Shown here: one piece after another, positions 1 through 64,000 of the stretch
Layout of the letters: each line of letters opens with the position of its first letter
Position numbering within the stretch: position 1 is the stretch's first letter
Assembly (NCBI RefSeq): GCF_036194065.1
Contig: NZ_CP108095.1
Coordinates: 5,270,001 to 5,334,000 of the forward strand
Direction: 5' to 3'
From: Streptomyces sp. NBC_00239
Lineage (GTDB): Bacteria; Actinomycetota; Actinomycetes; Streptomycetales; Streptomycetaceae
Length of the DNA: 64,000 nt
The notes under the pieces: generated by a model
Databases searched by the model: none
What the model was told of the DNA's origin: nothing
The model's input: only the letters and a program-made list of their open reading frames with translations
Made by a program: the position numbers and the translations under genes

Positions 1-733
1 CCTCCTCGATGATCTTCTGGTGGCGGCGCTGGAGGGAGCACTCGCGCTCGCCGAGGTGCACGACGTTCCCGTGGGAGTCGGCCAGCACCTGGATCTCGAT
101 GTGCCGCGGCCGGTCGACCCAACGCTCCACGAGCAGGGTGTCGTCGCCGAACGAGGACCGGGCCTCGCGGCGGGCCGCCGCGATCTCCTCGGCGAGCACG
201 CCCGCCTCGCGCACCAGCCGCATGCCCTTGCCGCCGCCGCCCGCCGAGGGCTTGAGCAGGACCGGCATGCCGATCTCGGCCGCGGCCGCGGCCAGTTCGG
301 CGTCGGACAGGCCGCTGCCGGAGGAGCCGGGGACCACGGGCACGCCCGCCGCCTTCACCGTCTCCTTCGCCCGGATCTTGTCGCCCATCAGGGAGATCGC
401 CGAGGCGGGCGGGCCGATGAAGACCAGGCCGGCGGCCTCGCAGGCGGCCGCGAAGGCCGCGTTCTCCGCGAGGAAGCCGTATCCGGGGTGGACCGCCTGG
501 GCGCCGGTGCGGGCGGCGGCCTCCAGCAGCCGCTCGACCGACAGGTAGCTCTCCGCGGCCGCCGCCGGGCCGATCCGGACCGCGGTGTCCGCTTCCCGTA
601 CGTGCCGGGCGTCGGCGTCGGCGTCGCTGAACACGGCCACCGAACGCACCCCCAGCTCGCGCAGGGTGCGGATCACACGGACCGCGATCTCGCCCCGGTT
701 CGCCACCAGGACCGTGCTGAACATCGAAGACAT
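1..733 (-). CDS. accA1: Acyl-CoA carboxylase biotin-carboxylase (alpha) subunit, N-terminal part
   Basis: Runs off the left edge, so only the N-terminal ~244 residues are visible. The reverse strand reads [22 protein letters not shown], the hallmark start of biotin carboxylases, then [10 protein letters not shown] and the ATP-grasp glycine loop SAGGGGKGM, then [15 protein letters not shown] at the edge. The domain carboxylates biotin with ATP and bicarbonate; the biotin-carrier domain would lie outside the window. Two in-frame ATGs exist (733 and 724); 733 lies 11 bases after the stop of the carboxyltransferase gene, so the two are co-transcribed. The pairing suggests methylcrotonyl-CoA carboxylase of leucine breakdown, but acetyl- or propionyl-CoA use cannot be excluded from this fragment. 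Confidence 0.9.
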
Positions 734-744
734 GAAAAGGGTCC

Positions 745-2361
745 TCACATGCGGAAGATGCCGAAGGCCGGATCGCCCAGCGGGGCGTTGCCGCAGGCCG
801 TCAGGGCCAGGCCCAGCACCTGCCGGGTTTCCAGGGGGTCGATCACACCGTCGTCCCACAGCCGGGCGGTGGCGTAGTAGGCGCTGCCCTGCTGGTCGTA
901 CTGGGAGCGGACCGGGTCCTTGAAGGCCTCCTCGTCGTCCTGCGACCAGTACTCGCCGCGGGCCTCCAGCTGGTCGCGCTTGACCGTCGCCAGCACCGAG
1001 GCGGCCTGCTCGCCGCCCATCACGGAGATCTTGGCGTTCGGCCACATCCACAGGAACCGCGGTGAATAGGCGCGCCCGCACATCGAGTAGTTGCCCGCGC
1101 CGTAGGAACCGCCCACGACCACGGTCAGCTTGGGGACGCGGGTGCAGGCCACGGCCGTCACCATCTTCGCGCCGTGCTTGGCGATGCCGCCGGCCTCGTA
1201 GTCCCGGCCGACCATGAAGCCGGAGATGTTCTGGAGGAACACCAGGGGGATGCCGCGCTGGTCGCACAGCTCGATGAAGTGGGCGCCCTTCTGGGCGGAT
1301 TCGGAGAACAGGATGCCGTTGTTGGCGACGATGCCGACCGGGTGGCCGTGGATCCGGGCGAAGCCGGTCACCAGCGTCTGGCCGTACTCGGACTTGAACT
1401 CCTGGAAGCGCGAGCCGTCCACGATCCGGGCGATGATCTCGCGGGCGTCGTACGGCGTACGGGAGTCCACCGGCACCGCGCCGTACAGCCCCGCCGGGTC
1501 CGCCTTGGGCTCCTCGGGCGTCTCGACCGACCACGGCAGCGGGCCGCGGGCGGGGAGGGTGGCCACGATGTTGCGGACGATCCGCAGCGCGTGCGCGTCG
1601 TCCTCCGCGAGGTGGTCGGTGACGCCGGAGGTCCGGGAGTGCACCTCGCCGCCGCCGAGCTCCTCGGCGGTCACCACTTCGCCGGTGGCGGCCTTCACCA
1701 GCGGCGGCCCGCCAAGGAAGATCGTGCCCTGGTTGCGGACGATGACGGCCTCGTCGCTCATCGCCGGGACGTACGCGCCGCCGGCCGTGCAGGAGCCGAG
1801 GACGGCCGCGATCTGCGGGATGCCCGCGCCCGACATGCGGGCCTGGTTGTAGAAGATCCGGCCGAAGTGCTCGCGGTCCGGGAACACCTCGTCCTGCATG
1901 GGCAGGAAGGCGCCGCCCGAGTCGACCAGGTAGAGGCAGGGCAGCCGGTTCTCCAGCGCCACCTCCTGGGCGCGCAGGTGCTTCTTGACCGTCATCGGGT
2001 AGTACGTGCCGCCCTTGACGGTGGCGTCGTTGGCCACGATCACGCACTCGCGGCCGCTGACCCGGCCGATGCCCGCGATCACGCCGGCGGCCGGGGCCGC
2101 GCCCCCGTACATGCCGTCGGCGGCCAGCGGAGCCAGCTCCAGGAACGGCGACCCGGGGTCGAGGAGCGTGTCGACGCGGTCGCGGGGGAGGAGCTTCCCG
2201 CGTGCGGTGTGCCGGGCGCGGGCCTTCTCGCCGCCGCCCTCGCGGGCGGCCTCCAGCCGGGCCCGCAGCCCGTCCGCGAGCTCCTGGTGGGCGGTCTCGT
2301 TCGCCTGCCAGGCCGCGGAGGCCGGGTCCGCGGCGCTCGTCAGCACTGGTGCCTGCTGCAT
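745..2361 (-). CDS. accD1: Acyl-CoA carboxylase carboxyltransferase (beta) subunit, methylcrotonyl-CoA type
   Basis: A 538-residue protein, the usual length for MCC/PCC beta subunits. It transfers the carboxyl group from biotin to an acyl-CoA. Visible signatures are the N-terminal [18 protein letters not shown] block, a long [14 protein letters not shown] stretch, a [21 protein letters not shown] oxyanion region and the C-terminal [16 protein letters not shown] block, which match methylcrotonyl-CoA carboxylase beta subunits better than AccB/PccB. The RBS GGGAGCT precedes ATG 2361. It is the first gene of an operon with the biotin carboxylase subunit and is divergent from a TetR gene with operator-like palindromes between them, so acyl-CoA or leucine-derived ligands probably control it. 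The exact substrate is inferred. Confidence 0.85.
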
Positions 2362-2390
2362 CCCCAGAGCTCCCTTGCTCGGTTCATGCG

Positions 2391-2433
2391 GTTAATGAGC
2401 GTTAACGCTGGCATTAGGTTAACGAGCGCTAAC
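2391..2433. promoter_or_regulatory. Two TetR-type operator palindromes between accD1 and its regulator
   Basis: Two closely related 16-bp imperfect palindromes, GTTAATGAGCGTTAAC at 2391-2406 and GTTAACGAGCGCTAAC at 2418-2433, start 27 bp apart in the divergent promoter region. The second overlaps the likely -35 region of the TetR gene, whose -10 (TAGAAT, 2443-2448) sits 8 bases before ATG 2457, so that mRNA is probably leaderless. Binding by the adjacent TetR protein is inferred from position and symmetry. Confidence 0.65.
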
Positions 2434-2456
2434 AGCCCTGTCTAGAATGAATTCCC

Positions 2457-3056
2457 ATGAGCACCACCAGAGCCGCCGCGCCCACCCGCCGCGAGCAGAT
2501 CCTCAGGGAGGCTGCCCGCCTCTTCGCCGAGCGCGGGTTCCACGGCGTGGGCGTGGACGAGATAGGGGCCGCGGTCGGCATCAGCGGTCCCGGCCTCTAC
2601 CGGCACTTCGCGGGCAAGGACGCCATGCTGGCCGAGCTGCTCGTCGGCATCAGCGAGCGGCTGCTGACCGGTGGCCGCTACCGGGTCGCCGAGGCCGCGG
2701 GCGACCCGGTCGCCGTGCTCGCCTCGCTCATCGACGGGCACATCGACTTCGCGCTCGACGACCGGCCCCTGATCACCCTGCACGACCGCGAACTGGACCG
2801 GCTCCGCGACGAGGACCGCAAGCTGGTGCGCCAGCTCCAGCGGCAGTACGTCGAGCTGTGGGTGGACGTCGTACGGCAGCTGCACCCGGCGGCGCCCGAG
2901 TCCGAGGCCCGGTCCGCCGTGCACGCCGTCTTCGGGCTGCTGAACTCGACCCCGCACCTCGGGGCCGCGCCCGGGGCCGGGCTGCCGGGGCGGGACGCGG
3001 CCGAGGGGCTGCTGCGCCGCCTGGCGCACGGGGCCTTCGGCGCGCTCTCCGACTGA
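2457..3056 (+). CDS. TetR family transcriptional regulator
   Basis: A 199-residue one-domain repressor. The N-terminal helix-turn-helix (residues ~10-56) is canonical: REQILREAARLFAERGFHG, then VDEIGAAVGISGPGLYRHF and KDAMLAELL. The C-terminal ligand-binding part resembles regulators of acyl-CoA carboxylase clusters. ATG 2457 is supported by a TAGAAT -10 element just upstream (leaderless). Divergent from accD1, with two 16-bp palindromes between, so it probably represses both itself and the carboxylase operon, released by an acyl-CoA. The ligand is not visible from sequence. Confidence 0.85.
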   Translation: MSTTRAAAPTRREQILREAARLFAERGFHGVGVDEIGAAVGISGPGLYRHFAGKDAMLAELLVGISERLLTGGRYRVAEAAGDPVAVLASLIDGHIDFALDDRPLITLHDRELDRLRDEDRKLVRQLQRQYVELWVDVVRQLHPAAPESEARSAVHAVFGLLNSTPHLGAAPGAGLPGRDAAEGLLRRLAHGAFGALSD

Positions 3057-3180
3057 CCGGCCCGCTGACCGCCCTGCCGTCCGGCCCGTCGAGCGGCCGG
3101 ACGGCGGGCGGTGGCGGGCGGCTGTCCGACCGGCGGAACGGATCGCCCGCCTCCGCGCGGACGGCGGCAGAATGGGCGCC

Positions 3181-3966
3181 ATGCCGATACCCAGCCGCGC
3201 CGCCCTGATCGAGCACCTCGTCCGCACGCGCATCGCCGGCGATGTCGCGACCCCGCGGGAAAACAACCTGAGCCACTACCGCAAGCTCGCCAACGGCGAC
3301 CGCCACTACTGGCTGGGCCTGGAGCTGGGCGACCGCTGGGCCGACGAGCAGGACGTGCTCGCCGTCATGGCCGAACGCTGCGGGGTCATCGACGACCCGG
3401 CGTTCCGGTTCGGCCAGGACACCATCGACCCCGAGCTGACCGTGGACGGCCTGGAGCGGATGGCGGCCCGGCTGCGCAAGGCGGCCGTGGACCGCCAGTC
3501 CGTCCTGCTGGCCACCGGGCACCCCGGCGGCCTGCTCGACGTCCACCGGGCCACCGCGGCGGCGCTGCGGGCGGCCGGCTGCGAGATCGTGGTGATCCCG
3601 CCCGGCCTGCACGCCGACGAGGGCTCCGTCTGGCAGTTCGCGGACGTGGCCGTCCAGGAGCGCGGCGCGACCCTGTGGCACACCCATTCGCCGTATCCGA
3701 TGGCCGCGATCCTCGACGGCCTCGCCGCGGCCGGCCGGCCGCAGCCCGACCTGGTGGTCGCCGACCACGGCTGGGCGGGCTGCGCGGCGCAGCGCGGCCT
3801 GGACGCCGTCGGCTACGCGGACTCCAACGACCCGGCGCTCTTCCTCGGCGAGCACGAGGGCACCGTCGAGGTGGTCGTCCCCCTCGACGACCACGTCCGG
3901 GACCCGCGTTTCTACGACCCGATGGTGGCGTACCTGCTCGCCGCGGCGGGCCTGCCGCAGGGCTGA
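3181..3966 (+). CDS. Conserved actinobacterial protein, often annotated as phosphatase
   Basis: A 261-residue cytoplasmic protein. I recognise it as a family commonly labelled phosphatase in Streptomyces, but no classical HAD, PAP2 or metallophosphatase motif is evident. Conserved-looking stretches are ATGHPGGLLDVH, a WHTHSPYPM segment and LVVADHGWAGCAAQRG; the His/Asp/Gly-rich pattern suggests a Rossmann-like fold with a phosphate- or metal-binding site. An in-frame ATG lies at 3172, but 3181 is preferred: CAGAAT at 3168-3173 forms a -10 exactly 7 bases upstream of it, giving a leaderless mRNA. It stands alone between a TetR gene and a DUF4253 gene. Function unknown. Confidence 0.65.
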   Translation: MPIPSRAALIEHLVRTRIAGDVATPRENNLSHYRKLANGDRHYWLGLELGDRWADEQDVLAVMAERCGVIDDPAFRFGQDTIDPELTVDGLERMAARLRKAAVDRQSVLLATGHPGGLLDVHRATAAALRAAGCEIVVIPPGLHADEGSVWQFADVAVQERGATLWHTHSPYPMAAILDGLAAAGRPQPDLVVADHGWAGCAAQRGLDAVGYADSNDPALFLGEHEGTVEVVVPLDDHVRDPRFYDPMVAYLLAAAGLPQG

Positions 3967-4012
3967 GCCGGCCCGAACGGCGTTGTCAGTGCCGGGGGTT
4001 AGGTTCGGCCGC

Positions 4013-4804
4013 ATGACGACGCCTGGCACGCCTTCGTTCCCCCTGTCCGAACTCCCTGCGGGCACCCTGATCGGGCCCGCCGGACGCCCCCTGATGTGGG
4101 TCGGCGACGCGCCGGCCGGACCCGGCGACTGGGCGCGGTACGGGGAGCCGGCGCGGTCCGCCGGGCTGCTTCCGGTGCTGCTCGCCGACGACGGCCCGTG
4201 GGGGCCGGGGTGGTGGACGCACGAGGAGTCGTTCCGTCCCGGCCGGATGTCCGCCCCCGACGACCACCACGCCGAGGTGGTGCTCCGCGAGAACTGGGCG
4301 CGGGTCGTCCCGGACGAGGAAGAGGGCGACGGCGAGGACGGCGCCGGGCTGATCGCGCCGTTCGGCCGCAGCTGGGCCGGACTCGCCGAGCCGGGCCCGG
4401 CGGGCGGCGATCCGGCGCGGGCCGCGGCCGGCGCGGCGGACGAGCTGATCGCCGAAGGCGGGCCGAAGCCGCCCCGGCTCGCCCTGGTCCCGGCCGGCCG
4501 GTCCGCCGACATACCGACGGCCGCCGGCTGGACCGGGCCCACCAACTACGAGAACGACACCGCCCTGCTGAGCGCGGTGCTGCGCTCGTGGGAGGACCGG
4601 TACGGCGCCCGCGTCGTCGCCATGGGCTTCGACTACCTGGTGCTCTCGGTCGCCGCACCGCCCCGCACCTCGGCCGGCGCCCTCGCCTTGGCCGCCGAGC
4701 ACTTCGCCTTCTGCCCCGACAACATCTGGCAGGGCGCGGGCAGCATCCGCGACTACGCCCCGGAGCTGCGCGGCGCGGACGGGTGGACCTTCTGGTGGGA
4801 CTGA
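4013..4804 (+). CDS. DUF4253 domain protein
   Basis: A 263-residue cytoplasmic protein. The C-terminal ~110 residues match DUF4253: TNYENDTALLSAVLRSWEDR, then GFDYLVLSVA, then AAEHFAFCPDNIWQG and a closing WTFWWD. The family has no known biochemical role and is common in streptomycetes. The middle is acidic and low in complexity (DEEEGDGEDG, residues ~102-112). ATG 4013 is chosen over an upstream TTG at 3983 because TAGGTT (4000-4005) gives a leaderless -10 seven bases upstream. Monocistronic, convergent with the thioesterase gene. Confidence 0.7.
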   Translation: MTTPGTPSFPLSELPAGTLIGPAGRPLMWVGDAPAGPGDWARYGEPARSAGLLPVLLADDGPWGPGWWTHEESFRPGRMSAPDDHHAEVVLRENWARVVPDEEEGDGEDGAGLIAPFGRSWAGLAEPGPAGGDPARAAAGAADELIAEGGPKPPRLALVPAGRSADIPTAAGWTGPTNYENDTALLSAVLRSWEDRYGARVVAMGFDYLVLSVAAPPRTSAGALALAAEHFAFCPDNIWQGAGSIRDYAPELRGADGWTFWWD

Positions 4805-4805
4805 C

Positions 4806-4916
4806 CGGGCCGGCCCCGGCCCCTCCGGCCTGTCAGGCCCGTCCGGCCTCTCCGGCCTCTCCGGCCCCTCCGGCCTCCCGGCCTCCCGGCCTGTCCGGCC
4901 CGTCCGGAAGGGAGGC
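4806..4916. repeat. GGCCTCTCC-type short tandem repeat between convergent genes
   Basis: About ten degenerate 9-10-bp units of the form CCGGCCTCT/CCGGCCCCT/CCGGCCTCC follow one another between the stop of the DUF4253 gene and that of the thioesterase gene. No gene lies in this 149-base interval. Slipped-strand expansion is the likely origin. Confidence 0.6.
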
Positions 4917-4953
4917 CTTAGGGATCGGTGGGCGGTGACGGTGTGTCCGGAGT

Positions 4954-5826
4954 TCACCGGGGGACGCGAACGACACCCTCCTGGATGACGGTGATCGCGA
5001 GCTGCCCGTCCTGCGTGTAGATGCGGGCCTGGCCCAGTCCCCGGCCGCCGTGCGCCGACGGCGACTCCTGGTCGTACAGCAGCCATTCGTCCGCGCGGAA
5101 CGGCCGGTGGAACCACATCGCGTGGTCCAGCGAGGCGCCCACCACGTCGCCCACCGCCCAGCCGCCCCGGCCGTGCGCGAGCAGCACCGAGTCGAGCAGG
5201 GTCATGTCGGAGACGTACGTGGCCAGGCAGGTGTGCAGGAGCGGATCGTCGGCGAGCTTGCCCTGGGTCCGGAACCAGACCTGGGAGCGCGGTTCCACCG
5301 GTTCGCCGATGCTGCCCCACGGCGGGGTCGTCGCGTACCGCAGGTCCACCGCGGCGCGGGCGGCGAGCAGCCGCTCGACGGTGCCCGGATCGCGGAACAG
5401 CTCCCGGTACCGCGGGAGGTCCGCCGCGGCCGTGGGGAGGGACTCGGGGTCCGGTGCCGCGGGCATCTGCGCCTGGTGGTCCAGCCCCTCCTCGTGCGTC
5501 TGGAAGGACGCGGAGAGGTGGAAGATCGGCTGCCCGTGCTGCACGGCGACCACCCGGCGGGTGGTGAAGGAGCGGCCGTCGCGGATCCGGTCGACGGAGT
5601 ACACGATGGGTGCGCCCGCGTCGCCGGTCCGCAGGAAGTACGAGTGCAGCGAGTGCGCGGTCCGGTCGGCGGGCACGGTCCGGCCGGCCGCGACGAGGGC
5701 CTGCGCCGCGACCTGGCCGCCGAAGACGCGCGGCACGAGGGAGGTCCGGCTCGTGCCGCGGAAGATGTTCTCCTCGATCTGCTCCAGGTCGAGCAGATCG
5801 AGGAGATCCGTGAGCGCTTCGTTCAA
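4954..5826 (-). CDS. tesB: Acyl-CoA thioesterase II
   Basis: A 290-residue double hot-dog thioesterase that hydrolyses acyl-CoA to free acid and CoA. It begins with the TesB-like LDLEQIEENIFRG and has HSLHSYFLRTGD, FTTRRVVAVQHG and the second hot-dog with SLDHAMWFHRPFRADEWLLY and QDG near the end. It starts 6 bases after the stop of the acyl-CoA dehydrogenase gene, so the two form an operon. Its position beside fatty and branched acyl-CoA genes fits a CoA-recycling role in beta-oxidation. Length and motifs are normal. Confidence 0.9.
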   Translation of the reverse strand: MNEALTDLLDLLDLEQIEENIFRGTSRTSLVPRVFGGQVAAQALVAAGRTVPADRTAHSLHSYFLRTGDAGAPIVYSVDRIRDGRSFTTRRVVAVQHGQPIFHLSASFQTHEEGLDHQAQMPAAPDPESLPTAAADLPRYRELFRDPGTVERLLAARAAVDLRYATTPPWGSIGEPVEPRSQVWFRTQGKLADDPLLHTCLATYVSDMTLLDSVLLAHGRGGWAVGDVVGASLDHAMWFHRPFRADEWLLYDQESPSAHGGRGLGQARIYTQDGQLAITVIQEGVVRVPR

Positions 5827-5832
5827 GGGGAC

Positions 5833-6990
5833 TTACAGGCCCATGGACTTGGCGATGATGGACTTCATGACCTCGCTGGTGCCGCCGTAGATCCGGTTGA
5901 CGCGGTTGTCGGCGTACAGGCGGGCGATCGGGTACTCGTTCATGTAGCCGTAGCCGCCGTGCAGCTGGAGGCACTTGTCGATGACGCGGTGCGCGACCTC
6001 GGTGCAGAACAGCTTCGCGGACGCGGCCTCGGCGGCGGTCAGCTCGCCGGCGTCCAGCGCCTCCAGGGCGCGGTCGGCGACGGCCTCGGCGGCGTCCACC
6101 TCGGCCTGGCAGGCGGCCAGCTCGAACTTGGTGTTCTGGAAGTGCGCGACCGGCTTGCCGAAGACGGTGCGCTCGGTGACGTACTCCTGGGCGAACCGGA
6201 CGGCGGCCTTGGCCTGCGCGTACGCGCCGAAGGCGATGCCCCAGCGCTCGGAGGGCAGGTTCGCGCCGAGGTAGTAGAAGCCCTTGTTCTCCTCGCCGAG
6301 CAGGTCCTCGACCGGGACCTTGACGTCGACGAACGCCAGCTCGGCGGTGTCGGAGGTGCGCAGGCCCAGCTTGTCGAGCTTGCGGCCGATCGAGTAGCCC
6401 TCGGACTTGGTGTCCACGGCGAAGAGCGAGATGCCGAAGCGGCGGTCCTCGGCCGTCGGGGCGGAGGTGCGGGCGCAGACGATCACGCGGTCGGCGTGCA
6501 CGCCACCGGTGATGAAGGTCTTGGCGCCGTTGAGGACGTAGTGGGTGCCGTCCTCGGAGAGCTTGGCGGTGGTCTTCATGCCCGCGACGTCGGAGCCGGT
6601 GCCCGGCTCGGTCATCGCGAGGGCCCACATCTCCTCGCCGGTGACGAACTTCTCGAGGTAGCGCTTCTTCTGCTCGTCGTTGGCGAGCATCTTGATGTAC
6701 GGCAGGGCGAGCAGCACGTGCACGCCGGAGCCGCCGAAGTTGACGCCCGCGCGGGAGGTCTCCTCGTAGAGGACGGCCTCGAACTTGTGGGTGTCCAGGC
6801 CCGCGCCGCCGAATTCCTCGGGCACGTTGATGCCGAAGATGCCCAGCTCGCCGAGCTTGTAGTAGAAGTCGCGCGGCGCCTGGCCGGCCGCGAACCACTC
6901 GTCGTAGACCGGGACGACCTCGGCCTCGATGAAGGCGCGGATGGTCTCGCGGAACGCTTCGTGGTCCTCGTTGAATACCGTACGGCGCAC
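5833..6990 (-). CDS. Acyl-CoA dehydrogenase
   Basis: A 385-residue FAD enzyme introducing the alpha-beta double bond in acyl-CoA. It shows the ACAD signatures ALAMTEPGTGSDVAGM (residues ~119-134) and the C-terminal CLQLHGGYGYMNEYPIARLYAD plus RIYGGTSEVM, typical of the second signature and FAD-binding end. A glutamate at the position expected for the catalytic base falls in this C-terminal block, but the substrate class (short, medium or branched chain) cannot be set from sequence alone. First gene of the operon with tesB; a -10 and a palindrome lie upstream at 7029-7049. Confidence 0.9.
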   Translation of the reverse strand: MRRTVFNEDHEAFRETIRAFIEAEVVPVYDEWFAAGQAPRDFYYKLGELGIFGINVPEEFGGAGLDTHKFEAVLYEETSRAGVNFGGSGVHVLLALPYIKMLANDEQKKRYLEKFVTGEEMWALAMTEPGTGSDVAGMKTTAKLSEDGTHYVLNGAKTFITGGVHADRVIVCARTSAPTAEDRRFGISLFAVDTKSEGYSIGRKLDKLGLRTSDTAELAFVDVKVPVEDLLGEENKGFYYLGANLPSERWGIAFGAYAQAKAAVRFAQEYVTERTVFGKPVAHFQNTKFELAACQAEVDAAEAVADRALEALDAGELTAAEAASAKLFCTEVAHRVIDKCLQLHGGYGYMNEYPIARLYADNRVNRIYGGTSEVMKSIIAKSMGL

Positions 6991-7028
6991 GGGCCGGCTC
7001 CTTTCGTCGCGGCGGTCCGCCGCCTCTG

Positions 7029-7049
7029 GCTAAGCGCTTGCTCAGATTA
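7029..7049 (-). promoter_or_regulatory. Promoter with palindromic operator upstream of acyl-CoA dehydrogenase
   Basis: On the minus strand TAATCT (7044-7049) is a good -10 and is followed at once by GAGCAAGCGCTTAGC, whose centre AAGCGCTT (7032-7039) is a perfect palindrome. An operator at the transcription start is typical of TetR-type repressors of fatty acid genes. No regulator gene is adjacent, so control would be in trans. The rest of the interval to 7268 shows no gene. Confidence 0.5.
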
Positions 7050-7268
7050 AGTTACCGGTGGGTTGTCTGTCGTGTCCAGAGTGGGGTCCGGCACACTCCG
7101 GCGCCACCTGTCACGGACCGGTGTACCGGACGACCCCGCGCGTCCGCCGGAGCCCGACTCAAGCCTCCCCGGAGCCCGCCGCGGTGTCCGGATAACCCCT
7201 TCTGCGGCGCCCGATCCCGCGGGTTGACTCGATTCCCGTCCCGTCCCCCGGCAGAACAGGAACCTCTC

Positions 7269-8135
7269 ATGATCAGACGGCTGATCAGCCTTGCGGCAGC
7301 CATGGCGGCCACCGTGACGCTCGGCCTGGGTACGGCCCAGGCCGCGAGCGCGGAGGGACCCAGGACGGCGAAGCGCGTCCACAACGCGATGCAGATCGTG
7401 TTCAACGCCTCAACCCCCAACAGCTTCTGCACCATCGGGGCCGTCGGCAACGACGACTACGGGCGGAGGATAGCCATCTCCGCCGGGCACTGCGGCAACG
7501 GCTACTACGAACACGCCGACCGAGAGCTGCGCGAGAACGTCCTCCCCGTCTACCACCGGCAGGACATCGGCTGGGGACCCATCGGCTGGGTGCGCTACTT
7601 CAAGGACCCCGAGGGGTCGATGACCGGTCACGTCACCAAGGACTACATGGTCATCGAGCTGGTCCCGGAGGTGACCCTGTCCTCGCAGGGGCCGACCCTG
7701 AAGCAGACCGGCGTGCTGGAGGTGCCCGGCGGGACCCCCAGCCCCAATGCCCTCAGCCCGGCCCTGAACAGTGAGCGGCTGCTCGGCGCGGCCTGGTTCA
7801 ACAACAACGAGCTGGTCGTATCCGGCCAGTTGGGCATCTGGTATGGGCGGATCACCAACAACTCCCAGGGCGTGTACCAGGCCCACCCCCAGCACCAGGC
7901 GGGCGACTCCGGCGGGCCGACGATCTGGCACGTGCCGGGAACGGCCTATCCCTCGGAGGCCAACGGCTACCAGGCCGAGGGACCCTGGGCCGGCATCACC
8001 AAGGGGATGATCATCTCGTACCCCTGGTACGTGTACACCAGCTCGGCGAACATCCTGGCCGACCTGCGCGCCCGGGACGCCGCCGACCCCGCGGACGTCT
8101 TCGGCGCCGGTTTCGAGGTGACCGCCAACCCGTGA
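7269..8135 (+). CDS. Secreted trypsin-like serine protease
   Basis: A 288-residue precursor with a clear Sec signal peptide (MIRRLISLAAAMAATVTLGLGTAQA, cleavage after ~residue 25). The catalytic triad of family S1 is visible: His in ISAGHCG (~residue 77), Asp in KDYMVIEL (~residue 125) and Ser in AGDSGGPTIW (~residue 215). Translation upstream of ATG 7269 stays open but is not gene-like. The spacing of the triad is unusual for streptogrisins, and no pro-domain is present. Monocistronic, convergent with the PucR gene 62 bases away. The substrate is unknown. Confidence 0.8.
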   Translation: MIRRLISLAAAMAATVTLGLGTAQAASAEGPRTAKRVHNAMQIVFNASTPNSFCTIGAVGNDDYGRRIAISAGHCGNGYYEHADRELRENVLPVYHRQDIGWGPIGWVRYFKDPEGSMTGHVTKDYMVIELVPEVTLSSQGPTLKQTGVLEVPGGTPSPNALSPALNSERLLGAAWFNNNELVVSGQLGIWYGRITNNSQGVYQAHPQHQAGDSGGPTIWHVPGTAYPSEANGYQAEGPWAGITKGMIISYPWYVYTSSANILADLRARDAADPADVFGAGFEVTANP

Positions 8136-8197
8136 GGCAGTGGGCGGGGGCGGCGGTGACGCGCCGCCCCTCCGACGCCCCCACGGCGCCCCCGGCC

Positions 8198-9628
8198 TCA
8201 GGAAGGCCCGGCGGCTTCGGCATGGCGCAGGGCGAACCACAGCTCCATCCGTACGTCCGGGTCGTCCAGGTCGGCGCCCAGCAGGGCCGCGCAGCGCGCG
8301 ATGCGCTGGCGGACCGTGTTCCGGTGCACGCCGAGCGCGGTCGCCGTACGGTCCCAGCTGCCGTGCTGCGCCAGCCAGGTGCGCAGCGTCTCGGCGAGGT
8401 CCGGCCCGAGCGGCGCCAGCACCGCCGCCGCGTGCGCCCGCGCCTCCGCCCCGTCGACCAGCGCGTCGATCCCGGCCCCCGCGGAGTGCCGGGCCAGCGC
8501 GGTGCGCGCGCCCCTGGCCCGGCGCAGCGCCCGGGCGGCCTGCGCGTCGGCGACGGCCGGCTCCGCCAGCGCCGAGGGCGCGCTCAGCCCCAGCGTCCAG
8601 CCCGGCTGCGGCCCCGGCTCGCCCGCCACGATCAGCCGTACGACCGGCCGGGCCGCCTCGGCGTCCATGAGCGCCGTGCCCAGCGCCGCCGCCAGCGGCG
8701 CCGGATCCCGGACGCCGGCGGGCAGCGCGTGCACCACGGTCCACGGCCCCGGCCCGAGCGCCGCGGCCGCCTCGGCCGGGCTCCCGTCCAGCAGCAGCCG
8801 GGTCAGTGCCGCGCCCTCCGCCCCGGCCCCCGCAGCCCGGGGCGCGGTGAGCAGGGCCAGCAGCACGGCGGCGGCCGAGGCCAGCGCGTGGTCCCCGGGC
8901 GCCCGGGCGGGCGCGGCCAGCGCCAGGACCGCCCCGCGGGCGTCGTCGGCCGGGCGGCCCAGTGCGTACGCCGACAGCTGCCATCCCGCCCGGGTGTCCG
9001 TGGCGGTGGCCGGGCCCGGTGCGGCCGGCCGGCCGGTCAGCGCGTCCAGCGCCGCCGCCACCTCGTCCGGGACCGCCCGCCCGGCCGTGCGCCGGCCGCC
9101 GTCCGGGGCCGTCAGCAGCACGTGCCCGTGCAGGACGGCCGCCAGTCGGGCCAGCACCGCCGGCACCGGGTCCGGCCGGGACGCGGCCGCGGCGAGGGAC
9201 TGCTGTGCCTCCGCCACCCGCCGCAGCTCCCGGGTCCGCGCCTCCGCCATCAGCCGCCAGACGGTCCGCGCCACCGCCGTGAACGGGGTCGGCTGAGGCA
9301 CCTCCAGCAGTGCCAGCCCCTGGCGGGCGCAGGCCGCGACCAGGCCCGCCGGGACCTCCTCGTGCACCGGCGCCACGCCGAACCCCAGCCCCGCCGCCCC
9401 GGCCGCCACCAGCCGCGCCACGTACGCCTCCGGGTCGCCGCCGAGTTCCGCGCCCGCCGTCAGCAGCAGCTCGCCGCCCAGCAGGTACGGGGACGGGTCC
9501 GCCATCTCCGAGGCGTGCACCCCGTGCACGTCGGCGTCGGCCGGGCCGGCCAGCCGGCGCAGCCCCAGCTCGGGCACGGCGAGCAGGGCCGCCAGCGCGA
9601 CCGGGTCCGAGGGAGGCAGCTCCGCCAT
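8198..9628 (-). CDS. PucR family transcriptional regulator
   Basis: A 476-residue regulator. The N-terminal PucR sensor domain (residues ~10-130: LAALLAVPELGLRRL, LLTAG, GFGVAPVHEEVP) precedes a GGDEF-like/linker middle and the C-terminal PucR helix-turn-helix (residues ~420-465: HGSWDRTATALGVHRNTVRQR). ATG 9628 has a GGAG at proper distance; the upstream ATG at 9643 lacks one. Divergent from an agmatinase-family gene 113 bases away and next to a ketoacid decarboxylase-like gene, so it probably senses a nitrogen compound and controls guanidino-compound use. The ligand is not known. Confidence 0.8.
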   Translation of the reverse strand: MAELPPSDPVALAALLAVPELGLRRLAGPADADVHGVHASEMADPSPYLLGGELLLTAGAELGGDPEAYVARLVAAGAAGLGFGVAPVHEEVPAGLVAACARQGLALLEVPQPTPFTAVARTVWRLMAEARTRELRRVAEAQQSLAAAASRPDPVPAVLARLAAVLHGHVLLTAPDGGRRTAGRAVPDEVAAALDALTGRPAAPGPATATDTRAGWQLSAYALGRPADDARGAVLALAAPARAPGDHALASAAAVLLALLTAPRAAGAGAEGAALTRLLLDGSPAEAAAALGPGPWTVVHALPAGVRDPAPLAAALGTALMDAEAARPVVRLIVAGEPGPQPGWTLGLSAPSALAEPAVADAQAARALRRARGARTALARHSAGAGIDALVDGAEARAHAAAVLAPLGPDLAETLRTWLAQHGSWDRTATALGVHRNTVRQRIARCAALLGADLDDPDVRMELWFALRHAEAAGPS

Positions 9629-9741
9629 GGATACTCCGTACATAGAGAAGGGCGTCCAGGGATGAAACGTACACTTCGCGGCGCGCGGCGGCGCGGCCTA
9701 CGCTCGAAGGACCGCACTTCCGACAGAAGGGTCACCACCCC

Positions 9742-10710
9742 ATGAGCACCGAGCAGCAGCCGCGCGGACCCGTCGACTCCTCCCGCATCCCGCGGTACGC
9801 CGGACCGGCCACCTTCGCCCGCCTGCCCCGCCTGGACGAGGTCGGCTCCGCCGACGTCGCCGTGGTCGGTGTGCCCTTCGACTCCGGTGTCTCCTACCGC
9901 CCCGGCGCCCGCTTCGGCGGCAACGCCATCCGCGAGGCCTCCCGCCTGCTGCGCCCGTACAACCCGGCCCAGGACGCCTCCCCCTTCGCCCTGGCGCAGG
10001 TCGCGGACGCCGGCGACATCGCGGTGAACCCCTTCAACATCAACGAGGCCGTCGAGACCGTCGAGGCCGCGGCCGACGAGCTGCTCGGCGCCGGCTCCCG
10101 CCTGATGACCCTCGGCGGCGACCACACCATCGCCCTGCCGCTGCTGCGCTCGGTCGCCAAGAAGCACGGCCCGGTCGCGCTCCTGCACTTCGACGCGCAC
10201 CTCGACACCTGGGACACCTACTTCGGCGCCGAGTACACGCACGGCACGCCGTTCCGCCGCGCGGTGGAAGAGGGCATCCTCGACACCGAGGCGCTCTCCC
10301 ACGTCGGCACCCGCGGCCCGCTCTACGGCAAGCAGGACCTCGACGACGACGCCAAGATGGGCTTCGGCATCGTCACCTCCGCGGACGTCTACCGCCGCGG
10401 CGCCGACGAGGTCGCCGACCAGCTGCGCCAGCGCATCGGCGACCGCCCGCTGTACATCTCCATCGACATCGACGTCCTGGACCCGGCGCACGCGCCCGGC
10501 ACCGGCACGCCCGAGGCGGGCGGCATGACCTCCCGCGAGCTGCTGGAGATCATCCGCGGCCTGTCCTCCTGCAACCTCGTCTCCGCGGACGTGGTCGAGG
10601 TCGCTCCGGCGTACGATCACGCCGAGATCACCTCCGTCGCGGCCTCGCACACCGCGTACGAGCTGACCACGATCATGAGCCGCCAGATCGCCGCGTCCCG
10701 GCAGGGCTGA
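9742..10710 (+). CDS. speB: Agmatinase-family ureohydrolase (agmatinase or guanidinobutyrase)
   Basis: A 322-residue manganese enzyme that releases urea from a guanidino substrate. All metal-binding motifs are present: GGDHTIALP (~residues 127-135), HFDAHLDTW (~149-157) and [18 protein letters not shown] (~240-257). Family members include agmatinase, guanidinobutyrase and guanidinopropionase, which sequence alone rarely separates. The next gene, 97 bases on, is a TPP-dependent decarboxylase like AruI; together they would convert 2-ketoarginine to 4-guanidinobutyraldehyde and later 4-guanidinobutyrate to GABA plus urea. Under that reading guanidinobutyrase is more likely than agmatinase. Confidence 0.85.
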
Positions 10711-10807
10711 GCACAGGACCGGTGACCACCGGGCCGCTGAGCAGGGCCGCCGGGCACGGCGCGGCGGCGCACGGCAGGCACCACCCGCACGAAGGGCGCG
10801 TACGAGC

Positions 10808-12493
10808 GTGACGCACGACCACGACCTGGTTCTCCGTCCCACCGAGGCACAGACGGCCGCCGCACTGGCGCCGCCGCCGGGCCGCACGGGCGGGGACCTG
10901 GTCGTGGAGACCCTCCGCAGCCTGGGCGCCACCACCGTCTTCGGGCTGCCGGGCCAGCACGCGCTCGGCGTCTTCGACGCGGTCGGGCGCTCCGACCTGC
11001 GGCTGATCGGGCTCCGGGTGGAGAACAACGCGGGCTTCGCCGCCGACGCCTACGGCCGCATCACCGGCGAGGCGGCCCCGCTGTTCCTCTCCACCGGGCC
11101 CGGCGCGCTCACCTCGCTGGCCGCCCTCCAGGAAGCGGCCGCCGCCTCCGCCCCGGTGGTCGCCATCTCCTCCCAGGTCCCGAGCGCGGGCCTGGGCGGC
11201 GGCCGCCGCGGCCACCTGCACGAGCTGCGCGACCAGGCCGCGTCCTTCCGCGACGTGGTCAAGTCCGTCCACCTCGCCCGCAGCCAGTCCCAGATCCCCT
11301 CCGCGATCGCGGCGGCCTGGGAATCGGCGCTGACCGCCCCGCACGGCCCGGTGTGGGTGGAGATCCCCGAGGACGTGCTCCGCGCCGAGACCGTGATCCC
11401 GCAGGTCACCGGCGTGGACGCGACCCCGCACGAGCTCGCCCCGCGGCCCGAGCTGACCGCGGTCGCGGCCCACTGGCTGGAGAACGCGGCCCGCCCGGTG
11501 ATCATCGCGGGCGGAGGCGTCGTACGTGCCGACGCCTCCGGCAAGCTGAAGCAGCTCGCGGAACGCCTGAACGCGCCCGTCGTCACCACCTTCGGCGGCA
11601 AGGGTGCCTTCCCCTGGACCCACCCGCTCTCCCTCCAGTCCTGGCTGGAGGACCGCCACATGACCGACTTCCTGGAGGACGCGGACGTCCTCCTCGTCGT
11701 CGGCTCGGGCCTCGGCGAGCTGTCCTCGAACTACCACACGTTCCTGCCCGGCGGCCGGGTGATCCAGATCGAGGCCGACCTCGGCAAGCTGGAGTCCAAC
11801 CACCCCGCCCTCGGCATCCACGCCGACGCCCGGCTCGCCCTCCAGGCGCTGCTGGAGACCGTCGCCGAGCGCCCCGACCCGAAGGCCCCGGAGCGGGTAC
11901 GGGACGTCCTCGCGGAGATCCGGGCCCGGCTGGCCGGCCAGGACCTCGCCCTGGAGCAGTCCCTCCTCGACGCGATCCGCGCCGCCCTGCCGCCCCGCTC
12001 CCCGTCCTTCTGGGACATGACGATCCTCGGCTACTGGGCCTGGTCCGCCTTCGACGCCCGGCACCCGAACACCATGCACTCCGCCCAGGGCGCCGGCGGC
12101 CTCGGCTACGCCTTCCCCGCCGCCCTCGGCGCGGCCGTCGCCGAACCCGGCACCCCCGTCCTCGCCGTCTCCGGCGACGGCGGCTCGATGTACTCCGTCG
12201 CCGAGCTGGCCACCGCCCGCCAGCACGACCTGGACGTCACCTGGCTGATCGTCGACGACGGCGGCTACGGCATCCTGCGCGCGTACATGAGCGACTCCTT
12301 CGACGGCCGCACCGCCGGCACCGAGCTGACCCGCCCCGACTTCGTCGCCCTCGCCGAGTCCTTCGGCGTCCCGGCGGCGACCACCAGCCCCGAGAACCTG
12401 CGCGCCGACCTCGCCCGGGCGCTCAAGACCCCGGGGCCCTCGGTGCTGGTGCTGCCCGCCGTCCTGAAGATGTTCGCCCCGACGCACACGTAG
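10808..12493 (+). CDS. TPP-dependent enzyme, acetolactate synthase / 2-ketoarginine decarboxylase-like
   Basis: A 561-residue three-domain ThDP enzyme. The N-terminal PYR domain has the catalytic Glu in RVENNAGFAADAYGRITGE and FLSTGPGALTS; the central FAD-type Rossmann domain spans ~residues 215-350; the C-terminal PP domain has the ThDP motif VSGDGGSMYSVAELATARQ. It resembles catabolic acetolactate synthase-like enzymes rather than IlvB: no IlvN small subunit follows and the setting is guanidino-compound catabolism. The best hypothesis is 2-ketoarginine decarboxylase (AruI type) working with the upstream ureohydrolase. The substrate assignment is inference. Confidence 0.75.
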   Translation: MTHDHDLVLRPTEAQTAAALAPPPGRTGGDLVVETLRSLGATTVFGLPGQHALGVFDAVGRSDLRLIGLRVENNAGFAADAYGRITGEAAPLFLSTGPGALTSLAALQEAAAASAPVVAISSQVPSAGLGGGRRGHLHELRDQAASFRDVVKSVHLARSQSQIPSAIAAAWESALTAPHGPVWVEIPEDVLRAETVIPQVTGVDATPHELAPRPELTAVAAHWLENAARPVIIAGGGVVRADASGKLKQLAERLNAPVVTTFGGKGAFPWTHPLSLQSWLEDRHMTDFLEDADVLLVVGSGLGELSSNYHTFLPGGRVIQIEADLGKLESNHPALGIHADARLALQALLETVAERPDPKAPERVRDVLAEIRARLAGQDLALEQSLLDAIRAALPPRSPSFWDMTILGYWAWSAFDARHPNTMHSAQGAGGLGYAFPAALGAAVAEPGTPVLAVSGDGGSMYSVAELATARQHDLDVTWLIVDDGGYGILRAYMSDSFDGRTAGTELTRPDFVALAESFGVPAATTSPENLRADLARALKTPGPSVLVLPAVLKMFAPTHT

Positions 12494-12664
12494 CCGGCCC
12501 CGGCCGCGGCCACTCCTTCGCGGCCCGGCCCGCACCCCGTCCACAGGCCCGCCCGCACCTGCCCCGGTCGCCCCCGCCGATCCCGCGGATTGTTGCCGCG
12601 GGATGAAATCGGCAGCTCCGCGCGTTGGGCCTTCCGGCAGAACAGGACGAACGGGGAGGCTCAC

Positions 12665-15600
12665 GTGGCGGTGGCGGACACAGCCGGGCAACAGGGATGG
12701 GCCAGGCGACTGGCCGCGTACACCTGGCGGTACCGGCTCAACGTGCTGCTGGCACTCGGCTCCTCACTGGCCGGCATGGCCGTGATGGCCCTCGTGCCGC
12801 TCGTCACCAAGGTGATCATCGACGACGTCATAGGCGACCGCAGCAAGCCGATGGGCCCCTGGGCGGGGATGCTCATAGGCGCGGCGGTCCTCGTGTACGT
12901 GATGACGTACATCCGCCGGTACTACGGCGGCCGCCTCGCCCTCGACGTCCAGCACGACCTGCGCACCGACATGTACGCGACCATCGCGCGGCTCGACGGC
13001 CGACGCCAGGACGAGCTGTCCACCGGGCAGGTCGTCGGCCGGGCCACCAGCGACCTCCAGCTGATCCAGGGCCTCCTCTTCATGCTCCCGATGACCATCG
13101 GGAACTTCCTCCTGTTCGGCATATCCCTGGCGATCATGCTGTGGCTCTCGCCGCTGCTCACCCTGGTCGCCCTCGCCATGGCCCCCGCCCTCTGGTTCAT
13201 CGCCAAGCGCAGCCGGATCAAGCTCTTCCCCGCCACCTGGTACGCCCAGGGCCAGGCCGCGGCCGTCGCCGGCGTCGTCGACGGCGCCGTCACCGGCGTC
13301 CGCGTCGTCAAGGGCTTCGGACAGGAGGAACAGGAGACCGGCAAGCTCCGCGAGGCCGGCCGCCGGCTCTTCGCCGGACGGCTGCGCACCATCCGCCTGA
13401 ACTCCCGCTACACCCCCGCACTGCAGGCCGTCCCCGCCCTCGGCCAGGTCGCGATGCTCGGCCTCGGCGGCTGGATGGCCACCCGCGGCCAGGTCACCCT
13501 CGGCACCTTCGTCGCCTTCTCCACCTACCTCGCCCAGCTCGTCGGCCCGGTCCGGATGCTGGCCATGGTGCTCACCGTCGGCCAGCAGGCCCGGGCCGGC
13601 GTGGAACGCGTCCTGGAGCTCGTCGACACCGAGCCCGCCATCGCCGACGGCACCCGCGAACTGCCCGCCGACGCCCCCGCCACCGTCGAGTTCGACAACG
13701 TCACCTTCGGCTACGCCCGGCCGGACGGCGAGACCTCCGCGGCCGACGGCGGCTCCGGCGACGGCTCCGGCAGCTCCGGCAACGGCCCGGCGGGCGGCTC
13801 CCCGGCGGTCCGGCCGGTCCTGGACGGCTTCTCGCTCAGCATCGCCGCCGGCGAGACCGTCGCCCTGGTCGGCGCCTCCGGCAGCGGCAAGTCCACCCTC
13901 TCGCTGCTCCTGCCCCGCTTCTACGACGTCACCGGCGGCGCGGTCCGGATCGGCGGCCACGACGTGCGCGAACTGACCCACGACTCGCTGCGCGCCGCCA
14001 TCGGCCTGGTCCCCGAGGACAGCTTCCTCTTCTCCGACACCGTCCGCGCCAACCTCGCGTACGGCCGCCCCGACGCCACCGACGACGAGATCCGGGCCGC
14101 CGCCCGCGCCGCCCAGGCGGACGGCTTCATCGAGGCCCTGCCCGCCGGCTACGACACCAAGGTCGGCGAACACGGCCTCACCCTCTCCGGCGGCCAGCGC
14201 CAGCGCCTCGCGCTCGCCCGCGCCCTGCTCACCGACCCCCGGCTGCTGCTCCTCGACGACGCCACCTCCGCCGTCGACGCCCGGATCGAACACGAGATCC
14301 ACGAGGCGCTGCGCGCCGTCATGGCCGGCCGCACCACCCTGCTGATCGCCCACCGCCGCTCCACGCTCGCGCTGGCCGACCGGATCGCGGTCCTCGACCG
14401 CGGCCGGCTCTCCGACGTGGGCACCCACGAGGAGCTGGAACGCCGCTCCGCGCTCTACCGCAGGCTGCTCACCGACCCCGACGCGCTGGCCGCCGGCTCC
14501 CCGCGGGTGCCGGAATCCGACGCCGAGGTCATCGCAGACCTGGAGCGGGACCTGGAGGACCTGGAGATCGAGGCGGAAATCGACGCCGAGCCGGTCAACG
14601 CCAAGCGGCGGGTCGCGGACGGGGTCACCCCCGAGCTGTGGCGCCGGCCCGGCGAAGCCGCCCCGGCCTCTTCCTCTGCCTCCGGTTCCGGTTCCGGTTC
14701 CGCTTCCGGCTCCGCTCCGGGTTCCGCTTCCGGTGGTGCGGGAGCCGCCCCGGCGGGCGGAGCCCCCGGGACGCCCGGCGCCGCGTCGACGGCCGCCGCC
14801 GTCGCCGGCATGCCCGCCACCCCCGAGCTGCTCGCCCAGGTCGCCGCGCTGCCGCCGGCCGACGACACCCCCGGCATCGACGAGGACCGGGCCGCGGCCG
14901 CGGAGGAGAGCTACGGCCTGCGCCGCCTGCTGCGCGGCTTCTGGGCCCCGCTCGCGGTCAGCCTCGGCCTGGTCGCCGTGGACGCGGGCGCCGGCCTGCT
15001 GCTGCCGATCCTGATCCGGCACGGCATCGACGAGGGCGTCCAGCAGCTCGCCCTGGGCGCCGTGTGGGCCGCGGCCGGACTCGCGCTGGCCGTCGTCATG
15101 GCCCAGTGGGCCGCCCAGTTCGCCGAGACCCGGATGACCGGCCGCACCGGCGAGCGGGTCCTGTACGCCCTGCGCGTCAAGATCTTCGCCCAGTTGCAGC
15201 GCCTCGGCCTCGACTACTACGAGCGCGAGCTGACCGGCCGGATCATGACCCGGATGACCACCGACGTGGACGCGCTCAGCACCTTCCTGCAGACCGGCCT
15301 GGTCACCGCCGTCGTCTCCGTCTTCACCTTCTTCGGCATCCTGATCGCACTGCTCGTCCTCGACGTGGAGCTCGCGCTCATCGTCTTCGCGACCCTGCCG
15401 CTGCTGGTCATCGGCACCATCGTGTTCCGCCGCAAGTCCGTCCGGGCGTACGAGCTGGCCCGGGACCGGGTCAGCGTCGTCAACGCCGACCTCCAGGAGT
15501 CCGTGGCGGGCCTGCGCATCGTGCAGGCCTTCCGCCGCGAGCACGCGGGCGCCGCCCGGTTCGCGGAGCGCAGCGACGGCTACCGGGAGGCCCGGGTCCG

Positions 15601-16669
15601 CGGACAGTGGCTGATATCCGTGTACTTCCCGTTCGTCCAGCTGCTGGCGTCCGGCGCCGCCGCCGCGGTGCTGATCGTCGGTGCCGGCCGGGTCGAGGCC
15701 GGCACCCTGACCACCGGCGCGCTGGTGGCCTACCTCCTCTACATCGACCTGTTCTTCGCCCCCGTGCAGCAGCTCTCCCAGGTGTTCGACGGCTACCAGC
15801 AGGCGACCGTCTCGCTGGGCCGGATGCAGGAGCTGCTGCGCGAGCCCACCAGCACCCCGGCCGCCGAGCGGCCCCGCGCGGTGACCGCCCTACGCGGCGA
15901 CATCGCCTTCGAGGACGTCCACTTCGCGTACGGGACGGCGGAGGAGCGCGGCGAGAAGGGGGAAGCCCTCTCGGGCATCGACCTGCGGATCCCGGCGGGC
16001 CAGACCGTCGCCTTCGTCGGCGAGACCGGCGCCGGCAAGTCCACCCTCGTCAAGCTGGTCGCCCGGTTCTACGACCCGACCGGCGGCCGGGTCACCGCCG
16101 ACGGCACCGACCTGCGCGAGCTGGACCTCACCGGCTACCGGCACCGCCTCGGCGTCGTACCGCAGGAGCCGTACCTCTTCCCCGGGACCGTGCGCGACGC
16201 GATCGCGTACGGGCGGGCGGACGCGACGGACGCAGAGGTGGAGGCGGCGGCCCGCGCGGTCGGCGCCCACGAGATGATCGCCACCCTCGAAGGCGGCTAC
16301 CTGCACACGGTGGCCGAGCGGGGCCGCAACCTCTCGGCTGGCCAGCGCCAGCTGATCGCGCTGGCCCGCGCCGAGCTCGTCGACCCCGACGTGCTGCTCC
16401 TCGACGAGGCCACCGCCGCCCTCGACCTGGCCACCGAGGCCCTGGTCAACCAGGCCACCGACCGGCTCGCGGGCAAGCGCACCACCCTCGTGGTCGCCCA
16501 CCGCCTGACCACCGCGGCCCGCGCCGACCGGGTGGTGGTCATGGACCGCGGCCGGGTCGTCGAGGACGGTACGCACGCCGAACTCCTCGCGCTGGGCGGC
16601 CGGTACGCGCAGCTGTGGCAGACCTTCATCGGCAGCGTGGGCGAGGACGAGCGGGCCACGGCGGCCTGA
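12665..16669 (+). CDS. Fused double ABC exporter (TMD-NBD-TMD-NBD)
   Basis: A 1334-residue full transporter made of two type IV ABC exporter halves in one chain. GTG 12665 has a strong GGGGAGG 5 bases upstream. First half: six membrane segments (~residues 20-300), Walker A GASGSGKST (~402), LSGGQ (~507), Walker B LLLLDDATSAVD (~529). A Ser/Gly repeat linker (~670-720) leads to the second half with six more segments, Walker A GETGAGKST (~1119), signature LSAGQ (~1224) and Walker B LLLDEATAALD (~1245). NBD1 has Asp in place of the catalytic Glu and NBD2 has an altered signature, so one composite ATP site is probably degenerate. The family exports lipids or drugs; the substrate is unknown. Confidence 0.85.
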   Translation: MAVADTAGQQGWARRLAAYTWRYRLNVLLALGSSLAGMAVMALVPLVTKVIIDDVIGDRSKPMGPWAGMLIGAAVLVYVMTYIRRYYGGRLALDVQHDLRTDMYATIARLDGRRQDELSTGQVVGRATSDLQLIQGLLFMLPMTIGNFLLFGISLAIMLWLSPLLTLVALAMAPALWFIAKRSRIKLFPATWYAQGQAAAVAGVVDGAVTGVRVVKGFGQEEQETGKLREAGRRLFAGRLRTIRLNSRYTPALQAVPALGQVAMLGLGGWMATRGQVTLGTFVAFSTYLAQLVGPVRMLAMVLTVGQQARAGVERVLELVDTEPAIADGTRELPADAPATVEFDNVTFGYARPDGETSAADGGSGDGSGSSGNGPAGGSPAVRPVLDGFSLSIAAGETVALVGASGSGKSTLSLLLPRFYDVTGGAVRIGGHDVRELTHDSLRAAIGLVPEDSFLFSDTVRANLAYGRPDATDDEIRAAARAAQADGFIEALPAGYDTKVGEHGLTLSGGQRQRLALARALLTDPRLLLLDDATSAVDARIEHEIHEALRAVMAGRTTLLIAHRRSTLALADRIAVLDRGRLSDVGTHEELERRSALYRRLLTDPDALAAGSPRVPESDAEVIADLERDLEDLEIEAEIDAEPVNAKRRVADGVTPELWRRPGEAAPASSSASGSGSGSASGSAPGSASGGAGAAPAGGAPGTPGAASTAAAVAGMPATPELLAQVAALPPADDTPGIDEDRAAAAEESYGLRRLLRGFWAPLAVSLGLVAVDAGAGLLLPILIRHGIDEGVQQLALGAVWAAAGLALAVVMAQWAAQFAETRMTGRTGERVLYALRVKIFAQLQRLGLDYYERELTGRIMTRMTTDVDALSTFLQTGLVTAVVSVFTFFGILIALLVLDVELALIVFATLPLLVIGTIVFRRKSVRAYELARDRVSVVNADLQESVAGLRIVQAFRREHAGAARFAERSDGYREARVRGQWLISVYFPFVQLLASGAAAAVLIVGAGRVEAGTLTTGALVAYLLYIDLFFAPVQQLSQVFDGYQQATVSLGRMQELLREPTSTPAAERPRAVTALRGDIAFEDVHFAYGTAEERGEKGEALSGIDLRIPAGQTVAFVGETGAGKSTLVKLVARFYDPTGGRVTADGTDLRELDLTGYRHRLGVVPQEPYLFPGTVRDAIAYGRADATDAEVEAAARAVGAHEMIATLEGGYLHTVAERGRNLSAGQRQLIALARAELVDPDVLLLDEATAALDLATEALVNQATDRLAGKRTTLVVAHRLTTAARADRVVVMDRGRVVEDGTHAELLALGGRYAQLWQTFIGSVGEDERATAA

Positions 16670-16765
16670 CCCGGCCCGCCCGCCGGGGGCGCCCGCCGGG
16701 GCCCGTGCAACCATCCCGGGCCCCGGCGCGTCGTAGAGGGGTACACATGGCTGAGGGGAACAAAG

Positions 16766-17203
16766 GTGTTCGACACGTGGGGCAGGGGCGGCAGCGTCCG
16801 CGGAGTCCGCAAGGTCCGCACACCGGCACGTCGCGCGGCGGCCCGGATCCTCGGGGTTCTGGCCGTGGGCCTGTTCCTGGCCCTGGGCGCGCTGCCCGCG
16901 ACGTCGGCGCAGGCCGCGTCAGGCTGCGCCGGCCGGCTCGTCAAGACCCTCCCGTTCAGCACCGGTGAGGTGCGCGTGTACAAGACCCGCACCCACGCCT
17001 GCGCGGTGACGCTGCCCAAGCGCACCGGTGTGCGGCAGCAGATGATGGTCAGCATCCAGCCGCGGGGCGGTGTTCCGGTGCGTGACAGCGGCCGGTTCGA
17101 GCGGCTCGCAGGGCCGGTCAGCGTGTCCGCTTTGAGTCGCTGTGTGTTCGTACGCGGCCAGGTCGCATCGGGTTCTGTCGCTTCCGGATGGATTCTCTGC
17201 TGA
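16766..17203 (+). CDS. Small secreted cysteine-containing protein
   Basis: A 145-residue precursor with a twin-basic N-terminus and a hydrophobic signal segment ending AQAAS (cleavage near residue 50). The mature ~93-residue part has four cysteines (SGCAG, HACAV, SRCVF and the final WILC), which suggests two disulfides. GTG 16766 follows GAGGGGA at good spacing. It loosely recalls small spore-associated or secreted actinomycete proteins, but I do not recognise a family. Flanked by the ABC exporter and a secreted peptidase. Confidence 0.6.
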   Translation: MFDTWGRGGSVRGVRKVRTPARRAAARILGVLAVGLFLALGALPATSAQAASGCAGRLVKTLPFSTGEVRVYKTRTHACAVTLPKRTGVRQQMMVSIQPRGGVPVRDSGRFERLAGPVSVSALSRCVFVRGQVASGSVASGWILC

Positions 17204-17332
17204 TTCCGGATACGGGTCAGACCGGTTCCTTTTCCCGCCTCAAGTGACGGACCGGGCCAACCAGGTCTGTTCACGGGCGTGTTGCCCCCGCTAGGTTTCA
17301 CCGCGTTCGCAGTGAATTCAAGGGGAGGGTGC

Positions 17333-18766
17333 ATGCGCAAGGCGCTCAGATGGCTGCTGTCACTCGTGGTGCTCATAGGTGCCGTGGGTGTGGCCGGCGC
17401 GACGGCCGGAGCGGCCACCGCCGCCGGGTCCGCCGACGGCCCGGACATCAAGGACCAGATCCTCGCCGTACCGGGGATGAGTCTCGTCGAGGAGAAGCCG
17501 TACCCGGGCTACCGCTTCTTCGTACTGAACTACACCCAGCCGGTGGACCACCGGCACCCGAAGGGCGCCAAGTTCCAGCAGCGGCTGACGCTGCTGCACA
17601 AGGACACCAACCGCCCCACCGTGTTCTTCACGTCCGGCTACAACGTGAACACGAGCCCGCGGCGCAGTGAGCCGACGACGATCATCGACGGCAACCAGGT
17701 GTCGATGGAGTACCGCTTCTTCACGCCGTCCCGCCCGGCCCCCGCCGACTGGTCCAAGCTGGACATCTGGCAGGCCGCGAGCGACCAGCACCGCATCTTC
17801 AAGGCGCTGAAGAAGATCTACCCGAAGAACTGGCTGGCCACCGGCGCCAGCAAGGGCGGCATGACCGCCACGTACTACGAGCGCTTCTACCCGCGCGACA
17901 TGAACGGTGTCGTCGCGTACGTCGCGCCCAACGACGTGGTGAACAAGGAGGACGCGGCGTACGACCGGTTCTTCGCGAAGGTCGGCACCAAGGAGTGCCG
18001 CGACCGCCTGAACGCGGTGCAGCGCGAGGCGCTGGTCCGCCGCGCGCCGCTGGAGGCCAAGTACGCGGCCGCCGCGGCCGAGAACGGCTGGACCTTCAAC
18101 ACCATCGGCAGCCTCGACAAGGCCTTCGAGGCCGTCGTCCTGGACTACACGTGGGCGTTCTGGCAGTACAGCCTGCTCACCGACTGCGCCGCCGTCCCGG
18201 CCGCCGCGACCGCGAGCGACGACGAGATCTGGGGCACGGTCGACGCGATCTCCGGCTTCTCGGCCTACACCGACCAGGGCCTGGAGACGTACACGCCGTA
18301 CTACTACCAGGCGGGCACCCAGCTCGGTTCGCCGGACATCAAGCAGCCGCACCTCAAGGGCCTGAGCCGCTACGGCTACCAGCCGCCGCGCAACTTCGTC
18401 CCGGCCGCCATCCCGATGAAGTTCCAGCCCCGGGTCATGCGTGACGTCGACCAGTGGGTGCGCGGCAACGCCCACCACATGCTCTTCGTGTACGGGCAGA
18501 ACGACCCGTGGGGTGCGGAGCCCTTCCACCTCGGCTACGGCTCCCGCGACAGCTACGTGATGACCGCCCCCGGCGCGAACCACGGTGCCAACGTCGCCAA
18601 GCTCGTCGAGTCCCAGAAGACCTTCGCCACCGCGAAGATCCTCAAGTGGGCGGGCGTGGCCCCGGCCACGGTCCTGTCGGGCGAGGCCAAGGCCCGCCCG
18701 CTGGCCAAGGCGGACGCCACGCTCGACAAGCGCGACCTGGAGCGCGAGCCGCAGCTGCGGCCGTAA
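17333..18766 (+). CDS. Secreted S37 family tripeptidyl aminopeptidase
   Basis: A 477-residue secreted peptidase of family S37 (prolyl tri/tetrapeptidyl aminopeptidase type), which trims N-terminal tripeptides from proteins outside the cell. A Sec signal (LLSLVVLIGAVGVAGATAGAATA) is followed by FFVLNYTQPVDHRHP, the nucleophile elbow TGASKGGMTATYYERFYP (~residue 175) and C-terminal segments FVYGQNDPW (Asp) and APGANHGAN (His) that complete a Ser-Asp-His triad. ATG 17333 has AAGGGGAGGG upstream. The longer reading from 17279 would hide the signal peptide. Ends in front of a perfect terminator hairpin. Confidence 0.85.
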   Translation: MRKALRWLLSLVVLIGAVGVAGATAGAATAAGSADGPDIKDQILAVPGMSLVEEKPYPGYRFFVLNYTQPVDHRHPKGAKFQQRLTLLHKDTNRPTVFFTSGYNVNTSPRRSEPTTIIDGNQVSMEYRFFTPSRPAPADWSKLDIWQAASDQHRIFKALKKIYPKNWLATGASKGGMTATYYERFYPRDMNGVVAYVAPNDVVNKEDAAYDRFFAKVGTKECRDRLNAVQREALVRRAPLEAKYAAAAAENGWTFNTIGSLDKAFEAVVLDYTWAFWQYSLLTDCAAVPAAATASDDEIWGTVDAISGFSAYTDQGLETYTPYYYQAGTQLGSPDIKQPHLKGLSRYGYQPPRNFVPAAIPMKFQPRVMRDVDQWVRGNAHHMLFVYGQNDPWGAEPFHLGYGSRDSYVMTAPGANHGANVAKLVESQKTFATAKILKWAGVAPATVLSGEAKARPLAKADATLDKRDLEREPQLRP

Positions 18767-18785
18767 CCGCCAGGGAGACCGACGA

Positions 18786-18821
18786 GGCCCCCGGAACCCG
18801 GCAGTTCGGGTTCCGGGGGCC
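18786..18821. terminator. Perfect 14-bp hairpin terminator between convergent genes
   Basis: Left arm 18786-18799 and right arm 18808-18821 pair perfectly over 14 bases with an 8-base loop, 20 bases after the peptidase stop. There is no T-run, normal for Streptomyces. The symmetric stem can serve both the peptidase gene and the convergent GH3 gene. Confidence 0.75.
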
Positions 18822-18908
18822 TTCCCGTGCCCGGACCCGGCGCGCCCGCAAGCGAATACGCCCGTACGCCGACGAGCCCGTACGCCGGTGCGCCCGGGCG
18901 TCGGGACC

Positions 18909-20792
18909 TCAGTACGTCAGGCCGTGGCCGAGGGGGAACTGCCCGGAGACAGGGACCGGCAGCCGGCCCGCGGGGCTGCTGCGGCCGGCCAGGACGCGGG
19001 CCGCGGCACGCAGTTCCACATCGGTCCACGCGTACGTGGCCAGCACCGCGGCCGTCCGCGGCAGCCGGGCCGCGTCGTAGGGGTTGCGGACCGCGAGCAC
19101 GACCACCGGCACCCCCGTCGCCACGAGCTCCCGCACCAGGGCGTGCTGCGCCCCGGCTCCCGTCCCGCCTGCCGCCGCGTCCGCCTTGCCGTCCGCCTTG
19201 CCGTCCGTCTTCCCGTCCGTCTTCCCTTCCGGCTCCGGGACGTTGTACGTCAGCACCAGCACGGCGTCCTGGCCGCGGGCGGCCGCCACCGCCGCCGCGA
19301 CGGCCGGTCCGGTGGGGGCGAGGCCGGTCGGCGCCAGTGCCGTCGTGAAGCCGAGCGCGGCCAGCTCGCGGGCCAGCACGGCCGTCGGCGGGCCGGTGGT
19401 GCCGGTCGGGGAGACCGGGTCGGCGCCGGTGACCAGCAGCCGGGGCCGGGCGGCCGGGGAGAGCGGCAGCACGCCGTCCGGGTTGGCGAGCAGGGTGGTC
19501 GTGCCGGCCGCGATCTCGTCGGCCGCGGCCAGGTGGGCGGGGCTGCCCACCCGGGCGGACACCTGCCCGGGGCGGGTGAACGGCTCGGTGAACAGGCCGC
19601 GCCGCGCCTTCAGCGTGAGGATCCGCAGGACCGAAGCGGCGATCCGCTCCTCGGACAGCTCCCCGGACCGGACCGCCGCCAGCACGGACCGGACGGCCAG
19701 CCGCAGGTCCGGCGGGTTCAGTAGCTGGTCGCAGCCCGCCTTGAGGGCCAGCACCGGCACCCGGTCGTCCCCGTACTTCTGCCGTACGCCGGCCATGTCG
19801 AGGGCGTCGGTGACCACCACCCCCCGGAAGCCGAGGCGCTCGCGCAGGATGCCGGTGACGATCGGCCGGGACAGGGTGGCCGGATCCCCCGAGGGATCCA
19901 GCGCGGGGAAGACGATGTGCGCGGTCATCACCGCGTCCGCGCCGGCCTCGACGGCCGCGCGGAACGGCGGCTCGTCCAGCTCCTCCCACTGCGCGCGGGT
20001 GTGCCGCATCACCGGCAGCCCGAGGTGGCTGTCGGTCTCGGTGTCGCCGTGCCCCGGGAAGTGCTTGGCGGTCGCGGCGACCCCGGACCGCTGGTAGCCG
20101 CGGACCTGGGCGGCCACCAGCGCGGCCACCGCGGCCGGGTCCGAGCCGAACGACCGTACGCCGATGACCGGGTTGGCCGGGTTCACGTTGACGTCCGCGA
20201 CCGGCGCGTAGTCCTGCCGGATGCCCAGCGCGGCGAGTTCCGCGCCGGCGATCCGGGCGGCCCGCCCGGCGGCGGTGGCGGAACCGGCCGCGCCGAGCGC
20301 CATCGCCCCCGGGAACAGGGTGGCGGGCCGGCCGATCCGGGCGACGATCCCGTGCTCCTGGTCGGTGGACAGCAGCAGCGGGACGCCGGCCGGCCCGGCC
20401 AGCGCGGCCCGCTGCAAGCCGTCGGAGAGGCCCGCGATCTGCGCCGGGTCCCGGGTGTTGTGGGCCCACGCGAAGTAGACGACCCCGCCCAGGTGGTAGG
20501 CGGAGACCACCTCGGCGGCGCTGCGCACGCCGAACTGCGCCAGGTTGGCCTGGGCGTCGGCCGGGTCGGGGTCGGTCGCACTGTGCCCGTACACGCGGGT
20601 GACGAACAGTTGACCGACCTGCTCGGCCGGGCTCATCAGTCCGACCAGGCGGCGCAGCCGGGCCGCGTCGGGCGTCCGGCGGATGCCCCGGGGGGCGGGT
20701 GCGGAAGGGGGCGCGGAGGCGGGCCCGGCGGCCGTGACGGCCGCCATGGCGGCCGCGGCGAGCAGGGCGCGGCGGGAGGCGTGGTACGGCAC
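18909..20792 (-). CDS. Secreted glycoside hydrolase family 3, beta-N-acetylhexosaminidase type
   Basis: A 627-residue precursor with a Tat-like or Sec leader (SRRALLAAAAMAAVTAAG). The GH3 N-terminal barrel carries the NagZ-type histidine motif KHFPGHGDTETDSH (~residues 225-238) and the nucleophile Asp in VVVTDALDM (~residue 313). A C-terminal alpha/beta domain (~residues 415-620) follows. The KHFPGHGxTxxDSH signature marks N-acetyl-beta-glucosaminidases, which act on peptidoglycan or chitin fragments. Oddity: a four-fold DGK repeat (GKTDGKTDGKADGKAD, ~residues 525-540) inside the C-terminal domain, from a 12-bp tandem repeat. Monocistronic. Confidence 0.85.
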   Translation of the reverse strand: MPYHASRRALLAAAAMAAVTAAGPASAPPSAPAPRGIRRTPDAARLRRLVGLMSPAEQVGQLFVTRVYGHSATDPDPADAQANLAQFGVRSAAEVVSAYHLGGVVYFAWAHNTRDPAQIAGLSDGLQRAALAGPAGVPLLLSTDQEHGIVARIGRPATLFPGAMALGAAGSATAAGRAARIAGAELAALGIRQDYAPVADVNVNPANPVIGVRSFGSDPAAVAALVAAQVRGYQRSGVAATAKHFPGHGDTETDSHLGLPVMRHTRAQWEELDEPPFRAAVEAGADAVMTAHIVFPALDPSGDPATLSRPIVTGILRERLGFRGVVVTDALDMAGVRQKYGDDRVPVLALKAGCDQLLNPPDLRLAVRSVLAAVRSGELSEERIAASVLRILTLKARRGLFTEPFTRPGQVSARVGSPAHLAAADEIAAGTTTLLANPDGVLPLSPAARPRLLVTGADPVSPTGTTGPPTAVLARELAALGFTTALAPTGLAPTGPAVAAAVAAARGQDAVLVLTYNVPEPEGKTDGKTDGKADGKADAAAGGTGAGAQHALVRELVATGVPVVVLAVRNPYDAARLPRTAAVLATYAWTDVELRAAARVLAGRSSPAGRLPVPVSGQFPLGHGLTY

Positions 20793-20871
20793 GCGGGCAC
20801 GCTACTGCCGGGCCGGGCCCGGGCGCCGGGGGACACCCCCGGCGTCCCCCGGACGCGCTACCGGGGGCGCG

Positions 20872-21822
20872 TCAGCGGGGCCGCGTGGCGGCTGCCCGGG
20901 GACGCGGGTGCGGGTCGGGGTAGCCGGCCGGCGGCCAGTGCGCCTGGAGGGTCCGTACCGCCTCGGTGATGGCGGGGCGGCGGGCGGCGCCGGTCCGCCA
21001 CAGCGCGTAGAGCCGCCGCGAAGGGACCGGCTCCAGCGGGACGGCGACCGCCCCGGCCGGCAGCGGGCCGCTGCCCAGCCGCGGCATCACCGCCACCCCG
21101 AGCCCGGCCGCGACGAGCGCGACCTGGGTGTGGTTCTCCGCGACGACGTGCGCGATGTCCGGCTGGAAGCCGACGCCGCGCAGGGTCCGCACCAGCCAGT
21201 CGTGGCACACCTGGCCGGGCGGCTGGACGATCCACCGCTGCCCGCCGAGGTCGGCCCGCCGGACCCGCGGCATCCGGGTGAAGGGGTGGCCTTCGGGCAC
21301 CAGCAGGTCGCACAGGTCGTCGCCGATGACGGCCTGTTCGACGCCTTCGGGGGTGGGCAGCCGGGTGATGTCCCAGTCGTGGGTCACGGCCAGGTCGGTG
21401 ACCCCCTGGGCGACCAGGTCCATCGACAGGTGCGGGTCGACCTCGGTGAGGCCGACCTCCAGGGAGTCGTGGTTGCGGGCCAGTTCCGCCAGCACCCCGG
21501 GCAGCAGGCCGCGCGCGGCGGAGGCGAAGGCGGCGACCCGCAGCCGCCCGCTGGGCCGCCCGCGGCGCTCCTCCAGCGTGGTCTCGGCCCGCTCCACGAT
21601 GGCGAGGAGCTCCTGCGCGGTCGCGGCCAGGTGCCGGGCCTCCTCGGTGAGGGCGACCCCGCGGCCCCGGCGTTCGAGCAGGGTGGTGCGGGTCTCGCGC
21701 TCCAGCTTGGCGATCTGCTGGGAAACGGCGGAGGCGGTGTAGCCGAGTGCTTCGGCGGCGGCGCCGACCGAGCCGTGGACGGAGACGGCGTGCAGGGCGC
21801 GCAGCCGGGACAGATCGAGCAT
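20872..21822 (-). CDS. LysR family transcriptional regulator
   Basis: A 316-residue LTTR. The N-terminal winged helix has LSRLRALHAVSVHGSVGAAAEALGYTASAVSQQIAKLER; the C-terminal substrate-binding domain spans ~residues 90-295. ATG 21822 is chosen because TAGGGT (minus strand, 21830-21835) lies 7 bases upstream as a leaderless -10 and the HTH begins at once; the open frame to 21945 is extra. Divergent from an EamA transporter 108 bases away, with a perfect 12-bp inverted repeat at 21851-21879 between the two. It very probably controls that exporter; the co-inducer is unknown. Confidence 0.85.
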   Translation of the reverse strand: MLDLSRLRALHAVSVHGSVGAAAEALGYTASAVSQQIAKLERETRTTLLERRGRGVALTEEARHLAATAQELLAIVERAETTLEERRGRPSGRLRVAAFASAARGLLPGVLAELARNHDSLEVGLTEVDPHLSMDLVAQGVTDLAVTHDWDITRLPTPEGVEQAVIGDDLCDLLVPEGHPFTRMPRVRRADLGGQRWIVQPPGQVCHDWLVRTLRGVGFQPDIAHVVAENHTQVALVAAGLGVAVMPRLGSGPLPAGAVAVPLEPVPSRRLYALWRTGAARRPAITEAVRTLQAHWPPAGYPDPHPRPRAAATRPR

Positions 21823-21850
21823 GGCCGCCACCCTAGGCTGTCGCACGGCG

Positions 21851-21879
21851 GGTTGGATGAAGAGATGCTTCATCCAACC
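21851..21879. promoter_or_regulatory. Perfect inverted repeat, probable LysR operator
   Basis: GGTTGGATGAAG (21851-21862) and its exact complement (21868-21879) are separated by 5 bases, in the middle of the lysR/eamA divergent region. It contains the T-N11-A style dyad of LysR recognition boxes (ATGAAG-N5-CTTCAT). It overlaps the -35 area of the lysR promoter. Confidence 0.7.
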
Positions 21880-21930
21880 CTGAAGAAATCCGCGCTGGTG
21901 CTTCACGATCGCTGACCCGATGCTCGGACC

Positions 21931-22881
21931 ATGCGCCCTGTTCACATCGCACTCGCCGTGCTGGTCACCGCCCTCTGGGGGGTCAACTTCGTCGTGATCC
22001 AGATCGGTCTGGGCGAGTTCCCGCCCCTGCTCCTGTCGGCCCTGCGCTTCCTGGCCGCGGCGATCCCGGCGGTGTTCCTCGTCGGACCGCCCAAGGTCGC
22101 CTGGAAGTGGGTGGTGGCGGTCGGACTGGCGCTGGGAGTGGCCAAGTTCGGGCTGCTGTTCAGCGGGATGGACGCGGGCATGCCGGCCGGGCTGTCCTCG
22201 CTGGTGCTCCAGGTCCAGGCGGTGTTCACGGTGGTCTTCGCGGCCGTGGCACTGGGGGAGCGGCCGGGCCGGCTGCGGATCGCGGGCATGGCCGTCGCGT
22301 TCGCGGGCATCGGGGTCGCGGCCGTCGACGAGGGGGCCTACGGCCCGGTGGCGGGCTTCGCGATGGTCGTAGCGGCGGCCGCCTGCTGGGGCGTGTCGAA
22401 CGTGCTGACCCGCAAGGCCTCGCCGCCGGACGCGCTCAACTTCATGGTCTGGGTGTGCGCGGTGCCGATCCTGCCGCTGCTCCTGCTGTCCCTGCTGCTG
22501 GAGGGCCCGGAGCGGGACCTGGCGGCGCTGCGGGCGATGGACTGGGGCGGGGCCGGGGTCGTCCTGTACCTCGCCTGGGTGTCCACGGTGTTCGGCTTCG
22601 GCGTGTGGGGCTACCTGCTGCGCCGCTACCCGGCCTCGTCGGTCGCGCCGTTCTCCCTGCTGGTGCCGGTGTTCGGGATGGGCTCGGCGGCGCTGGTGCT
22701 GGGTGAGGAGGTCCGGGGGCTGCGCTGGCTGGCCGCGCTGCTGCTGGTGGGAGGCGTGGCCCTGACCTCCCTGGGGCCCGGACGCGCGGCCGGGCGGGCG
22801 GCGGCCGGGGGGACGGCGGCCGGGCCGGGGGGCGTCACGGGGAGCGCTCGTGCAGCCTCAGCCGCCAGTCCTGCCCGGTGA
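21931..22881 (+). CDS. EamA/DMT-family transporter
   Basis: A 316-residue membrane protein with ten predicted segments arranged as two EamA repeats (residues ~5-140 and ~145-285), for example ALLVTALWGVNFVVIQIGL and GVSNVLTRKA at the repeat starts. Members export amino acids or other metabolites. The C-terminal ~35 residues are Gly/Ala-rich and overlap by 47 bases the 3' end of the convergent GNAT gene, which suggests the tail is dispensable. Controlled, by position, by the divergent LysR regulator. Confidence 0.85.
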   Translation: MRPVHIALAVLVTALWGVNFVVIQIGLGEFPPLLLSALRFLAAAIPAVFLVGPPKVAWKWVVAVGLALGVAKFGLLFSGMDAGMPAGLSSLVLQVQAVFTVVFAAVALGERPGRLRIAGMAVAFAGIGVAAVDEGAYGPVAGFAMVVAAAACWGVSNVLTRKASPPDALNFMVWVCAVPILPLLLLSLLLEGPERDLAALRAMDWGGAGVVLYLAWVSTVFGFGVWGYLLRRYPASSVAPFSLLVPVFGMGSAALVLGEEVRGLRWLAALLLVGGVALTSLGPGRAAGRAAAGGTAAGPGGVTGSARAASAASPAR

Positions 22882-23344
22882 GGGACACTCCGAACGAGCG
22901 GTGCGGCTTCTCCGCGACGAGGGTGAAGCCGGCCCGCCGGTAGAGCACGCGGGCCGCGTCCAGGACGTCGTTGGTCCACAGGACCAGTTCGCGGTAGCCG
23001 GCCTCGCGGGCGAACGAGACGACCGCGTCGACCAGTTGCGCGCCGATCCCGAGGCCGCGGCCGGCCGGGTCGACGAGCAGCAGCCGCAGCCGCGCGGTGC
23101 CCGGCGCGTCGTCGCGCACGCACATGACGGACCCGACCGGGCGCCCGTCGAGCTCGGCGATCCAGACCCGTTCCAGGTGGGGGTCGTGGTCCTGGGCGAA
23201 GTCCGCGACGATACGTGCGACCAGGCCCTCGAAGTCGGTGTTCCAGCCGTACTCGGCGGCATACAGCGCGCCGTGCCGCTGCACGATCCACCCCAGATCG
23301 CCGGGCTCCGGGTCACGCAGCCTGACGGTGTCGTGTGGCCCCAT
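22835..23344 (-). CDS. GNAT family N-acetyltransferase
   Basis: A 169-residue GNAT. The acetyl-CoA loop is visible as LLLVDPAGRGLGIGAQLVD (motif A, ~residues 88-106) and the C-terminal VLWTNDVLDAARVLYRRAGF (motif B). The family transfers acetyl groups to amines; the acceptor is unknown. N-terminal LRDPEPGDLGWIVQRHGALYA matches GNATs often found fused to or beside MarR regulators, but no MarR gene is here. TACGCT (minus strand, 23352-23357) 7 bases before ATG 23344 indicates a leaderless mRNA. The 3' end overlaps the transporter gene. Confidence 0.85.
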   Translation of the reverse strand: MGPHDTVRLRDPEPGDLGWIVQRHGALYAAEYGWNTDFEGLVARIVADFAQDHDPHLERVWIAELDGRPVGSVMCVRDDAPGTARLRLLLVDPAGRGLGIGAQLVDAVVSFAREAGYRELVLWTNDVLDAARVLYRRAGFTLVAEKPHRSFGVSLTGQDWRLRLHERSP

Positions 23345-23403
23345 GGGGCCGAGCGTACCCGGTGACCGCGAACGCGCACCGGGCCGACGAACCAGGAGCG
23401 GAA

Positions 23404-24471
23404 ATGGCCGACAGGACGGGCGGACCGGGCGGGGCCGGCACAGCTGGCGGGACGGGCAGCACCGGGGGCACGGGCGGTACCGGCAGTGCCGGCGGTACGG
23501 GCGGGGCCGGCAAGGCGGCGGGAGGCGGTACGGGAGACCAGTGGCGGGTCGACTTCGACGCGGAGGTGGTGTTCAGCAACGGCGGCGCGCTGCAGACGCA
23601 GGGCTTCCGCCTCGACATCCCCGGCGACGCCATCGGCGACGAGGAACTCGGCGAACTCCTGGTCCGCCACCTGGGCCTGCTGATGGTGGGCGCCACGAAG
23701 ATCACGCGCAAGCGGCTGATCAGAGAACCCCACAAGGGCTCCCGCAACACCGCGGCGGGCCCGGCCCGCCCCCGCACCACCGACCTGACGTCCCCCACCA
23801 CCAGAGCCACCTGGCCCCCCGCCGAACCACCGGCCACCGAGGCCGCGCTCCGGGGTGACGGGCCTGGGGATGATGGGCTTGGGGGTGATGGGCCTGGGGG
23901 TGACGAGCTCGGGGGTGACGGGCCTGGGGGTGACGGGCCTGGGGGTGACCGGGCTGAGGGTGACGAGCTTGGGGGTGACGAGCTTGGGGGTGACCGGCCT
24001 GGGGGTGACGGGCGTGAGGGTGACCAGCAGGGAGGTGACGGGTCCGGGGGTGGCGCGGGTCCGGGTGGCCGCCGGGCCGGCGGGGGGCCCGAGTTGGCGG
24101 ACCTCGTGGACCTGCCCGTGGTGCTGGTCCGGCTGACGGGCGCGGCGGAGCCGGTCGCCGACCGGCTGGCCCTGGCGCCCTTCCGGCTCGCCGGACAGGC
24201 GGTCGTCATCGAGACGGGCCGGCCCGACGGGCCGTACCTCACCGAGGAGGCGGTCGCGCTGCTCGCGGGGCAGGGCGCCGTGCTCGTCGCCACGGACGGC
24301 ACGTGCCGTACGGGGGCTGTCGCCGATGCGCTGGGCGTGGCCGGGGTGCCCCTGGTCACCGGGCTGACCGGTCTGGCCGCGCTGCCCGCCGAGGGCGCCC
24401 GCCTCCACGTGGTCCCCACCCCCAACCCCGCCTACACCCGGGTCTACGCCGTCACCCCACCCCCCAACTGA
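23404..24471 (+). CDS. Repeat-rich hypothetical protein with cyclase-like C-terminal part
   Basis: A 355-residue protein in four parts. Residues ~5-45 are almost only Gly, Thr and Ala (GGTGGTGSAGG-like). Residues ~48-118 form a folded-looking domain (WRVDFDAEVVFSNGGALQTQ, HLGLLMVG). Residues ~150-220 are pentapeptide repeats of GGDGP/GGDEL type from a 15-bp DNA repeat. Residues ~230-355 (DLPVVLVRLTG, RLAGQAVVIETGRPDGPY, HVVPTP) resemble the C-terminal half of cyclase/kynurenine-formamidase-like hydrolases but lack their metal-binding HxGTHxD motif. AGGAG precedes ATG 23404. Function unknown; catalytic activity doubtful. Confidence 0.6.
   Translation: MADRTGGPGGAGTAGGTGSTGGTGGTGSAGGTGGAGKAAGGGTGDQWRVDFDAEVVFSNGGALQTQGFRLDIPGDAIGDEELGELLVRHLGLLMVGATKITRKRLIREPHKGSRNTAAGPARPRTTDLTSPTTRATWPPAEPPATEAALRGDGPGDDGLGGDGPGGDELGGDGPGGDGPGGDRAEGDELGGDELGGDRPGGDGREGDQQGGDGSGGGAGPGGRRAGGGPELADLVDLPVVLVRLTGAAEPVADRLALAPFRLAGQAVVIETGRPDGPYLTEEAVALLAGQGAVLVATDGTCRTGAVADALGVAGVPLVTGLTGLAALPAEGARLHVVPTPNPAYTRVYAVTPPPN
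23853..24045. repeat. 15-bp tandem repeat array inside a coding region
   Basis: About thirteen copies of GGGGGTGACGGGCCT and variants (ending GAGCTT, GGGCTG, CAGCAG) follow in frame, encoding Gly-Gly-Asp-x-x pentapeptides. The opposite strand and other frames are also open here, giving long spurious reading frames. Confidence 0.8.
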
Positions 24472-24613
24472 CCCCAGCCCCACCACCGCCCGGTGGCCCA
24501 ACCTCCCAGCCTCACCGGCCCCCTGGAGCACACCCCCCGGCTTCGCCGGTGCCCTGGGCATCAGCAGCCTCGCCAACGCCCTGAGGTGAACCTCGGCCTG
24601 AGCGGGGCACATC

Positions 24614-24728
24614 CAGCCTCGCCGGCGTTTGAGGCGCGGGGTCTGGGGCGGAGCCCCAGGACTGCAACCCGGCTGGCGCCGGGCACCGGGCTCCGCCCGG
24701 ACCCGCGCCTCAAACGCCGGCGAGGCTG
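24614..24728. repeat. Perfect 27-bp inverted repeat with nested hairpins (Streptomyces intergenic repeat)
   Basis: Arms 24614-24640 and 24702-24728 are exact reverse complements (core GCCGGCGTTTGAGGCGC). Inside lies a 7-bp hairpin (24643-24659, CTGGGGC/GCCCCAG) and further GC dyads. No gene lies between 24472 and 25003. Sequences with this core are, as far as I recall, common between Streptomyces genes. The element sits between convergent genes and may act as a bidirectional terminator. Confidence 0.7.
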
Positions 24729-24734
24729 AAGGTT

Positions 24735-24880
24735 GCCCCTCAGGGCACCGGCGAGGCTGGAGTTGGTCCCTCAGGGCATCGGGGAGTGGGGGTCGCCCCT
24801 CAGGGCACCGGCGAGGCTGGAGTTGGTCCCTCAGGGCATCGGGGAGTGGGGGTCGCCCCTCAGGGCACCGGCGAGGCTGG
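24735..24880. repeat. 60-bp direct tandem repeat (about 2.4 copies)
   Basis: Unit 24735-24794 is repeated at 24795-24854 with no visible mismatch and begins a third time at 24855-24880. Each unit holds two related sub-blocks (CCTCAGGGCACCGG and CCTCAGGGCATCGG). It lies in the gene-free interval after the inverted repeat and shows no coding signal. Confidence 0.85.
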
Positions 24881-25003
24881 GGATTGCCGCCAAGCCAAAG
24901 GGTTGCCCTCGGGCAGTCGGAGAGGCTGGAGGTGCGCCACAGTCAGCCGGCGGGGCCAGGCGGTGGCCGAGGCCGAAGTCCGCCGCAAACCCCGGCGGCG
25001 CCG

Positions 25004-25537
25004 CTACGGCTTCCTGGCGCCGCCGCCAAGGATCTGGCCCAGCAGATCACCGAGCCCACCGCCGCCGCCACCGGCGGCACCGGCACCGGCCCCACCGCCG
25101 GCCCCGCCGGCACCGGCGCCCCCCTTGCCGGCGGCCCGCTTCGCGAAGACCGCCATCAGCACCGGGATCAGCAGCTCGATCACCCGGGTGACGGCCGGCG
25201 CCGGGATGCCGGTCTTCTTGGACACCGCGTTGGCCACCGGCTTGCTCACCTTGGCGAGTACCCCCGCCATCAGCCCGCCGCCCAGCAGCCCGCCACCCAG
25301 CGTGGCCACGCCCTGGAGCGGCGGTTCGGACACCTCCGCGAACGCCTGGCGGACCTCGGCGCCTTCGTCGTCGTCCGCGCCCGCCTTCTCCTGGAGTCCG
25401 CCGGTGAGGGCGCCGACGGTCGTGCCGACCACGTTCCGGGCGCCGTCGTCGTCGGTGCCGAGGAGCCCGGCGATCTCGGTGAGCCGGTCGTCGCCGAGCT
25501 CTTGGAGCACGTCCTTCTCGAGGGAGTCATCGCTCAT
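25004..25537 (-). CDS. DUF937 domain protein
   Basis: A 177-residue acidic-then-glycine-rich protein. It begins with SLEKDVLQELGDDRLTEIAGLLGTD, the DUF937 pattern, has a Gly-rich LGGGLLGGGLMAGVLAKV stretch, the TGIPAPAVTRVIELLIPVLMAV segment (possibly membrane-associated) and a tail of Gly/Ala repeats ending LLGQILGGG. The family is of unknown function. ATG 25537 is supported by TAGCGT (minus strand, 25545-25550) as a leaderless -10; an upstream in-frame start at 25573 is less likely. Monocistronic. Confidence 0.75.
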   Translation of the reverse strand: MSDDSLEKDVLQELGDDRLTEIAGLLGTDDDGARNVVGTTVGALTGGLQEKAGADDDEGAEVRQAFAEVSEPPLQGVATLGGGLLGGGLMAGVLAKVSKPVANAVSKKTGIPAPAVTRVIELLIPVLMAVFAKRAAGKGGAGAGGAGGGAGAGAAGGGGGGLGDLLGQILGGGARKP

Positions 25538-25792
25538 GGCTGAAACGCTACGTCTGTCCGGATTTGGCGGCACCTTGGGTCAAGGAAACATAAAAACGGA
25601 ATCCGCCGTGCAACCGTCGGCCCCGGACGGCGGTCGTACTGTGCGTCGGCGCTTCCGGGAGGGATCCGGGGGGATCGGGAAGCCCGACGGGGGAGGGGAA
25701 ACCGCGAGGGGGTTGCGGCCGCGAGGCCGGGACCCCCTCGATGTTTTCCACAGGCCGAACGGGCTGTCGGCGTACGGCGGTAACGTCTGGGC

Positions 25793-28021
25793 ATGTCCAA
25801 TCTGGCAGTGGTCGAAGGGGTGCTCGAGCGCATCACGTACGCCAACGAGGAGAACGGCTACACCGTCGCCCGGGTCGACACGGGGCGCGGGGCCGGCGAT
25901 CTCCTCACGGTGGTCGGTGCCCTGCTCGGCGCGCAACCCGGTGAATCGCTGCGGATGGAGGGCCGCTGGGCCTCCCATCCGCAGTACGGCAAGCAGTTCA
26001 CCGTGGAGAACTACACGACCCTGCTCCCGGCCACCGTCCAGGGCATCCGCCGCTACCTCGGCTCCGGCCTGATCAAGGGCATCGGGCCGCGGATCGCGGA
26101 CCGGATCACCGACCACTTCGGGATCGACACGCTCGACGTGATCGAGCAGGAGCCGAAGCGGCTGATCGAGGTGCCCGGGCTCGGCCCCAAGCGGACCCGG
26201 ATGATCGGGGCCGCCTGGGAGGAGCAGAAGGCCATCAAGGAGGTCATGGTCTTCCTCCAGGGTGTCGGCGTCTCCACCTCCATCGCGGTCCGCATCTACA
26301 AGAAGTACGGGGACGCCTCCATCTCCGTGGTGAAGAACCAGCCCTACCGGCTCGCCGCCGACGTGTGGGGCATCGGCTTCCTGACCGCCGACCGGATCGC
26401 CCAGGCCGTCGGGATCCCGCACGACAGCCCCGAGCGGGTGAAGGCCGGACTCCAGTACGCGCTGTCCCAGTCCACCGACCAGGGGCACTGCTTCCTGCCC
26501 GAGGACCGGCTGATCGCCGACGGGGTCAAGCTGCTCCAGGTGGACACCGGGCTGGTCATCGACTGCCTGGCCGAACTGGCGGGCGAGGACGAGGGCGTGG
26601 TCCGGGAGCAGGTCCCCGCGCCGGACGGCGGGCCGCCGCTCACCGCGGTCTACCTGGTGCCCTTCCACCGGGCGGAGCTCTCCCTGGCCGGCCAGGTGCG
26701 GCGGCTGCTGGGAGCCGAAGAAGACCGGATGTCCGGCTTCCGGGACGTCGACTGGGACAAGGCGCTGACCTGGCTGGCGGGGCGCACCGGCGCCCAGCTC
26801 GCCCCCGAGCAGCGCGACGCCGTCCGGCTGGCCCTGACCAGCAAGGTCGCCGTGCTCACCGGCGGGCCGGGCTGCGGCAAGTCGTTCACGGTGCGCTCGA
26901 TCGTGGAGCTGGCCCGGGCGAAGAAGGCCAAGGTGGTGCTCGCCGCGCCCACCGGCCGGGCCGCCAAGCGGCTGGCCGAGCTGACCGGGGCCGAGGCCTC
27001 CACCGTGCACCGGCTGCTGGAGCTCAAGCCGGGCGGGGACGCGGCGTACGACCGGGACCGGCCGCTGGAGGCCGACCTGGTCGTGGTCGACGAGGCCTCG
27101 ATGCTGGACCTGCTGCTGGCGAACAAGCTGGTCAAGGCGGTGGCGCCGGGGGCCCACCTGCTGCTCGTCGGGGACGTGGACCAGCTGCCCTCGGTGGGCG
27201 CCGGCGAGGTGCTCCGCGACCTGCTGGCCGACGGCGGCCCGGTGCCCGCCGTCCGGCTGACCCGGATCTTCCGGCAGGCCCAGCAGTCCGGTGTGGTCAC
27301 CAACGCCCACCGGATCAACACCGGGCTGCCGCCGCTCACCGACGGACTGCCGGACTTCTTCCTCTTCGCCGAGGAGGACACCGAGGCGGCGGGCCGGCTC
27401 GCCGTGGACGTGGCCGCCCGCCGGATTCCGGCCAAGTTCGGGCTCGACCCGCGACGGGACATCCAGGTGCTCGCGCCCATGCACCGCGGCCCGGCCGGCG
27501 CCGGGAACCTGAACGGGCTGCTCCAGCAGGCCATCACCCCGGCCCGGCCGGACCTCCCCGAGAAGCGGTTCGGCGGCCGGGTCTTCCGGGTCGGCGACAA
27601 GGTCACCCAGATCCGCAACAACTACGAGAAGGGTGCCAACGGGGTCTTCAACGGCACGGTCGGCGTAGTGACCGCCCTGGACCCCGACGAGCAGCGGTTG
27701 ACGGTGCGCACGGACGAAGACGAGGAGGTCACGTACGAGTTCGACGAGCTGGACGAGCTCGCGCACGCCTATGCCGTGACGATTCACCGTTCCCAGGGGA
27801 GTGAATACCCGGCGGTGGTGATCCCGATCACCACCGGAGCTTGGATGATGCTCCAGCGGAACCTTCTCTACACCGCTGTCACCAGGGCCAAGAAGCTGGT
27901 CGTCCTCGTCGGCTCGCGCAAGGCCCTGGGGCAGGCGGTGCGGACGGTTTCCGCAGGCAGGAGGTACACGGCCGTGGCCCCTAGGCTGTCCGGCCGTATA
28001 CCGGTGGGAAACTTCACCTAG
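25793..28021 (+). CDS. recD2: RecD2-type ATP-dependent DNA helicase
   Basis: A 742-residue SF1B helicase with 5'-3' polarity, acting in DNA repair without RecBC. N-terminal OB-like and helix-hairpin-helix region (IKGIGPRIADRI, ~residue 97; LIEVPGLGPKR) precede the helicase core: Walker A GGPGCGKSF (~residue 359), motif II VVVDEASMLD (~residue 430), motif III GDVDQLPSVGAG, and the C-terminal UvrD-like YAVTIHRSQGSEYPAV (~residue 660). The HhH N-terminus separates RecD2 from RecD. A -10 like TAACGT (25781-25786) is 6 bases before ATG, so the mRNA is probably leaderless. No recB or recC is nearby. Confidence 0.9.
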   Translation: MSNLAVVEGVLERITYANEENGYTVARVDTGRGAGDLLTVVGALLGAQPGESLRMEGRWASHPQYGKQFTVENYTTLLPATVQGIRRYLGSGLIKGIGPRIADRITDHFGIDTLDVIEQEPKRLIEVPGLGPKRTRMIGAAWEEQKAIKEVMVFLQGVGVSTSIAVRIYKKYGDASISVVKNQPYRLAADVWGIGFLTADRIAQAVGIPHDSPERVKAGLQYALSQSTDQGHCFLPEDRLIADGVKLLQVDTGLVIDCLAELAGEDEGVVREQVPAPDGGPPLTAVYLVPFHRAELSLAGQVRRLLGAEEDRMSGFRDVDWDKALTWLAGRTGAQLAPEQRDAVRLALTSKVAVLTGGPGCGKSFTVRSIVELARAKKAKVVLAAPTGRAAKRLAELTGAEASTVHRLLELKPGGDAAYDRDRPLEADLVVVDEASMLDLLLANKLVKAVAPGAHLLLVGDVDQLPSVGAGEVLRDLLADGGPVPAVRLTRIFRQAQQSGVVTNAHRINTGLPPLTDGLPDFFLFAEEDTEAAGRLAVDVAARRIPAKFGLDPRRDIQVLAPMHRGPAGAGNLNGLLQQAITPARPDLPEKRFGGRVFRVGDKVTQIRNNYEKGANGVFNGTVGVVTALDPDEQRLTVRTDEDEEVTYEFDELDELAHAYAVTIHRSQGSEYPAVVIPITTGAWMMLQRNLLYTAVTRAKKLVVLVGSRKALGQAVRTVSAGRRYTAVAPRLSGRIPVGNFT

Positions 28022-28188
28022 GGTTTCCGCTTTCGGGCCGGAGCGGGCAGGATGTGCAGGTTGGCGGCACTCAGTGCCGCCGCAGGGCCCAAAGTCCGAC
28101 CCCGAGTGCACTCTCCTGCGCCAAATGGGGGAAGGTAGAGGCAGTCAGGGCACCTCGAAGAAGAGGCACTACGTCGGTGAGGGATGAC

Positions 28189-29478
28189 GTGAGCGACAAC
28201 TCTGTAGTACTGCGGTACGCGGACGGTGAATACACCTACCCGGTGGTCAACAGCACCGTCGGTGACAAGGGCTTCGACATCTCGAAGCTCCGGGCCCAGA
28301 CCGGTCTGGTCACCCTGGACAGCGGCTACGGGAACACCGCTGCCTATAAATCCGCCATCACCTACCTCGACGGCGAGCAGGGCATCCTGCGGTACCGCGG
28401 GTACCCGATCGAGCAGCTGGCGGAGCGCTCGACCTTCATCGAGGTCGCGTACCTGCTGATCAACGGCGAGCTGCCGACCGTGGACCAGCTCGCGTCGTTC
28501 CGCAACGAGATCACCCAGCACACACTGCTGCACGAGGACGTCAAGCGCTTCTACGACGGCTTCCCGCGTGACGCGCACCCGATGGCGATGCTGTCCTCCG
28601 TGGTCAGCGCGCTGTCGACGTTCTACCAGGACAGCCACAACCCGTTCGACGACAAGCAGCGCCACCTGTCGACGATCCGGCTGCTGGCCAAGCTCCCGAC
28701 CATCGCCGCGTACGCGTACAAGAAGTCGGTCGGCCACCCGGTGGTCTACCCGCGCAACGACCTCGGCTACGTCGAGAACTTCCTGCGCATGACGTTCTCC
28801 GTGCCGGCCCAGGAGTACGAGCTGGACCCGGTCGTGGTCTCGGCGCTCGACAAGCTGCTGATCCTGCACGCGGACCACGAGCAGAACTGCTCGACCTCCA
28901 CGGTCCGCCTCGTCGGCTCCTCGCAGGCCAACATGTTCGCGTCGATCTCCGCGGGCATCAGCGCCCTGTGGGGTCCGCTGCACGGTGGCGCCAACCAGTC
29001 GGTCCTGGAGATGCTCGAAGGCATCAAGGCCAACGGCGGCGACGTCGACTCCTTCATCCGCAAGGTGAAGAACAAGGAGGACGGCGTCCGCCTGATGGGC
29101 TTCGGCCACCGCGTCTACAAGAGCTTCGACCCCCGGGCGAAGATCATCAAGGCGGCGGCGCACGATGTCCTCTCGGCGCTCGGCAAGTCCGACGAGCTGC
29201 TCGACATCGCGCTCAAGCTGGAAGAGCACGCGCTCTCCGACGAGTACTTCGTCTCGCGCAACCTCTACCCGAACGTGGACTTCTACACCGGTCTGATCTA
29301 CCGGGCGATGGGCTTCCCCACCGAGATGTTCACCGTGCTCTTCGCGCTCGGCCGCCTTCCCGGCTGGATCGCCCAGTGGCACGAGATGATCAAGGAGCCG
29401 GGTTCCCGCATCGGTCGCCCGCGCCAGATCTACACCGGCGAGGTCCTGCGCGACTTCGTCCCGGTCGAGGCCCGCTGA
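28189..29478 (+). CDS. citA: Citrate synthase
   Basis: A 429-residue type II citrate synthase, first step of the TCA cycle (oxaloacetate plus acetyl-CoA). Visible are DGEQGILRYRGYPIEQLAE, the catalytic-His block LHADHEQNCSTSTVRL, PLHGGANQSVLEML (second His, ~residue 265) and GFGHRVYKSFDPRA (~residue 305, with the catalytic-region His/Arg). GTG 28189 is chosen for length against known Streptomyces enzymes and for GAGGGA upstream; an in-frame GTG lies at 28177. Monocistronic with its own terminator. Regulation is not visible. Confidence 0.95.
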   Translation: MSDNSVVLRYADGEYTYPVVNSTVGDKGFDISKLRAQTGLVTLDSGYGNTAAYKSAITYLDGEQGILRYRGYPIEQLAERSTFIEVAYLLINGELPTVDQLASFRNEITQHTLLHEDVKRFYDGFPRDAHPMAMLSSVVSALSTFYQDSHNPFDDKQRHLSTIRLLAKLPTIAAYAYKKSVGHPVVYPRNDLGYVENFLRMTFSVPAQEYELDPVVVSALDKLLILHADHEQNCSTSTVRLVGSSQANMFASISAGISALWGPLHGGANQSVLEMLEGIKANGGDVDSFIRKVKNKEDGVRLMGFGHRVYKSFDPRAKIIKAAAHDVLSALGKSDELLDIALKLEEHALSDEYFVSRNLYPNVDFYTGLIYRAMGFPTEMFTVLFALGRLPGWIAQWHEMIKEPGSRIGRPRQIYTGEVLRDFVPVEAR

Positions 29479-29501
29479 CCCGGACCCGCCCCAGGCAAGA
29501 G

Positions 29502-29551
29502 AAAAGCGCCCCGCCGTCGATCCCCCCACGGGTCGACGGACGGGGCGCTTT
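29502..29551 (+). terminator. Rho-independent terminator of citA
   Basis: AAAGCGCCCCG-CCGTCGA pairs with TCGACGG-A-CGGGGCGCTTT (one bulged base), loop CCCCCCACGG-like, starting 24 bases after the citrate synthase stop and ending in TTT. A classic strong hairpin. Confidence 0.85.
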
Positions 29552-29705
29552 CCCTATCCCCGGTGCGGATTCCCCCCACGGGACCCGAGCCGGGTGTCTG
29601 GTGAGGAGCCGGTGGGCTCCACAGGGTGGTCTGCCGGGACCCGTACGCGTCGGGAGGGCCGCTCAAAGCTCCCCGCGAAGGCACGCGCCCCGGCCGGCAA
29701 ACGCC

Positions 29706-29750
29706 CGGACGTCCCCCAAGACATCCGCAGAACGTCCCCCAAGACGTTCT
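29706..29750 (+). ncRNA. Candidate C-rich small RNA: two hairpins with identical CCCCCAAG loops
   Basis: Two consecutive hairpins, 29706-29727 (7-bp stem with one mismatch) and 29729-29750 (perfect 7-bp AGAACGT/ACGTTCT stem), both present the loop CCCCCAAG. Paired C-rich loops are the hallmark of 6C-type actinobacterial small RNAs, which can pair with G-rich ribosome-binding sites. From memory a small RNA is known next to citrate synthase in S. coelicolor; not checked. No clear promoter was found, and the minus strand (loops CTTGGGGG) could be the transcribed one. Confidence 0.45.
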
Positions 29751-29847
29751 TGGCATCGACTCATTAGACTCGCCCGACCCCCGGTTGGTTACGTTGTGAT
29801 CTGTGTGATCTGTGTCTCTTGTGAAGGAATGGTGACGGCCATGCGAA

Positions 29848-29871
29848 GGCCGCCCCCCGCAGGAGGCGGCC
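29848..29871 (-). terminator. Short hairpin downstream of copA
   Basis: GGCCGCC (29848-29854) and GGCGGCC (29865-29871) pair with a 10-base loop, 13 bases beyond the stop of copA on the minus strand. Modest stability, no T-run. Confidence 0.4.
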
Positions 29872-29884
29872 AGGTGGCCCGCAG

Positions 29885-32209
29885 TCAGCGGAACGAGCGC
29901 AACCGGAGGCTGTTGCTCACGACGAAGACCGAGGAGAAGGCCATCGCGGCACCCGCGATCATCGGGTTGAGCAGCCCCGCCGCGGCCAGCGGCAGCGCCG
30001 CCACGTTGTAGCCGAACGCCCAGAACAGATTTCCCTTGATGGTGGCCAGGGTCCGGCGGGCCAGCCGGATCGCGTCGGCCGCCACCCGCAGGTCCCCGCG
30101 GACCAGCGTCAGGTCGCCGGCCTCGATGGCCGCGTCCGTGCCCGTGCCCATCGCGAGCCCGAGGTCCGCCTGGGCCAGAGCGGCGGCGTCGTTGACCCCG
30201 TCGCCGACCATCGCGACCGTACGGCCCTGCGCCTGCAGCCTCTTGACGACGTCCACCTTGTCCTGCGGCAGCACCTCCGCGATCACCTCGTCGATGCCCA
30301 CCGCGCGGGCCACCGCCTCGGCCACGGCCTTGTTGTCGCCGGTCAGCAGCACCGGTTCGAGGCCGAGGGCGCGCAGCCGGGCCACCGCCTCCGCGCTGGT
30401 TTCCTTGACCGCGTCCGCCACCGTCAGGACGCCGCGTGCGGCGCCGTCCCAGGCCACCACGACCGCCGTACGCCCCTCGGCCTCGGCCGCCGCCTTGGCC
30501 GCGGCCAGCTCCGCCGGCAGCGGGATCGACCAGCCCGCCAGCAGCTGCTCCCGGCCCACCAGGACGGCGTGTCCTTCGACCACGCCCTGGACGCCGAGTC
30601 CGGCGACGTTCTCGAAGCTCTCCGGCACCGGCAGCGAACCGGCGCGCTCGGCCGCGCCCGCCGCGACGGCGCGGGCCACCGGGTGTTCGGAGGCGTGCTC
30701 CAAGGAGCCCGCCAGGCGCAGGAGTTCGCGCTCCTGGACGCCGTCCGCGGTGATCACGTCCTGGAGGGCCATCCGGCCGGTGGTGACCGTGCCGGTCTTG
30801 TCGAGGACCACGGTGTCCACCCGGCGGGTCGACTCCAGCACCTCCGGCCCCTTGATCAGGATGCCGAGCTGGGCGCCGCGGCCGGTGCCGACCATCAGGG
30901 CGGTCGGCGTGGCCAGGCCCAGCGCGCACGGGCAGGCGATGATCAGGACGGCCACGGCGGCGGTGAAGGCTGCCGTGGGATCGTCGGTGGCCAGCAGCCA
31001 GCCGACCCAGGTGGCGAGGGCCAGGACCAGCACCACGGGCACGAAGACCGAGGAGATCCGGTCGGCCAGCCGCTGTACCTCGGCCTTGCCGTTCTGGGCG
31101 TCCTCGACCAGTCGTGCCATCCGGGCCAGCTGGGTGTCCGCGCCGATCCGGGTGGCCTCGACCACGAGGCGGCCGGCCGTGTTGACGGTGGCGCCGGTGA
31201 CGGTGTCGCCCACGGCGACGTCCACCGGCACCGATTCGCCGGTCAGCATCGAGGCGTCGACGGCGGAGCTGCCCTCGACGACCGTGCCGTCGGTGGCGAT
31301 CTTCTCGCCGGGGCGGACCAGGAAGCGGTCGCCGACGGCCAGCTGCCCGACCGGGATCCGTACCTCGGCGCCGCCGCGCAGTACGGTCACGTCCTTGGCG
31401 CCCAGGTGCAGCAGGGCCTTGAGCGCGGCGCCCGCCTTCCGCTTGGAGCGGGCCTCCAGGTAGCGGCCGAGCAGGATGAAGGCGATGACGCCGGCCGCTA
31501 CCTCCAGGTAGACGGTGGAGGCGCCGCCGGCCCGGGCGGCGGCATCTACCGCTCCGGGGGTGAAGTCGAAGCCGTGCCGCATGCCGGGCATGCCCGCATG
31601 CCCGAAGAACAGGGCCCACAGGGACCAGCCGAACGCGGCGAGGGTGCCCACCGACACCAGGGTGTCCATGGTGGCCGCGCCGTGCCGGGCGTTGGTCCAG
31701 GCGGCCCGGTGGAAGGGGTGGCCGCCCCATACGACGACGGGGGCGGCGAGGGTCAGCGACAGCCACTGCCAGTTGTCGAACTGGAGGGCGGGGACCATGG
31801 CGAGCAGCACCACGGGGGCGGCCAGCAGGGTCGAGACGATCAACCGGTGACGCAGTGCGGCGAGCTCCGGGTCGGGCACGTCGGCGGCCTCGGCGGGCCC
31901 CTGCGCCGCCGGGGCCGGGTCGGCCGCGGCGGGCTCCGGAACGGGCGGCGGGGGCGGCTCCTGGGCCGTGTAGCCGGTCTTGACCACGGTCGCGATGAGG
32001 TCGGCGACCTCGGTCCCGGCCGGGTAGGAGACCTTGGCCTTCTCGGTGGCGTAGTTCACCGTCGCGGTGACCCCCGCCATGCGGTTGAGCTTCTTCTCGA
32101 TGCGGGCCGCGCAGGAGGCGCAGGTCATCCCGCCGATCGACAGCTCGACCTGCGAGGCCGGTGCCGGTTCCGCTGCTATCGGTGCTTCGTGCACGGTGCT
32201 GCTGCTCAT
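29885..32209 (-). CDS. copA: Copper-exporting P1B-type ATPase
   Basis: A 774-residue P-type ATPase pumping Cu(I) out of the cytoplasm. It has one N-terminal heavy-metal domain ([17 protein letters not shown], ~residues 26-42), a His/Met-rich loop between the first membrane helices ([16 protein letters not shown], ~residues 202-217), the TGES actuator motif, CPC in [13 protein letters not shown] (~residue 430), the phosphorylation motif DKTGTVT (~residue 470), HP in ASEHPVA and GDGVND. CPC plus MTCASC indicates Cu(I)/Ag(I). Downstream of a copZ-like gene (90 bases), likely one unit under the CsoR-type box at 32686-32703. Confidence 0.92.
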
Positions 32210-32299
32210 GTCCGAGCTCCAGAGGGGAGGGCCGGACCGTACGGAACCAGTATCAGCTGGCCGGCGCGGTCCGGCGGGAATCGCCTGAAGAGGGAGGGG

Positions 32300-32608
32300 T
32301 CAGGCCTGGTCGGCGAGCTCGTAGCCCGCCTCGTCGACGGCGGCGCGTACGGCCTCCGCGTCGAGCGGGGCGGCGGAGACCACGGTGACCTCGCCGGTGG
32401 CGGCGACGGCCTTGACCGAGGTGACGCCGGGCAGCTCGGACAGCTCGGCGGTCACGGCCCCTTCGCAGTGGCCGCAGGTCATGCCGGTGACCCGGTAGAC
32501 CGCGGTGACGGCGCCCACCTGGACGGTGGCCGCGCCGTCGTGGCAGGAGCCCGTGCTGGAGCAGCAGGAGGTGGCGGCGGGCTGCTGGGTGTCCGTCTCG
32601 GCGGTCAT
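32300..32608 (-). CDS. copZ: Heavy-metal-associated copper chaperone, CopZ-like
   Basis: A 102-residue protein: a Cys-rich N-terminal tail (SCCSSTGSCHD, residues ~14-24) followed by one HMA domain (YRVTGMTCGHCEGAVTAEL, metal site MTCGHC ~residues 42-47). It carries Cu(I) to CopA, encoded just downstream. The extra four-ligand tail resembles the additional metal-binding tails of some actinobacterial chaperones. RBS AGGAGAACGAG precedes ATG 32608. Copper control is inferred from the upstream palindrome. Confidence 0.85.
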   Translation of the reverse strand: MTAETDTQQPAATSCCSSTGSCHDGAATVQVGAVTAVYRVTGMTCGHCEGAVTAELSELPGVTSVKAVAATGEVTVVSAAPLDAEAVRAAVDEAGYELADQA

Positions 32609-32685
32609 CTCGTTCTCCTCATCACGGCGTACGAAGTCGGTCGGCGGGTGGCGGCGCGTGGTCCGTGTCCCACCGATGACAACAC

Positions 32686-32703
32686 TATACCCCTAGGGGG
32701 TAT
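32686..32703. promoter_or_regulatory. CsoR-type copper operator
   Basis: TATACCCCTAGGGGGTAT is a near-perfect palindrome matching the CsoR consensus (TACCCnnnnGGGTA), 78 bases upstream of copZ on the minus strand. It predicts copper-induced expression of copZ-copA by a CsoR encoded elsewhere; no csoR gene is in the window. Confidence 0.8.
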
Positions 32704-32819
32704 TTCTCGGCGCGAGGTGGCGAAGTGGGATCCGGGTCGGCGTCGGGTCGGTTCCGGCGGTGCCGCGCGCGTGCGCTCCGGGCACCTTCGAGTGAACAAC
32801 CCTCGTGAACGGTATGTAA

Positions 32820-33427
32820 ATGGCACCTATGCCGCACTCGGGGACGCTTGTGCTCATCGTGGCGATCGCGGCGCTCGCGCCCCTGCTCGGCCCGGTCATC
32901 GCCATGGCGGCGCGCGCGAGCCGGGGTGTTCGACGGTGGTCCTGGCCGCCTTCGCACTCGTCACGGCGGGGGCGGTGGTGGGGGCGCTGCGGCCCGAGCC
33001 GCCCTGCTTCGCCGACGTCATCGCCAAGACCCTGCACGGCAGCGGGCAGTTCGCGGTGCGCCCGGTCGTACTGCTGCTCGTGGCGATGCCGGGGCTCGCC
33101 GAGGTGCTGGATCTGGACATCCTGCTCGGCGCCTTCGCCGCCGGGATGTTCACCCGGCTGATCCTGACCGGCGCCGCGCCGGCGAGCGGCGAACTCGTGC
33201 CCTCCAAGGTCGAGGCGATGGGCTTCGGCTTCCTGGTGCCGCTGTCCTTCGTGGTCACCGCGCTGGGGGTCGAGGGCGGGATGCTCGACCCGGGGGAGGC
33301 GGCCGCGCCGGTCGGCGCCGGCCTGGTCTCCGTACTGGCCTTCCCGCTGCTCGCGCTCAAGTGCCGGGCGGTCGCGGGCCGCCGGGCCCGGCCCTCGGAA
33401 CGGGTCAGCGGGCAGGAGACGTGGTGA
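32820..33427 (+). pseudogene. Remnant of a CPA2/Kef-type cation:proton antiporter
   Basis: Two pieces in different frames. 32820-~32935 reads MPHSGTLVLIVAIAALAPLLGPVIA, an antiporter first membrane helix; the frame then breaks at ~32930 and continues in the +1 frame as TVVLAAFALVTAGAVVGALR, then AVRPVVLLLVAMPGLAEVLDLDILLGAFAAGMF and a C-terminal membrane region ending at 33427. Intact family members have about 400 residues; here about 200 remain, so a central block of helices (including the ND/D ion site region) is deleted in addition to the frameshift. The 3' end overlaps the convergent TetR gene by 23 bases. Confidence 0.75.
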
Positions 33428-34187
33428 CCATCGGCTCGAGGTAGCGCAGGAGCACGGTCTTCATCTCGGCGACGTACGCGTCCCGCTCGGCGCCCTCGTG
33501 GGCCAGGATCACGTCGAGCCCGGACTTGAAGATGCCCAGGACCGTGATCGCGACGCGGGTCAACTGCTCGGGCGGGGTGTCGGGGGAGAAGGTCCGCACG
33601 ATGTCCTCGATCCGGGTGACCAGGCCCGCGTGGAGCTGATCGTGCTCCTGCGTGATGCCGGGGATTCCGGAGCCGTGCATCAGGGCCCAGAAGGCCGGGT
33701 TCTCGCAGTTGAAGGCGATGACCGGGTCGATGACGGCGTCGATCAGGGCGGGCAGCGGCTGCCGCAGGTTCTCCGGGAGGAAGGCCCGGCCGTGGGTCGT
33801 GTGCGCCTGCTGGAGCAGGTGCCCGCCCAGCTCGATCGCGATGGCCTCCTTGTTCGGGAAGAACTGGTACAGCGTGCCCGGGGACACGCCGGCCTCGCGC
33901 GCGATGGCGTTGGTGCTCGCGCCGGCGTAGCCGTTCCGGCAGAACACGCCGGCCGCGGCCTCCAGGAGCTGGGCGATGCGGCGCTCGCCGCGGGCCTGCC
34001 TGCGGCGGGGCTTGGCGTCGTCCGCGGCGGTGGCGGCTTCGGCGGTGGCGCGGGCGGGTGCCGCGGTGTCGGGCGCGGGCGTGTCGTCGGAGGGCGCCGG
34101 TGCGTCGAGGGTCGCCGGGCCGGGTGCGCCCCGCCTCGGGGTCCGGCTCGCGCGCTTGCTGGTCTCCGGCTTCCTGGCCTCCGGCAC
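33405..34187 (-). CDS. TetR family regulator with long disordered N-terminus
   Basis: A 260-residue repressor. The first ~67 residues are Pro/Ala/Thr-rich and disordered (PAPSDDTPAPDTAAPARAT), unusual for TetR proteins. The HTH follows: AQLLEAAAGVFCRNGYAGAS, TNAIAREAGVSPGTLYQFFPNKEAIA (~residues 72-115). The C-terminal domain resembles TetR_C regulators of MMPL and RND pumps. GTG start with GGGAGGGGA upstream. Divergent from an MMPL exporter, with two inverted operator-like sites between them, so it probably represses both. Confidence 0.85.
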   Translation of the reverse strand: MPEARKPETSKRASRTPRRGAPGPATLDAPAPSDDTPAPDTAAPARATAEAATAADDAKPRRRQARGERRIAQLLEAAAGVFCRNGYAGASTNAIAREAGVSPGTLYQFFPNKEAIAIELGGHLLQQAHTTHGRAFLPENLRQPLPALIDAVIDPVIAFNCENPAFWALMHGSGIPGITQEHDQLHAGLVTRIEDIVRTFSPDTPPEQLTRVAITVLGIFKSGLDVILAHEGAERDAYVAEMKTVLLRYLEPMVTTSPAR

Positions 34188-34214
34188 GGCGATCCCCTCC
34201 CAGGGGTGATTGAC

Positions 34215-34270
34215 AAACGCGAGAGGTCGCTCGCATTCTTGGGGGAACGCGAGCGATGTCTCGTGTTTGC
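34215..34270. promoter_or_regulatory. Inverted pair of TetR operator-like sites
   Basis: AAACGCGAGAGGTCGCTCGC (34215-34234) and, in opposite orientation, CGCGAGCGATGTCTCGTGTTT (34248-34268) match at about four of five positions after reverse complementing. Each also has internal symmetry (GCGAG-N6-CTCGC). They lie between the tetR and mmpL genes, where an autoregulated TetR repressor would bind. Confidence 0.6.
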
Positions 34271-34328
34271 CATTCTATGGCAATGGACGACCCGTTCCCA
34301 CGGGTCACGGTGAAGGGGACACCGCCTC

Positions 34329-36551
34329 ATGTCCGTAGTCAAGAACGCCGCTCCGGGGGGTGGCTGGACCCGGTTCGTCACCGCCCGGCCACGGCTTTCG
34401 CTGCTGCTCGCGCTGGTCGTCACCGCCCTCGCCGTGTTCGCCGGCAGCGGCGTGGCGGACCGGATGGGCAGCGGCGGCTGGCAGGACCCCGGCGCCGAAT
34501 CCACGTACGCCACCGAGGCCCTGGAGCGCGAGTTCCCGGCCTCCCAGCCCAATCTGCTGCTGCTCGTGGACGCCGGACCACCGGGCGTGGACGACGCGGG
34601 CGTGGCCGCCGAGGCCGCGCGGCTCGCCGGCCGGCTCGCCGCCGAACCGGGCATCACCGGGGTCAGCTCCTACTGGCAGACCCGCTCGCCCGCGCTGCGC
34701 TCGGCCGACGGCCGGCAGGCGCTGATCGCCGCCCGCGTCACCGGAGACGAGAAGACGGCCTCCGAGGTCCTCGGCCGGATAGCCCCCTCCTACCGGGGCG
34801 CCCACGGGCCGGTGCGGGTCGGCCTCGGCGGCCCGGTGGCCGTGCAGCGCGCGATGACCAGCACCGTCCAGGAAGACCTGGTCCGCGCCGAACTGATCGC
34901 CCTGCCCGTCACCCTCGTCCTGCTCGTCCTGGTCTTCGGCAGCGCCGTCGCGGCCCTGCTGCCGCTCGCCGTCGGGATCGTCGCCGTGCTGGGGACCAAT
35001 GCGGTGCTCCGCGGCCTCACCGAGGTCACCGACGTATCGGTGTTCGCGATGAACCTGACCACCGCACTCGGCCTCGGACTCGCCATCGACTACGCCCTGT
35101 TCATCGTGCGCCGGTTCCGCGAGGAACTAGACGCAGGCCGTGACCCGCGGGCGGCCGTCGGGGCCACGCTGCGCACGGCCGGCCGCACCGTCCTCTTCTC
35201 GGCGCTGACCGTCGCGGTCTCGCTCTCCGCGATGCTGCTCTTCCCGCAGTACTTCCTGCGCTCGTTCGCCTACGCCGGTGTCGCGGTGGTCCTGCTGGCC
35301 GCGGCGGCCGCACTGATCCTGCTGCCTGCCGCGCTGGTCCTGCTGGGCGAGCGGGTCAACTCCCTGGACCTGCGGGCGCTGTGGCGCCGCCGCCGGCCCG
35401 CCGGGCAGGCCCCCGCCGCCGAGCGGGGCGCGGGCTGGGCGCGGGTGGCGGTGCTGGTGATGCGCCGGGCACCGGTCTTCGCCATCGCCACCACGGCGGG
35501 ACTGCTCCTGCTCGGACTCCCGTTCCTGGACGTCCGGTTCGGCACCCCCGACGACCGCCAGCTGCCGCGCACCGCCGAGTCCCATGTCGTACAGCAGCAC
35601 ATCCGGGAGGGCTTCCCGGGCAGTCCGGACGGCGAGCTGCGGATTCTGGCCGAAGGCGCGGCCACACCCGCCCAGTACGAGGAATACCGCGGCCGGATCG
35701 AGGGCCTGCCCGGCGTGGCCCGGGTGGCGGGCCCCGTGCGCTCGGGCGAGTACGCCGCGTTCTCCGTCCTCGCCGAGGGCGAGGCGGTGGGCCAGGGAGC
35801 CCAGCGGCTGGTCGGGACGGTCCGATCGGTCGACGCGCCCTTCGAGACGGCGGTGACCGGGCGGGCCGCCGTCCTGGTCGACTCCAAGGACGCCATCGCC
35901 GCCAAGCTTCCCTGGGCGGGCGCCCTCGTCGCGGGGTCCACCCTGCTGCTGGTCTTCCTGCTCACGGGCAGCCTGCTGATCCCGCTCCAGGCAGTGCTGC
36001 TCAATGCGCTGAGCCTGACCGCGATGTTCGGCGCCGTGGTGTGGGTGTTCCAGGACGGACACCTGTCCGGAATGCTGGGCTTCACCCCGACCGGGGACAT
36101 AGAGACCACGCTGCCGGTACTGATGTTCTGCATCGCCTTCGGGCTCTCGATGGACTACGGGGTGTTCCTCATATCCCGGATCAAGGAGGAGTACGACCGG
36201 ACCGGGGACCACGAGGGGGCCGTGCGCCTGGGCCTCAGCCGGACCGGAGGGCTGATCACCGCGGCGGCCGTGATCCTCGCGGTGGTGATGGTGGCCATCG
36301 GCACCTCGCGGGTCACCAACACCAAGATGCTGGGCCTGGGGATCGCCCTGGCGGTGCTGATGGACGCGATGGTGGTGCGCAGCCTGCTGGTGCCGGCGGT
36401 CATGAAGCTGACCGGCCGGGCCACCTGGTGGGCGCCGGGCCCGCTGCGCAGGCTGCACGACCGGTTCGGGTTCAGCGAGGGCGAGTCCGCCCCCGCGCAA
36501 GGGCAGGCGGCCGTGGCGGCGGCCGCCCCCGTCCCCGAGCGCGTCGGCTGA
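34329..36551 (+). CDS. MMPL family (RND superfamily) exporter
   Basis: A 740-residue membrane protein of 12 helices: helix 1 at ~residues 20-40, a ~130-residue extracytoplasmic loop, five helices to ~residue 345, a second loop and five more helices. Both MMPL domains show the family's core, for example GLGLAIDYALFIVRRFREEL (~residues 237-256) and GLSMDYGVFLISRIKEEY (~residues 605-622), carrying the Asp-Tyr pair of the proton relay. Such exporters move lipids, glycolipids or antibiotics using proton-motive force. The divergent TetR gene is its likely regulator. Substrate unknown. Confidence 0.88.
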   Translation: MSVVKNAAPGGGWTRFVTARPRLSLLLALVVTALAVFAGSGVADRMGSGGWQDPGAESTYATEALEREFPASQPNLLLLVDAGPPGVDDAGVAAEAARLAGRLAAEPGITGVSSYWQTRSPALRSADGRQALIAARVTGDEKTASEVLGRIAPSYRGAHGPVRVGLGGPVAVQRAMTSTVQEDLVRAELIALPVTLVLLVLVFGSAVAALLPLAVGIVAVLGTNAVLRGLTEVTDVSVFAMNLTTALGLGLAIDYALFIVRRFREELDAGRDPRAAVGATLRTAGRTVLFSALTVAVSLSAMLLFPQYFLRSFAYAGVAVVLLAAAAALILLPAALVLLGERVNSLDLRALWRRRRPAGQAPAAERGAGWARVAVLVMRRAPVFAIATTAGLLLLGLPFLDVRFGTPDDRQLPRTAESHVVQQHIREGFPGSPDGELRILAEGAATPAQYEEYRGRIEGLPGVARVAGPVRSGEYAAFSVLAEGEAVGQGAQRLVGTVRSVDAPFETAVTGRAAVLVDSKDAIAAKLPWAGALVAGSTLLLVFLLTGSLLIPLQAVLLNALSLTAMFGAVVWVFQDGHLSGMLGFTPTGDIETTLPVLMFCIAFGLSMDYGVFLISRIKEEYDRTGDHEGAVRLGLSRTGGLITAAAVILAVVMVAIGTSRVTNTKMLGLGIALAVLMDAMVVRSLLVPAVMKLTGRATWWAPGPLRRLHDRFGFSEGESAPAQGQAAVAAAAPVPERVG

Positions 36552-36563
36552 GGTGCGGGCCGG

Positions 36564-36767
36564 TCAGGCCTCCGACTGCCGCCCCCGGTTGCCCGGGCGC
36601 CGGGCCACCCAGTCCCGGATCGTGTCGGCGAGCCAGTAAGGCTTCCCCGCCTCGACATGGTCCGGGGGTGGCAGCAGGCCGTGCTTGCGGTACGACCGCA
36701 CGGTGTCCGGCTGGACCCGGATGTGGGCGGCGATCTCCTTGTACGACCACAGCTTTCGGTCGGTCAT
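36564..36767 (-). CDS. Small MerR/excisionase-type DNA-binding protein
   Basis: A 67-residue protein that is essentially one winged-helix unit: LWSYKEIAAHIRVQPDTVRSYRKHGLLPPPD, then YWLADTIRDWVARRPG. This is the helix-turn-helix_17/AlpA pattern used by small regulators and excisionases. ATG 36767 directly precedes the motif; the frame extends to 36830 without a gene-like sequence. It stands between the MMPL gene (convergent, 13 bases) and the inositol cluster; no integrase is near, so it is more likely a stand-alone regulator than a Xis. The ~285 bases upstream of it show no gene. Confidence 0.7.
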   Translation of the reverse strand: MTDRKLWSYKEIAAHIRVQPDTVRSYRKHGLLPPPDHVEAGKPYWLADTIRDWVARRPGNRGRQSEA

Positions 36768-37116
36768 CTGCGGTACCTCCTTGTCCGCGCCGCAGGGGGC
36801 GGCCGGGAGGCCGTCGGGGGAGCCGGGCACGGACGCTGACGATCACTCAGCCTGTGCCCGGAGAACGACAGTCGGTGACATGGGGGGAGGGGCTGTCGAC
36901 GGGCTGTGACGGAAGACCCGCGTAATGCGGACATGCGTGACGTGACAGCGATCTCTGTGACGCAAGTGGCACAAGAGACACGGAGCCGGTGGCGGGCGCG
37001 AACGGGGCCGCCGCGTTGGATGGGTCGCCGGATCGGACGGTGCCGGGGCGGACCCCGGCGGGGTCGGCGGGGTCCGGCGGTACGTGAAGGGGGTGTGCGG
37101 GATGGGGGTGTCGGGA

Positions 37117-38130
37117 TCAGGAGTAGAAGGCGGGCTTGGGGGCCAGTTCCACGGGTGCGCGCACCCCGGTGTGCTGGGCCCGCACGCCGGCCGCGCTGAC
37201 GGCTGCGGCCGCGTATCCGTCCCAGGCGCTGGGCCCGGTCACCCGGCCCCGCCGGGTGGCCTCCACCCAGCGGCGGAGCTGGCGGTCGTAGGCGTCCGCG
37301 AAGCGCACCGTGTAGTCCTGGGTGATCGATCCGCCCCAGCGGCCCCCGGACTGCACGACCATGGCCTGGCCGTCGCCGATGCGGGCGCTCCCGGACTCGC
37401 AGACCGCCTCGCACTGCACCTGGTAGCCGAAACCGCAGTTGACGAAGATCTCGACGTCGACGATCGCGCCGCCCGCGGTCTCCAGCAGCACCAGTTGCGG
37501 ATCGCGCAGGCCCTCGGGGGCGGCCGAGGAAGAGGCCGGGGAGAGCACCGACACCGCCGTGATCTCCTGCCCCAGCAGCCAGCGGGCCGCGTCCACCTCG
37601 TGCACCACCGAGTCGTTGACGAGCATCTCGGAGGTGAAGAAGGACGGCGAGGACGCGTTGCGGTGCCGGCAGTGCAGGAACAGCGGCCGGCCCAGCTCCC
37701 CGCCGTCCAGCAGCGCCTTCAGCTGCTCGTACTCGGCGTCGTACCGCCGCATGAAGCCGACCTGTACCCGCCGCCGGCCCAGCCGCTGTTCGGCCTCCAT
37801 CACCCGCAGGGCACCCGCCGCGTCCGGGGTCAGCGGCTTCTCGCAGAGCACCGGGAGGTCCCGTTCCAAACACTCCAGCAGCGCCGCCTCGTGCGCCGGA
37901 CCGGGGGAGGCGATCAGCACCGCGTCCACCCCGGGTGCGGCCAGCGCCGCGGCCGGGTCGGTGTGCGCGGTACAGGCGTCCAGGCCGGCCGCCACCTGCT
38001 TGACCCGGTCCCCGTCCGGGTCGGCGACGGCCACGACCCGGGCCCCGCTGATCATCCGGTCGATGCGCCGTACGTGGTCCGCGCCCATCCGGCCCGTGCC
38101 GATCACTGCGATTCCGAGCGTCCCGCTCAC
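37117..38130 (-). CDS. iolG: Gfo/Idh/MocA oxidoreductase, inositol 2-dehydrogenase-like
   Basis: A 337-residue NAD(P)-dependent dehydrogenase. The N-terminal Rossmann fold has [18 protein letters not shown] and the conserved CEKPLT; the C-terminal domain has the catalytic-type segment [16 protein letters not shown] (Asp and His pair, ~residues 172-187). GTG 38130 has GGAGGGGGAAC upstream. With the adjacent iolE-like gene and the divergent iolC-iolB-iolD genes, myo-inositol or scyllo-inositol oxidation to inosose is the likely role. It starts 62 bases after the iolE-like gene and may be co-transcribed. Confidence 0.8.
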
Positions 38131-38191
38131 CGTTCCCCCTCCGCGTGGTGTCCTCACCGGCCCATCCTGCCCGCTGGCGCGGCCCGCCCCG

Positions 38192-39106
38192 TCAGCGCAG
38201 CCCGCACCCGTTCAGATAGGCGCGGGTACGGCGGGCGATGGGCAGCGGCTGCTCCGGCGGGCAGGGGTACATGTCCTGCTCCACGATCGCGAAGAGCTCG
38301 GTGCCCAGCCGCTGGGCGGCCGCCAGCACCGGGCCCAGCTCCGGCACGCCGGCCGGCGGCTCGCACATCACCCCGCGCGCCACCGCCGGACCGAACGGCA
38401 CCCCGTCGGCCACCACTTCGGCCAGGACCCGCGGATCCACCTGCTTGAGGTGCAGATAGCCGAGCCGCTCCCCGTACGTCTCGATCAGCTCCACGCTGTC
38501 GCCGCCGCAGTAGGCGTAGTGCCCGGTGTCCAGGCACAGCGAGACCGCTTCGGGATCGGTGGCGTCCAGAAAGCGCGCCACGTGCTCCGGGGTGTCGATG
38601 TGGGTGTCAGCGTGCGGGTGCACCACGATCCGGAGCCCGTACCGCTCCTGGACCTCGCGCCCCAGGCGTTCGGTCTGGCGGGCCAGTTGCCGCCACTGGT
38701 CCGCGGTCAGCTCGCTGTCCTCGATCATCGCGCCGGTCTTGTCGTCCCGCCAGAACGAGGGAATGACCACGAGGTGGCGGGCTCCGGTCGACCGGGTCAG
38801 TGCGGCGATCCGCGACACGTGGTCCCAGGTCTCCTCCCAGACCGCCGGCCCGTGATGGAGTCCGGTGAAGACCGTTCCCGCCGACACCTTCAGCCCGCGC
38901 TTCGCGGTCTCCTCGGCCAGTCGCGCGGGATCGGTGGGCAGGTAGCCGTACGGGCCGAGTTCGATCCACTCGTATCCGGCGTCGGCCACCTCGTCGAGGA
39001 AACGCTCCCAGCCGGTCTGCCGGGGATCCTCGGGGAACCACACCCCCCAGGAGTCCGGAGCCGAGCCGAGTCGCATACGGGTCAACGCGGGCGGGGAGGA
39101 GGTCAT
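38192..39106 (-). CDS. iolE: Inosose dehydratase / isomerase-like TIM-barrel protein
   Basis: A 304-residue AP-endonuclease-2-family TIM barrel. N-terminal [42 protein letters not shown] is very like IolE (2-keto-myo-inositol dehydratase); the metal site is visible in [15 protein letters not shown] (~residues 152-166), [13 protein letters not shown] (~residue 182) and LHLKQVDP. IolI (inosose isomerase) shares the fold, but the length and N-terminus favour IolE. TAAGGT (minus strand, 39113-39118) 6 bases before ATG 39106 suggests a leaderless mRNA. Only 46 bases separate it from divergent iolC. Confidence 0.8.
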
Positions 39107-39152
39107 ACGGCCACCTTAGGCAGGAACACGCACGGAAAGCGGGAGGAATGCT

Positions 39153-40100
39153 GTGACCACCGATCCGTTTGAGCTGATCACGATGGGGCGGATCGGGGTG
39201 GATCTCTACCCACTCGAAACGGGGGTGCCGCTCGGCCGGGCGGACACCTTCGGAAAGTTCCTCGGGGGTTCACCCACGAACGTGGCCGTCGCGGCCGCCC
39301 GCCTCGGCCGGCGCACCGCCGTGGTCACCCGTACCGGCGCCGACCCCTTCGGCGCCTACCTGCGGGAAGAGCTGCGCGGGTTCGGGGTCGACGACCGCTG
39401 GGTGGCCGAGGTCCCCGCCTACCCGACCCCGGTCACCTTCTGCGAGATCTTCCCGCCGGACCGGTTCCCGCTGTACTTCTACCGCTTCCCCAAGGCACCC
39501 GACCTGGAGATCCACACCGCCGAACTCGACCTCGGGGCCCTGTCCGCCGCCCGGATCCTGTGGACCACCGGAACCGGCCTCAGCGCCGAGCCCAGCCGGT
39601 CCGCGACCCTGGCCGCGCTGGCCGCCCGCAACCGGTCCGGGATCACCGTCTTCGACCTCGACTGGCGCCCGATGCTGTGGGACGGCCCGCCGCACGCCGC
39701 CTACCGCGAGGCCCTCGCCCTGGCCACGGTCGCCGTCGGCAACACCGACGAGTGCGAGATCGCCACCGGCATCCGGGAGCCGTACGCGGCGGCCCGCGCG
39801 CTGCTGGCCGCAGGTGTGGAGCTCGCCGTGGTCAAGCGCGGCCCGGAAGGCGTCCTCGCCGTCCACCGGGACGGCACCACCGCCGAGGTGCCGCCGGTGC
39901 CCGTCGAGACCGTCAACGGGCTGGGTGCGGGCGACGCCTTCGGCGGCGCCCTCTGCCACGGCCTGCTCGCGGGCTGGGACCTGGAGCACGTGATGCGGTA
40001 CGCGAATGCGGCCGGCGCCATCGTGGCCTCCCGGCTGGCCTGTTCCTCCGCCATGCCCTTCCCCGCCGAGGTCGACGAGGTGCTCGCATCGTGCCGGTGA
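39153..40100 (+). CDS. iolC: 5-dehydro-2-deoxygluconokinase
   Basis: A 315-residue PfkB-family kinase that phosphorylates 5-dehydro-2-deoxy-D-gluconate in inositol breakdown. It begins ELITMGRIGVDLYPLETGVPL, has the family's GGSPTNVAVAAARLG (~residues 34-48) and the C-terminal catalytic GLGAGDAFGGALCHGLL (~residues 252-268). GGGAGGAA lies before GTG 39153. First gene of the iolC-iolB-iolD-mmsA run; its stop overlaps the iolB start. Shorter than bacillary IolC-DUF2090 fusions, as usual for actinomycetes. Confidence 0.9.
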   Translation: MTTDPFELITMGRIGVDLYPLETGVPLGRADTFGKFLGGSPTNVAVAAARLGRRTAVVTRTGADPFGAYLREELRGFGVDDRWVAEVPAYPTPVTFCEIFPPDRFPLYFYRFPKAPDLEIHTAELDLGALSAARILWTTGTGLSAEPSRSATLAALAARNRSGITVFDLDWRPMLWDGPPHAAYREALALATVAVGNTDECEIATGIREPYAAARALLAAGVELAVVKRGPEGVLAVHRDGTTAEVPPVPVETVNGLGAGDAFGGALCHGLLAGWDLEHVMRYANAAGAIVASRLACSSAMPFPAEVDEVLASCR

Positions 40101-40930
40101 CCGCCGAACACCGACTGGACCACACCCGGCTGCGGATCCTCACCCTCGCACCGGGCGAGCGCCACGAGAGCGCGAGCGGACCGGCCGAGTGGATCCTGCT
40201 GCCCCTCGCCGGCTCCTGCCGGGTCACCGTCACCCCCGCCACCGGACCCGAGACCGTCCTCGAACTGCACGGAAGGGAGAGCGTCTTCACCGCCCTCACC
40301 GACTTCGCGTACCTCCCGCGCGGGGCCCGCTCCCGCGTGGAGTCGACGGCCGGCGGCCGCTTCGCGCTCGCCGGGGCGCCCTGTGCGCGCGAGCTGCCGG
40401 CCCGGTACGGGCCGGCAACCGGCGTGCCCGTGGAGCTGCGCGGCGCCGGCAGCTGCTCCCGGCAGGTCAACAACTTCGCCGCCGCCGACGTCTTCGACTG
40501 CGACCGGCTCATCGCCGTCGAGGTGCTCACCCCCGGCGGGAACTGGTCCTCGTACCCGCCGCACAAGCACGACGAGGACCGTCCCGGCGAGGAGTCCGCG
40601 CTGGAGGAGATCTACTACTACGAGATCGCCCCGCACGGGGACACCCCCGGCGTCGGCTACCAGCGGGTGACCCCCTCCCCGCGCGGGAAGACCGACGTGC
40701 TCGCCGAGGTCCGCACCGGTGACGCCGTGCTGATCCCGGACGGCTGGCACGGCCCCTCCATCGCCGCGCCCGGCCACGACATGTACTACCTCAACGTGAT
40801 GGCCGGCCCCGGCGCGGCACGGGAGTGGCTCATCCGCGACCACCCCGACCACGGCTGGATCCGCGGCACCTGGCCCGACCAGCCCACCGACCCGCGACTG
40901 CCCCGCTACCGGGCACAGGAGGCCCGATGA
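40091..40930 (+). CDS. iolB: 5-deoxy-glucuronate isomerase
   Basis: A 279-residue bicupin. The second cupin carries the metal ligands in NWSSYPPHKHDEDRPGEESALEEIYYYE and LIPDGWHGP. It isomerises 5-deoxy-glucuronate to 5-dehydro-2-deoxy-D-gluconate, the IolC substrate. GTG 40091 has GAGGTG 8 bases upstream and overlaps iolC by 10 bases; GTG 40097 (4-base GTGA overlap) is an alternative with poorer spacing. Overlaps iolD by the ATGA motif, so translation is coupled. Confidence 0.9.
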   Translation: MPVTAEHRLDHTRLRILTLAPGERHESASGPAEWILLPLAGSCRVTVTPATGPETVLELHGRESVFTALTDFAYLPRGARSRVESTAGGRFALAGAPCARELPARYGPATGVPVELRGAGSCSRQVNNFAAADVFDCDRLIAVEVLTPGGNWSSYPPHKHDEDRPGEESALEEIYYYEIAPHGDTPGVGYQRVTPSPRGKTDVLAEVRTGDAVLIPDGWHGPSIAAPGHDMYYLNVMAGPGAAREWLIRDHPDHGWIRGTWPDQPTDPRLPRYRAQEAR

Positions 40931-42921
40931 CCAGCCGCCCCACGGGACCCACCGATCCCACGGGACACACCGAGCCCACCAGCCCGCTCGGCCCCACCGA
41001 CGTGACCGGCCTGACCGGCCCCACCGGTACCGGACCCGGCACCGCCGCCGGCGGCGGCCGGACGCGCAGGCTGACCGTCGCGCAGGCCCTGATCGCCTTC
41101 CTCGCCCGCCAGTACACCGAGCGCGACGGCCACCGGGCCCGCCTGATCGCCGCGACCTGGGGGATCTTCGGCCACGGCAACGTCGCCGGCATCGGCCAGG
41201 CCCTCCTGGAGACCGGCCCGCAGGCCATGCCCTTCCTCCAGGGCCGCAACGAACAGGCGATGGTGCACGCGGCGGTCGGATACGCCCGGCAGCGCGACCG
41301 GCTGTCCGCACACGCCGTCACCACCTCCATCGGCCCCGGCGCCACCAACCTGGTCACCGGCGCCGCCCTCGCCACCGTCAACCGGCTGCCGGTGCTCCTC
41401 CTGCCCGGCGACACCTTCGCCACCCGCCCCGCCGACCCGGTGCTCCAGCAACTGGAGGTCCCCTACGCGGGGGACCTCTCCGTCAACGACACCCTGCGCC
41501 CGGTCTCCCGCTACTTCGACCGCATCACCCGCCCCGAGGCGCTGATCCCCGCCGCCCTCCAGGCCATGCGGGTGCTCACCGACCCGGTGCAGACCGGGGC
41601 CGTGACCCTCGCCCTGCCCCAGGACGTCCAGGCCGAGGCCCACGACTGGCCGGAGGAGTTCTTCACCGAGCGGGTGTGGACCGTGCGCCGCCCGCACCCC
41701 GACCCCGCCGAGCTCGCCGCGGCCGTCCGGGCCGTCCGTACCGCCCGGCGGCCCCTGATCATCGCGGGCGGCGGCATCCGGCACAGTGCGGCCGGCGCCG
41801 CCCTCGGCGCGTTCGCCGAGGCCACCGGCATCCCGGTGGCCACCACCCAGGCCGGTAAGGGCGCGCTGCGCCACGACCACCCCGCCGAGGTCGGCGCGGT
41901 CGGCCACACCGGCACCGCGGCCGCCGCCGACCTGGCCCGCGAGGCCGACCTGGTGATCGCCGCCGGCACCCGGCTCACCGACTTCACGACCGCCTCCGGC
42001 ACCCTGTTCCAGGACCCCGCGGTCCGCTTCCTCGGCCTGAACCTCGACCCCTTCGACGCCCACAAGCAGGCCGCGCTGCCCCTGGTCGGCGACGCCCGCG
42101 CCTGCCTCGACGCGCTGCGCGGGGAACTGGCCGGACACCGGGTCGCGCCCGCGTACGAGCGGACGTACCGCGCCGCCAAGCGGTTCTGGGAGTCCCTCGT
42201 CGACGAGGCCTGCCGCGCCCCGGACGAGTCGGCCCGCCCCACCCAGGCCCAGCTGATCGGAGCCCTCGACGCCGTCGTCGGCGACGAGGACGTCCTCGTC
42301 AACGCGGCCGGTTCGCTGCCCGGCGACCTCCACAAGCTGTGGCGGGCCCGCTCCCCGCACCAGTACCACGTGGAGTACGGCTACTCCTGCATGGGATACG
42401 AGATTCCGGCGGCCCTCGGAGTGGCCCTTGCCGACCCCGGCCGGCCGGTGTGGGCCCTGGTCGGCGACGGCTCGTACCTGATGAACCCGACCGAGCTCGT
42501 CACCGCCGTGCAGGAGCGGATCCCCCTCAAAGTGGTGATCGTGGACAACCATGGGTACGCCTCCATCGGGGGGCTTTCCGAGGCCGTGGGCGGGGAGCGG
42601 CTGGGCACCGGGTTCAGCTACCCGGACCGGCCGGCGGGCTCCCCGGAGGTGGACCTCGCGGCCAACGCGGCCTCCCTCGGGATGGCCGTCATCCGCGCCC
42701 ACACCGTCCGTGACCTGCGAGAAGCCCTCGCATCGGCCCGGGTGGCGGACCGCCCCACATGTGTCTACGTGGAGACCGAAACGGCCGACACAGTGTCGGG
42801 CCCGCCCCCCGCACAGGCGTGGTGGGATGTGCCTGTGGCCGCGACCGCGACCCGCACGTCAGCGATCAAGGCCCGCGAAGAGTACGACCGGCAAGCCGCA
42901 GCGCGACGTCGCCATCTGTGA
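40927..42921 (+). CDS. iolD: 3D-(3,5/4)-trihydroxycyclohexane-1,2-dione hydrolase
   Basis: A 664-residue ThDP enzyme that opens the inositol ring. The PYR domain has IFGHGNVAGIGQALLE and SIGPGATNLVTGAALAT; the PP domain has the ThDP/Mg motif LVGDGSYLMNPTELVTA (~residues 510-526) and NHGYASIGGLSE. The first ~35 residues are Thr/Pro/Gly repeats (GPTDPTGHTEPTSPLGPTD), an extension absent from most homologues and probably disordered. ATG 40927 overlaps the iolB stop (ATGA). Confidence 0.92.
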   Translation: MTSRPTGPTDPTGHTEPTSPLGPTDVTGLTGPTGTGPGTAAGGGRTRRLTVAQALIAFLARQYTERDGHRARLIAATWGIFGHGNVAGIGQALLETGPQAMPFLQGRNEQAMVHAAVGYARQRDRLSAHAVTTSIGPGATNLVTGAALATVNRLPVLLLPGDTFATRPADPVLQQLEVPYAGDLSVNDTLRPVSRYFDRITRPEALIPAALQAMRVLTDPVQTGAVTLALPQDVQAEAHDWPEEFFTERVWTVRRPHPDPAELAAAVRAVRTARRPLIIAGGGIRHSAAGAALGAFAEATGIPVATTQAGKGALRHDHPAEVGAVGHTGTAAAADLAREADLVIAAGTRLTDFTTASGTLFQDPAVRFLGLNLDPFDAHKQAALPLVGDARACLDALRGELAGHRVAPAYERTYRAAKRFWESLVDEACRAPDESARPTQAQLIGALDAVVGDEDVLVNAAGSLPGDLHKLWRARSPHQYHVEYGYSCMGYEIPAALGVALADPGRPVWALVGDGSYLMNPTELVTAVQERIPLKVVIVDNHGYASIGGLSEAVGGERLGTGFSYPDRPAGSPEVDLAANAASLGMAVIRAHTVRDLREALASARVADRPTCVYVETETADTVSGPPPAQAWWDVPVAATATRTSAIKAREEYDRQAAARRRHL

Positions 42922-42931
42922 AGGAGTAGCA

Positions 42932-44431
42932 ATGAAGACCGTCAACCACTGGATCGGTGGCAAGACCGTCGAGGGCGCGTCGGGCAACTACGGCCCGGTC
43001 ACCGACCCGGCCACCGGTGAGGTCACCACCCAGGTCGCCCTCGCCTCGGCCGCCGAGGTCGACGCCGCGGTACAGGTCGCCCGCGAGGCGTACCTGAGCT
43101 GGGGCCAGTCCTCGCTCGCCGCCCGCACCAAGGTGCTGTTCGCCTACCGCGCCCTGCTGGACGCCAACCGCGACGCGATCGCCGAGCTGATCACCGCCGA
43201 GCACGGCAAGGTCCACTCGGACGCGCTGGGCGAGGTCGCCCGCGGCCTGGAGATCGTCGAGCTGGCCTGCGGCATCACCACCCAGCTCAAGGGCGAGCTG
43301 TCCACCTCGGTCTCCAACCGCGTGGACGTCTCCTCGATCCGCCAGCCGCTCGGCGTGGTCGCGGGCATCACCCCGTTCAACTTCCCGGCGATGGTGCCGA
43401 TGTGGATGTTCCCGCTGGCCGTGGCCTGCGGCAACACCTTCATCCTCAAGCCGAGCGAGAAGGACCCGTCGGCCGCCGTTAAGCTGGCCGAGCTCGCCAC
43501 CGAGGCGGGCCTGCCCGCCGGCGTGCTGAACGTCGTCCACGGTGACAAGGTCGCCGTCGACGCGCTGCTCTCGCACCCGGACATCGCCGCGGTCTCCTTC
43601 GTCGGCTCCACGCCGATCGCCCGCCACATCCACACGACCGCCTCCGCCAACGGCAAGCGCGTCCAGGCCCTCGGCGGCGCCAAGAACCACATGCTGGTGC
43701 TGCCCGACGCGGACCTCGACGCCGCCGCCGACGCCGCGGTCTCCGCCGCGTACGGCTCGGCCGGCGAGCGCTGCATGGCGATCTCCGCCGTCGTGGCCGT
43801 CGGCGCCATCGGCGACGAGCTGGTCGAGAAGATCCGCGAGCGCGCCGAGAAGATCAAGATCGGCCCCGGCAACGACCCGGACTCCGAGATGGGCCCGCTG
43901 ATCACCGCCGCGCACCGCGACAAGGTCGCCTCGTACGTGACCGGCGCGGCAGCGCAGGGCGCCGACGTGATCCTCGACGGCACCGGCTACACGGTCGAGG
44001 GCTTCGAGCAGGGCCACTGGATCGGCCTGTCGCTCCTCGACAACGTCAAGACCGACTCCGACGCCTACCGCGACGAGATCTTCGGCCCGGTGCTGTGCGT
44101 GCTGCGCGCCGAGACCTACGAGGAGGGCGTGGCCCTCATCAACGCCTCGCCGTTCGGCAACGGCACGGCCATCTTCACCCGCGACGGCGGCGCCGCCCGC
44201 CGCTTCCAGCTGGAGATCGAGGCCGGCATGGTCGGCGTCAACGTGCCGATCCCGGTGCCGGTGGGCTACCACTCCTTCGGTGGCTGGAAGGACTCGCTCT
44301 TCGGCGACCACCACATCTACGGCAACGACGGCATCCACTTCTACACCCGCGGCAAGGTCGTCACGACCCGCTGGCCGGACCCCTCCGAGGGCGCCGCCGG
44401 CGTCGACCTCGGCTTCCCCCGCAACCACTGA
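42932..44431 (+). CDS. mmsA: CoA-acylating (methyl)malonate-semialdehyde dehydrogenase
   Basis: A 499-residue aldehyde dehydrogenase of the CoA-dependent MmsA/IolA type. It ends inositol breakdown by turning malonate semialdehyde into acetyl-CoA and CO2, and also serves valine. Seen are GITPFNFPAMVPMWMFP (~residues 145-161), FVGSTPIARHIH (NAD loop, ~220), the catalytic Cys in GSAGERCMAIS (~residue 285) and FTRDGGAARRFQ. A perfect AAGGAG lies 6 bases before ATG 42932. Last gene of the iol run, ending in a strong hairpin. Confidence 0.93.
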   Translation: MKTVNHWIGGKTVEGASGNYGPVTDPATGEVTTQVALASAAEVDAAVQVAREAYLSWGQSSLAARTKVLFAYRALLDANRDAIAELITAEHGKVHSDALGEVARGLEIVELACGITTQLKGELSTSVSNRVDVSSIRQPLGVVAGITPFNFPAMVPMWMFPLAVACGNTFILKPSEKDPSAAVKLAELATEAGLPAGVLNVVHGDKVAVDALLSHPDIAAVSFVGSTPIARHIHTTASANGKRVQALGGAKNHMLVLPDADLDAAADAAVSAAYGSAGERCMAISAVVAVGAIGDELVEKIRERAEKIKIGPGNDPDSEMGPLITAAHRDKVASYVTGAAAQGADVILDGTGYTVEGFEQGHWIGLSLLDNVKTDSDAYRDEIFGPVLCVLRAETYEEGVALINASPFGNGTAIFTRDGGAARRFQLEIEAGMVGVNVPIPVPVGYHSFGGWKDSLFGDHHIYGNDGIHFYTRGKVVTTRWPDPSEGAAGVDLGFPRNH

Positions 44432-44461
44432 TCCACCGCCCTCCGGGCCCCCGTCCGCACG

Positions 44462-44489
44462 CCCCCGGCCAACCCTCACCGGCCGGGGG
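44462..44489 (+). terminator. Terminator hairpin of the inositol operon
   Basis: CCCCCGGCC (44462-44470) and GGCCGGGGG (44481-44489) form a perfect 9-bp stem with a 10-base loop, 30 bases after mmsA. Confidence 0.75.
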
Positions 44490-44600
44490 TTCGTGCTGTC
44501 CGGGTGCGCGGTGACCGCGGGCGGCCTGTCGGGTGCGCTCGGACGCCGAACGGGCCGGCCCGCCCCCCTCGGTGTACTCGCGTCCTGCCGGGAGGCGGTC

Positions 44601-45968
44601 TCAGGGGGTCAGGAGGGGCCAGGCGGCGGGGGCGGCGGTGGGGCTCAGGAGCGGGTCGGCGTGGCCGTGGCCGGGGATCACGGTGAAGGTGACGCGCGGG
44701 TTGCCGGCGGCGCGGATCAGGTCGGCGCCGCGCGGCTGGTCGCCGCGGCCCAGTTCGGTGTTGACCCACACCACTTCGGCCCGGATCCGGTCCCAGGCGA
44801 TCCGGTACGTGCCCTCGTCGCCGGCCCACACCGCGGCCAGGTCCCGCATCAGGGCGGTCGGGACCAGCCCGCTGCCGAGGGCCGAGGTCGCGGCGTGCCA
44901 CGCGGCGAGCGGGGTGTGCGTCAGGGCGGCGCGGTCCTCGGCGGGCGTCGGGCCGAAGGCGAACTCGCCGGCGCTGTGCCCCCGTACGTAGATCCAGTTC
45001 GCGGGGCCCGGCAGCAGGGCGGTCCTGGTCAGGGCGAAGTGCGCGAGGGCCGCGTTCGTGAAGCGGGTGGCGGGGTCGGGCGGGCGGGGGGCCGGGGAGG
45101 GGCCCGCCGGGTCGGCCACGGCCCGGCCGACGAGGGCGGCGAGGCCGGGGTCGGCGGCGTACCCGCCCTGGCGGAGCCGGGCCAGGTACAGGTCGCGGGT
45201 GAGGGCGGCGCGGGCGGCGAGTTCGCCGGTGTACGGGCCGGTGGTGTCGAGGACCACCACCCGGCGCAGCCGCGGCGAGTCGTCCCCGGCCGCGGTGTCC
45301 AGGGCGAGCGCGCCGCCGGCCGAGTGCCCGAGGTACTCGTACGGCAGCCGCAGTACGGGATCCAGGGCCCGCACCACCCGCCGCAGGTCGCGCCGGTGGG
45401 CCGCCAGGCCCCAGTCGGCGGTGATGTCGGCGGCGCGGGCCGCGTCCTCGCGGGGGGTCACGCCGACGACCAGGCGGCCGCGGGCGCGCAGGTGGTGGGC
45501 CAGGTTGCGGTCGGGCGGGGTGAAGAAGCCGGCCGCGAAGTTGAGGCCGCCGCCCGGCAGCAGGTACGCGATGGCCCGGGGGAGCCGGGCGGTGTCGGCG
45601 ACGACGTCGACGGTCAGCGGCACGGGGCCGCCCAGGCGGGGCGCGAAGGTGGCGCGGATCCACCCGTCGCCGTGCGCGAGGCCCACCGGGGCGGATCCGA
45701 GCGCGTCCGCGATCCGCGACACGAGCACCCCGGGCCCGCCCGCCCCGCCGGGTCCCGACGACGAGGGAGGACCGGCCGTGCTGGCTTCAGGGGCCACCGC
45801 CGCGGCCTCGGCGGTCTCGCCCGCCCCGCCGGGTCCCGACCCGGCAGGAGCGGCCGTCCGGGCGCCGGGGAGTGCCGCCGCGGGCTGGGCGGGGTCCGAC
45901 GGCGCCGTGCCGGGCGGGTCGGTGGGGTGGGGGCCGGGTTGGTGCGGGGTGTGGGTGTGCGGTGTCAA
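44601..45968 (-). CDS. Alpha/beta hydrolase (thioesterase-like)
   Basis: The frame reads as an alpha/beta hydrolase from ~residue 80 on: LTVDVVADTARLPRAIAYLLPGGGLNFAAGF (oxyanion region), nucleophile elbow GHSAGGALALDTA (~residue 211) and late FTVIPGHGHADPLLSP with the catalytic His. TTG 45968 is proposed as start because GGGGAGG lies 6 bases upstream; the first ~80 residues are then a Pro/Ala-rich disordered tail. GTG 45728 is a shorter alternative without an RBS. No signal peptide is seen. It follows the DUF916 gene by 62 bases and may be co-transcribed. Total length 455 residues under the longer choice. Confidence 0.65.
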   Translation of the reverse strand: MTPHTHTPHQPGPHPTDPPGTAPSDPAQPAAALPGARTAAPAGSGPGGAGETAEAAAVAPEASTAGPPSSSGPGGAGGPGVLVSRIADALGSAPVGLAHGDGWIRATFAPRLGGPVPLTVDVVADTARLPRAIAYLLPGGGLNFAAGFFTPPDRNLAHHLRARGRLVVGVTPREDAARAADITADWGLAAHRRDLRRVVRALDPVLRLPYEYLGHSAGGALALDTAAGDDSPRLRRVVVLDTTGPYTGELAARAALTRDLYLARLRQGGYAADPGLAALVGRAVADPAGPSPAPRPPDPATRFTNAALAHFALTRTALLPGPANWIYVRGHSAGEFAFGPTPAEDRAALTHTPLAAWHAATSALGSGLVPTALMRDLAAVWAGDEGTYRIAWDRIRAEVVWVNTELGRGDQPRGADLIRAAGNPRVTFTVIPGHGHADPLLSPTAAPAAWPLLTP

Positions 45969-46030
45969 CTGGGGCCTCCCCGTGGGCCGGTGGCGGCCGG
46001 GTGCCGGGACCGGGGGACCACCATGGCGGG

Positions 46031-47074
46031 TCAGTGCGCCCGCGCCAAGTCTCGTTCCGGCGCACTCTCCTCGGCCGCGCGGCGGTGGCGCCGACGGCGT
46101 ACCGCCCAGCCGGCCGTGGCGCCGCCGGCCAGGACGAGCAGGGCGCCCAGGGCGAGCCACGGCACCGCGAGCAGGCGCGCCTCGCCGCTCTCGCGCAGCT
46201 CCGGGTAGGCGGTCGCGGTGGCCGTGATCCGGACCGTGGCCCGGTCGAACTGCGGGGCGTCGGCCCAGGTCTCGGTCAGCTCGATGCGCTGCCCGGGCAG
46301 CAGCACCAGCCGCAGGTCCCTCGCCGGGCGGTGCAGCAGGCTCCGGCCGAACAGGCCCTGCGCGCCGACCGTGATCTTCGGGCTCAGCACCACGTTCCCG
46401 TGGTTGACGAGCGTGTAGCGGACGGTGGCGCGGGCCTTCCCGGTCCACGGCAGCAGCGGGGCGTCCCGGCTGATGCGTACGTTCTCCACGCCGACGGCGG
46501 GGGTGACGGGCCCGGGGACCCGGAAGTAGATCCGGGAACCGACCGAACGCCGCACGCCGACCTGGACCTTGCCCTCCTTCTTGATCCCCTCGACCTTGGT
46601 GTTCAGCGCGACGATGCCCCCGACGTGGTCGCCGGGCGAGGCGTCCTCGGGCACCTTCACGGTGAACGGGATGTCCTTGCGGCCCTTGGCCGCAACGGTG
46701 ACCGTGCCGGCCCGCACGTCGGCGGGCAGGCCCACCCAGGTGCCCAGGTCGCGCGGCCGGGTTTCCACGGGGAGCAGTGCGAAGGCGCCGCCGACCGGGG
46801 TGTTCACGGCGTCGGTGGCGAAGACCTTGAAGGTGATGGGTTCGGACGAGGCGTTGGTGAGGGTCACGCTGTCGGTGACGGTGGCGCCGGCCTCGCCCTG
46901 GTGGAAGAAGTACGCGCGGTCGGTCATCGCCTTGCCCGCGGCGGGGGTGGGGAAGACCCCCCAGGTGCCGTTCTCGGCGGCGGTCGCGCCGGTGGGCGCC
47001 GCCAGACCGGCCACGGCCAGGAACACGCCGAGGAGCAGGCCGTACAGAGGGGTGCGGGTGCGGCGCAGGGCCAT
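46031..47074 (-). CDS. Secreted, membrane-anchored DUF916 (WxL-interacting type) protein
   Basis: A 347-residue protein: Sec signal (TPLYGLLLGVFLAVAGLAAPTGATA, residues ~9-33), an immunoglobulin-like DUF916 region (~35-150, VTLTNASSEPITFKVFATDA, ASPGDHVGGIVA) and a second beta domain (~170-290), then a C-terminal membrane helix (LALGALLVLAGGATAGWAV) and a basic tail (RRRRHRRAA). ATG 47074 is preferred over 47164 because it starts directly before the signal peptide. DUF916 proteins of Firmicutes bind WxL surface proteins and peptidoglycan; the gene just upstream encodes a WxL-like protein, so the pair fits that arrangement. Confidence 0.8.
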   Translation of the reverse strand: MALRRTRTPLYGLLLGVFLAVAGLAAPTGATAAENGTWGVFPTPAAGKAMTDRAYFFHQGEAGATVTDSVTLTNASSEPITFKVFATDAVNTPVGGAFALLPVETRPRDLGTWVGLPADVRAGTVTVAAKGRKDIPFTVKVPEDASPGDHVGGIVALNTKVEGIKKEGKVQVGVRRSVGSRIYFRVPGPVTPAVGVENVRISRDAPLLPWTGKARATVRYTLVNHGNVVLSPKITVGAQGLFGRSLLHRPARDLRLVLLPGQRIELTETWADAPQFDRATVRITATATAYPELRESGEARLLAVPWLALGALLVLAGGATAGWAVRRRRHRRAAEESAPERDLARAH

Positions 47075-47173
47075 GGCGCGGTCTCCAGACGAGGGGCCGG
47101 GACAGGGGGAGGGCGGGAGTGGCGGGAACGCGGAAGGTGGTGCGGGGCCGGGGCCCCGCACCACCCGGGCGGA

Positions 47174-48460
47174 TCAGGCGACCGAGAAGGTCACGACCGA
47201 CTGGTAGGTGTCGGCGAACATGAAGGCGGGCAGCTGGATCATGGCGCCGCCGCCGACGGCGAACTCGCCGCCGGTCAGCTCGTCCCCGCCGGGAGCGGCG
47301 GAGGCGACCTTCATCGGGGTGTCCGTGATGGCTCCGGGCGCACCGGCGGAGCAGGCGCTCGGGCTGTCCGGGTTGGTGACGGTGCAGACCGGCTGGATGC
47401 CGAGCTGGGCCGCTGCCATGGCGTGTCCGGTGGCGGTGTTCAGGAACGGCGTACGGGTGACCGTGAGGTCCCACCCGAGGGTGCCGCCGCGGAAGTCCTG
47501 GACGGTGGCCGCGTTGAACTGGCCCACCACGGACTGCTTCTTGCCGTTGATGGTGACCGAGCCGAAGTCCAGCGCGGGCAGCCCGCCGGTCGGGCCGAGC
47601 GCCAGCGGTCCGGCCAGCACCTCGATGTCGACCGGGTGCGGTACGCCCACGGCCGGCTGGATCCAGTTGAACGGCTTGCCCTCGGTGGTGCCGATGCGGA
47701 CCCGGTCGGCCTTCTTGGTCAGGGTCAGGGAGCAGGTGGCGGCTCCGCTCGCGTCGGCGGAGCCGGTGCCCGCGTCGCCGGTGGCGGCGCCGGAGAGCAG
47801 CGCCTCACAGGTCACCGGGCCGGCCGGGAAGTTGGCGCCGGTGGCGGTGACGGCGGTGTTCGGGCCGCCGCTGTTGGGGGTCAGCTTCGTGGTGACCGGG
47901 TCCTTGGGCAGGGCCTCGACCGCGATGCTGCCGACCGGGGCGCTGGGTCGCGGCTGCGGCAGACAGGTGGTGGTGAACACGGTGCCGCCGAGGTCGGCGT
48001 CCGTCACCGCCTGGTCGATCCGGATCTCCACGGTGGTGCCCTCGGTGCCGTCCGGGACCGTGATGGTGCCGGAGAACGCCTTCGGGTCCAGCGGCACGCC
48101 GGGCACGACGGTGACCGTCTCCGGCGGGCTGGTGACCACCTGGGTGGTCGCGCCGACCTTCAGGGTCAGCTTGGTGGTGTTCACCGTGGTCACGGCGAAC
48201 TGGGGGATCAGCGGGCTGGCGCCCGGGTCGACGGTGATCGGCACGACGTCGCCGGCCTTCGCCGTGTCGGGCACCGTGACCGTGTAGTTCTGGTTGCCCT
48301 GGCCGTCGGGCTGCGGCGCGGGCGCGTCACAGACCGAGAACACGGGCGTGGTCGTCGTCGCGGCCGCAGCCGTGCCCGCCAGGCCCACCACGCCACCCGT
48401 CAGTGCCAGGGACAGGGCGCCCGCCCCGGCAAGAATTCTTCGTCGGTAACTCGTACTCAC
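47174..48460 (-). CDS. Secreted WxL-domain-like surface protein
   Basis: A 428-residue precursor with a Sec or Tat-like signal (YRRRILAGAGALSLALTGGVVGLAGTAAA). The mature part is Thr/Val-rich beta-sandwich: two Ig-like regions (~residues 40-160 and ~180-290), then a C-terminal domain with GGTLGWDLTVTRTPF (W330-x-L332) and a final YQSVVTFSVA, the two motifs of WxL domains. Four to six cysteines pair in the outer domains. In Firmicutes WxL domains attach to peptidoglycan. GTG 48460 follows AAGGAG. First gene of a likely operon with the DUF916 gene (99 bases) and the hydrolase. Confidence 0.7.
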   Translation of the reverse strand: MSTSYRRRILAGAGALSLALTGGVVGLAGTAAAATTTTPVFSVCDAPAPQPDGQGNQNYTVTVPDTAKAGDVVPITVDPGASPLIPQFAVTTVNTTKLTLKVGATTQVVTSPPETVTVVPGVPLDPKAFSGTITVPDGTEGTTVEIRIDQAVTDADLGGTVFTTTCLPQPRPSAPVGSIAVEALPKDPVTTKLTPNSGGPNTAVTATGANFPAGPVTCEALLSGAATGDAGTGSADASGAATCSLTLTKKADRVRIGTTEGKPFNWIQPAVGVPHPVDIEVLAGPLALGPTGGLPALDFGSVTINGKKQSVVGQFNAATVQDFRGGTLGWDLTVTRTPFLNTATGHAMAAAQLGIQPVCTVTNPDSPSACSAGAPGAITDTPMKVASAAPGGDELTGGEFAVGGGAMIQLPAFMFADTYQSVVTFSVA

Positions 48461-48634
48461 TGGGTCGCGACTCCTTCGTCATGACGAACCCCTCCCCCCA
48501 CCCGCTGTGTGGGGGAGGCCGAGCCGGTGCGGTGGCCGACATTGACGCGTCACGCCCTTGAGAAGTCAATGAGCAGCTGTGCCGGGAAGCGCACAGAAAT
48601 TGATGTCCCATCAGGCCGGGTTGCGGCCGGACGG

Positions 48635-49075
48635 TCAGGACCCGGCGCCGCCGGGCGGCGCCGGGAAGGGCCATCCGAGCATCGCGAACACCCCCTCGTC
48701 CTCGGCGCCCGCCGCCGTGTACGTGGCCAGGGCCGGGTCGTTGTCGGTGTCCACGCCCACCCACATGCCGTAGCAGCCGCGCTCGCGGGCGGCCGAGGCC
48801 AGCGCGTCCGTCAGCGCCCGCCCGATCCCGCGGCGGCGATGGGTTTCGGCCACCGAGAGCTCGTAGAGGCACATCTCGGTGCCCTTGTCGGGGTGGCTCA
48901 TCTCGACGCCCGAGACCATCCCGACGGGCGCGGCCGTGCCCGGTACGTACGCGAGGAGCATGAGGTGACCGGCGGCGGCCAGGAACCGCTCGGCCCACGC
49001 GTCCCGGACGGGACCGTCGAACAGCGGCTCGGCGGCCCTGAGTTCGGCGACCGTCGTCGCCTGTCGGATCTCCAT
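48635..49075 (-). CDS. GNAT acetyltransferase, AAC(3)-I-like
   Basis: A 146-residue GNAT. The acetyl-CoA site is ELSVAETHRRRGIGRALTDAL (~residues 72-92); the C-terminal DNDPALATYTAAGAEDEGVFAML resembles aminoglycoside 3-N-acetyltransferase type I proteins. Similar chromosomal genes rarely confer resistance, so the acceptor is open. ATG 49075 has TATCGT (minus strand, 49082-49087) 6 bases upstream, so the mRNA is probably leaderless. 53 bases downstream of the PPTase stop but with its own promoter. Confidence 0.8.
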   Translation of the reverse strand: MEIRQATTVAELRAAEPLFDGPVRDAWAERFLAAAGHLMLLAYVPGTAAPVGMVSGVEMSHPDKGTEMCLYELSVAETHRRRGIGRALTDALASAARERGCYGMWVGVDTDNDPALATYTAAGAEDEGVFAMLGWPFPAPPGGAGS

Positions 49076-49128
49076 GCGGGGACGATAGGGCGTCCCGTTC
49101 GGGTGGTGCCGGAGCCGGTCCGCGGGAA

Positions 49129-49863
49129 CTAGTCGGTGGGGTCCGGGTCCGGGGCGGTGGACACGGCGAGTGCGGCAGTGAAGCCCGCCGGGGCCGGGAC
49201 GTCGGAGAGGATCCAGCCGGGGGTGCGGGCCGGCGTCATGGCGGAGCCCACGTACGGGTCGACCACGCCGAAGCCGAGGCCGGTGCCGGTGCCCTTCAGG
49301 TAGGCCTCCTTGCGGGACCAGATCCGGGCGAGGGCGGCGGGCCGGTCCGGGCCGGGCAGGGCGAGGAGTTCGGCGGTCTCCCGCGGGTGCAGGGTGTGCA
49401 GCAGGTCGGCGACGACCGCGGGCCCCGGTGTCGCCTCGATGTCCACGCCCACCGGGACCCCGGAGAAGGCGAGCAGGGCCACGTCCTCGCTGTGCGACAG
49501 GGAGAAGTGCAGCCGGTCCGCGGGTCCGCCGCCGGGCCCGCCCGGGGCGAGCGCGGGCCGCCCGTGCGGGCCGCCGCAGCACGGGCACTCCTCGCGGACG
49601 AACTCCACCCGTTCCGGAGCGATGCCCAAGTAGCCGCCGAGCAGCACCCGCAGGGCCACGTGCGCCGCGAGGTACCGGTGTCGTCCGGAGGGCCGTACGA
49701 ATCCCGCGGCGCGCGCCCTCTCTGCGTCGTCGAGCAGCGCGTTGCCGACCGGGTACCCGCCCACGACCTGGCGTTCCGTGTCCAGCCGCCAGAGCGCCAC
49801 GGCGCCGCCCGCCGGCCGCTGCGTGGTGTCCGGTGTCTTCGCGTCCAGTTCGTACGTGCCCAT
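49129..49863 (-). CDS. Sfp-type 4'-phosphopantetheinyl transferase
   Basis: A 244-residue PPTase that loads the phosphopantetheine arm from CoA onto carrier proteins of polyketide or peptide synthases or fatty acid synthase. Motifs are in order: HVALRVLLGGYLG, FSLSHSEDVALLAF (~residues 120-133), VGVDIE (~138-143, Mg2+ Asp/Glu) and WSRKEAYLKGTGTGLG (~182-197). A CPCCGGPHGRP stretch (~93-103) is typical of the actinomycete subgroup. TACCCT (minus strand, 49870-49875) 6 bases before ATG 49863 gives a leaderless start. It stands alone, with no synthase genes near, so it probably serves several clusters in trans. Confidence 0.9.
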   Translation of the reverse strand: MGTYELDAKTPDTTQRPAGGAVALWRLDTERQVVGGYPVGNALLDDAERARAAGFVRPSGRHRYLAAHVALRVLLGGYLGIAPERVEFVREECPCCGGPHGRPALAPGGPGGGPADRLHFSLSHSEDVALLAFSGVPVGVDIEATPGPAVVADLLHTLHPRETAELLALPGPDRPAALARIWSRKEAYLKGTGTGLGFGVVDPYVGSAMTPARTPGWILSDVPAPAGFTAALAVSTAPDPDPTD

Positions 49864-49971
49864 CCGACGAGGGTAATGCGCGCTGGTCGGAGGTGGTGGG
49901 GGCGGCCCTGGGGTGCGGGTCCGGGGGCCGCGCGCATTCCGTCGGCGGCGCGCACGTCCTAGCCTGGCGCG

Positions 49972-50430
49972 ATGAAGATTGCAGTCGATGACCTGTCGGG
50001 GCCCGAGACGGCCGCGTTCCTGGCCGAGCACGTCCGCGAGATGCGCTCCATCACTCCGCCGGAGAGCAAGCACGCCCTGGACCTGGACGGGCTGCGCCGG
50101 TACGACGTCACCTTCTGGTCGGCCCGCGACGAGGACGACGCCCTCGTGGGCTGCGGTGCCCTCAAGTGGCTGGACGAGGAGCACGCGGAGGTCAAGTCGA
50201 TGCGGACGGCCCCCGACCGGACCCGCTCCGGGGTCGCGTCGTTCGTCCTCACCCATCTCATAGAAGAGGCGCGGCGGATGGGCTACCGGCGGCTGAGCCT
50301 GGAGACCGGCGCGGCCGAATTCTTCGCCCCGGCCCGCGCGTTGTACGCGAAGTTCGGCTTCGAGCCCTGCGAGCCGTTCGCGGACTACAAGCCGGACCCG
50401 CTGAGCGTGTTCATGACCCGCAGCCTGTGA
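49972..50430 (+). CDS. GNAT family N-acetyltransferase
   Basis: A 152-residue GNAT with HALDLDGLRRYDVTFWSARDED, GCGALKWLDEEHAEVKSMRTAP, the acetyl-CoA region RSGVASFVLTHLIEEARRMGY and the C-terminal PARALYAKFGFEPCEPFADY. This set matches the well-conserved GNATs resembling PhnO or YvbK; the acceptor is unknown. TAGCCT (49960-49965) 6 bases before ATG shows a leaderless promoter. Divergent from the PPTase. A 15-bp repeat array begins at its last codons. Confidence 0.85.
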   Translation: MKIAVDDLSGPETAAFLAEHVREMRSITPPESKHALDLDGLRRYDVTFWSARDEDDALVGCGALKWLDEEHAEVKSMRTAPDRTRSGVASFVLTHLIEEARRMGYRRLSLETGAAEFFAPARALYAKFGFEPCEPFADYKPDPLSVFMTRSL

Positions 50431-50541
50431 GACGCGGCCTGTGACCCGCGGGCCTGTGAGGCGCGGCGTGTGACCCGCGGTCTGTGACCCGCAGGCCTGT
50501 GACCCGCGGGCCTGTGACCCGCGGTCTGTGACCCGCAGCGT
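50422..50541. repeat. Tandem ~15-bp repeat (GCCTGTGACCCGCGG)
   Basis: About eight degenerate copies of GCCTGTGACCCGCGG run from the stop codon of the GNAT gene to 50541. Differences between copies are mostly single bases. No gene is present. The array lies about 200 bases left of the element boundary, on the chromosomal side. The rest to 50697 shows nothing recognisable. Confidence 0.8.
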
Positions 50542-50697
50542 GAACCGCCCGGCGTGCTGCTGATCCCGGGGCGGCGCCGCCGCCGGTCGCCGTACCTCCA
50601 CCTGCGGCTCACTTCCCGCCCCCGCGAGGAGTGAGCCGTCCGCATTCCCCCACCATCCGAATCCAGCCGCGCCCGCCCCGCGTCCCCGCCACGAAAA

Positions 50698-50720
50698 AGA
50701 CCCTCCACGAGGGAGGGTCT
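50698..50720 (-). terminator. Intrinsic terminator of the disrupted tRNA-Arg
   Basis: On the minus strand AGACCCTCC-CTCGT-GGAGGGTCT (9-bp perfect stem) is followed by TTTTT. It lies 24 bases beyond the 3' end of the tRNA remnant and fits a host tRNA terminator. Confidence 0.85.
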
Positions 50721-50743
50721 GGGGGTGACGAAGGGGAAGAGTG

Positions 50744-50785
50744 TGCCCCCGGCAGGACTCGAACCTGCGGCCAAGTGCTTAGAAG
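50744..50785 (-). tRNA. 3' half of tRNA-Arg (TCT anticodon loop): attachment-site remnant
   Basis: Minus strand reads anticodon loop CTTCTAA, 3' anticodon stem GCACT, variable loop, T stem-loop GCAGG-TTCGAGT-CCTGC, acceptor strand CGGGGGC and discriminator A. Upstream of the loop the 5' anticodon strand (should be AGTGC) is replaced by unrelated GGTCA, and there is no D arm or 5' acceptor. It is therefore a truncated copy, expected at the far end of an element integrated into tRNA-Arg. The intact gene should lie at the right end, outside the window. Anticodon read as TCT. Confidence 0.75.
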
Positions 50786-51014
50786 TGACCGGCTCCGTCC
50801 TGCCCCACACGCCCCCTGACCTGCACGGCAGGGCGGTGCTGTCGCACCGGGGCGGGGCTGCGCCCGCATATCCACCGGAACTTAGGATTCCGGCGTCTGG
50901 GCGTGCCCGGCGTAGGGTTCTCCAAGTCAGTCGCGGGTCGTGCCGGGTGCGGGGCCTGGTATTGACCACTTCGACGGGCATACGAAGCGCGGGGTAGTCC
51001 CGTAGACTCCGGCC

Positions 51015-52406
51015 ATGTTGGCTCGCCTGCCCTCGCGCTATGAAGACCTTGATCCCGCTTTTCGTGGACGGCTGCGTCCCGATAGGCAACTCTTGGAGCA
51101 GGTCCAGCGCGCCCACGCAAGTATGCAGATCACTGGCGGTATCCGCTTTCTTCCCATTTTTGGGCGAAGCGGATCGGGGAAGAGTTCAGCGGCCCGGGAA
51201 TTGGCCACACATCTTCCCGAATGCAAGGTCGTTGAGCTCTCGCGTGCGGCGATCGCATCCGAGTCCGCACTACTCGAAGAGCTCCGCGCTGTTGACGGAT
51301 ACCGCGACAAAGCGCAGCTGATAATTGCCGTGGTGGATCAGTTTGAAGAGCGCGTGGCAGAAAAGACGGCGTTGCCATCCCAATTTGTTGAGCGGCTGAG
51401 CCTTCTCGACAGGGGAGAGCTGCGGCAGCGGCCCGTTCTTTTTCTTTGGTTGACCACTAGTAGGGAATTCCAGGCAGATCTGGCGGGCGCTACGTCGCGT
51501 AATGAGCGAATCCTTCTAAGCGCCGACTTTGAGCTTTCTGGCCCGCCGAGAAGTGATTGGGCGGAAATCCTCGAAGAGACGTTTGCATTCCATAACCGGA
51601 GTCAACCTCTCGCCGACTTCGAGGTGCTGACGACCGATGTCAATAGGATCGCCGATCAGGCAGTCACCATTGGGGCATCGATCGAGATGGTGGCAGAAAT
51701 GCTAGCGTCGTACACGTCGAAGTTGCACGACATCTCGCGCTATCAGGTAGTAATGCTTTGGCCTGTTACGGATGGGCATCGCATCACGCGTGTGTCCAGC
51801 TTCACTAATGCGCGCGATGGGTACAAGCTGGACTGGAATGCATTCTATCGAGAGTTGAACGAGGATGACCGTCAGACGTTGCCTCTGTCGGAGCTGAATA
51901 GGGCTCGTCTGTATTTCGACGTTCGACTCGTTCCCATCGCTGCGGCCGACCTTCATCCTCTCTGTCGGGAACTTGATAGGCGTGAAGTCGAACCCAGCCG
52001 CTCCTACTTGGAGCGCTTCGAGAAGTCGCATTTTGTTTCCATTGTCGGCGAGAAGTGGGATCCATCCGTCTTTAGTCCTCTCCGTGAGCGGGAATCCGAG
52101 AGAGCCACTAAGGCGCGGGACTGGTACGAAGGTGTCACCACTCAGCCCACCCAGCTGGGTACGAGGATTGCGCTCTGCCTTCGCTCCCTTGGTTTCGATG
52201 CCGAGGCAGAAAGGGAAATTAAGACTCCCAATAGCAAGGTCAGGGCGGATGTCCTGGTGCAGCGCCCGGGATCTCAGCAAGATTCTGTGATCGTGGAGCT
52301 TAAGGCGTACTCGACGGAAAATACGCGCCCCTCTTCCATCAAGGACGCAATCCGGACAACTCTCAAGCGCCATGCCCAGCTAGCGGGATTCCTGGGGCGC
52401 CAGTAA
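51015..52406 (+). CDS. STAND-like P-loop ATPase fused to C-terminal PD-(D/E)XK nuclease; candidate defence protein
   Basis: A 463-residue protein in three parts. Residues ~40-200 are a P-loop ATPase: Walker A GRSGSGKSS (G50-K56-S57), Walker B LIIAVVDQFEE (D108, E111/E112; the DQFEE form is typical of STAND ATPases), sensor strand VLFLWLTTSR (~141-150). Residues ~240-330 form a beta-rich middle part I do not recognise. Residues ~380-463 fit a PD-(D/E)XK nuclease: helix TRIALCLRSLGF, E401, D412 in RADVLV, E428-x-K430 in VIVELKAYS. The gene is visibly AT-richer than all neighbours. TAGACT (51003-51008) 6 bases before ATG gives a leaderless start. As cargo next to the att site, an anti-phage role is likely but not shown. 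Confidence 0.75.
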   Translation: MLARLPSRYEDLDPAFRGRLRPDRQLLEQVQRAHASMQITGGIRFLPIFGRSGSGKSSAARELATHLPECKVVELSRAAIASESALLEELRAVDGYRDKAQLIIAVVDQFEERVAEKTALPSQFVERLSLLDRGELRQRPVLFLWLTTSREFQADLAGATSRNERILLSADFELSGPPRSDWAEILEETFAFHNRSQPLADFEVLTTDVNRIADQAVTIGASIEMVAEMLASYTSKLHDISRYQVVMLWPVTDGHRITRVSSFTNARDGYKLDWNAFYRELNEDDRQTLPLSELNRARLYFDVRLVPIAAADLHPLCRELDRREVEPSRSYLERFEKSHFVSIVGEKWDPSVFSPLRERESERATKARDWYEGVTTQPTQLGTRIALCLRSLGFDAEAEREIKTPNSKVRADVLVQRPGSQQDSVIVELKAYSTENTRPSSIKDAIRTTLKRHAQLAGFLGRQ

Positions 52407-52644
52407 GAGGAGCCCGGAGCGGCCAATGGGAGTTCCTGTTGGTGGACCGCCCGTGACTTGGGGCGCCTCTAGGCCTGCCCGCGCAGCCCGCTGTAGGCCC
52501 AGTGAATGCCTTTGCCTTGCGTCTGCTCCTTGCGCCTACGGGATCTGTGATTTCGAGCGGCACGGTGCCTGCGCTGGACGTCCAAGAGTGAAGTGCCTTC
52601 GTGCGAGGGTGGAAGTCAACGCGCGAAGCAGAGAAGGAGATGGA

Positions 52645-53112
52645 GTGTCGGAGCAGCCCAGCCCTCGCGGGACCTTCCTGAAGATCGCTGACACGCTCAA
52701 GAAGCGGATCACTGCGGACCAAGGGGTGACCGAACTTCCTTCCCTTGCTGAGGTCATGGCAGAGCACGGTGTGTCGCGCGGTGTGGCCCTTCGAGCCTTC
52801 CGCGTGCTTCAGCAGGACGGTGTGGCTGAGCCGGTTCCGGGATCGCGCTGGCGGGTACTCCGCGGGGACGGCAAGGCAGACCGCCGGCCGCTGGCTGAAC
52901 GGATCGCGGCGCTGATCACGGCTGAGGGCCTGGACGTCGGGGCAGTCTTCCTGAGCGAGGGAGAGCTGAGTGCCAGGCTCGGGGTGTCGCGTCCCACGAT
53001 CAGCAAGGCACTCGCCCACCTCGAAGCAGCCGGACTGCTCACCGAAGGCGGCCAGGGCAAGCGCCGTTCCGTGCGTGCCCTGCCGTCCCAACAGGAGGAC
53101 TCGAAGTCTTGA
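52645..53112 (+). CDS. Double winged-helix GntR-like regulator
   Basis: A 155-residue protein of two consecutive GntR-type winged helices and no effector domain: first LKKRITADQGVTELPSLAE with HGVSRGVALRAFRVLQQDG (~residues 15-60), second RIAALITAEGL with LSARLGVSRPTISKALAHLEAAGLL (~80-140). GTG 52645 has AAGGAGA at good distance; the frame upstream to 52426 is not gene-like. Its TGA overlaps the next start (TTGA), so it is translationally coupled to the HD gene. It may bind the palindrome at 55080-55104. The ~240 bases before it hold no gene. Confidence 0.75.
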   Translation: MSEQPSPRGTFLKIADTLKKRITADQGVTELPSLAEVMAEHGVSRGVALRAFRVLQQDGVAEPVPGSRWRVLRGDGKADRRPLAERIAALITAEGLDVGAVFLSEGELSARLGVSRPTISKALAHLEAAGLLTEGGQGKRRSVRALPSQQEDSKS

Positions 53113-53687
53113 GCACTGCCACGCTTACGGAATGGGCCTACGCCTTGGGGGAGGCCACGCTGGCCGAGCCGCTGCCTCGCCGCTGGCGGCACTGCTTGGG
53201 CGTCGCGGAGCGGGCCCGGGCCATTGCCGACATCCTTGGGCCGGACGCCGAGCTGCTCGAAGCGGCGGCAGTCCTGCACGACGTCGGCTACGCGCCTGAC
53301 TTGGCCAAGACCGGGTTCCATCCGCTCGACGGCGCCCGCTACCTCCGCAGCGTGCAGGCTGACGAGCGCGTCGTACGGCTCGTCGCGCACCACTCCTGTG
53401 CGTGGATGGAGGCGGAAGCCCGCGGGCTGCGCGAGGAGCTTGAGGCGGAGTTTCCGCGGGAGGAGCCGCACCTCGCGGACGCGCTCTGCTTCTGCGACAT
53501 GAACACCACGCCGGACGGGACCCCGACCAACCCCGTCGACCGGATCAACGAGATCGCGGGCCGCTACGGGCCGGAGAGCCTGATCGGGAAGTTCATCCGG
53601 CGGGCCGAGCCGGAGATCCTGCTGTGCACCGTGCGGGTGCTCACCAGGATGTCCGAGGCGAAGGTCGGCGCCGCTCAGCCGATGTAG
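53109..53687 (+). CDS. HD domain phosphohydrolase
   Basis: A 192-residue HD-superfamily protein. Metal ligands are spaced as usual: H28 in RRWRHCLGVAERA, the HD pair in AAAVLHDVGYAP (~residues 57-58), and later H96/H97 in RLVAHHS plus CDMNTTPDG. Members hydrolyse nucleotides or phosphoesters. TTG 53109 overlaps the stop of the GntR-like gene. Its 3' end overlaps the convergent NUDIX gene by 13 bases. HD and NUDIX genes side by side are typical of actinomycete integrative elements; the substrate is unknown. Confidence 0.8.
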   Translation: MSTATLTEWAYALGEATLAEPLPRRWRHCLGVAERARAIADILGPDAELLEAAAVLHDVGYAPDLAKTGFHPLDGARYLRSVQADERVVRLVAHHSCAWMEAEARGLREELEAEFPREEPHLADALCFCDMNTTPDGTPTNPVDRINEIAGRYGPESLIGKFIRRAEPEILLCTVRVLTRMSEAKVGAAQPM

Positions 53688-54148
53688 GGCACGCTCCGCG
53701 TCCGGTCCAGCGCGTGCTCGATCCGGAGCCGCATCGTGGAGTGGATGTCGAGTTCGGACAGGTCCGCTGGGTCCGCCCAGCGGACCTGTGTCGTCTCGCT
53801 GCTCGTACGGATCTCGCCGCCGGTCGGCCGTGCGCGGAAGCAGATGCTGAACTGCTGCCGGGCCTCGCCGTCGTCGTAGAGCATGACGTGACCGGGGTCC
53901 GTGTAGATCCCGGACATGTCGATGACCTCGGCCTTGATGCCGGTCTCCTCCCAGACCTCCCGCACGACGGTGTCACTGATCGACTCGCCTACGTCGTGCC
54001 CTCCGCCCGGAAGCGCCCAGCGGCCGTTGTCCGAGCGCTGGATCACGAGCACCTGGCCGGCGTCGTTCTGCACGAACGCCACGACGGAGGGCACGACCGA
54101 GTTGGCGGCCGGCGCGTCGGGGTCGTGCAGGTAGTCAATGCGTCCCAT
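53675..54148 (-). CDS. NUDIX hydrolase
   Basis: A 157-residue NUDIX protein with the full box GGHDVGESISDTVVREVWEETGI form (Gx5Ex7REUxEExGU, ~residues 50-72) preceded by RWALPGG. It hydrolyses nucleoside diphosphate derivatives. ATG 54148 has AGGAG 8 bases upstream and the start region overlaps the end of the HTH gene (TTGAGCATG), so the two form an operon on the minus strand. Similar NUDIX proteins occur in pSAM2-like elements next to replication control genes. Confidence 0.85.
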   Translation of the reverse strand: MGRIDYLHDPDAPAANSVVPSVVAFVQNDAGQVLVIQRSDNGRWALPGGGHDVGESISDTVVREVWEETGIKAEVIDMSGIYTDPGHVMLYDDGEARQQFSICFRARPTGGEIRTSSETTQVRWADPADLSELDIHSTMRLRIEHALDRTRSVPYIG

Positions 54149-54150
54149 GC

Positions 54151-54909
54151 TCAAACTCCTGTGAGGTCGTGGTCGGCCACCGGGCGGGCGCCGCCCCAGG
54201 TCTGTTCGATGCTATTGGCGTACGTGTCGAACAGCCCGCCGCCGGGCAGTCGGCGCAGGTGGAGCACGGGAGCCATGTACGCGCCGATCCCGTACACGTG
54301 GGTGTTCACCAGCATCTCGTCGTCCGCCCGGAACAGGGAGTTGTACAGCGTCGCGTCGTGCAGCCGGAACCCGATCTCGGGGTGGCTCGTGAAGAGCGGA
54401 CGGTAGTTCATCAGGGCATTGCGGATCTTGCCACCCATGATGCCGTGGCCCTCGTCGATGCCGCGCTGGTGCACCGCCGCGCAGGCGGGGTCTCCCAGGA
54501 GGATGCGCACCTGGGCAGTCTTCTCCACCTTGGCCTTGAGGAGCCGGTGGAACTGCGGGTCTTCCGACAGCCACAGCCCCGCGTACACGAGCACGTCGAC
54601 GTGCTTCTCGGCGCGGCCGTACATCTCGCGCCAGAGTCCGGTCGGGACCAAGTGGCGGTGCGGGTACACGGTGACGATCTCTGCCTTGCTCAGATCGGCG
54701 GAGGTCTCGACCGCGCGTTCGTCGTTCCAGAGCGTTGTCACGTCCACGCGCAGTTCGGCTGCGACGGCGTACTGGTGGCGCCGGTACGGGACCTTGCCCT
54801 GCGTGATCCAGCGTTCCACGGTCTTGGCGTTGACCCCGATCGCGTCGGCCAGTCTCTGGATCGTCATGCCCTGAGCCAGCAGGGCGGAGCGTAAGCGCTC
54901 GTTGGACAT
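54151..54909 (-). CDS. XRE-type regulator with large C-terminal domain (DUF5919-like)
   Basis: A 252-residue protein. N-terminal HTH: RSALLAQGMTIQRLADAIGVNAKTVERWITQGKVPYRRHQYAVA (residues ~5-50). The C-terminal ~180 residues (VTVYPHRHLVPTGLWREMYGRAEKHVDVLVYAGLWLS, VRILLGDPACAAV, HVYGIGAYMAPVLHLRR) resemble the DUF5919/PLD-like domain seen in many actinomycete XRE regulators; the HKD motif of true phospholipase D is not evident. ATG 54909 follows GGGGGTGA. First gene of the minus-strand operon with NUDIX, divergent from the transfer operon promoter. Confidence 0.75.
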   Translation of the reverse strand: MSNERLRSALLAQGMTIQRLADAIGVNAKTVERWITQGKVPYRRHQYAVAAELRVDVTTLWNDERAVETSADLSKAEIVTVYPHRHLVPTGLWREMYGRAEKHVDVLVYAGLWLSEDPQFHRLLKAKVEKTAQVRILLGDPACAAVHQRGIDEGHGIMGGKIRNALMNYRPLFTSHPEIGFRLHDATLYNSLFRADDEMLVNTHVYGIGAYMAPVLHLRRLPGGGLFDTYANSIEQTWGGARPVADHDLTGV

Positions 54910-55064
54910 CTTCACCCCCGGGTGGGACGTCTTGGGATGTCTTGACGCTAGTCAGAAGGCCCCCAGGTGTCCAGGTGTGAGGTGACCAACGCCCCTGACC
55001 TGGAGCGATTCTGATGGTGCGCCAGGAAGTCCCGGCGTGAAACCGAAGAACTCCGCGGACCGGC

Positions 55065-55104
55065 TTGACGGATCCGCATGCGGTACCTGTAATAGAGGTA
55101 CCGC
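55065..55104 (+). promoter_or_regulatory. Strong promoter overlapped by a perfect 9-bp palindrome
   Basis: TTGACG (55065-55070) and TGTAAT (55088-55093, 17-bp spacing) or TAATAG (55090-55095) form a sigma-HrdB-type promoter pointing to the transfer operon. GCGGTACCT (55080-55088) and AGGTACCGC (55096-55104) are exact complements around the -10. A repressor bound here would shut the operon; the GntR-like and XRE proteins are candidates. Confidence 0.7.
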
Positions 55105-55638
55105 ATCGGCCCCGAGGGGCCCGGAGCGGAGCCCTAGCCCCGGCTTGCCCGAGACGGCCGTCGGGGCGAAGGCGCCAAGAGATGAGGGCGGGGACGCTGC
55201 AATCCCGCTAAAGGCCAGGTGAAACAGGGTTTCGGCCCGTACTGGCGAGGTGGCCCGGCGACCGCGAGCAACGGCCGGAGTGTGGGGACGAGGTCCCCCT
55301 TGCAGTGCAATTCCTGTGCCCATCAGCTCTGGAGGTTCGAAGTGATCCGCTCAAGACACTTGGCCGCTCGTCTGCTGGACCGGCAGACCTGCGTTGCCCT
55401 TCGCGTCTTCCCGATCTCCCCGTCAGCAGGCCAGTAGGTCTGACGCGCTTCGGAGTCGGTCACCTCGCGGCGCCAGGTCGCCGCCGGTTGCCTCCTCCGC
55501 CTGTCCTGTGCCCTTCGGCGCTGTACGGGCGGGGTGGGGGAGCTGGATGCATTCCTGCTTCACAACGAGGTGCGCCCCCGGTGCTGGAACACCGGGGGCG
55601 CTGTTCGGTCCCGTTCCTGGTGAGAGGAGCAAGACACG
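55105..55638 (+). other. Long leader or gene-poor region before the transfer operon
   Basis: About 530 bases follow the promoter before DUF6284. The only reading frame of note (55219-55437, 72 codons, start GTGAAACAG) has a weak RBS, no family resemblance and poor codon periodicity, so I do not call it a gene. The region ends with the strong hairpin at 55572-55601. It may be a regulatory leader or encode an RNA. Confidence 0.4.
55572..55601 (+). terminator. Perfect 12-bp hairpin in the leader of the transfer operon
   Basis: GCGCCCCCGGTG (55572-55583) pairs exactly with 55590-55601 across a 6-base loop. It lies 37 bases before the DUF6284 start and about 20 before its RBS, so it can terminate upstream transcripts or act as an attenuator. 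No T-run. Confidence 0.55.
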
Positions 55639-55896
55639 ATGAATCCCATCGTTGCACGTCACGTGGGTGTTACCCGTCTGCCGGTGGATCTGGAACCGAC
55701 GGACGCGGAGCTGGACGCGATCGAGGACGAGATGGACGTCATCTCGGCCGAGGTCGAACTGCTGGACGCGCTGATCGTGCTGCTGGACCGGCCGGCGTCG
55801 GAGTTCGACGGTCAGCGGGTCCGGCGCGCGCACCGGCGGGTGCTGGCGGCCCGCCGGGACGCGGCGAACCGCGCGCTGCCGCCGGCGGTGGCGTGA
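55639..55896 (+). CDS. DUF6284 family protein
   Basis: An 85-residue acidic helical protein (LEPTDAELDAIEDEMDVISAEVELLDALIVLLDRP) matching the DUF6284 family of streptomycete conjugative elements. Function unknown. GAGAGGAG lies 9 bases before ATG 55639. First gene of the operon; its stop overlaps the DUF6303 start (TGATG). Confidence 0.75.
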   Translation: MNPIVARHVGVTRLPVDLEPTDAELDAIEDEMDVISAEVELLDALIVLLDRPASEFDGQRVRRAHRRVLAARRDAANRALPPAVA

Positions 55897-56165
55897 TGCG
55901 AGCGCAGATGGCCTGCCGCGCCGGCAGGTGGCACCTGTACGTGATCCAGCCCGGTGCGTCCCGGTGGCCGGGGCACGCGTTCACGGGGGCTGTGGTGCCT
56001 ACGGTCGCGGAGCGTTCACGGGCCCTTGAGGCCCTGGGCTACGTGTTCACCGGGTCGCCGGAGTGGACGTGGGTGGAGGACGCCGAGCAGTACGGCAACC
56101 CCGCCTCGGCGGTGGTCCTGATCGCCGCGGCGTTCGTCGCCCCGGCCGACGGGGGTGCAGCATGA
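55896..56165 (+). CDS. DUF6303 family protein
   Basis: An 89-residue protein with GRWHLYVIQPGASRWPGHAF, PTVAERSRALEALGYVFT and EWTWVEDAEQ, the DUF6303 pattern known from actinomycete elements. Function unknown. ATG 55896 overlaps the upstream stop by one base, and its own end overlaps the next gene by 4 bases. Confidence 0.75.
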   Translation: MRAQMACRAGRWHLYVIQPGASRWPGHAFTGAVVPTVAERSRALEALGYVFTGSPEWTWVEDAEQYGNPASAVVLIAAAFVAPADGGAA

Positions 56166-57241
56166 CCGGCGGCCGTGAGCTGACGCGGGCCCAGAAGACG
56201 GTGCTCGGCGCTGCGTTCGTGCCGATGCTGGTGACGGGCGCGGCCGGCGGGTACGGGACGTACTCGAACATCAAGGCGGTCTACGGGGCGGGGACGGCGG
56301 CGGGTGCGGTGGCGGCCGGTGAGGGCGCGACCGCTGTGCTGGCGTTGGTCCTGCTGGGGTTGACGATGCTGGGCCAGTCGTCGCCGCTCGCGGTGCGGGC
56401 CGGTCTGTGGGTCCTGCCGGCCGCGGCTTCCGCGATGGCGGCGGTGTCGGCCCCGGATGCGGGCCGGACCGTCGTCTATGCCCTGACCCCGATGGGCATG
56501 ACGGCGGCGGCCGAGGGGATGGCGTTCCTGGCGCGGCGGATCGTCGTCCACACCGACGGCCGCGACGCCGATGCCGAAGCCCGCGCCGCGGCCGTCGTGC
56601 AGGCGCTCGCCTATCACCGAGCCCGTGCGGCCAACCACCCTGACACCAAGGTCCGCGAGCGGTCCGAGCGTGCTTCCTGGCGACTCGCCCGCAAGGTCGG
56701 TACCGGGGACACCCGGCTCGGATCCCAGCTCCTGGATGTCCAGCGGGAGCGGATCACGACCGGCGCAGACGTCGCCCTGGGCGACATGTTCGCGATCACC
56801 GTCACACGCGACGACATGCCCGTCACGGCCGGGCGTGACGCCGTCACGGCCCCCGTGACGCCCGCCCTGCCCACCGCCCCCGAACCGGCCCCCCTCACCG
56901 ACCCCGTCACGGGGGCCCGTGACGGGCAAGACACGCAGGTCAACGCCCTCACGGACGGGGCCGAGAGTGAGGCCGTCACGGGTGGCGTCACGGGTGGAGT
57001 CACGGCCGTGACGCTGGACCAGCTCGCGGCCATCGCCGGGGTGGCGACCCCGCTGATGGGGGAGCCGCTCACGGACGAACAGCTCGTCGTCGTCCTGCGG
57101 TACCTGCGGTACTCGGACGACCCGCCGCTGTCCTACCGGCAGACCGTCGCCGCGTTTCGCGAGTCCGGGTTCACCGGCGGCGAAGCCCGGATCCGTGCCG
57201 CCTGGGCCACGCTCATGGCCCAGGAAGAGAGCCCCCGGTGA
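56162..57241 (+). CDS. Membrane protein of conjugal spread type (SpdA/SpdB-like)
   Basis: A 359-residue protein. Residues ~10-125 hold about four membrane helices (AAFVPMLVTGAAGGYGTYS, ATAVLALVLLGLTML, AGLWVLPAAASAMAAV, ALTPMGMTAAAEGMAFL). The cytoplasmic part has a helical region (~130-200), a Val/Thr/Pro-rich repeat segment (VTGGVTGGVTAV, ~275-290) and a C-terminal helical unit with YRQTVAAFRESGFTGGEARIRAAW, which looks like a small DNA-binding HTH. Spread proteins help transferred DNA pass septa in the recipient mycelium; the assignment rests on position and topology. ATG 56162 overlaps the previous gene; the GTG of the next overlaps its end. Confidence 0.65.
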   Translation: MTGGRELTRAQKTVLGAAFVPMLVTGAAGGYGTYSNIKAVYGAGTAAGAVAAGEGATAVLALVLLGLTMLGQSSPLAVRAGLWVLPAAASAMAAVSAPDAGRTVVYALTPMGMTAAAEGMAFLARRIVVHTDGRDADAEARAAAVVQALAYHRARAANHPDTKVRERSERASWRLARKVGTGDTRLGSQLLDVQRERITTGADVALGDMFAITVTRDDMPVTAGRDAVTAPVTPALPTAPEPAPLTDPVTGARDGQDTQVNALTDGAESEAVTGGVTGGVTAVTLDQLAAIAGVATPLMGEPLTDEQLVVVLRYLRYSDDPPLSYRQTVAAFRESGFTGGEARIRAAWATLMAQEESPR

Positions 57242-57573
57242 GCACCCTGCCCGTCTACCGGTGGCGCCTGGCCCCGGACGGCTTGGCCACCCGCCGTCAG
57301 CTCCGCGCCGCTGGGCTCCGGCCCGGTGGCCAGCACGTCACCGCCCAGCTCGAACGCCCCCGGCGCAGGAGCGGCCCGCTGGTCGCCTACCTGTACCGGA
57401 TCGAACTCGCGCTGCCGGTCCGGCCCATGACTCCTGCCAGGGCCGCAGCGCTCGCGAAGGCCAACACTGCCCGCCGTACCTGCCCTGCCTGCCGGACGGA
57501 TGCCGGATACGTCATCCCCGCCCACCTCGGCCAGTGCAACACCTGCGCCGACTCCCGAGGAGCCCGCCCGTGA
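57238..57573 (+). CDS. RRQRL motif-containing zinc-binding protein
   Basis: A 111-residue basic protein. It has the TRRQLRAAGLRPGG motif (~residues 18-31) that names the family and a four-cysteine zinc site CPAC-x13-CNTC near the C-terminus (~residues 82-102). The family occurs on streptomycete conjugative elements; function unknown, nucleic-acid binding likely. GTG 57238 overlaps the previous stop (GTGA). Confidence 0.8.
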   Translation: MSTLPVYRWRLAPDGLATRRQLRAAGLRPGGQHVTAQLERPRRRSGPLVAYLYRIELALPVRPMTPARAAALAKANTARRTCPACRTDAGYVIPAHLGQCNTCADSRGARP

Positions 57574-57755
57574 ACCTGCGCCGTCTCGTCTTCCCCGTCT
57601 TCCTGCTCGCCGGTTTCGGCGTGGCCGTCCACACCTGGCGGGAGCTGTCCGCCCACGGTGTCGGCGCCTCCCTGACCCTCGCCTGCTCCGCGGCCGCGGT
57701 GGCCGTCGGGGCCCAGCTCGGCCGGACCCTGGCCGACCACCTCGACCGCAACTGA
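57570..57755 (+). CDS. Small two-helix membrane protein
   Basis: A 61-residue protein with hydrophobic stretches LVFPVFLLAGFGVAVHTW and SLTLACSAAAVAVGAQLG joined by a short loop. GTG 57570 overlaps the RRQRL stop by 4 bases (GTGA). Position within the transfer operon suggests a spread or pore accessory; no family recognised. Confidence 0.6.
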   Translation: MNLRRLVFPVFLLAGFGVAVHTWRELSAHGVGASLTLACSAAAVAVGAQLGRTLADHLDRN

Positions 57756-57773
57756 AACCGGCAAGGAGTTTCC

Positions 57774-58016
57774 ATGACCTCCCAGGCCTCCACTACCGCC
57801 ACCGCCACCGCCGCCGAGCAGGGCTCGTATCACTGGATTCTCACCCTGGAGCTGCCCGGCAGGGCAGCGGTGACGCAGAACGGCACCTACACCCCGCCCG
57901 CTGGAACGACCCGCTTCGACGCCTACCTGGCCATCCGGGAGTACGTCGCCGCCGGACACGCCGAGCTGTCCAACGGCATCGTCTCGTTCTTCTCCCTGGA
58001 CTCGAACCAGCTCTGA
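57774..58016 (+). CDS. Small conserved-looking element protein
   Basis: An 80-residue soluble protein, Thr/Ala-rich at the start, then GSYHWILTLELPGRAAVTQNGTYTPPAGTTRFDAYLAIREYV, which suggests a small alpha/beta fold. AAGGAGT lies 7 bases before ATG 57774. Its context in the operon supports it as real; function unknown. Confidence 0.65.
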   Translation: MTSQASTTATATAAEQGSYHWILTLELPGRAAVTQNGTYTPPAGTTRFDAYLAIREYVAAGHAELSNGIVSFFSLDSNQL

Positions 58017-58051
58017 CCTGCACCGCCCCAGCACTGGAAGGAGGAACCGCC

Positions 58052-58678
58052 GTGCCCGGAATCGACTGGGACGAGGAGTTCACCCGCATGAACGCCGCGG
58101 CCCCGGAGCAGCCCGCCACGTCGTCCAAGGTCTCCGTCACGCTCGGCGGGGTCCGGCGCAACACGGCCGCGCTCGCCGTGTGCGGCACGATCGCCGTTCT
58201 CGCGGTGTGCGGGACGGTCGTGGCCGTCACCAGCATGCAGGGCGAGCAGGCCGTCCAGGACCGCGCGCGGGCCCAGGAGGAGTCCGCGAACGCCCTGGTG
58301 GAGGCGGAAGCAGGCAAGCAGCGGGCGAAGCTCGCCGAGGACGCGGCTAAAACCCTCTACGAGCGGCAGATGGCCATCTACCTGGAGTGCATGAAGGGCC
58401 GCGCCGCGGCGGTGGCGAAGGCGGCCAAGTACGACGTCGCGCGGATCGCCGACTGCGAGGCCCCGACCGCCCTGGGCGCTCCCGCCCCGGAGCCTGAGGC
58501 GCAGGAGTCCGGTGGTGCCGGCGGCATCGCCTCCAGCCCGTGGCTGTGGGTGGCGCTCGTCGGCGGCGGTGGCCTCTTCGCCTACAAGAAACTCTCCGCC
58601 CCGTCCGTTTCCGTCTCTGGTTCGAGTGCAGTCGCCTCCGCGAACAACAAGGGATTCACCTTCGAGAAGGGTGCCTGA
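58052..58678 (+). CDS. Membrane protein with coiled coil, transfer-associated
   Basis: A 208-residue protein: cytoplasmic N-terminus (IDWDEEFTRMNAAAPEQ), membrane helix TAALAVCGTIAVLAVCGTVVAV (~residues 37-58), an Ala/Glu/Lys coiled coil (~65-115), a Pro/Glu linker, a second hydrophobic segment ASSPWLWVALVGGGGLFAY (~165-185) and a Ser-rich tail. GTG 58052 has a strong GGAAGGAGGAA upstream. No catalytic motif. Possibly part of the DNA-transfer channel or spread complex; function unknown. Confidence 0.6.
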   Translation: MPGIDWDEEFTRMNAAAPEQPATSSKVSVTLGGVRRNTAALAVCGTIAVLAVCGTVVAVTSMQGEQAVQDRARAQEESANALVEAEAGKQRAKLAEDAAKTLYERQMAIYLECMKGRAAAVAKAAKYDVARIADCEAPTALGAPAPEPEAQESGGAGGIASSPWLWVALVGGGGLFAYKKLSAPSVSVSGSSAVASANNKGFTFEKGA

Positions 58679-58679
58679 A

Positions 58680-58898
58680 ATGACGCTCCAGTTCTTCGCC
58701 CTCGCCCTGTTCTGCTGGGCACTGTTCTTCACCTTCAAGAAGACCAAGGGAAAGCAGATGGCGATCTGCATCATGCTGATCGTCTCCGGGATTTTCCTGC
58801 CGTACACGCCGTTCAGTGAAGAGATCAGGGGCACCCTCGAATCGGTCTTCAGCACGGCGAACAACACGGTCGACAGCATCGGCAGCACGTCACGCTAG
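58680..58898 (+). CDS. Small membrane protein
   Basis: A 72-residue protein with two membrane helices (FFALALFCWALFFTF and AICIMLIVSGIFLPYT) and a polar tail. ATG 58680 starts 2 bases after the previous stop, so translation is probably coupled. Lower G+C in the second half. Unknown family. Confidence 0.6.
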   Translation: MTLQFFALALFCWALFFTFKKTKGKQMAICIMLIVSGIFLPYTPFSEEIRGTLESVFSTANNTVDSIGSTSR

Positions 58899-58911
58899 GC
58901 AACCATCTCCT

Positions 58912-59010
58912 GGTTACCGGTTACCGGTTACAGCCCGCAGACACGACCCGCACCCCCGTACGAGGGGCCGAACCGGCGTCCACGGGGGCTGTAACCGGTA
59001 ACCGGTAACC
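58912..59010. repeat. 25-bp perfect inverted repeat of GGTTACC units, candidate cis-acting site
   Basis: Arm 58912-58936 consists of GGTTACC, GGTTACC and GGTTACA in tandem plus GCCC; its exact reverse complement is at 58986-59010. The 49-base spacer holds a further small dyad (CCCCCGTACGAGGGG). It fills the only long gap inside the transfer operon (58899-59045). Candidate roles: transfer locus (clt-like) recognised by TraB, iteron cluster, or operator. Confidence 0.75.
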
Positions 59011-59045
59011 GCCAGGCAACTACACAGTGCTACGGAGGGGGGCTC

Positions 59046-60062
59046 GTGGAACTCCTGATCCTTCTCGCCATCACCTACCTGACCGGCGTGGGCAACACGC
59101 ACAACAAGTACGGACAGGCGGGAATCAAGAAACCCAAGAAGAAGCCGAAATCGCAATGGTCCCCGACCAGGGCACCGGAGACTTTCCGGAACGCTCCCTA
59201 CAATGCGGCGGCGAAAGCCCATTACGGGCTGCTGGCGGGCGCCAACTGGGCCGGTGGCCTGCGTGACGGATGGCGGTCCGCCTACCTCAAGAAGCCGGAA
59301 ACCAATTCCTCCGGTTTCCCCTCCGGTGCGGATCCTGCGGGACCGGCGGGGCCCGTCCCGGGGACCGGGGTGCCGCCGAAGCCCACCGTCCCCCCGACGG
59401 CACCGCCGCCCAAGCCCACCGCACCGCCGAAGCCCACCGTGCCCCCGACGGTCCCGCCTCCGGGGCCGACTGTTCCGCCGCCGGGCGCCGGTCCGACGGT
59501 CCCGCCGCCGGATCCGGGGATTCCGCCGCCGGGCACTGTTCCGCCGCCTCCGGCCGTCACGCTCCCCGACAGCTTCAGGAAGGACCCTGCGATGCAGCCC
59601 AACCCGCCCGTTCCGCACACCGCGACCGTCGATGCCAACGGTGTCCACGTCACGACGGCCGCCGGGAAGTCCCGTACCTACAGCGGTGGTGAGGTCATGA
59701 CGCTCACGCAGGTCATCGACCTTGCCGAAGGCGCCGCCACTTTGTGCCAGTCCAGCCTGGAGACCTGCCTGGAGCTCGTGGACGAGTCGGCGGAGCTCGC
59801 CGCGGATTGCGAGGTCCTGATCGCCGAGATCACTGAGAAGGAAGTCGGCGCGAACCTCATCGGCAAGTGCGAGTACCTGAAGGAACAGCTCGCGCTCCAG
59901 GCCGCCGCCGCGCAGAAGGTCCACGACCAGATCCAGGGCGGGGAGGAGGCGTGCCGGATGGCGTCGGCGAACGCCGAGGTCCGGCACGGCCAGATCTTCC
60001 GGGCCGTCGCCGACTCCCCGCTGACCAAGCCCGCCGAACGCGACTTCTACAACGCCCGATAG
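59046..60062 (+). CDS. Pro-rich membrane-associated transfer protein
   Basis: A 338-residue protein: a short N-terminal hydrophobic segment (LLILLAITYLTGVG), a basic stretch (KKPKKKPKSQW), a ~75-residue Pro/Thr repeat region (VPPKPTVPPTAPPPKPT, ~residues 105-180) and a C-terminal helical domain (~residues 215-338, DLAEGAATLCQSSLETCLEL, EYLKEQLALQAAAAQKVHDQI). GTG 59046 follows GGAGGGG. The layout suggests a protein spanning the wall or membrane with a helical interaction module near TraB. The family is not recognised. It directly follows the GGTTACC repeat. Confidence 0.6.
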   Translation: MELLILLAITYLTGVGNTHNKYGQAGIKKPKKKPKSQWSPTRAPETFRNAPYNAAAKAHYGLLAGANWAGGLRDGWRSAYLKKPETNSSGFPSGADPAGPAGPVPGTGVPPKPTVPPTAPPPKPTAPPKPTVPPTVPPPGPTVPPPGAGPTVPPPDPGIPPPGTVPPPPAVTLPDSFRKDPAMQPNPPVPHTATVDANGVHVTTAAGKSRTYSGGEVMTLTQVIDLAEGAATLCQSSLETCLELVDESAELAADCEVLIAEITEKEVGANLIGKCEYLKEQLALQAAAAQKVHDQIQGGEEACRMASANAEVRHGQIFRAVADSPLTKPAERDFYNAR

Positions 60063-60079
60063 ACGAGGAGAAGCCCCTG

Positions 60080-60472
60080 ATGTCTGCCGCCGAATCCCTC
60101 AAGGACGCCGCGAACTACGCGGCCCTGCGTACCAAGCTCGCCTGGCTCACCCACAAGGTCCACGAACACGCGGACACCGTCACCAAGCTCGCCTCCGACG
60201 TCGATGACACGGCGGAGCAGATGCAGGACGCCTCGGAGACGATGAAGGCGCTGGCCGTGGACGACGCGACCACCGCCGAGTTCGCGGACGCGGCCCTGAC
60301 CATGACCGGCGCCAAGGAAGCGGCCGGCGCCTACACCGCCGCCGCGGACAGCGCGGCCGCCGCCGCCGACGACGCCAAGACCACCGTCGAGTCCGACCAC
60401 GGAGGCATCGCCGACGCGGTGGAGACCTCGCCCGTCGACATGGCCGAAGCCGTCTTCTACACCCAGCCGTAA
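60080..60472 (+). CDS. Helical Ala-rich element protein
   Basis: A 130-residue, almost fully helical acidic protein (SLKDAANYAALRTKLAWLTHKVHEHADTV, ESDHGGIADAVETSPVDMAEAVFYTQP) with coiled-coil heptads. Just 14 bases separate it from traB, and 17 from the previous gene. GAGGAGA precedes ATG 60080. It could assist TraB; no family recognised and no WXG motif is present. Confidence 0.6.
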   Translation: MSAAESLKDAANYAALRTKLAWLTHKVHEHADTVTKLASDVDDTAEQMQDASETMKALAVDDATTAEFADAALTMTGAKEAAGAYTAAADSAAAAADDAKTTVESDHGGIADAVETSPVDMAEAVFYTQP

Positions 60473-60486
60473 GGGAGATACGGATC

Positions 60487-62670
60487 ATGGGGCCGACCCG
60501 AGCACAGTTCATCCAGTACGCGCCCGCCGCTCTCGCGGTCGCCTCCGCCGCCGTCGGCCCCTGGTCCGCCCTCGCCGCCGGAGCCGCCGGAGCAGGAGCC
60601 TGGGCGCTCAGCACGTCCGCTCCTGCCCTGCGGTCCCTGATCGCCTGCGGGATCACCGCCACCGGGTGCGGCATCGCCGCCCATCAGATCCTGGCTACCG
60701 GCATGAACCCGCTGTTCGCCCTCGGGTTCGCCGTCCCGGCCGGGGCCGCCGTCCTGGCCCACCACCGCAATACCACCGGCCTCCCGACCCTGCCGGCCGT
60801 GGTCACCGCGGAGGCCCCGGCGGCCGGGCAGAGCTCGCAGGAGCAGATCATCACGGCGTGGTGGACGGAGTTCATCTGCGGCCCGACGCAGACCGAGGGA
60901 CGCAAGCTCATCCAGCCCGGCGCCGCCCTCGCGCACCTCGCCGTCGACGTCGGGGACGACCACCTGGCCTTCACCGGGATCATCACCCTGCCCCAGGGAC
61001 AGCAGGTCCGCGTGAAAGCCGCCGACATCGCCGCCGTCTACCAGATCCCCGTCTCCCAGATCGGGATGGGAGACCCCAAGCACTACGCACCCAACGCCCT
61101 CCCGATCACCGTCCACCTCAAGAAGGCACCGCCAGCGCCGCAGATCGCGGCCCCCGGCACCCCGACAACGCCTGAGCAGGTCTGGGCCGCGCACGTCGCT
61201 GTTCCGGATGGAGCGATGCCCGGCACCACCCTCACCCTGACCCGCTATGACGGGCCCCTGGACTGGGAGGGGATCGCCACCCGCGACCGGAAGGCGATCG
61301 GCACGGTCAACCTGCAGGACCTTGCCGGGAACCTCGATCTGGAGACCATCCAGATCGCCCTGGCCCCCGCCGACAAGCCCTCCCAGATGGGGGTGCGCGT
61401 CATGCGGGAGCACGCACTGATGCACGGCACCATGCTTTCTGCGGTCGCGGACGAACTGGCCATGGACGCGCGCGGGTACGTCCGCCTGGGCACTTACATC
61501 GACTCCCGCCCGGCCCTGGTCCCCCTGGCCCAGCCCGGATCCGGCGCCCGACACCTCTACCTCGTCGGCGGCTCCCGCTCCGGAAAGTCCGGAGTACTGG
61601 AACAGGTCCTGCTCTCCGCCCACCGCTCCCGTGTCGCCGTGATCCTGGCCTCCCCCCAGGCCGGAACCATCGCCGGAGCGGGCCTGGCCGCGTACTGCGG
61701 GGACGGCCTGGACGAAGCGATGGGCGCCCTGCGGCTGGCCTACGCGATGATGCTCGACCGCGAAGCCCGCTACCGCTCCCCGGCCTTCCCCTTCACCGAC
61801 CCGCTGATCCTCATCGTCATCGACGAAGCCCACATGCTCCTGTCGGTGGCCTCCCCGTACCACGCCGAGGCCAAAGCGATCGTGGAGCAGCTCACCCGCC
61901 GCTCCCTCAAGCGCGGGATCGGCGTGGTCCTGGCCACCCAGACCCCGCTCGCCGAAGACCTCGGCAACTCCACGATCATCCGCTCGCAGCTCCTGATCGG
62001 CGGCGGCGCCGTGTTCCTGCGCTGCGCGAAGGGCCAGGGCTCCCTGGTCGGCACGAACGCGGTCGAGGGCGCGGAGGGCATCGACTTGTCGATGATCCCC
62101 CCGCAGTGGCCGGGCCAGTACGCCAAGGTCGCCGACCGCGACATGACCGGCCTGGCCACCGCGTCCTCCGCCGCACCCGAGGACGGCACCTTCGGCCTCG
62201 GCTACCTCCTCACCCCCGGCTCCCAAGCCGTCCAATTCCGCTCCCTGCACCTCGACGTACCGCCCGCCTCCCTCGCCGGGTCGATGCCGCCAGTCGCTGT
62301 CGAGAACTGCCAGGCCTGGCAGCACCGGGAGGCCATCAGCAGCACCCCGGTGGTCGACCAGCGCGGCAAGAACCTCGTCGGCAGCCTCACCGACCTCCTC
62401 GCCAAAGCACAGCAAGAACCGACCGCAGCAGACCAGCCCCGGACCGCCGCCGGCCACGCCGGGGCCGTCGGTGCTGCGGTCCCTCCCGACGGACAGGAGC
62501 TGATCAAGCCGCGAATCCTCGAACTCCTTCGAGACGAGTCCATCCCCATGACCGCCGAGACCATCGCCCGCAAGCTCGGCACCACCGCGAAGAACATCAA
62601 GCCCCGCCTGTCCGAGCTGAAGAAGCGCGACGAGATCACCAACGAAAACGGACTCTGGAGGGCCGCATGA
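60487..62670 (+). CDS. traB: TraB-type FtsK/SpoIIIE DNA translocase
   Basis: A 727-residue conjugation ATPase that pumps double-stranded element DNA between hyphae. Two to four N-terminal membrane helices (~residues 10-95: YAPAALAVASAAVG, ALRSLIACGITATG), a linker domain (~110-330), the FtsK motor with Walker A GGSRSGKSG (~residues 358-366), Walker B LILIVIDEAHMLL (~439-451) and the QTP-type motif ATQTPLAEDLG, then a C-terminal winged helix (~670-727, LIKPRILELLRDESIPMTAETIARKLG) that in TraB proteins reads short repeats at the clt site. AAGGGAG precedes ATG 60487. Its ATGA overlaps the next start. Confidence 0.88.
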   Translation: MGPTRAQFIQYAPAALAVASAAVGPWSALAAGAAGAGAWALSTSAPALRSLIACGITATGCGIAAHQILATGMNPLFALGFAVPAGAAVLAHHRNTTGLPTLPAVVTAEAPAAGQSSQEQIITAWWTEFICGPTQTEGRKLIQPGAALAHLAVDVGDDHLAFTGIITLPQGQQVRVKAADIAAVYQIPVSQIGMGDPKHYAPNALPITVHLKKAPPAPQIAAPGTPTTPEQVWAAHVAVPDGAMPGTTLTLTRYDGPLDWEGIATRDRKAIGTVNLQDLAGNLDLETIQIALAPADKPSQMGVRVMREHALMHGTMLSAVADELAMDARGYVRLGTYIDSRPALVPLAQPGSGARHLYLVGGSRSGKSGVLEQVLLSAHRSRVAVILASPQAGTIAGAGLAAYCGDGLDEAMGALRLAYAMMLDREARYRSPAFPFTDPLILIVIDEAHMLLSVASPYHAEAKAIVEQLTRRSLKRGIGVVLATQTPLAEDLGNSTIIRSQLLIGGGAVFLRCAKGQGSLVGTNAVEGAEGIDLSMIPPQWPGQYAKVADRDMTGLATASSAAPEDGTFGLGYLLTPGSQAVQFRSLHLDVPPASLAGSMPPVAVENCQAWQHREAISSTPVVDQRGKNLVGSLTDLLAKAQQEPTAADQPRTAAGHAGAVGAAVPPDGQELIKPRILELLRDESIPMTAETIARKLGTTAKNIKPRLSELKKRDEITNENGLWRAA

Positions 62671-63125
62671 ACACCCGCACCGAAACCGACTTCACCCCCG
62701 TCGACCCCGACCTGTACGCGAAGGCATTCCAGCTCCTCGACCCCGCACCGGAACCGATCACCCCCGTGGCCCCGGCCGCCCCGACACCGGTCTCCCACGT
62801 CCTCGCCGCCCCGCCCGTGCACCGGACCGGCCCGGTCGAGAAGACCCTCGCCGATGCCCTGGCCTTCCTCGACACCCACGGTTGGGCCAAGCACCGCCTC
62901 ATCCACCCCGAAGGCGCCCGCTGCTCCATCGGCGCTCTGCGCGCAGCGGCTGGCGCCCGCACCACCGCCTATCGCGACGCCGGGAACCTCCTGCTGGACG
63001 AGGCCCGCCGCCAGCACGGCAAACAGTGGGAGTCGATCCCCACCTGGAACGACTCCCACACCGGACCCCAGGTCCGCAGCGTCTGGGAAGCCGCCATCCA
63101 GCGCGCCCACCACCTCAACATCTGA
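62667..63125 (+). CDS. DUF6197 family protein
   Basis: A 152-residue protein with Pro-rich start and a C-terminal DUF6197 domain (ALAFLDTHGWAKHRLIHPEGARCSIGALRAA, WNDSHTGPQVRSVWEAAIQRAH, ~residues 60-150). Widespread in Streptomyces phages and elements; function unknown. ATG overlaps the traB stop (ATGA), so it is coupled to it. Confidence 0.75.
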   Translation: MNTRTETDFTPVDPDLYAKAFQLLDPAPEPITPVAPAAPTPVSHVLAAPPVHRTGPVEKTLADALAFLDTHGWAKHRLIHPEGARCSIGALRAAAGARTTAYRDAGNLLLDEARRQHGKQWESIPTWNDSHTGPQVRSVWEAAIQRAHHLNI

Positions 63126-63142
63126 CCTGGCCGGAGTCGCCC

Positions 63143-63298
63143 GTGTCGTTTCGCTTCACCGACCCCAAGCCGAACAACGAACCGCCGTTCACCTTCACCG
63201 GACCTGCGGACATCGAAGAACAGCTCCAGGCGATCACCGACCTGGCACACGACATCCTCCGCCTCGTCGCCGACGTACGTAGACAGATCAGCGCCTGA
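63143..63298 (+). CDS. Small element protein
   Basis: A 51-residue protein (FRFTDPKPNNEPPFTFTGPADIEEQLQAITDLAHDILRL) starting at GTG 63143 with GGAG 7 bases upstream. Short acidic amphipathic helix; probably a small regulatory or accessory protein. Real by position and RBS, family unknown. Ends before the hairpin at 63322. Confidence 0.55.
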   Translation: MSFRFTDPKPNNEPPFTFTGPADIEEQLQAITDLAHDILRLVADVRRQISA

Positions 63299-63321
63299 AC
63301 AGCCTGCCCAGGAAGCACAGC

Positions 63322-63359
63322 GAGGGCGGCCCCGTCTCGCCAAAGTCCGGGCCGCCCTC
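63322..63359 (+). terminator. 11-bp hairpin between the transfer operon and the methyltransferase gene
   Basis: GAGGGCGGCCC (63322-63332) pairs exactly with 63349-63359 across a 16-base loop. It can end the transfer operon; the methyltransferase gene then needs its own promoter. Confidence 0.6.
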
Positions 63360-63388
63360 AACCAGCTATCCAACTGGAGGTATCCAGC

Positions 63389-64000
63389 ATGACCCACCCG
63401 ACCCTGATCCGGCGAGAGCACACGGACAACGACCGTCCGCTGTTGCTGGACCTGTTCTGCTGCGCCGGCGGCGCGGCCATGGGCTACCACCGCGCCGGAT
63501 TCACCGTCCACGGCGTCGACAAGGTCGACCGATCCGCCCGCTACCCGTTCGCGTTCCGGCAGGGAGACGCCCTCACCATCCTCGTCGACCTGATCGACTC
63601 CGGGGAGATCACCGCGTACTCCCTGATCCACGGCTCCCCGCCCTGCCAGGACCAGTGCACGCTCACCGTCGGAACCAACCGCTCCCAGGGCTGGGGCGGC
63701 ACTCACATCGACCTCGTCGCCCCCACCCGGGAGCTGCTGGACGCGTCGGGGGTGCCGTACGTGATCGAGCAGCCCAACGGGAAGGCGAAGATCCGCAAGG
63801 ACCTGACCCTGTGCGGGGAGATGTTCGGGCTCGGGGTGCTGCGGCACCGGAACTTCGAACTCAGCGGCTGGACCACCAGCAAGCCCAAGCACCGCAAGCA
63901 CCGGGGGCGGGTCCGGGGGTGGCGGCACGGCGAGTACCACGAGGGACCGTACGTCGCCGCCTACGGCTCGGGTGGGGGCAAGGCGGACGTGGCGGAGATG
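63389..64000 (+). CDS. Cytosine-C5 DNA methyltransferase, N-terminal part
   Basis: Runs off the right edge; 204 residues visible. Motif I LLLDLFCCAGGAAMGYHRAGF binds S-adenosylmethionine (~residues 18-38); motif IV GSPPCQ (~residues 82-87) carries the catalytic Cys; VIEQPNGKAK follows where motif VI (ENV-like) is expected, in a variant EQP form. GGAGG precedes ATG 63389. No restriction endonuclease is visible, so it looks like an orphan enzyme protecting the element or modifying host DNA. C-terminal target-recognition region lies outside. Confidence 0.85.
   Translation, partial: MTHPTLIRREHTDNDRPLLLDLFCCAGGAAMGYHRAGFTVHGVDKVDRSARYPFAFRQGDALTILVDLIDSGEITAYSLIHGSPPCQDQCTLTVGTNRSQGWGGTHIDLVAPTRELLDASGVPYVIEQPNGKAKIRKDLTLCGEMFGLGVLRHRNFELSGWTTSKPKHRKHRGRVRGWRHGEYHEGPYVAAYGSGGGKADVAEM

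Follow-up and report, generated by a model that had tools for sequence, protein, structure and literature searches.

Avs (AVAST) proteins carry an N-terminal effector, a central STAND module and C-terminal TPR-like sensor repeats, and a 'DQFEE' Walker B motif is typical of nSTAND1. A further relevant group is DUF1703, which we take to be Pfam PF08011 (PDDEXK_9) combined with PF09820 (AAA-ATPase_like). In PMC1913061, DUF1703 is described as having an AAA+ domain first, then a small helical region and, last, a restriction-endonuclease-like domain with a motif IV glutamine; the same paper mentions an Mrr-NACHT fusion. The DefensePredictor paper (PMC13092281) reports systems of E. coli that contain P-loop and PD-(D/E)XK domains.

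Here we describe a single gene that joins an ATPase to a nuclease-like domain within a 64-kb stretch of the Streptomyces sp. NBC_00239 genome (the window; Table 1). Our preferred reading, to which we assign a probability of roughly 0.55, is that it encodes a self-contained and horizontally spread defence (or anti-mobile-element) nuclease that is predicted to be gated by ATP. The observations behind this reading are the motifs, their conservation, the domain models, the behaviour of the gene as a unit, its mobility, its rarity and its defence-model neighbours.

Table 1. Features of the window and of neighbouring genes at homologous loci (L numbers denote loci outside the window).
Feature	Position	Strand	Basis or remark
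attL: 44-bp repeat of the tRNA-Arg 3' end	50742..50785	.	identical copy at G000:C1:5338742-5338785, outside the window
TAGACT, -10-like hexamer exactly 6 nt before the ATG	51003..51008	+	probable leaderless promoter; Shine-Dalgarno-like word absent
ORF, 463 aa: N-terminal AAA+/STAND-like ATPase and C-terminal PD-(D/E)XK-like nuclease	51015..52406	+	ATG start
Walker A, residues 50-57 (GRSGSGKS)	51162..51185	+	alignment: invariant G50, S52, G53, G55, K56
Walker B, residues 108-112 (DQFEE)	51336..51350	+	alignment: invariant D108 and E111
Middle module, residues 237-320: both alpha and beta, best conserved of all parts, outside recognised families	51723..51974	+	Pfam, AlphaFold models, conservation
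PD-(D/E)XK-like nuclease core, residues 377-463 (E399, D412, E428-x-K430, Q455)	52143..52403	+	alignment, structure models
AICE backbone: GntR regulator	52426..53112	+	Pfam; ORF as listed, true start may be further in
AICE: HD-domain protein	53109..53687	+	Pfam
AICE: NUDIX hydrolase	53675..54154	-	Pfam
AICE: 727-aa P-loop protein, putative FtsK/Tra (named from its position)	60487..62670	+	AAA_22 only, 25.2 vs 27 bits
AICE: C5 DNA methylase-like gene, continues past window end	63389..64000	+	Pfam
L002 neighbour: 769-aa protein, HNH-type N-terminus	L002:1206-3515		PDC-M68A
L003 neighbour			PDC-M36A; Mrr_cat by Pfam
L004 neighbours			PDC-S37 at 1206 bits; ZorA, ZorB, ZorG type III
L006 neighbour			PDC-M48B
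L007 neighbour			AbiEii
L008 neighbours			QatC-like, PDC-S11, HsdR-like gene
L015 neighbours			type II restriction enzyme and methyltransferase, caspase, TIR protein, PDC-S19 (PADLOC and annotation)

We aligned 33 homologues drawn from the best 120 matches of a first protein search. Ten residues, namely G50, S52, G53, G55, K56, D108, E111, D412, E428 and K430, are invariant among them, and both Walker A and an hhhhD-type Walker B are conserved. A preliminary description of this DNA had named the ORF, Walker A (G50-K56), Walker B (D108/E111/E112) and a D412/E428/K430 nuclease core; the ORF call and the alignment bear out all of these. The ATPase domain gives an RFC/ORC-like model. By Pfam, nSTAND1 reaches 25.0 bits against a cut-off of 27.1, weak nSTAND1/AAA_16 matches extend across nearly all 33 members, and precomputed annotation lists PF20703.4 for the protein and some homologues. 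The absence of TPR or WD repeats had also been proposed correctly: Pfam finds neither these nor other repeat families in the protein, and the secondary structure of its AlphaFold models holds no repeat array.

In the C-terminal domain E399 is likewise invariant, and Q455 is present in at least 90% of the homologues. The AlphaFold model predicts a helix (378-391), three strands (395-403, 408-416 and 424-429) and a further helix (439-457), and the same order is recovered when this part is modelled alone. By the sequence order of these predicted elements, the D and the ExK would lie on the second and third strands, as in PD-(D/E)XK nucleases. The earlier assignment of two domains thus holds for an AAA+/STAND-like ATPase and for the PD-(D/E)XK element order, whereas the structural matches of the C-terminal domain to solved proteins are weak. 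At the sequence level, the best single member (1 of 33) matches Mrr_cat (PF04471) at E 0.0026, and the C-terminal module scores 13.2 bits against both Mrr_cat (cut-off 21) and PDDEXK_9 (PF08011; cut-off 25.5). Searches gave no convincing solved homologue by sequence and nothing below E 0.001 in a viral fold library.

The region between the two domains had been taken to be beta-rich (residues ~240-330), which the AlphaFold models do not support, having there two strands of at least three residues (243-251 and 303-309) among several helices. Mean pairwise identity per column across the 33 homologues is 0.58 for residues 1-236, 0.74 for 237-320, 0.54 for 321-376 and 0.60 for 377-463, and 28 of the 84 columns in 237-320 are invariant. 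Protein identity between the window gene and its relatives at L002 and L003 is 87 and 90%, with DNA identity of 74 and 77% and dN of 0.09 and 0.07; only dN is quoted, since no whole-gene dS can be computed for these pairs, nor dS for most comparisons of Streptomyces copies. On these sequence comparisons the gene is under strong purifying selection. Since the putative sensor is the most constrained part of the protein, a fast-evolving sensor of phage proteins is unlikely; the middle module would better fit a fixed ligand or a structural role than a receptor caught in an arms race with some variable protein of phages.

The gene is carried by an element that we read as an AICE. The two copies of the 44-bp repeat lie 18.0 kb apart, the distal one within an intact tRNA-Arg(TCT) gene, and 229 bp separate the end of the proximal copy (50785) from the ATG, in agreement with the earlier figure of less than 230 bases from the attachment site. 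The tRNA att repeats enclose GntR and NUDIX genes, as expected of an AICE. A tyrosine-integrase-like gene adjoins the tRNA (Phage_integrase, 25.2 bits against a cut-off of 27.1), and the element also has a 555-residue candidate Rep; neither the Rep-like nor the Spd-like gene has a Pfam match. The C5 cytosine methylase-like gene lies in the transfer/replication part of the element. The gene set between the repeats agrees with the AICE layout given in PMC11706625, and PMC9513070 reports a hot spot for AICEs at a tRNA-Arg gene.

Homologues elsewhere occupy different settings, including one plasmid (L015) and an integron-like array (L009, Aromatoleum). The L009 homologue appears to be an integron gene cassette, as judged from the attC motif and hairpin: a pattern search of the + strand gave three candidates (321-413, 3014-3078 and 3366-3437), an attC-like site at ~1836-1905 was found by eye after the homologue, and on folding three of these four beat most shuffles (z -2.5, -2.6 and -1.7) and one did not (z -0.3). 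The hairpins at 321-413, ~1836-1905 and 3014-3078 are attC-like. The pattern also occurs once each in L002, L004 and L014 and twice in L012, where it looks like chance. By eye, the L006 homologue lies near a tyrosine recombinase and that of L007 near a transposase. The L012 homologue (Methylobacterium) sits at a variable site beside a duplicated block. This block of ~230 bp (L012:4424-4660 and 5562-5796; 84-92% identity) borders variable inserts, and part of it matches many of 41 Methylobacterium genomes. Rfam gave nothing at L012:4000-8600 and nothing at L009 at gathering thresholds. The L013 homologue lies 112 bp from a tRNA-Pro, which we rejected as an att site because the 21-kb locus contains no second copy of its 3' end.

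These carriers raise the possibility that the protein is directed not at phages but at plasmids or at integrating elements other than its own, such as DNA arriving by mycelial conjugation, and so keeps the AICE in place. The gene is AICE cargo beside the att site and has counterparts in an integron-like array and on a plasmid, and neither the 50,697 phage records nor two IMG/VR pattern scans yielded a match, all of which would suit such a role. We nevertheless consider it unlikely, given that the chromosomal copies L011, L013 and L014 have no element visible by eye in the fetched stretch, and that neighbours of the gene match anti-phage models (Zorya III, AbiEii, type II restriction).

The preliminary description had proposed to look for homologues and their neighbours in defence islands. 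PADLOC models at E<=1e-10 match neighbouring proteins, picked by eye for the per-locus scans, in 7 of the 14 outside loci (Table 1). This count leaves out L005 (PDC-S32 at 1.8e-10) and L014:2916-4175, a probable housekeeping cysteine desulfurase that matches SspA/DndA. Four neighbours at L010 and one each at L009, L011, L012 and L013 gave nothing in PADLOC at E<=1e-5. In a controlled comparison at E<=1e-10, 110 neighbour ORFs from ten loci matched 44 PADLOC families and 108 same-genome control ORFs matched 15, with generic models in both lists and caspase, HerA and AriA matches also among the controls. L004 and L007 account for 18 of the 25 test families listed (25 of 44), and RtcR-like matches occur among the neighbour ORFs of the ten loci. 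Defence-model neighbours are thus present at half of the outside loci, and the controlled comparison makes an association of the gene with defence genes suggestive only.

The 769-residue L002 protein also has weak AAA_16 and TPR matches and resembles a STAND defence protein with a nuclease effector. At L004:5035-18261 a broken homologue lies between genes that match ZorA/B/G type III and a 1950-residue PDC-S37/Hhe-like gene. L008:8860-9858 encodes a short protein, a chimera or fusion whose N-terminus is HsdR/ResIII and whose C-terminus is BrxL/Lon_C-like.

At E<=0.001 one protein search gave 513 proteins and a second gave 502, of which the best 120 of each, possibly overlapping, were listed; the best 120 of the first are 57-88% identical to the window protein (itself excepted) and almost all near full length. 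Named hosts and loci span at least four phyla (Actinomycetota, Pseudomonadota, Bacillota and Thermodesulfobacteriota). Among the sampled genomes the gene is rare. The centre genome alone has a full match among 297 sampled Streptomycetaceae genomes, 396 genomes of the phylum (where two further, weak matches are confined to residues 36-116), 297 of the Kineococcus order and 369 of the Xanthomonas class, and two peptide patterns scanned against 84,980 species genomes recovered at least 13 loci. With the L004 member as query no DNA match was found in E. coli genomes, in which distant relatives are still possible. A phage origin was considered and rejected: the phage records gave no match, and the pattern hits in the two IMG/VR scans encode no relative. 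The gene is single-copy in each of the 11 genomes re-searched, and it is broken in 3 of 13 genome loci (a stop in frame in L004, two pieces in L012 and L014); either decay or sequencing error could account for this. The main blocks of a 37-row tree are sorted by phylum, with mixing in places: Aromatoleum groups with Aeromonas (98/84), Anaerotruncus with Acinetobacter (92/89) and Electrothrix with Bacilli (85/82); L010 and L011, both of them long rows, are unsure.

This distribution bears on a second alternative, in which the protein is an ATPase-nuclease for repairing or recombining DNA that helps under stress and has spread as other accessory genes do. The RFC/ORC-like ATPase model, the PD-(D/E)XK motif, the strong purifying selection and the nearly invariant middle module are all compatible with repair. 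However, a gene fully matched only in the centre genome across four sampled groups, broken in three of 13 loci and accompanied by no conserved partner makes this explanation improbable.

The gene behaves as a unit. DNA similarity between the window, L002 and L003 sets in 12-19 bp ahead of the ATG and stops no more than 1 bp from the stop codon; otherwise only a tRNA-end segment of 26-27 bp and short stretches of the backbone match. Its GC content of 57.0% marks the most AT-rich stretch of the window, as had been noted earlier: among 62,609 gene-length windows a single one is lower, and it overlaps the gene, and the minimum away from the gene is 64.7% (mean 72.5%). In several other loci, e.g. 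L007, L011, L012 and L014, the drop in GC is similarly limited to the gene itself. TANACT stands exactly 6 nt before the ATG in 4 of the 15 loci (the window, L002, L003 and the plasmid L015, all actinobacterial); its background frequency in these sequences is 0.00005-0.00022 per site, and none of the four has a Shine-Dalgarno-like word before the ATG. At this spacing the motif is absent from the other 11 loci, including actinobacterial L010 (start unsure), and a sigma-70 scan found no promoter pair. The spacing without a Shine-Dalgarno-like word suggests that in the four hosts the gene is transcribed from its own promoter and without a leader. No conserved partner gene recurs across the 15 loci; the seven neighbour pairs found are, judged by eye, GntR-type regulators, transposase pieces and a NUDIX-like frame common to the window and L003.

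We also looked for signs of a self-mobile unit, a candidate rejected for lack of convincing repeats bounding the gene in the five loci examined; one 17-nt GC-rich pair flanks the gene in L011, probably by chance. That the gene is a homing gene copied through a break made by its own nuclease is very improbable: the sharp ends of DNA similarity, the confined GC drop and the differing contexts would fit, but bounding repeats are unconvincing, no common flanking sequence between loci was seen by eye, and at some loci the known carriers (AICE, plasmid, integron-like array) are explanation enough.

We therefore return to the defence nuclease. The gene is rare, occurs alone in several phyla and often has antiviral genes nearby, so that its probable role is to defend, as a single gene, against foreign DNA. 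Within this reading we infer ATP gating, DNA as the substrate, the trigger and protection. The N-terminal AAA+/STAND-like domain would bind and probably hydrolyse ATP, holding the protein off; a trigger would engage the invariant middle module (237-320); the ATPase would change state, perhaps through oligomerising; and the C-terminal PD-(D/E)XK-like domain would then cut DNA, either invading or the cell's own. More speculatively, we may be dealing with a one-gene immune nuclease with its own promoter, moving alone between phyla, whose most invariant module senses a trigger that is hard for invaders to change. Such a trigger could, for example, be a structure in DNA or a conserved signal that infection induces in the host, perceived via an undescribed module.

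If the defence role is true, the protein would be, in our judgement, an unusually compact STAND-like immune nuclease, found in at least four phyla and outside the PADLOC 2023 and NCBIfam models. Its invariant recognition module would offer a direct route to asking which unchanging feature of infection bacteria can sense, and a gene of 1.4 kb is easy to test.

Placed against known systems, the protein reached no PADLOC 2023 model, its only match being that of the Walker A to mad8 (E 0.012), and no named NCBIfam family near cut-off. A literature search, which covered few subscription papers or preprints, recognised no account of the ATPase-nuclease family. The preliminary proposal of an undescribed compact defence protein, for which defence is inferred, stands as regards these models; the 'ATPase first, nuclease last' order, conversely, is already described, in DUF1703. 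Like DUF1703, the protein has its AAA+ domain first, then a small helical region, a nuclease-like domain last and the motif IV glutamine, yet its Walker A is canonical where that of DUF1703 is non-canonical, PF08011 stays below cut-off and PF09820 is not among its Pfam matches. With the nSTAND1/AAA_16 STAND NTPases (PF20703, PF13191) it shares the Walker A, the 'DQFEE' Walker B and weak Pfam matches, but it lacks a TPR/WD sensor and an N-terminal effector, and its nuclease is C-terminal. It resembles Avs in combining an ATPase switch and a nuclease within one protein; since Avs places the effector first and the repeats last, this protein, with its reversed order, no repeat sensor and no match to an Avs model in PADLOC, is not of the Avs type. 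Finally, it shares the D and ExK motif with Mrr-type restriction endonucleases and differs from them in its N-terminal AAA+ fusion and its distinct middle module.
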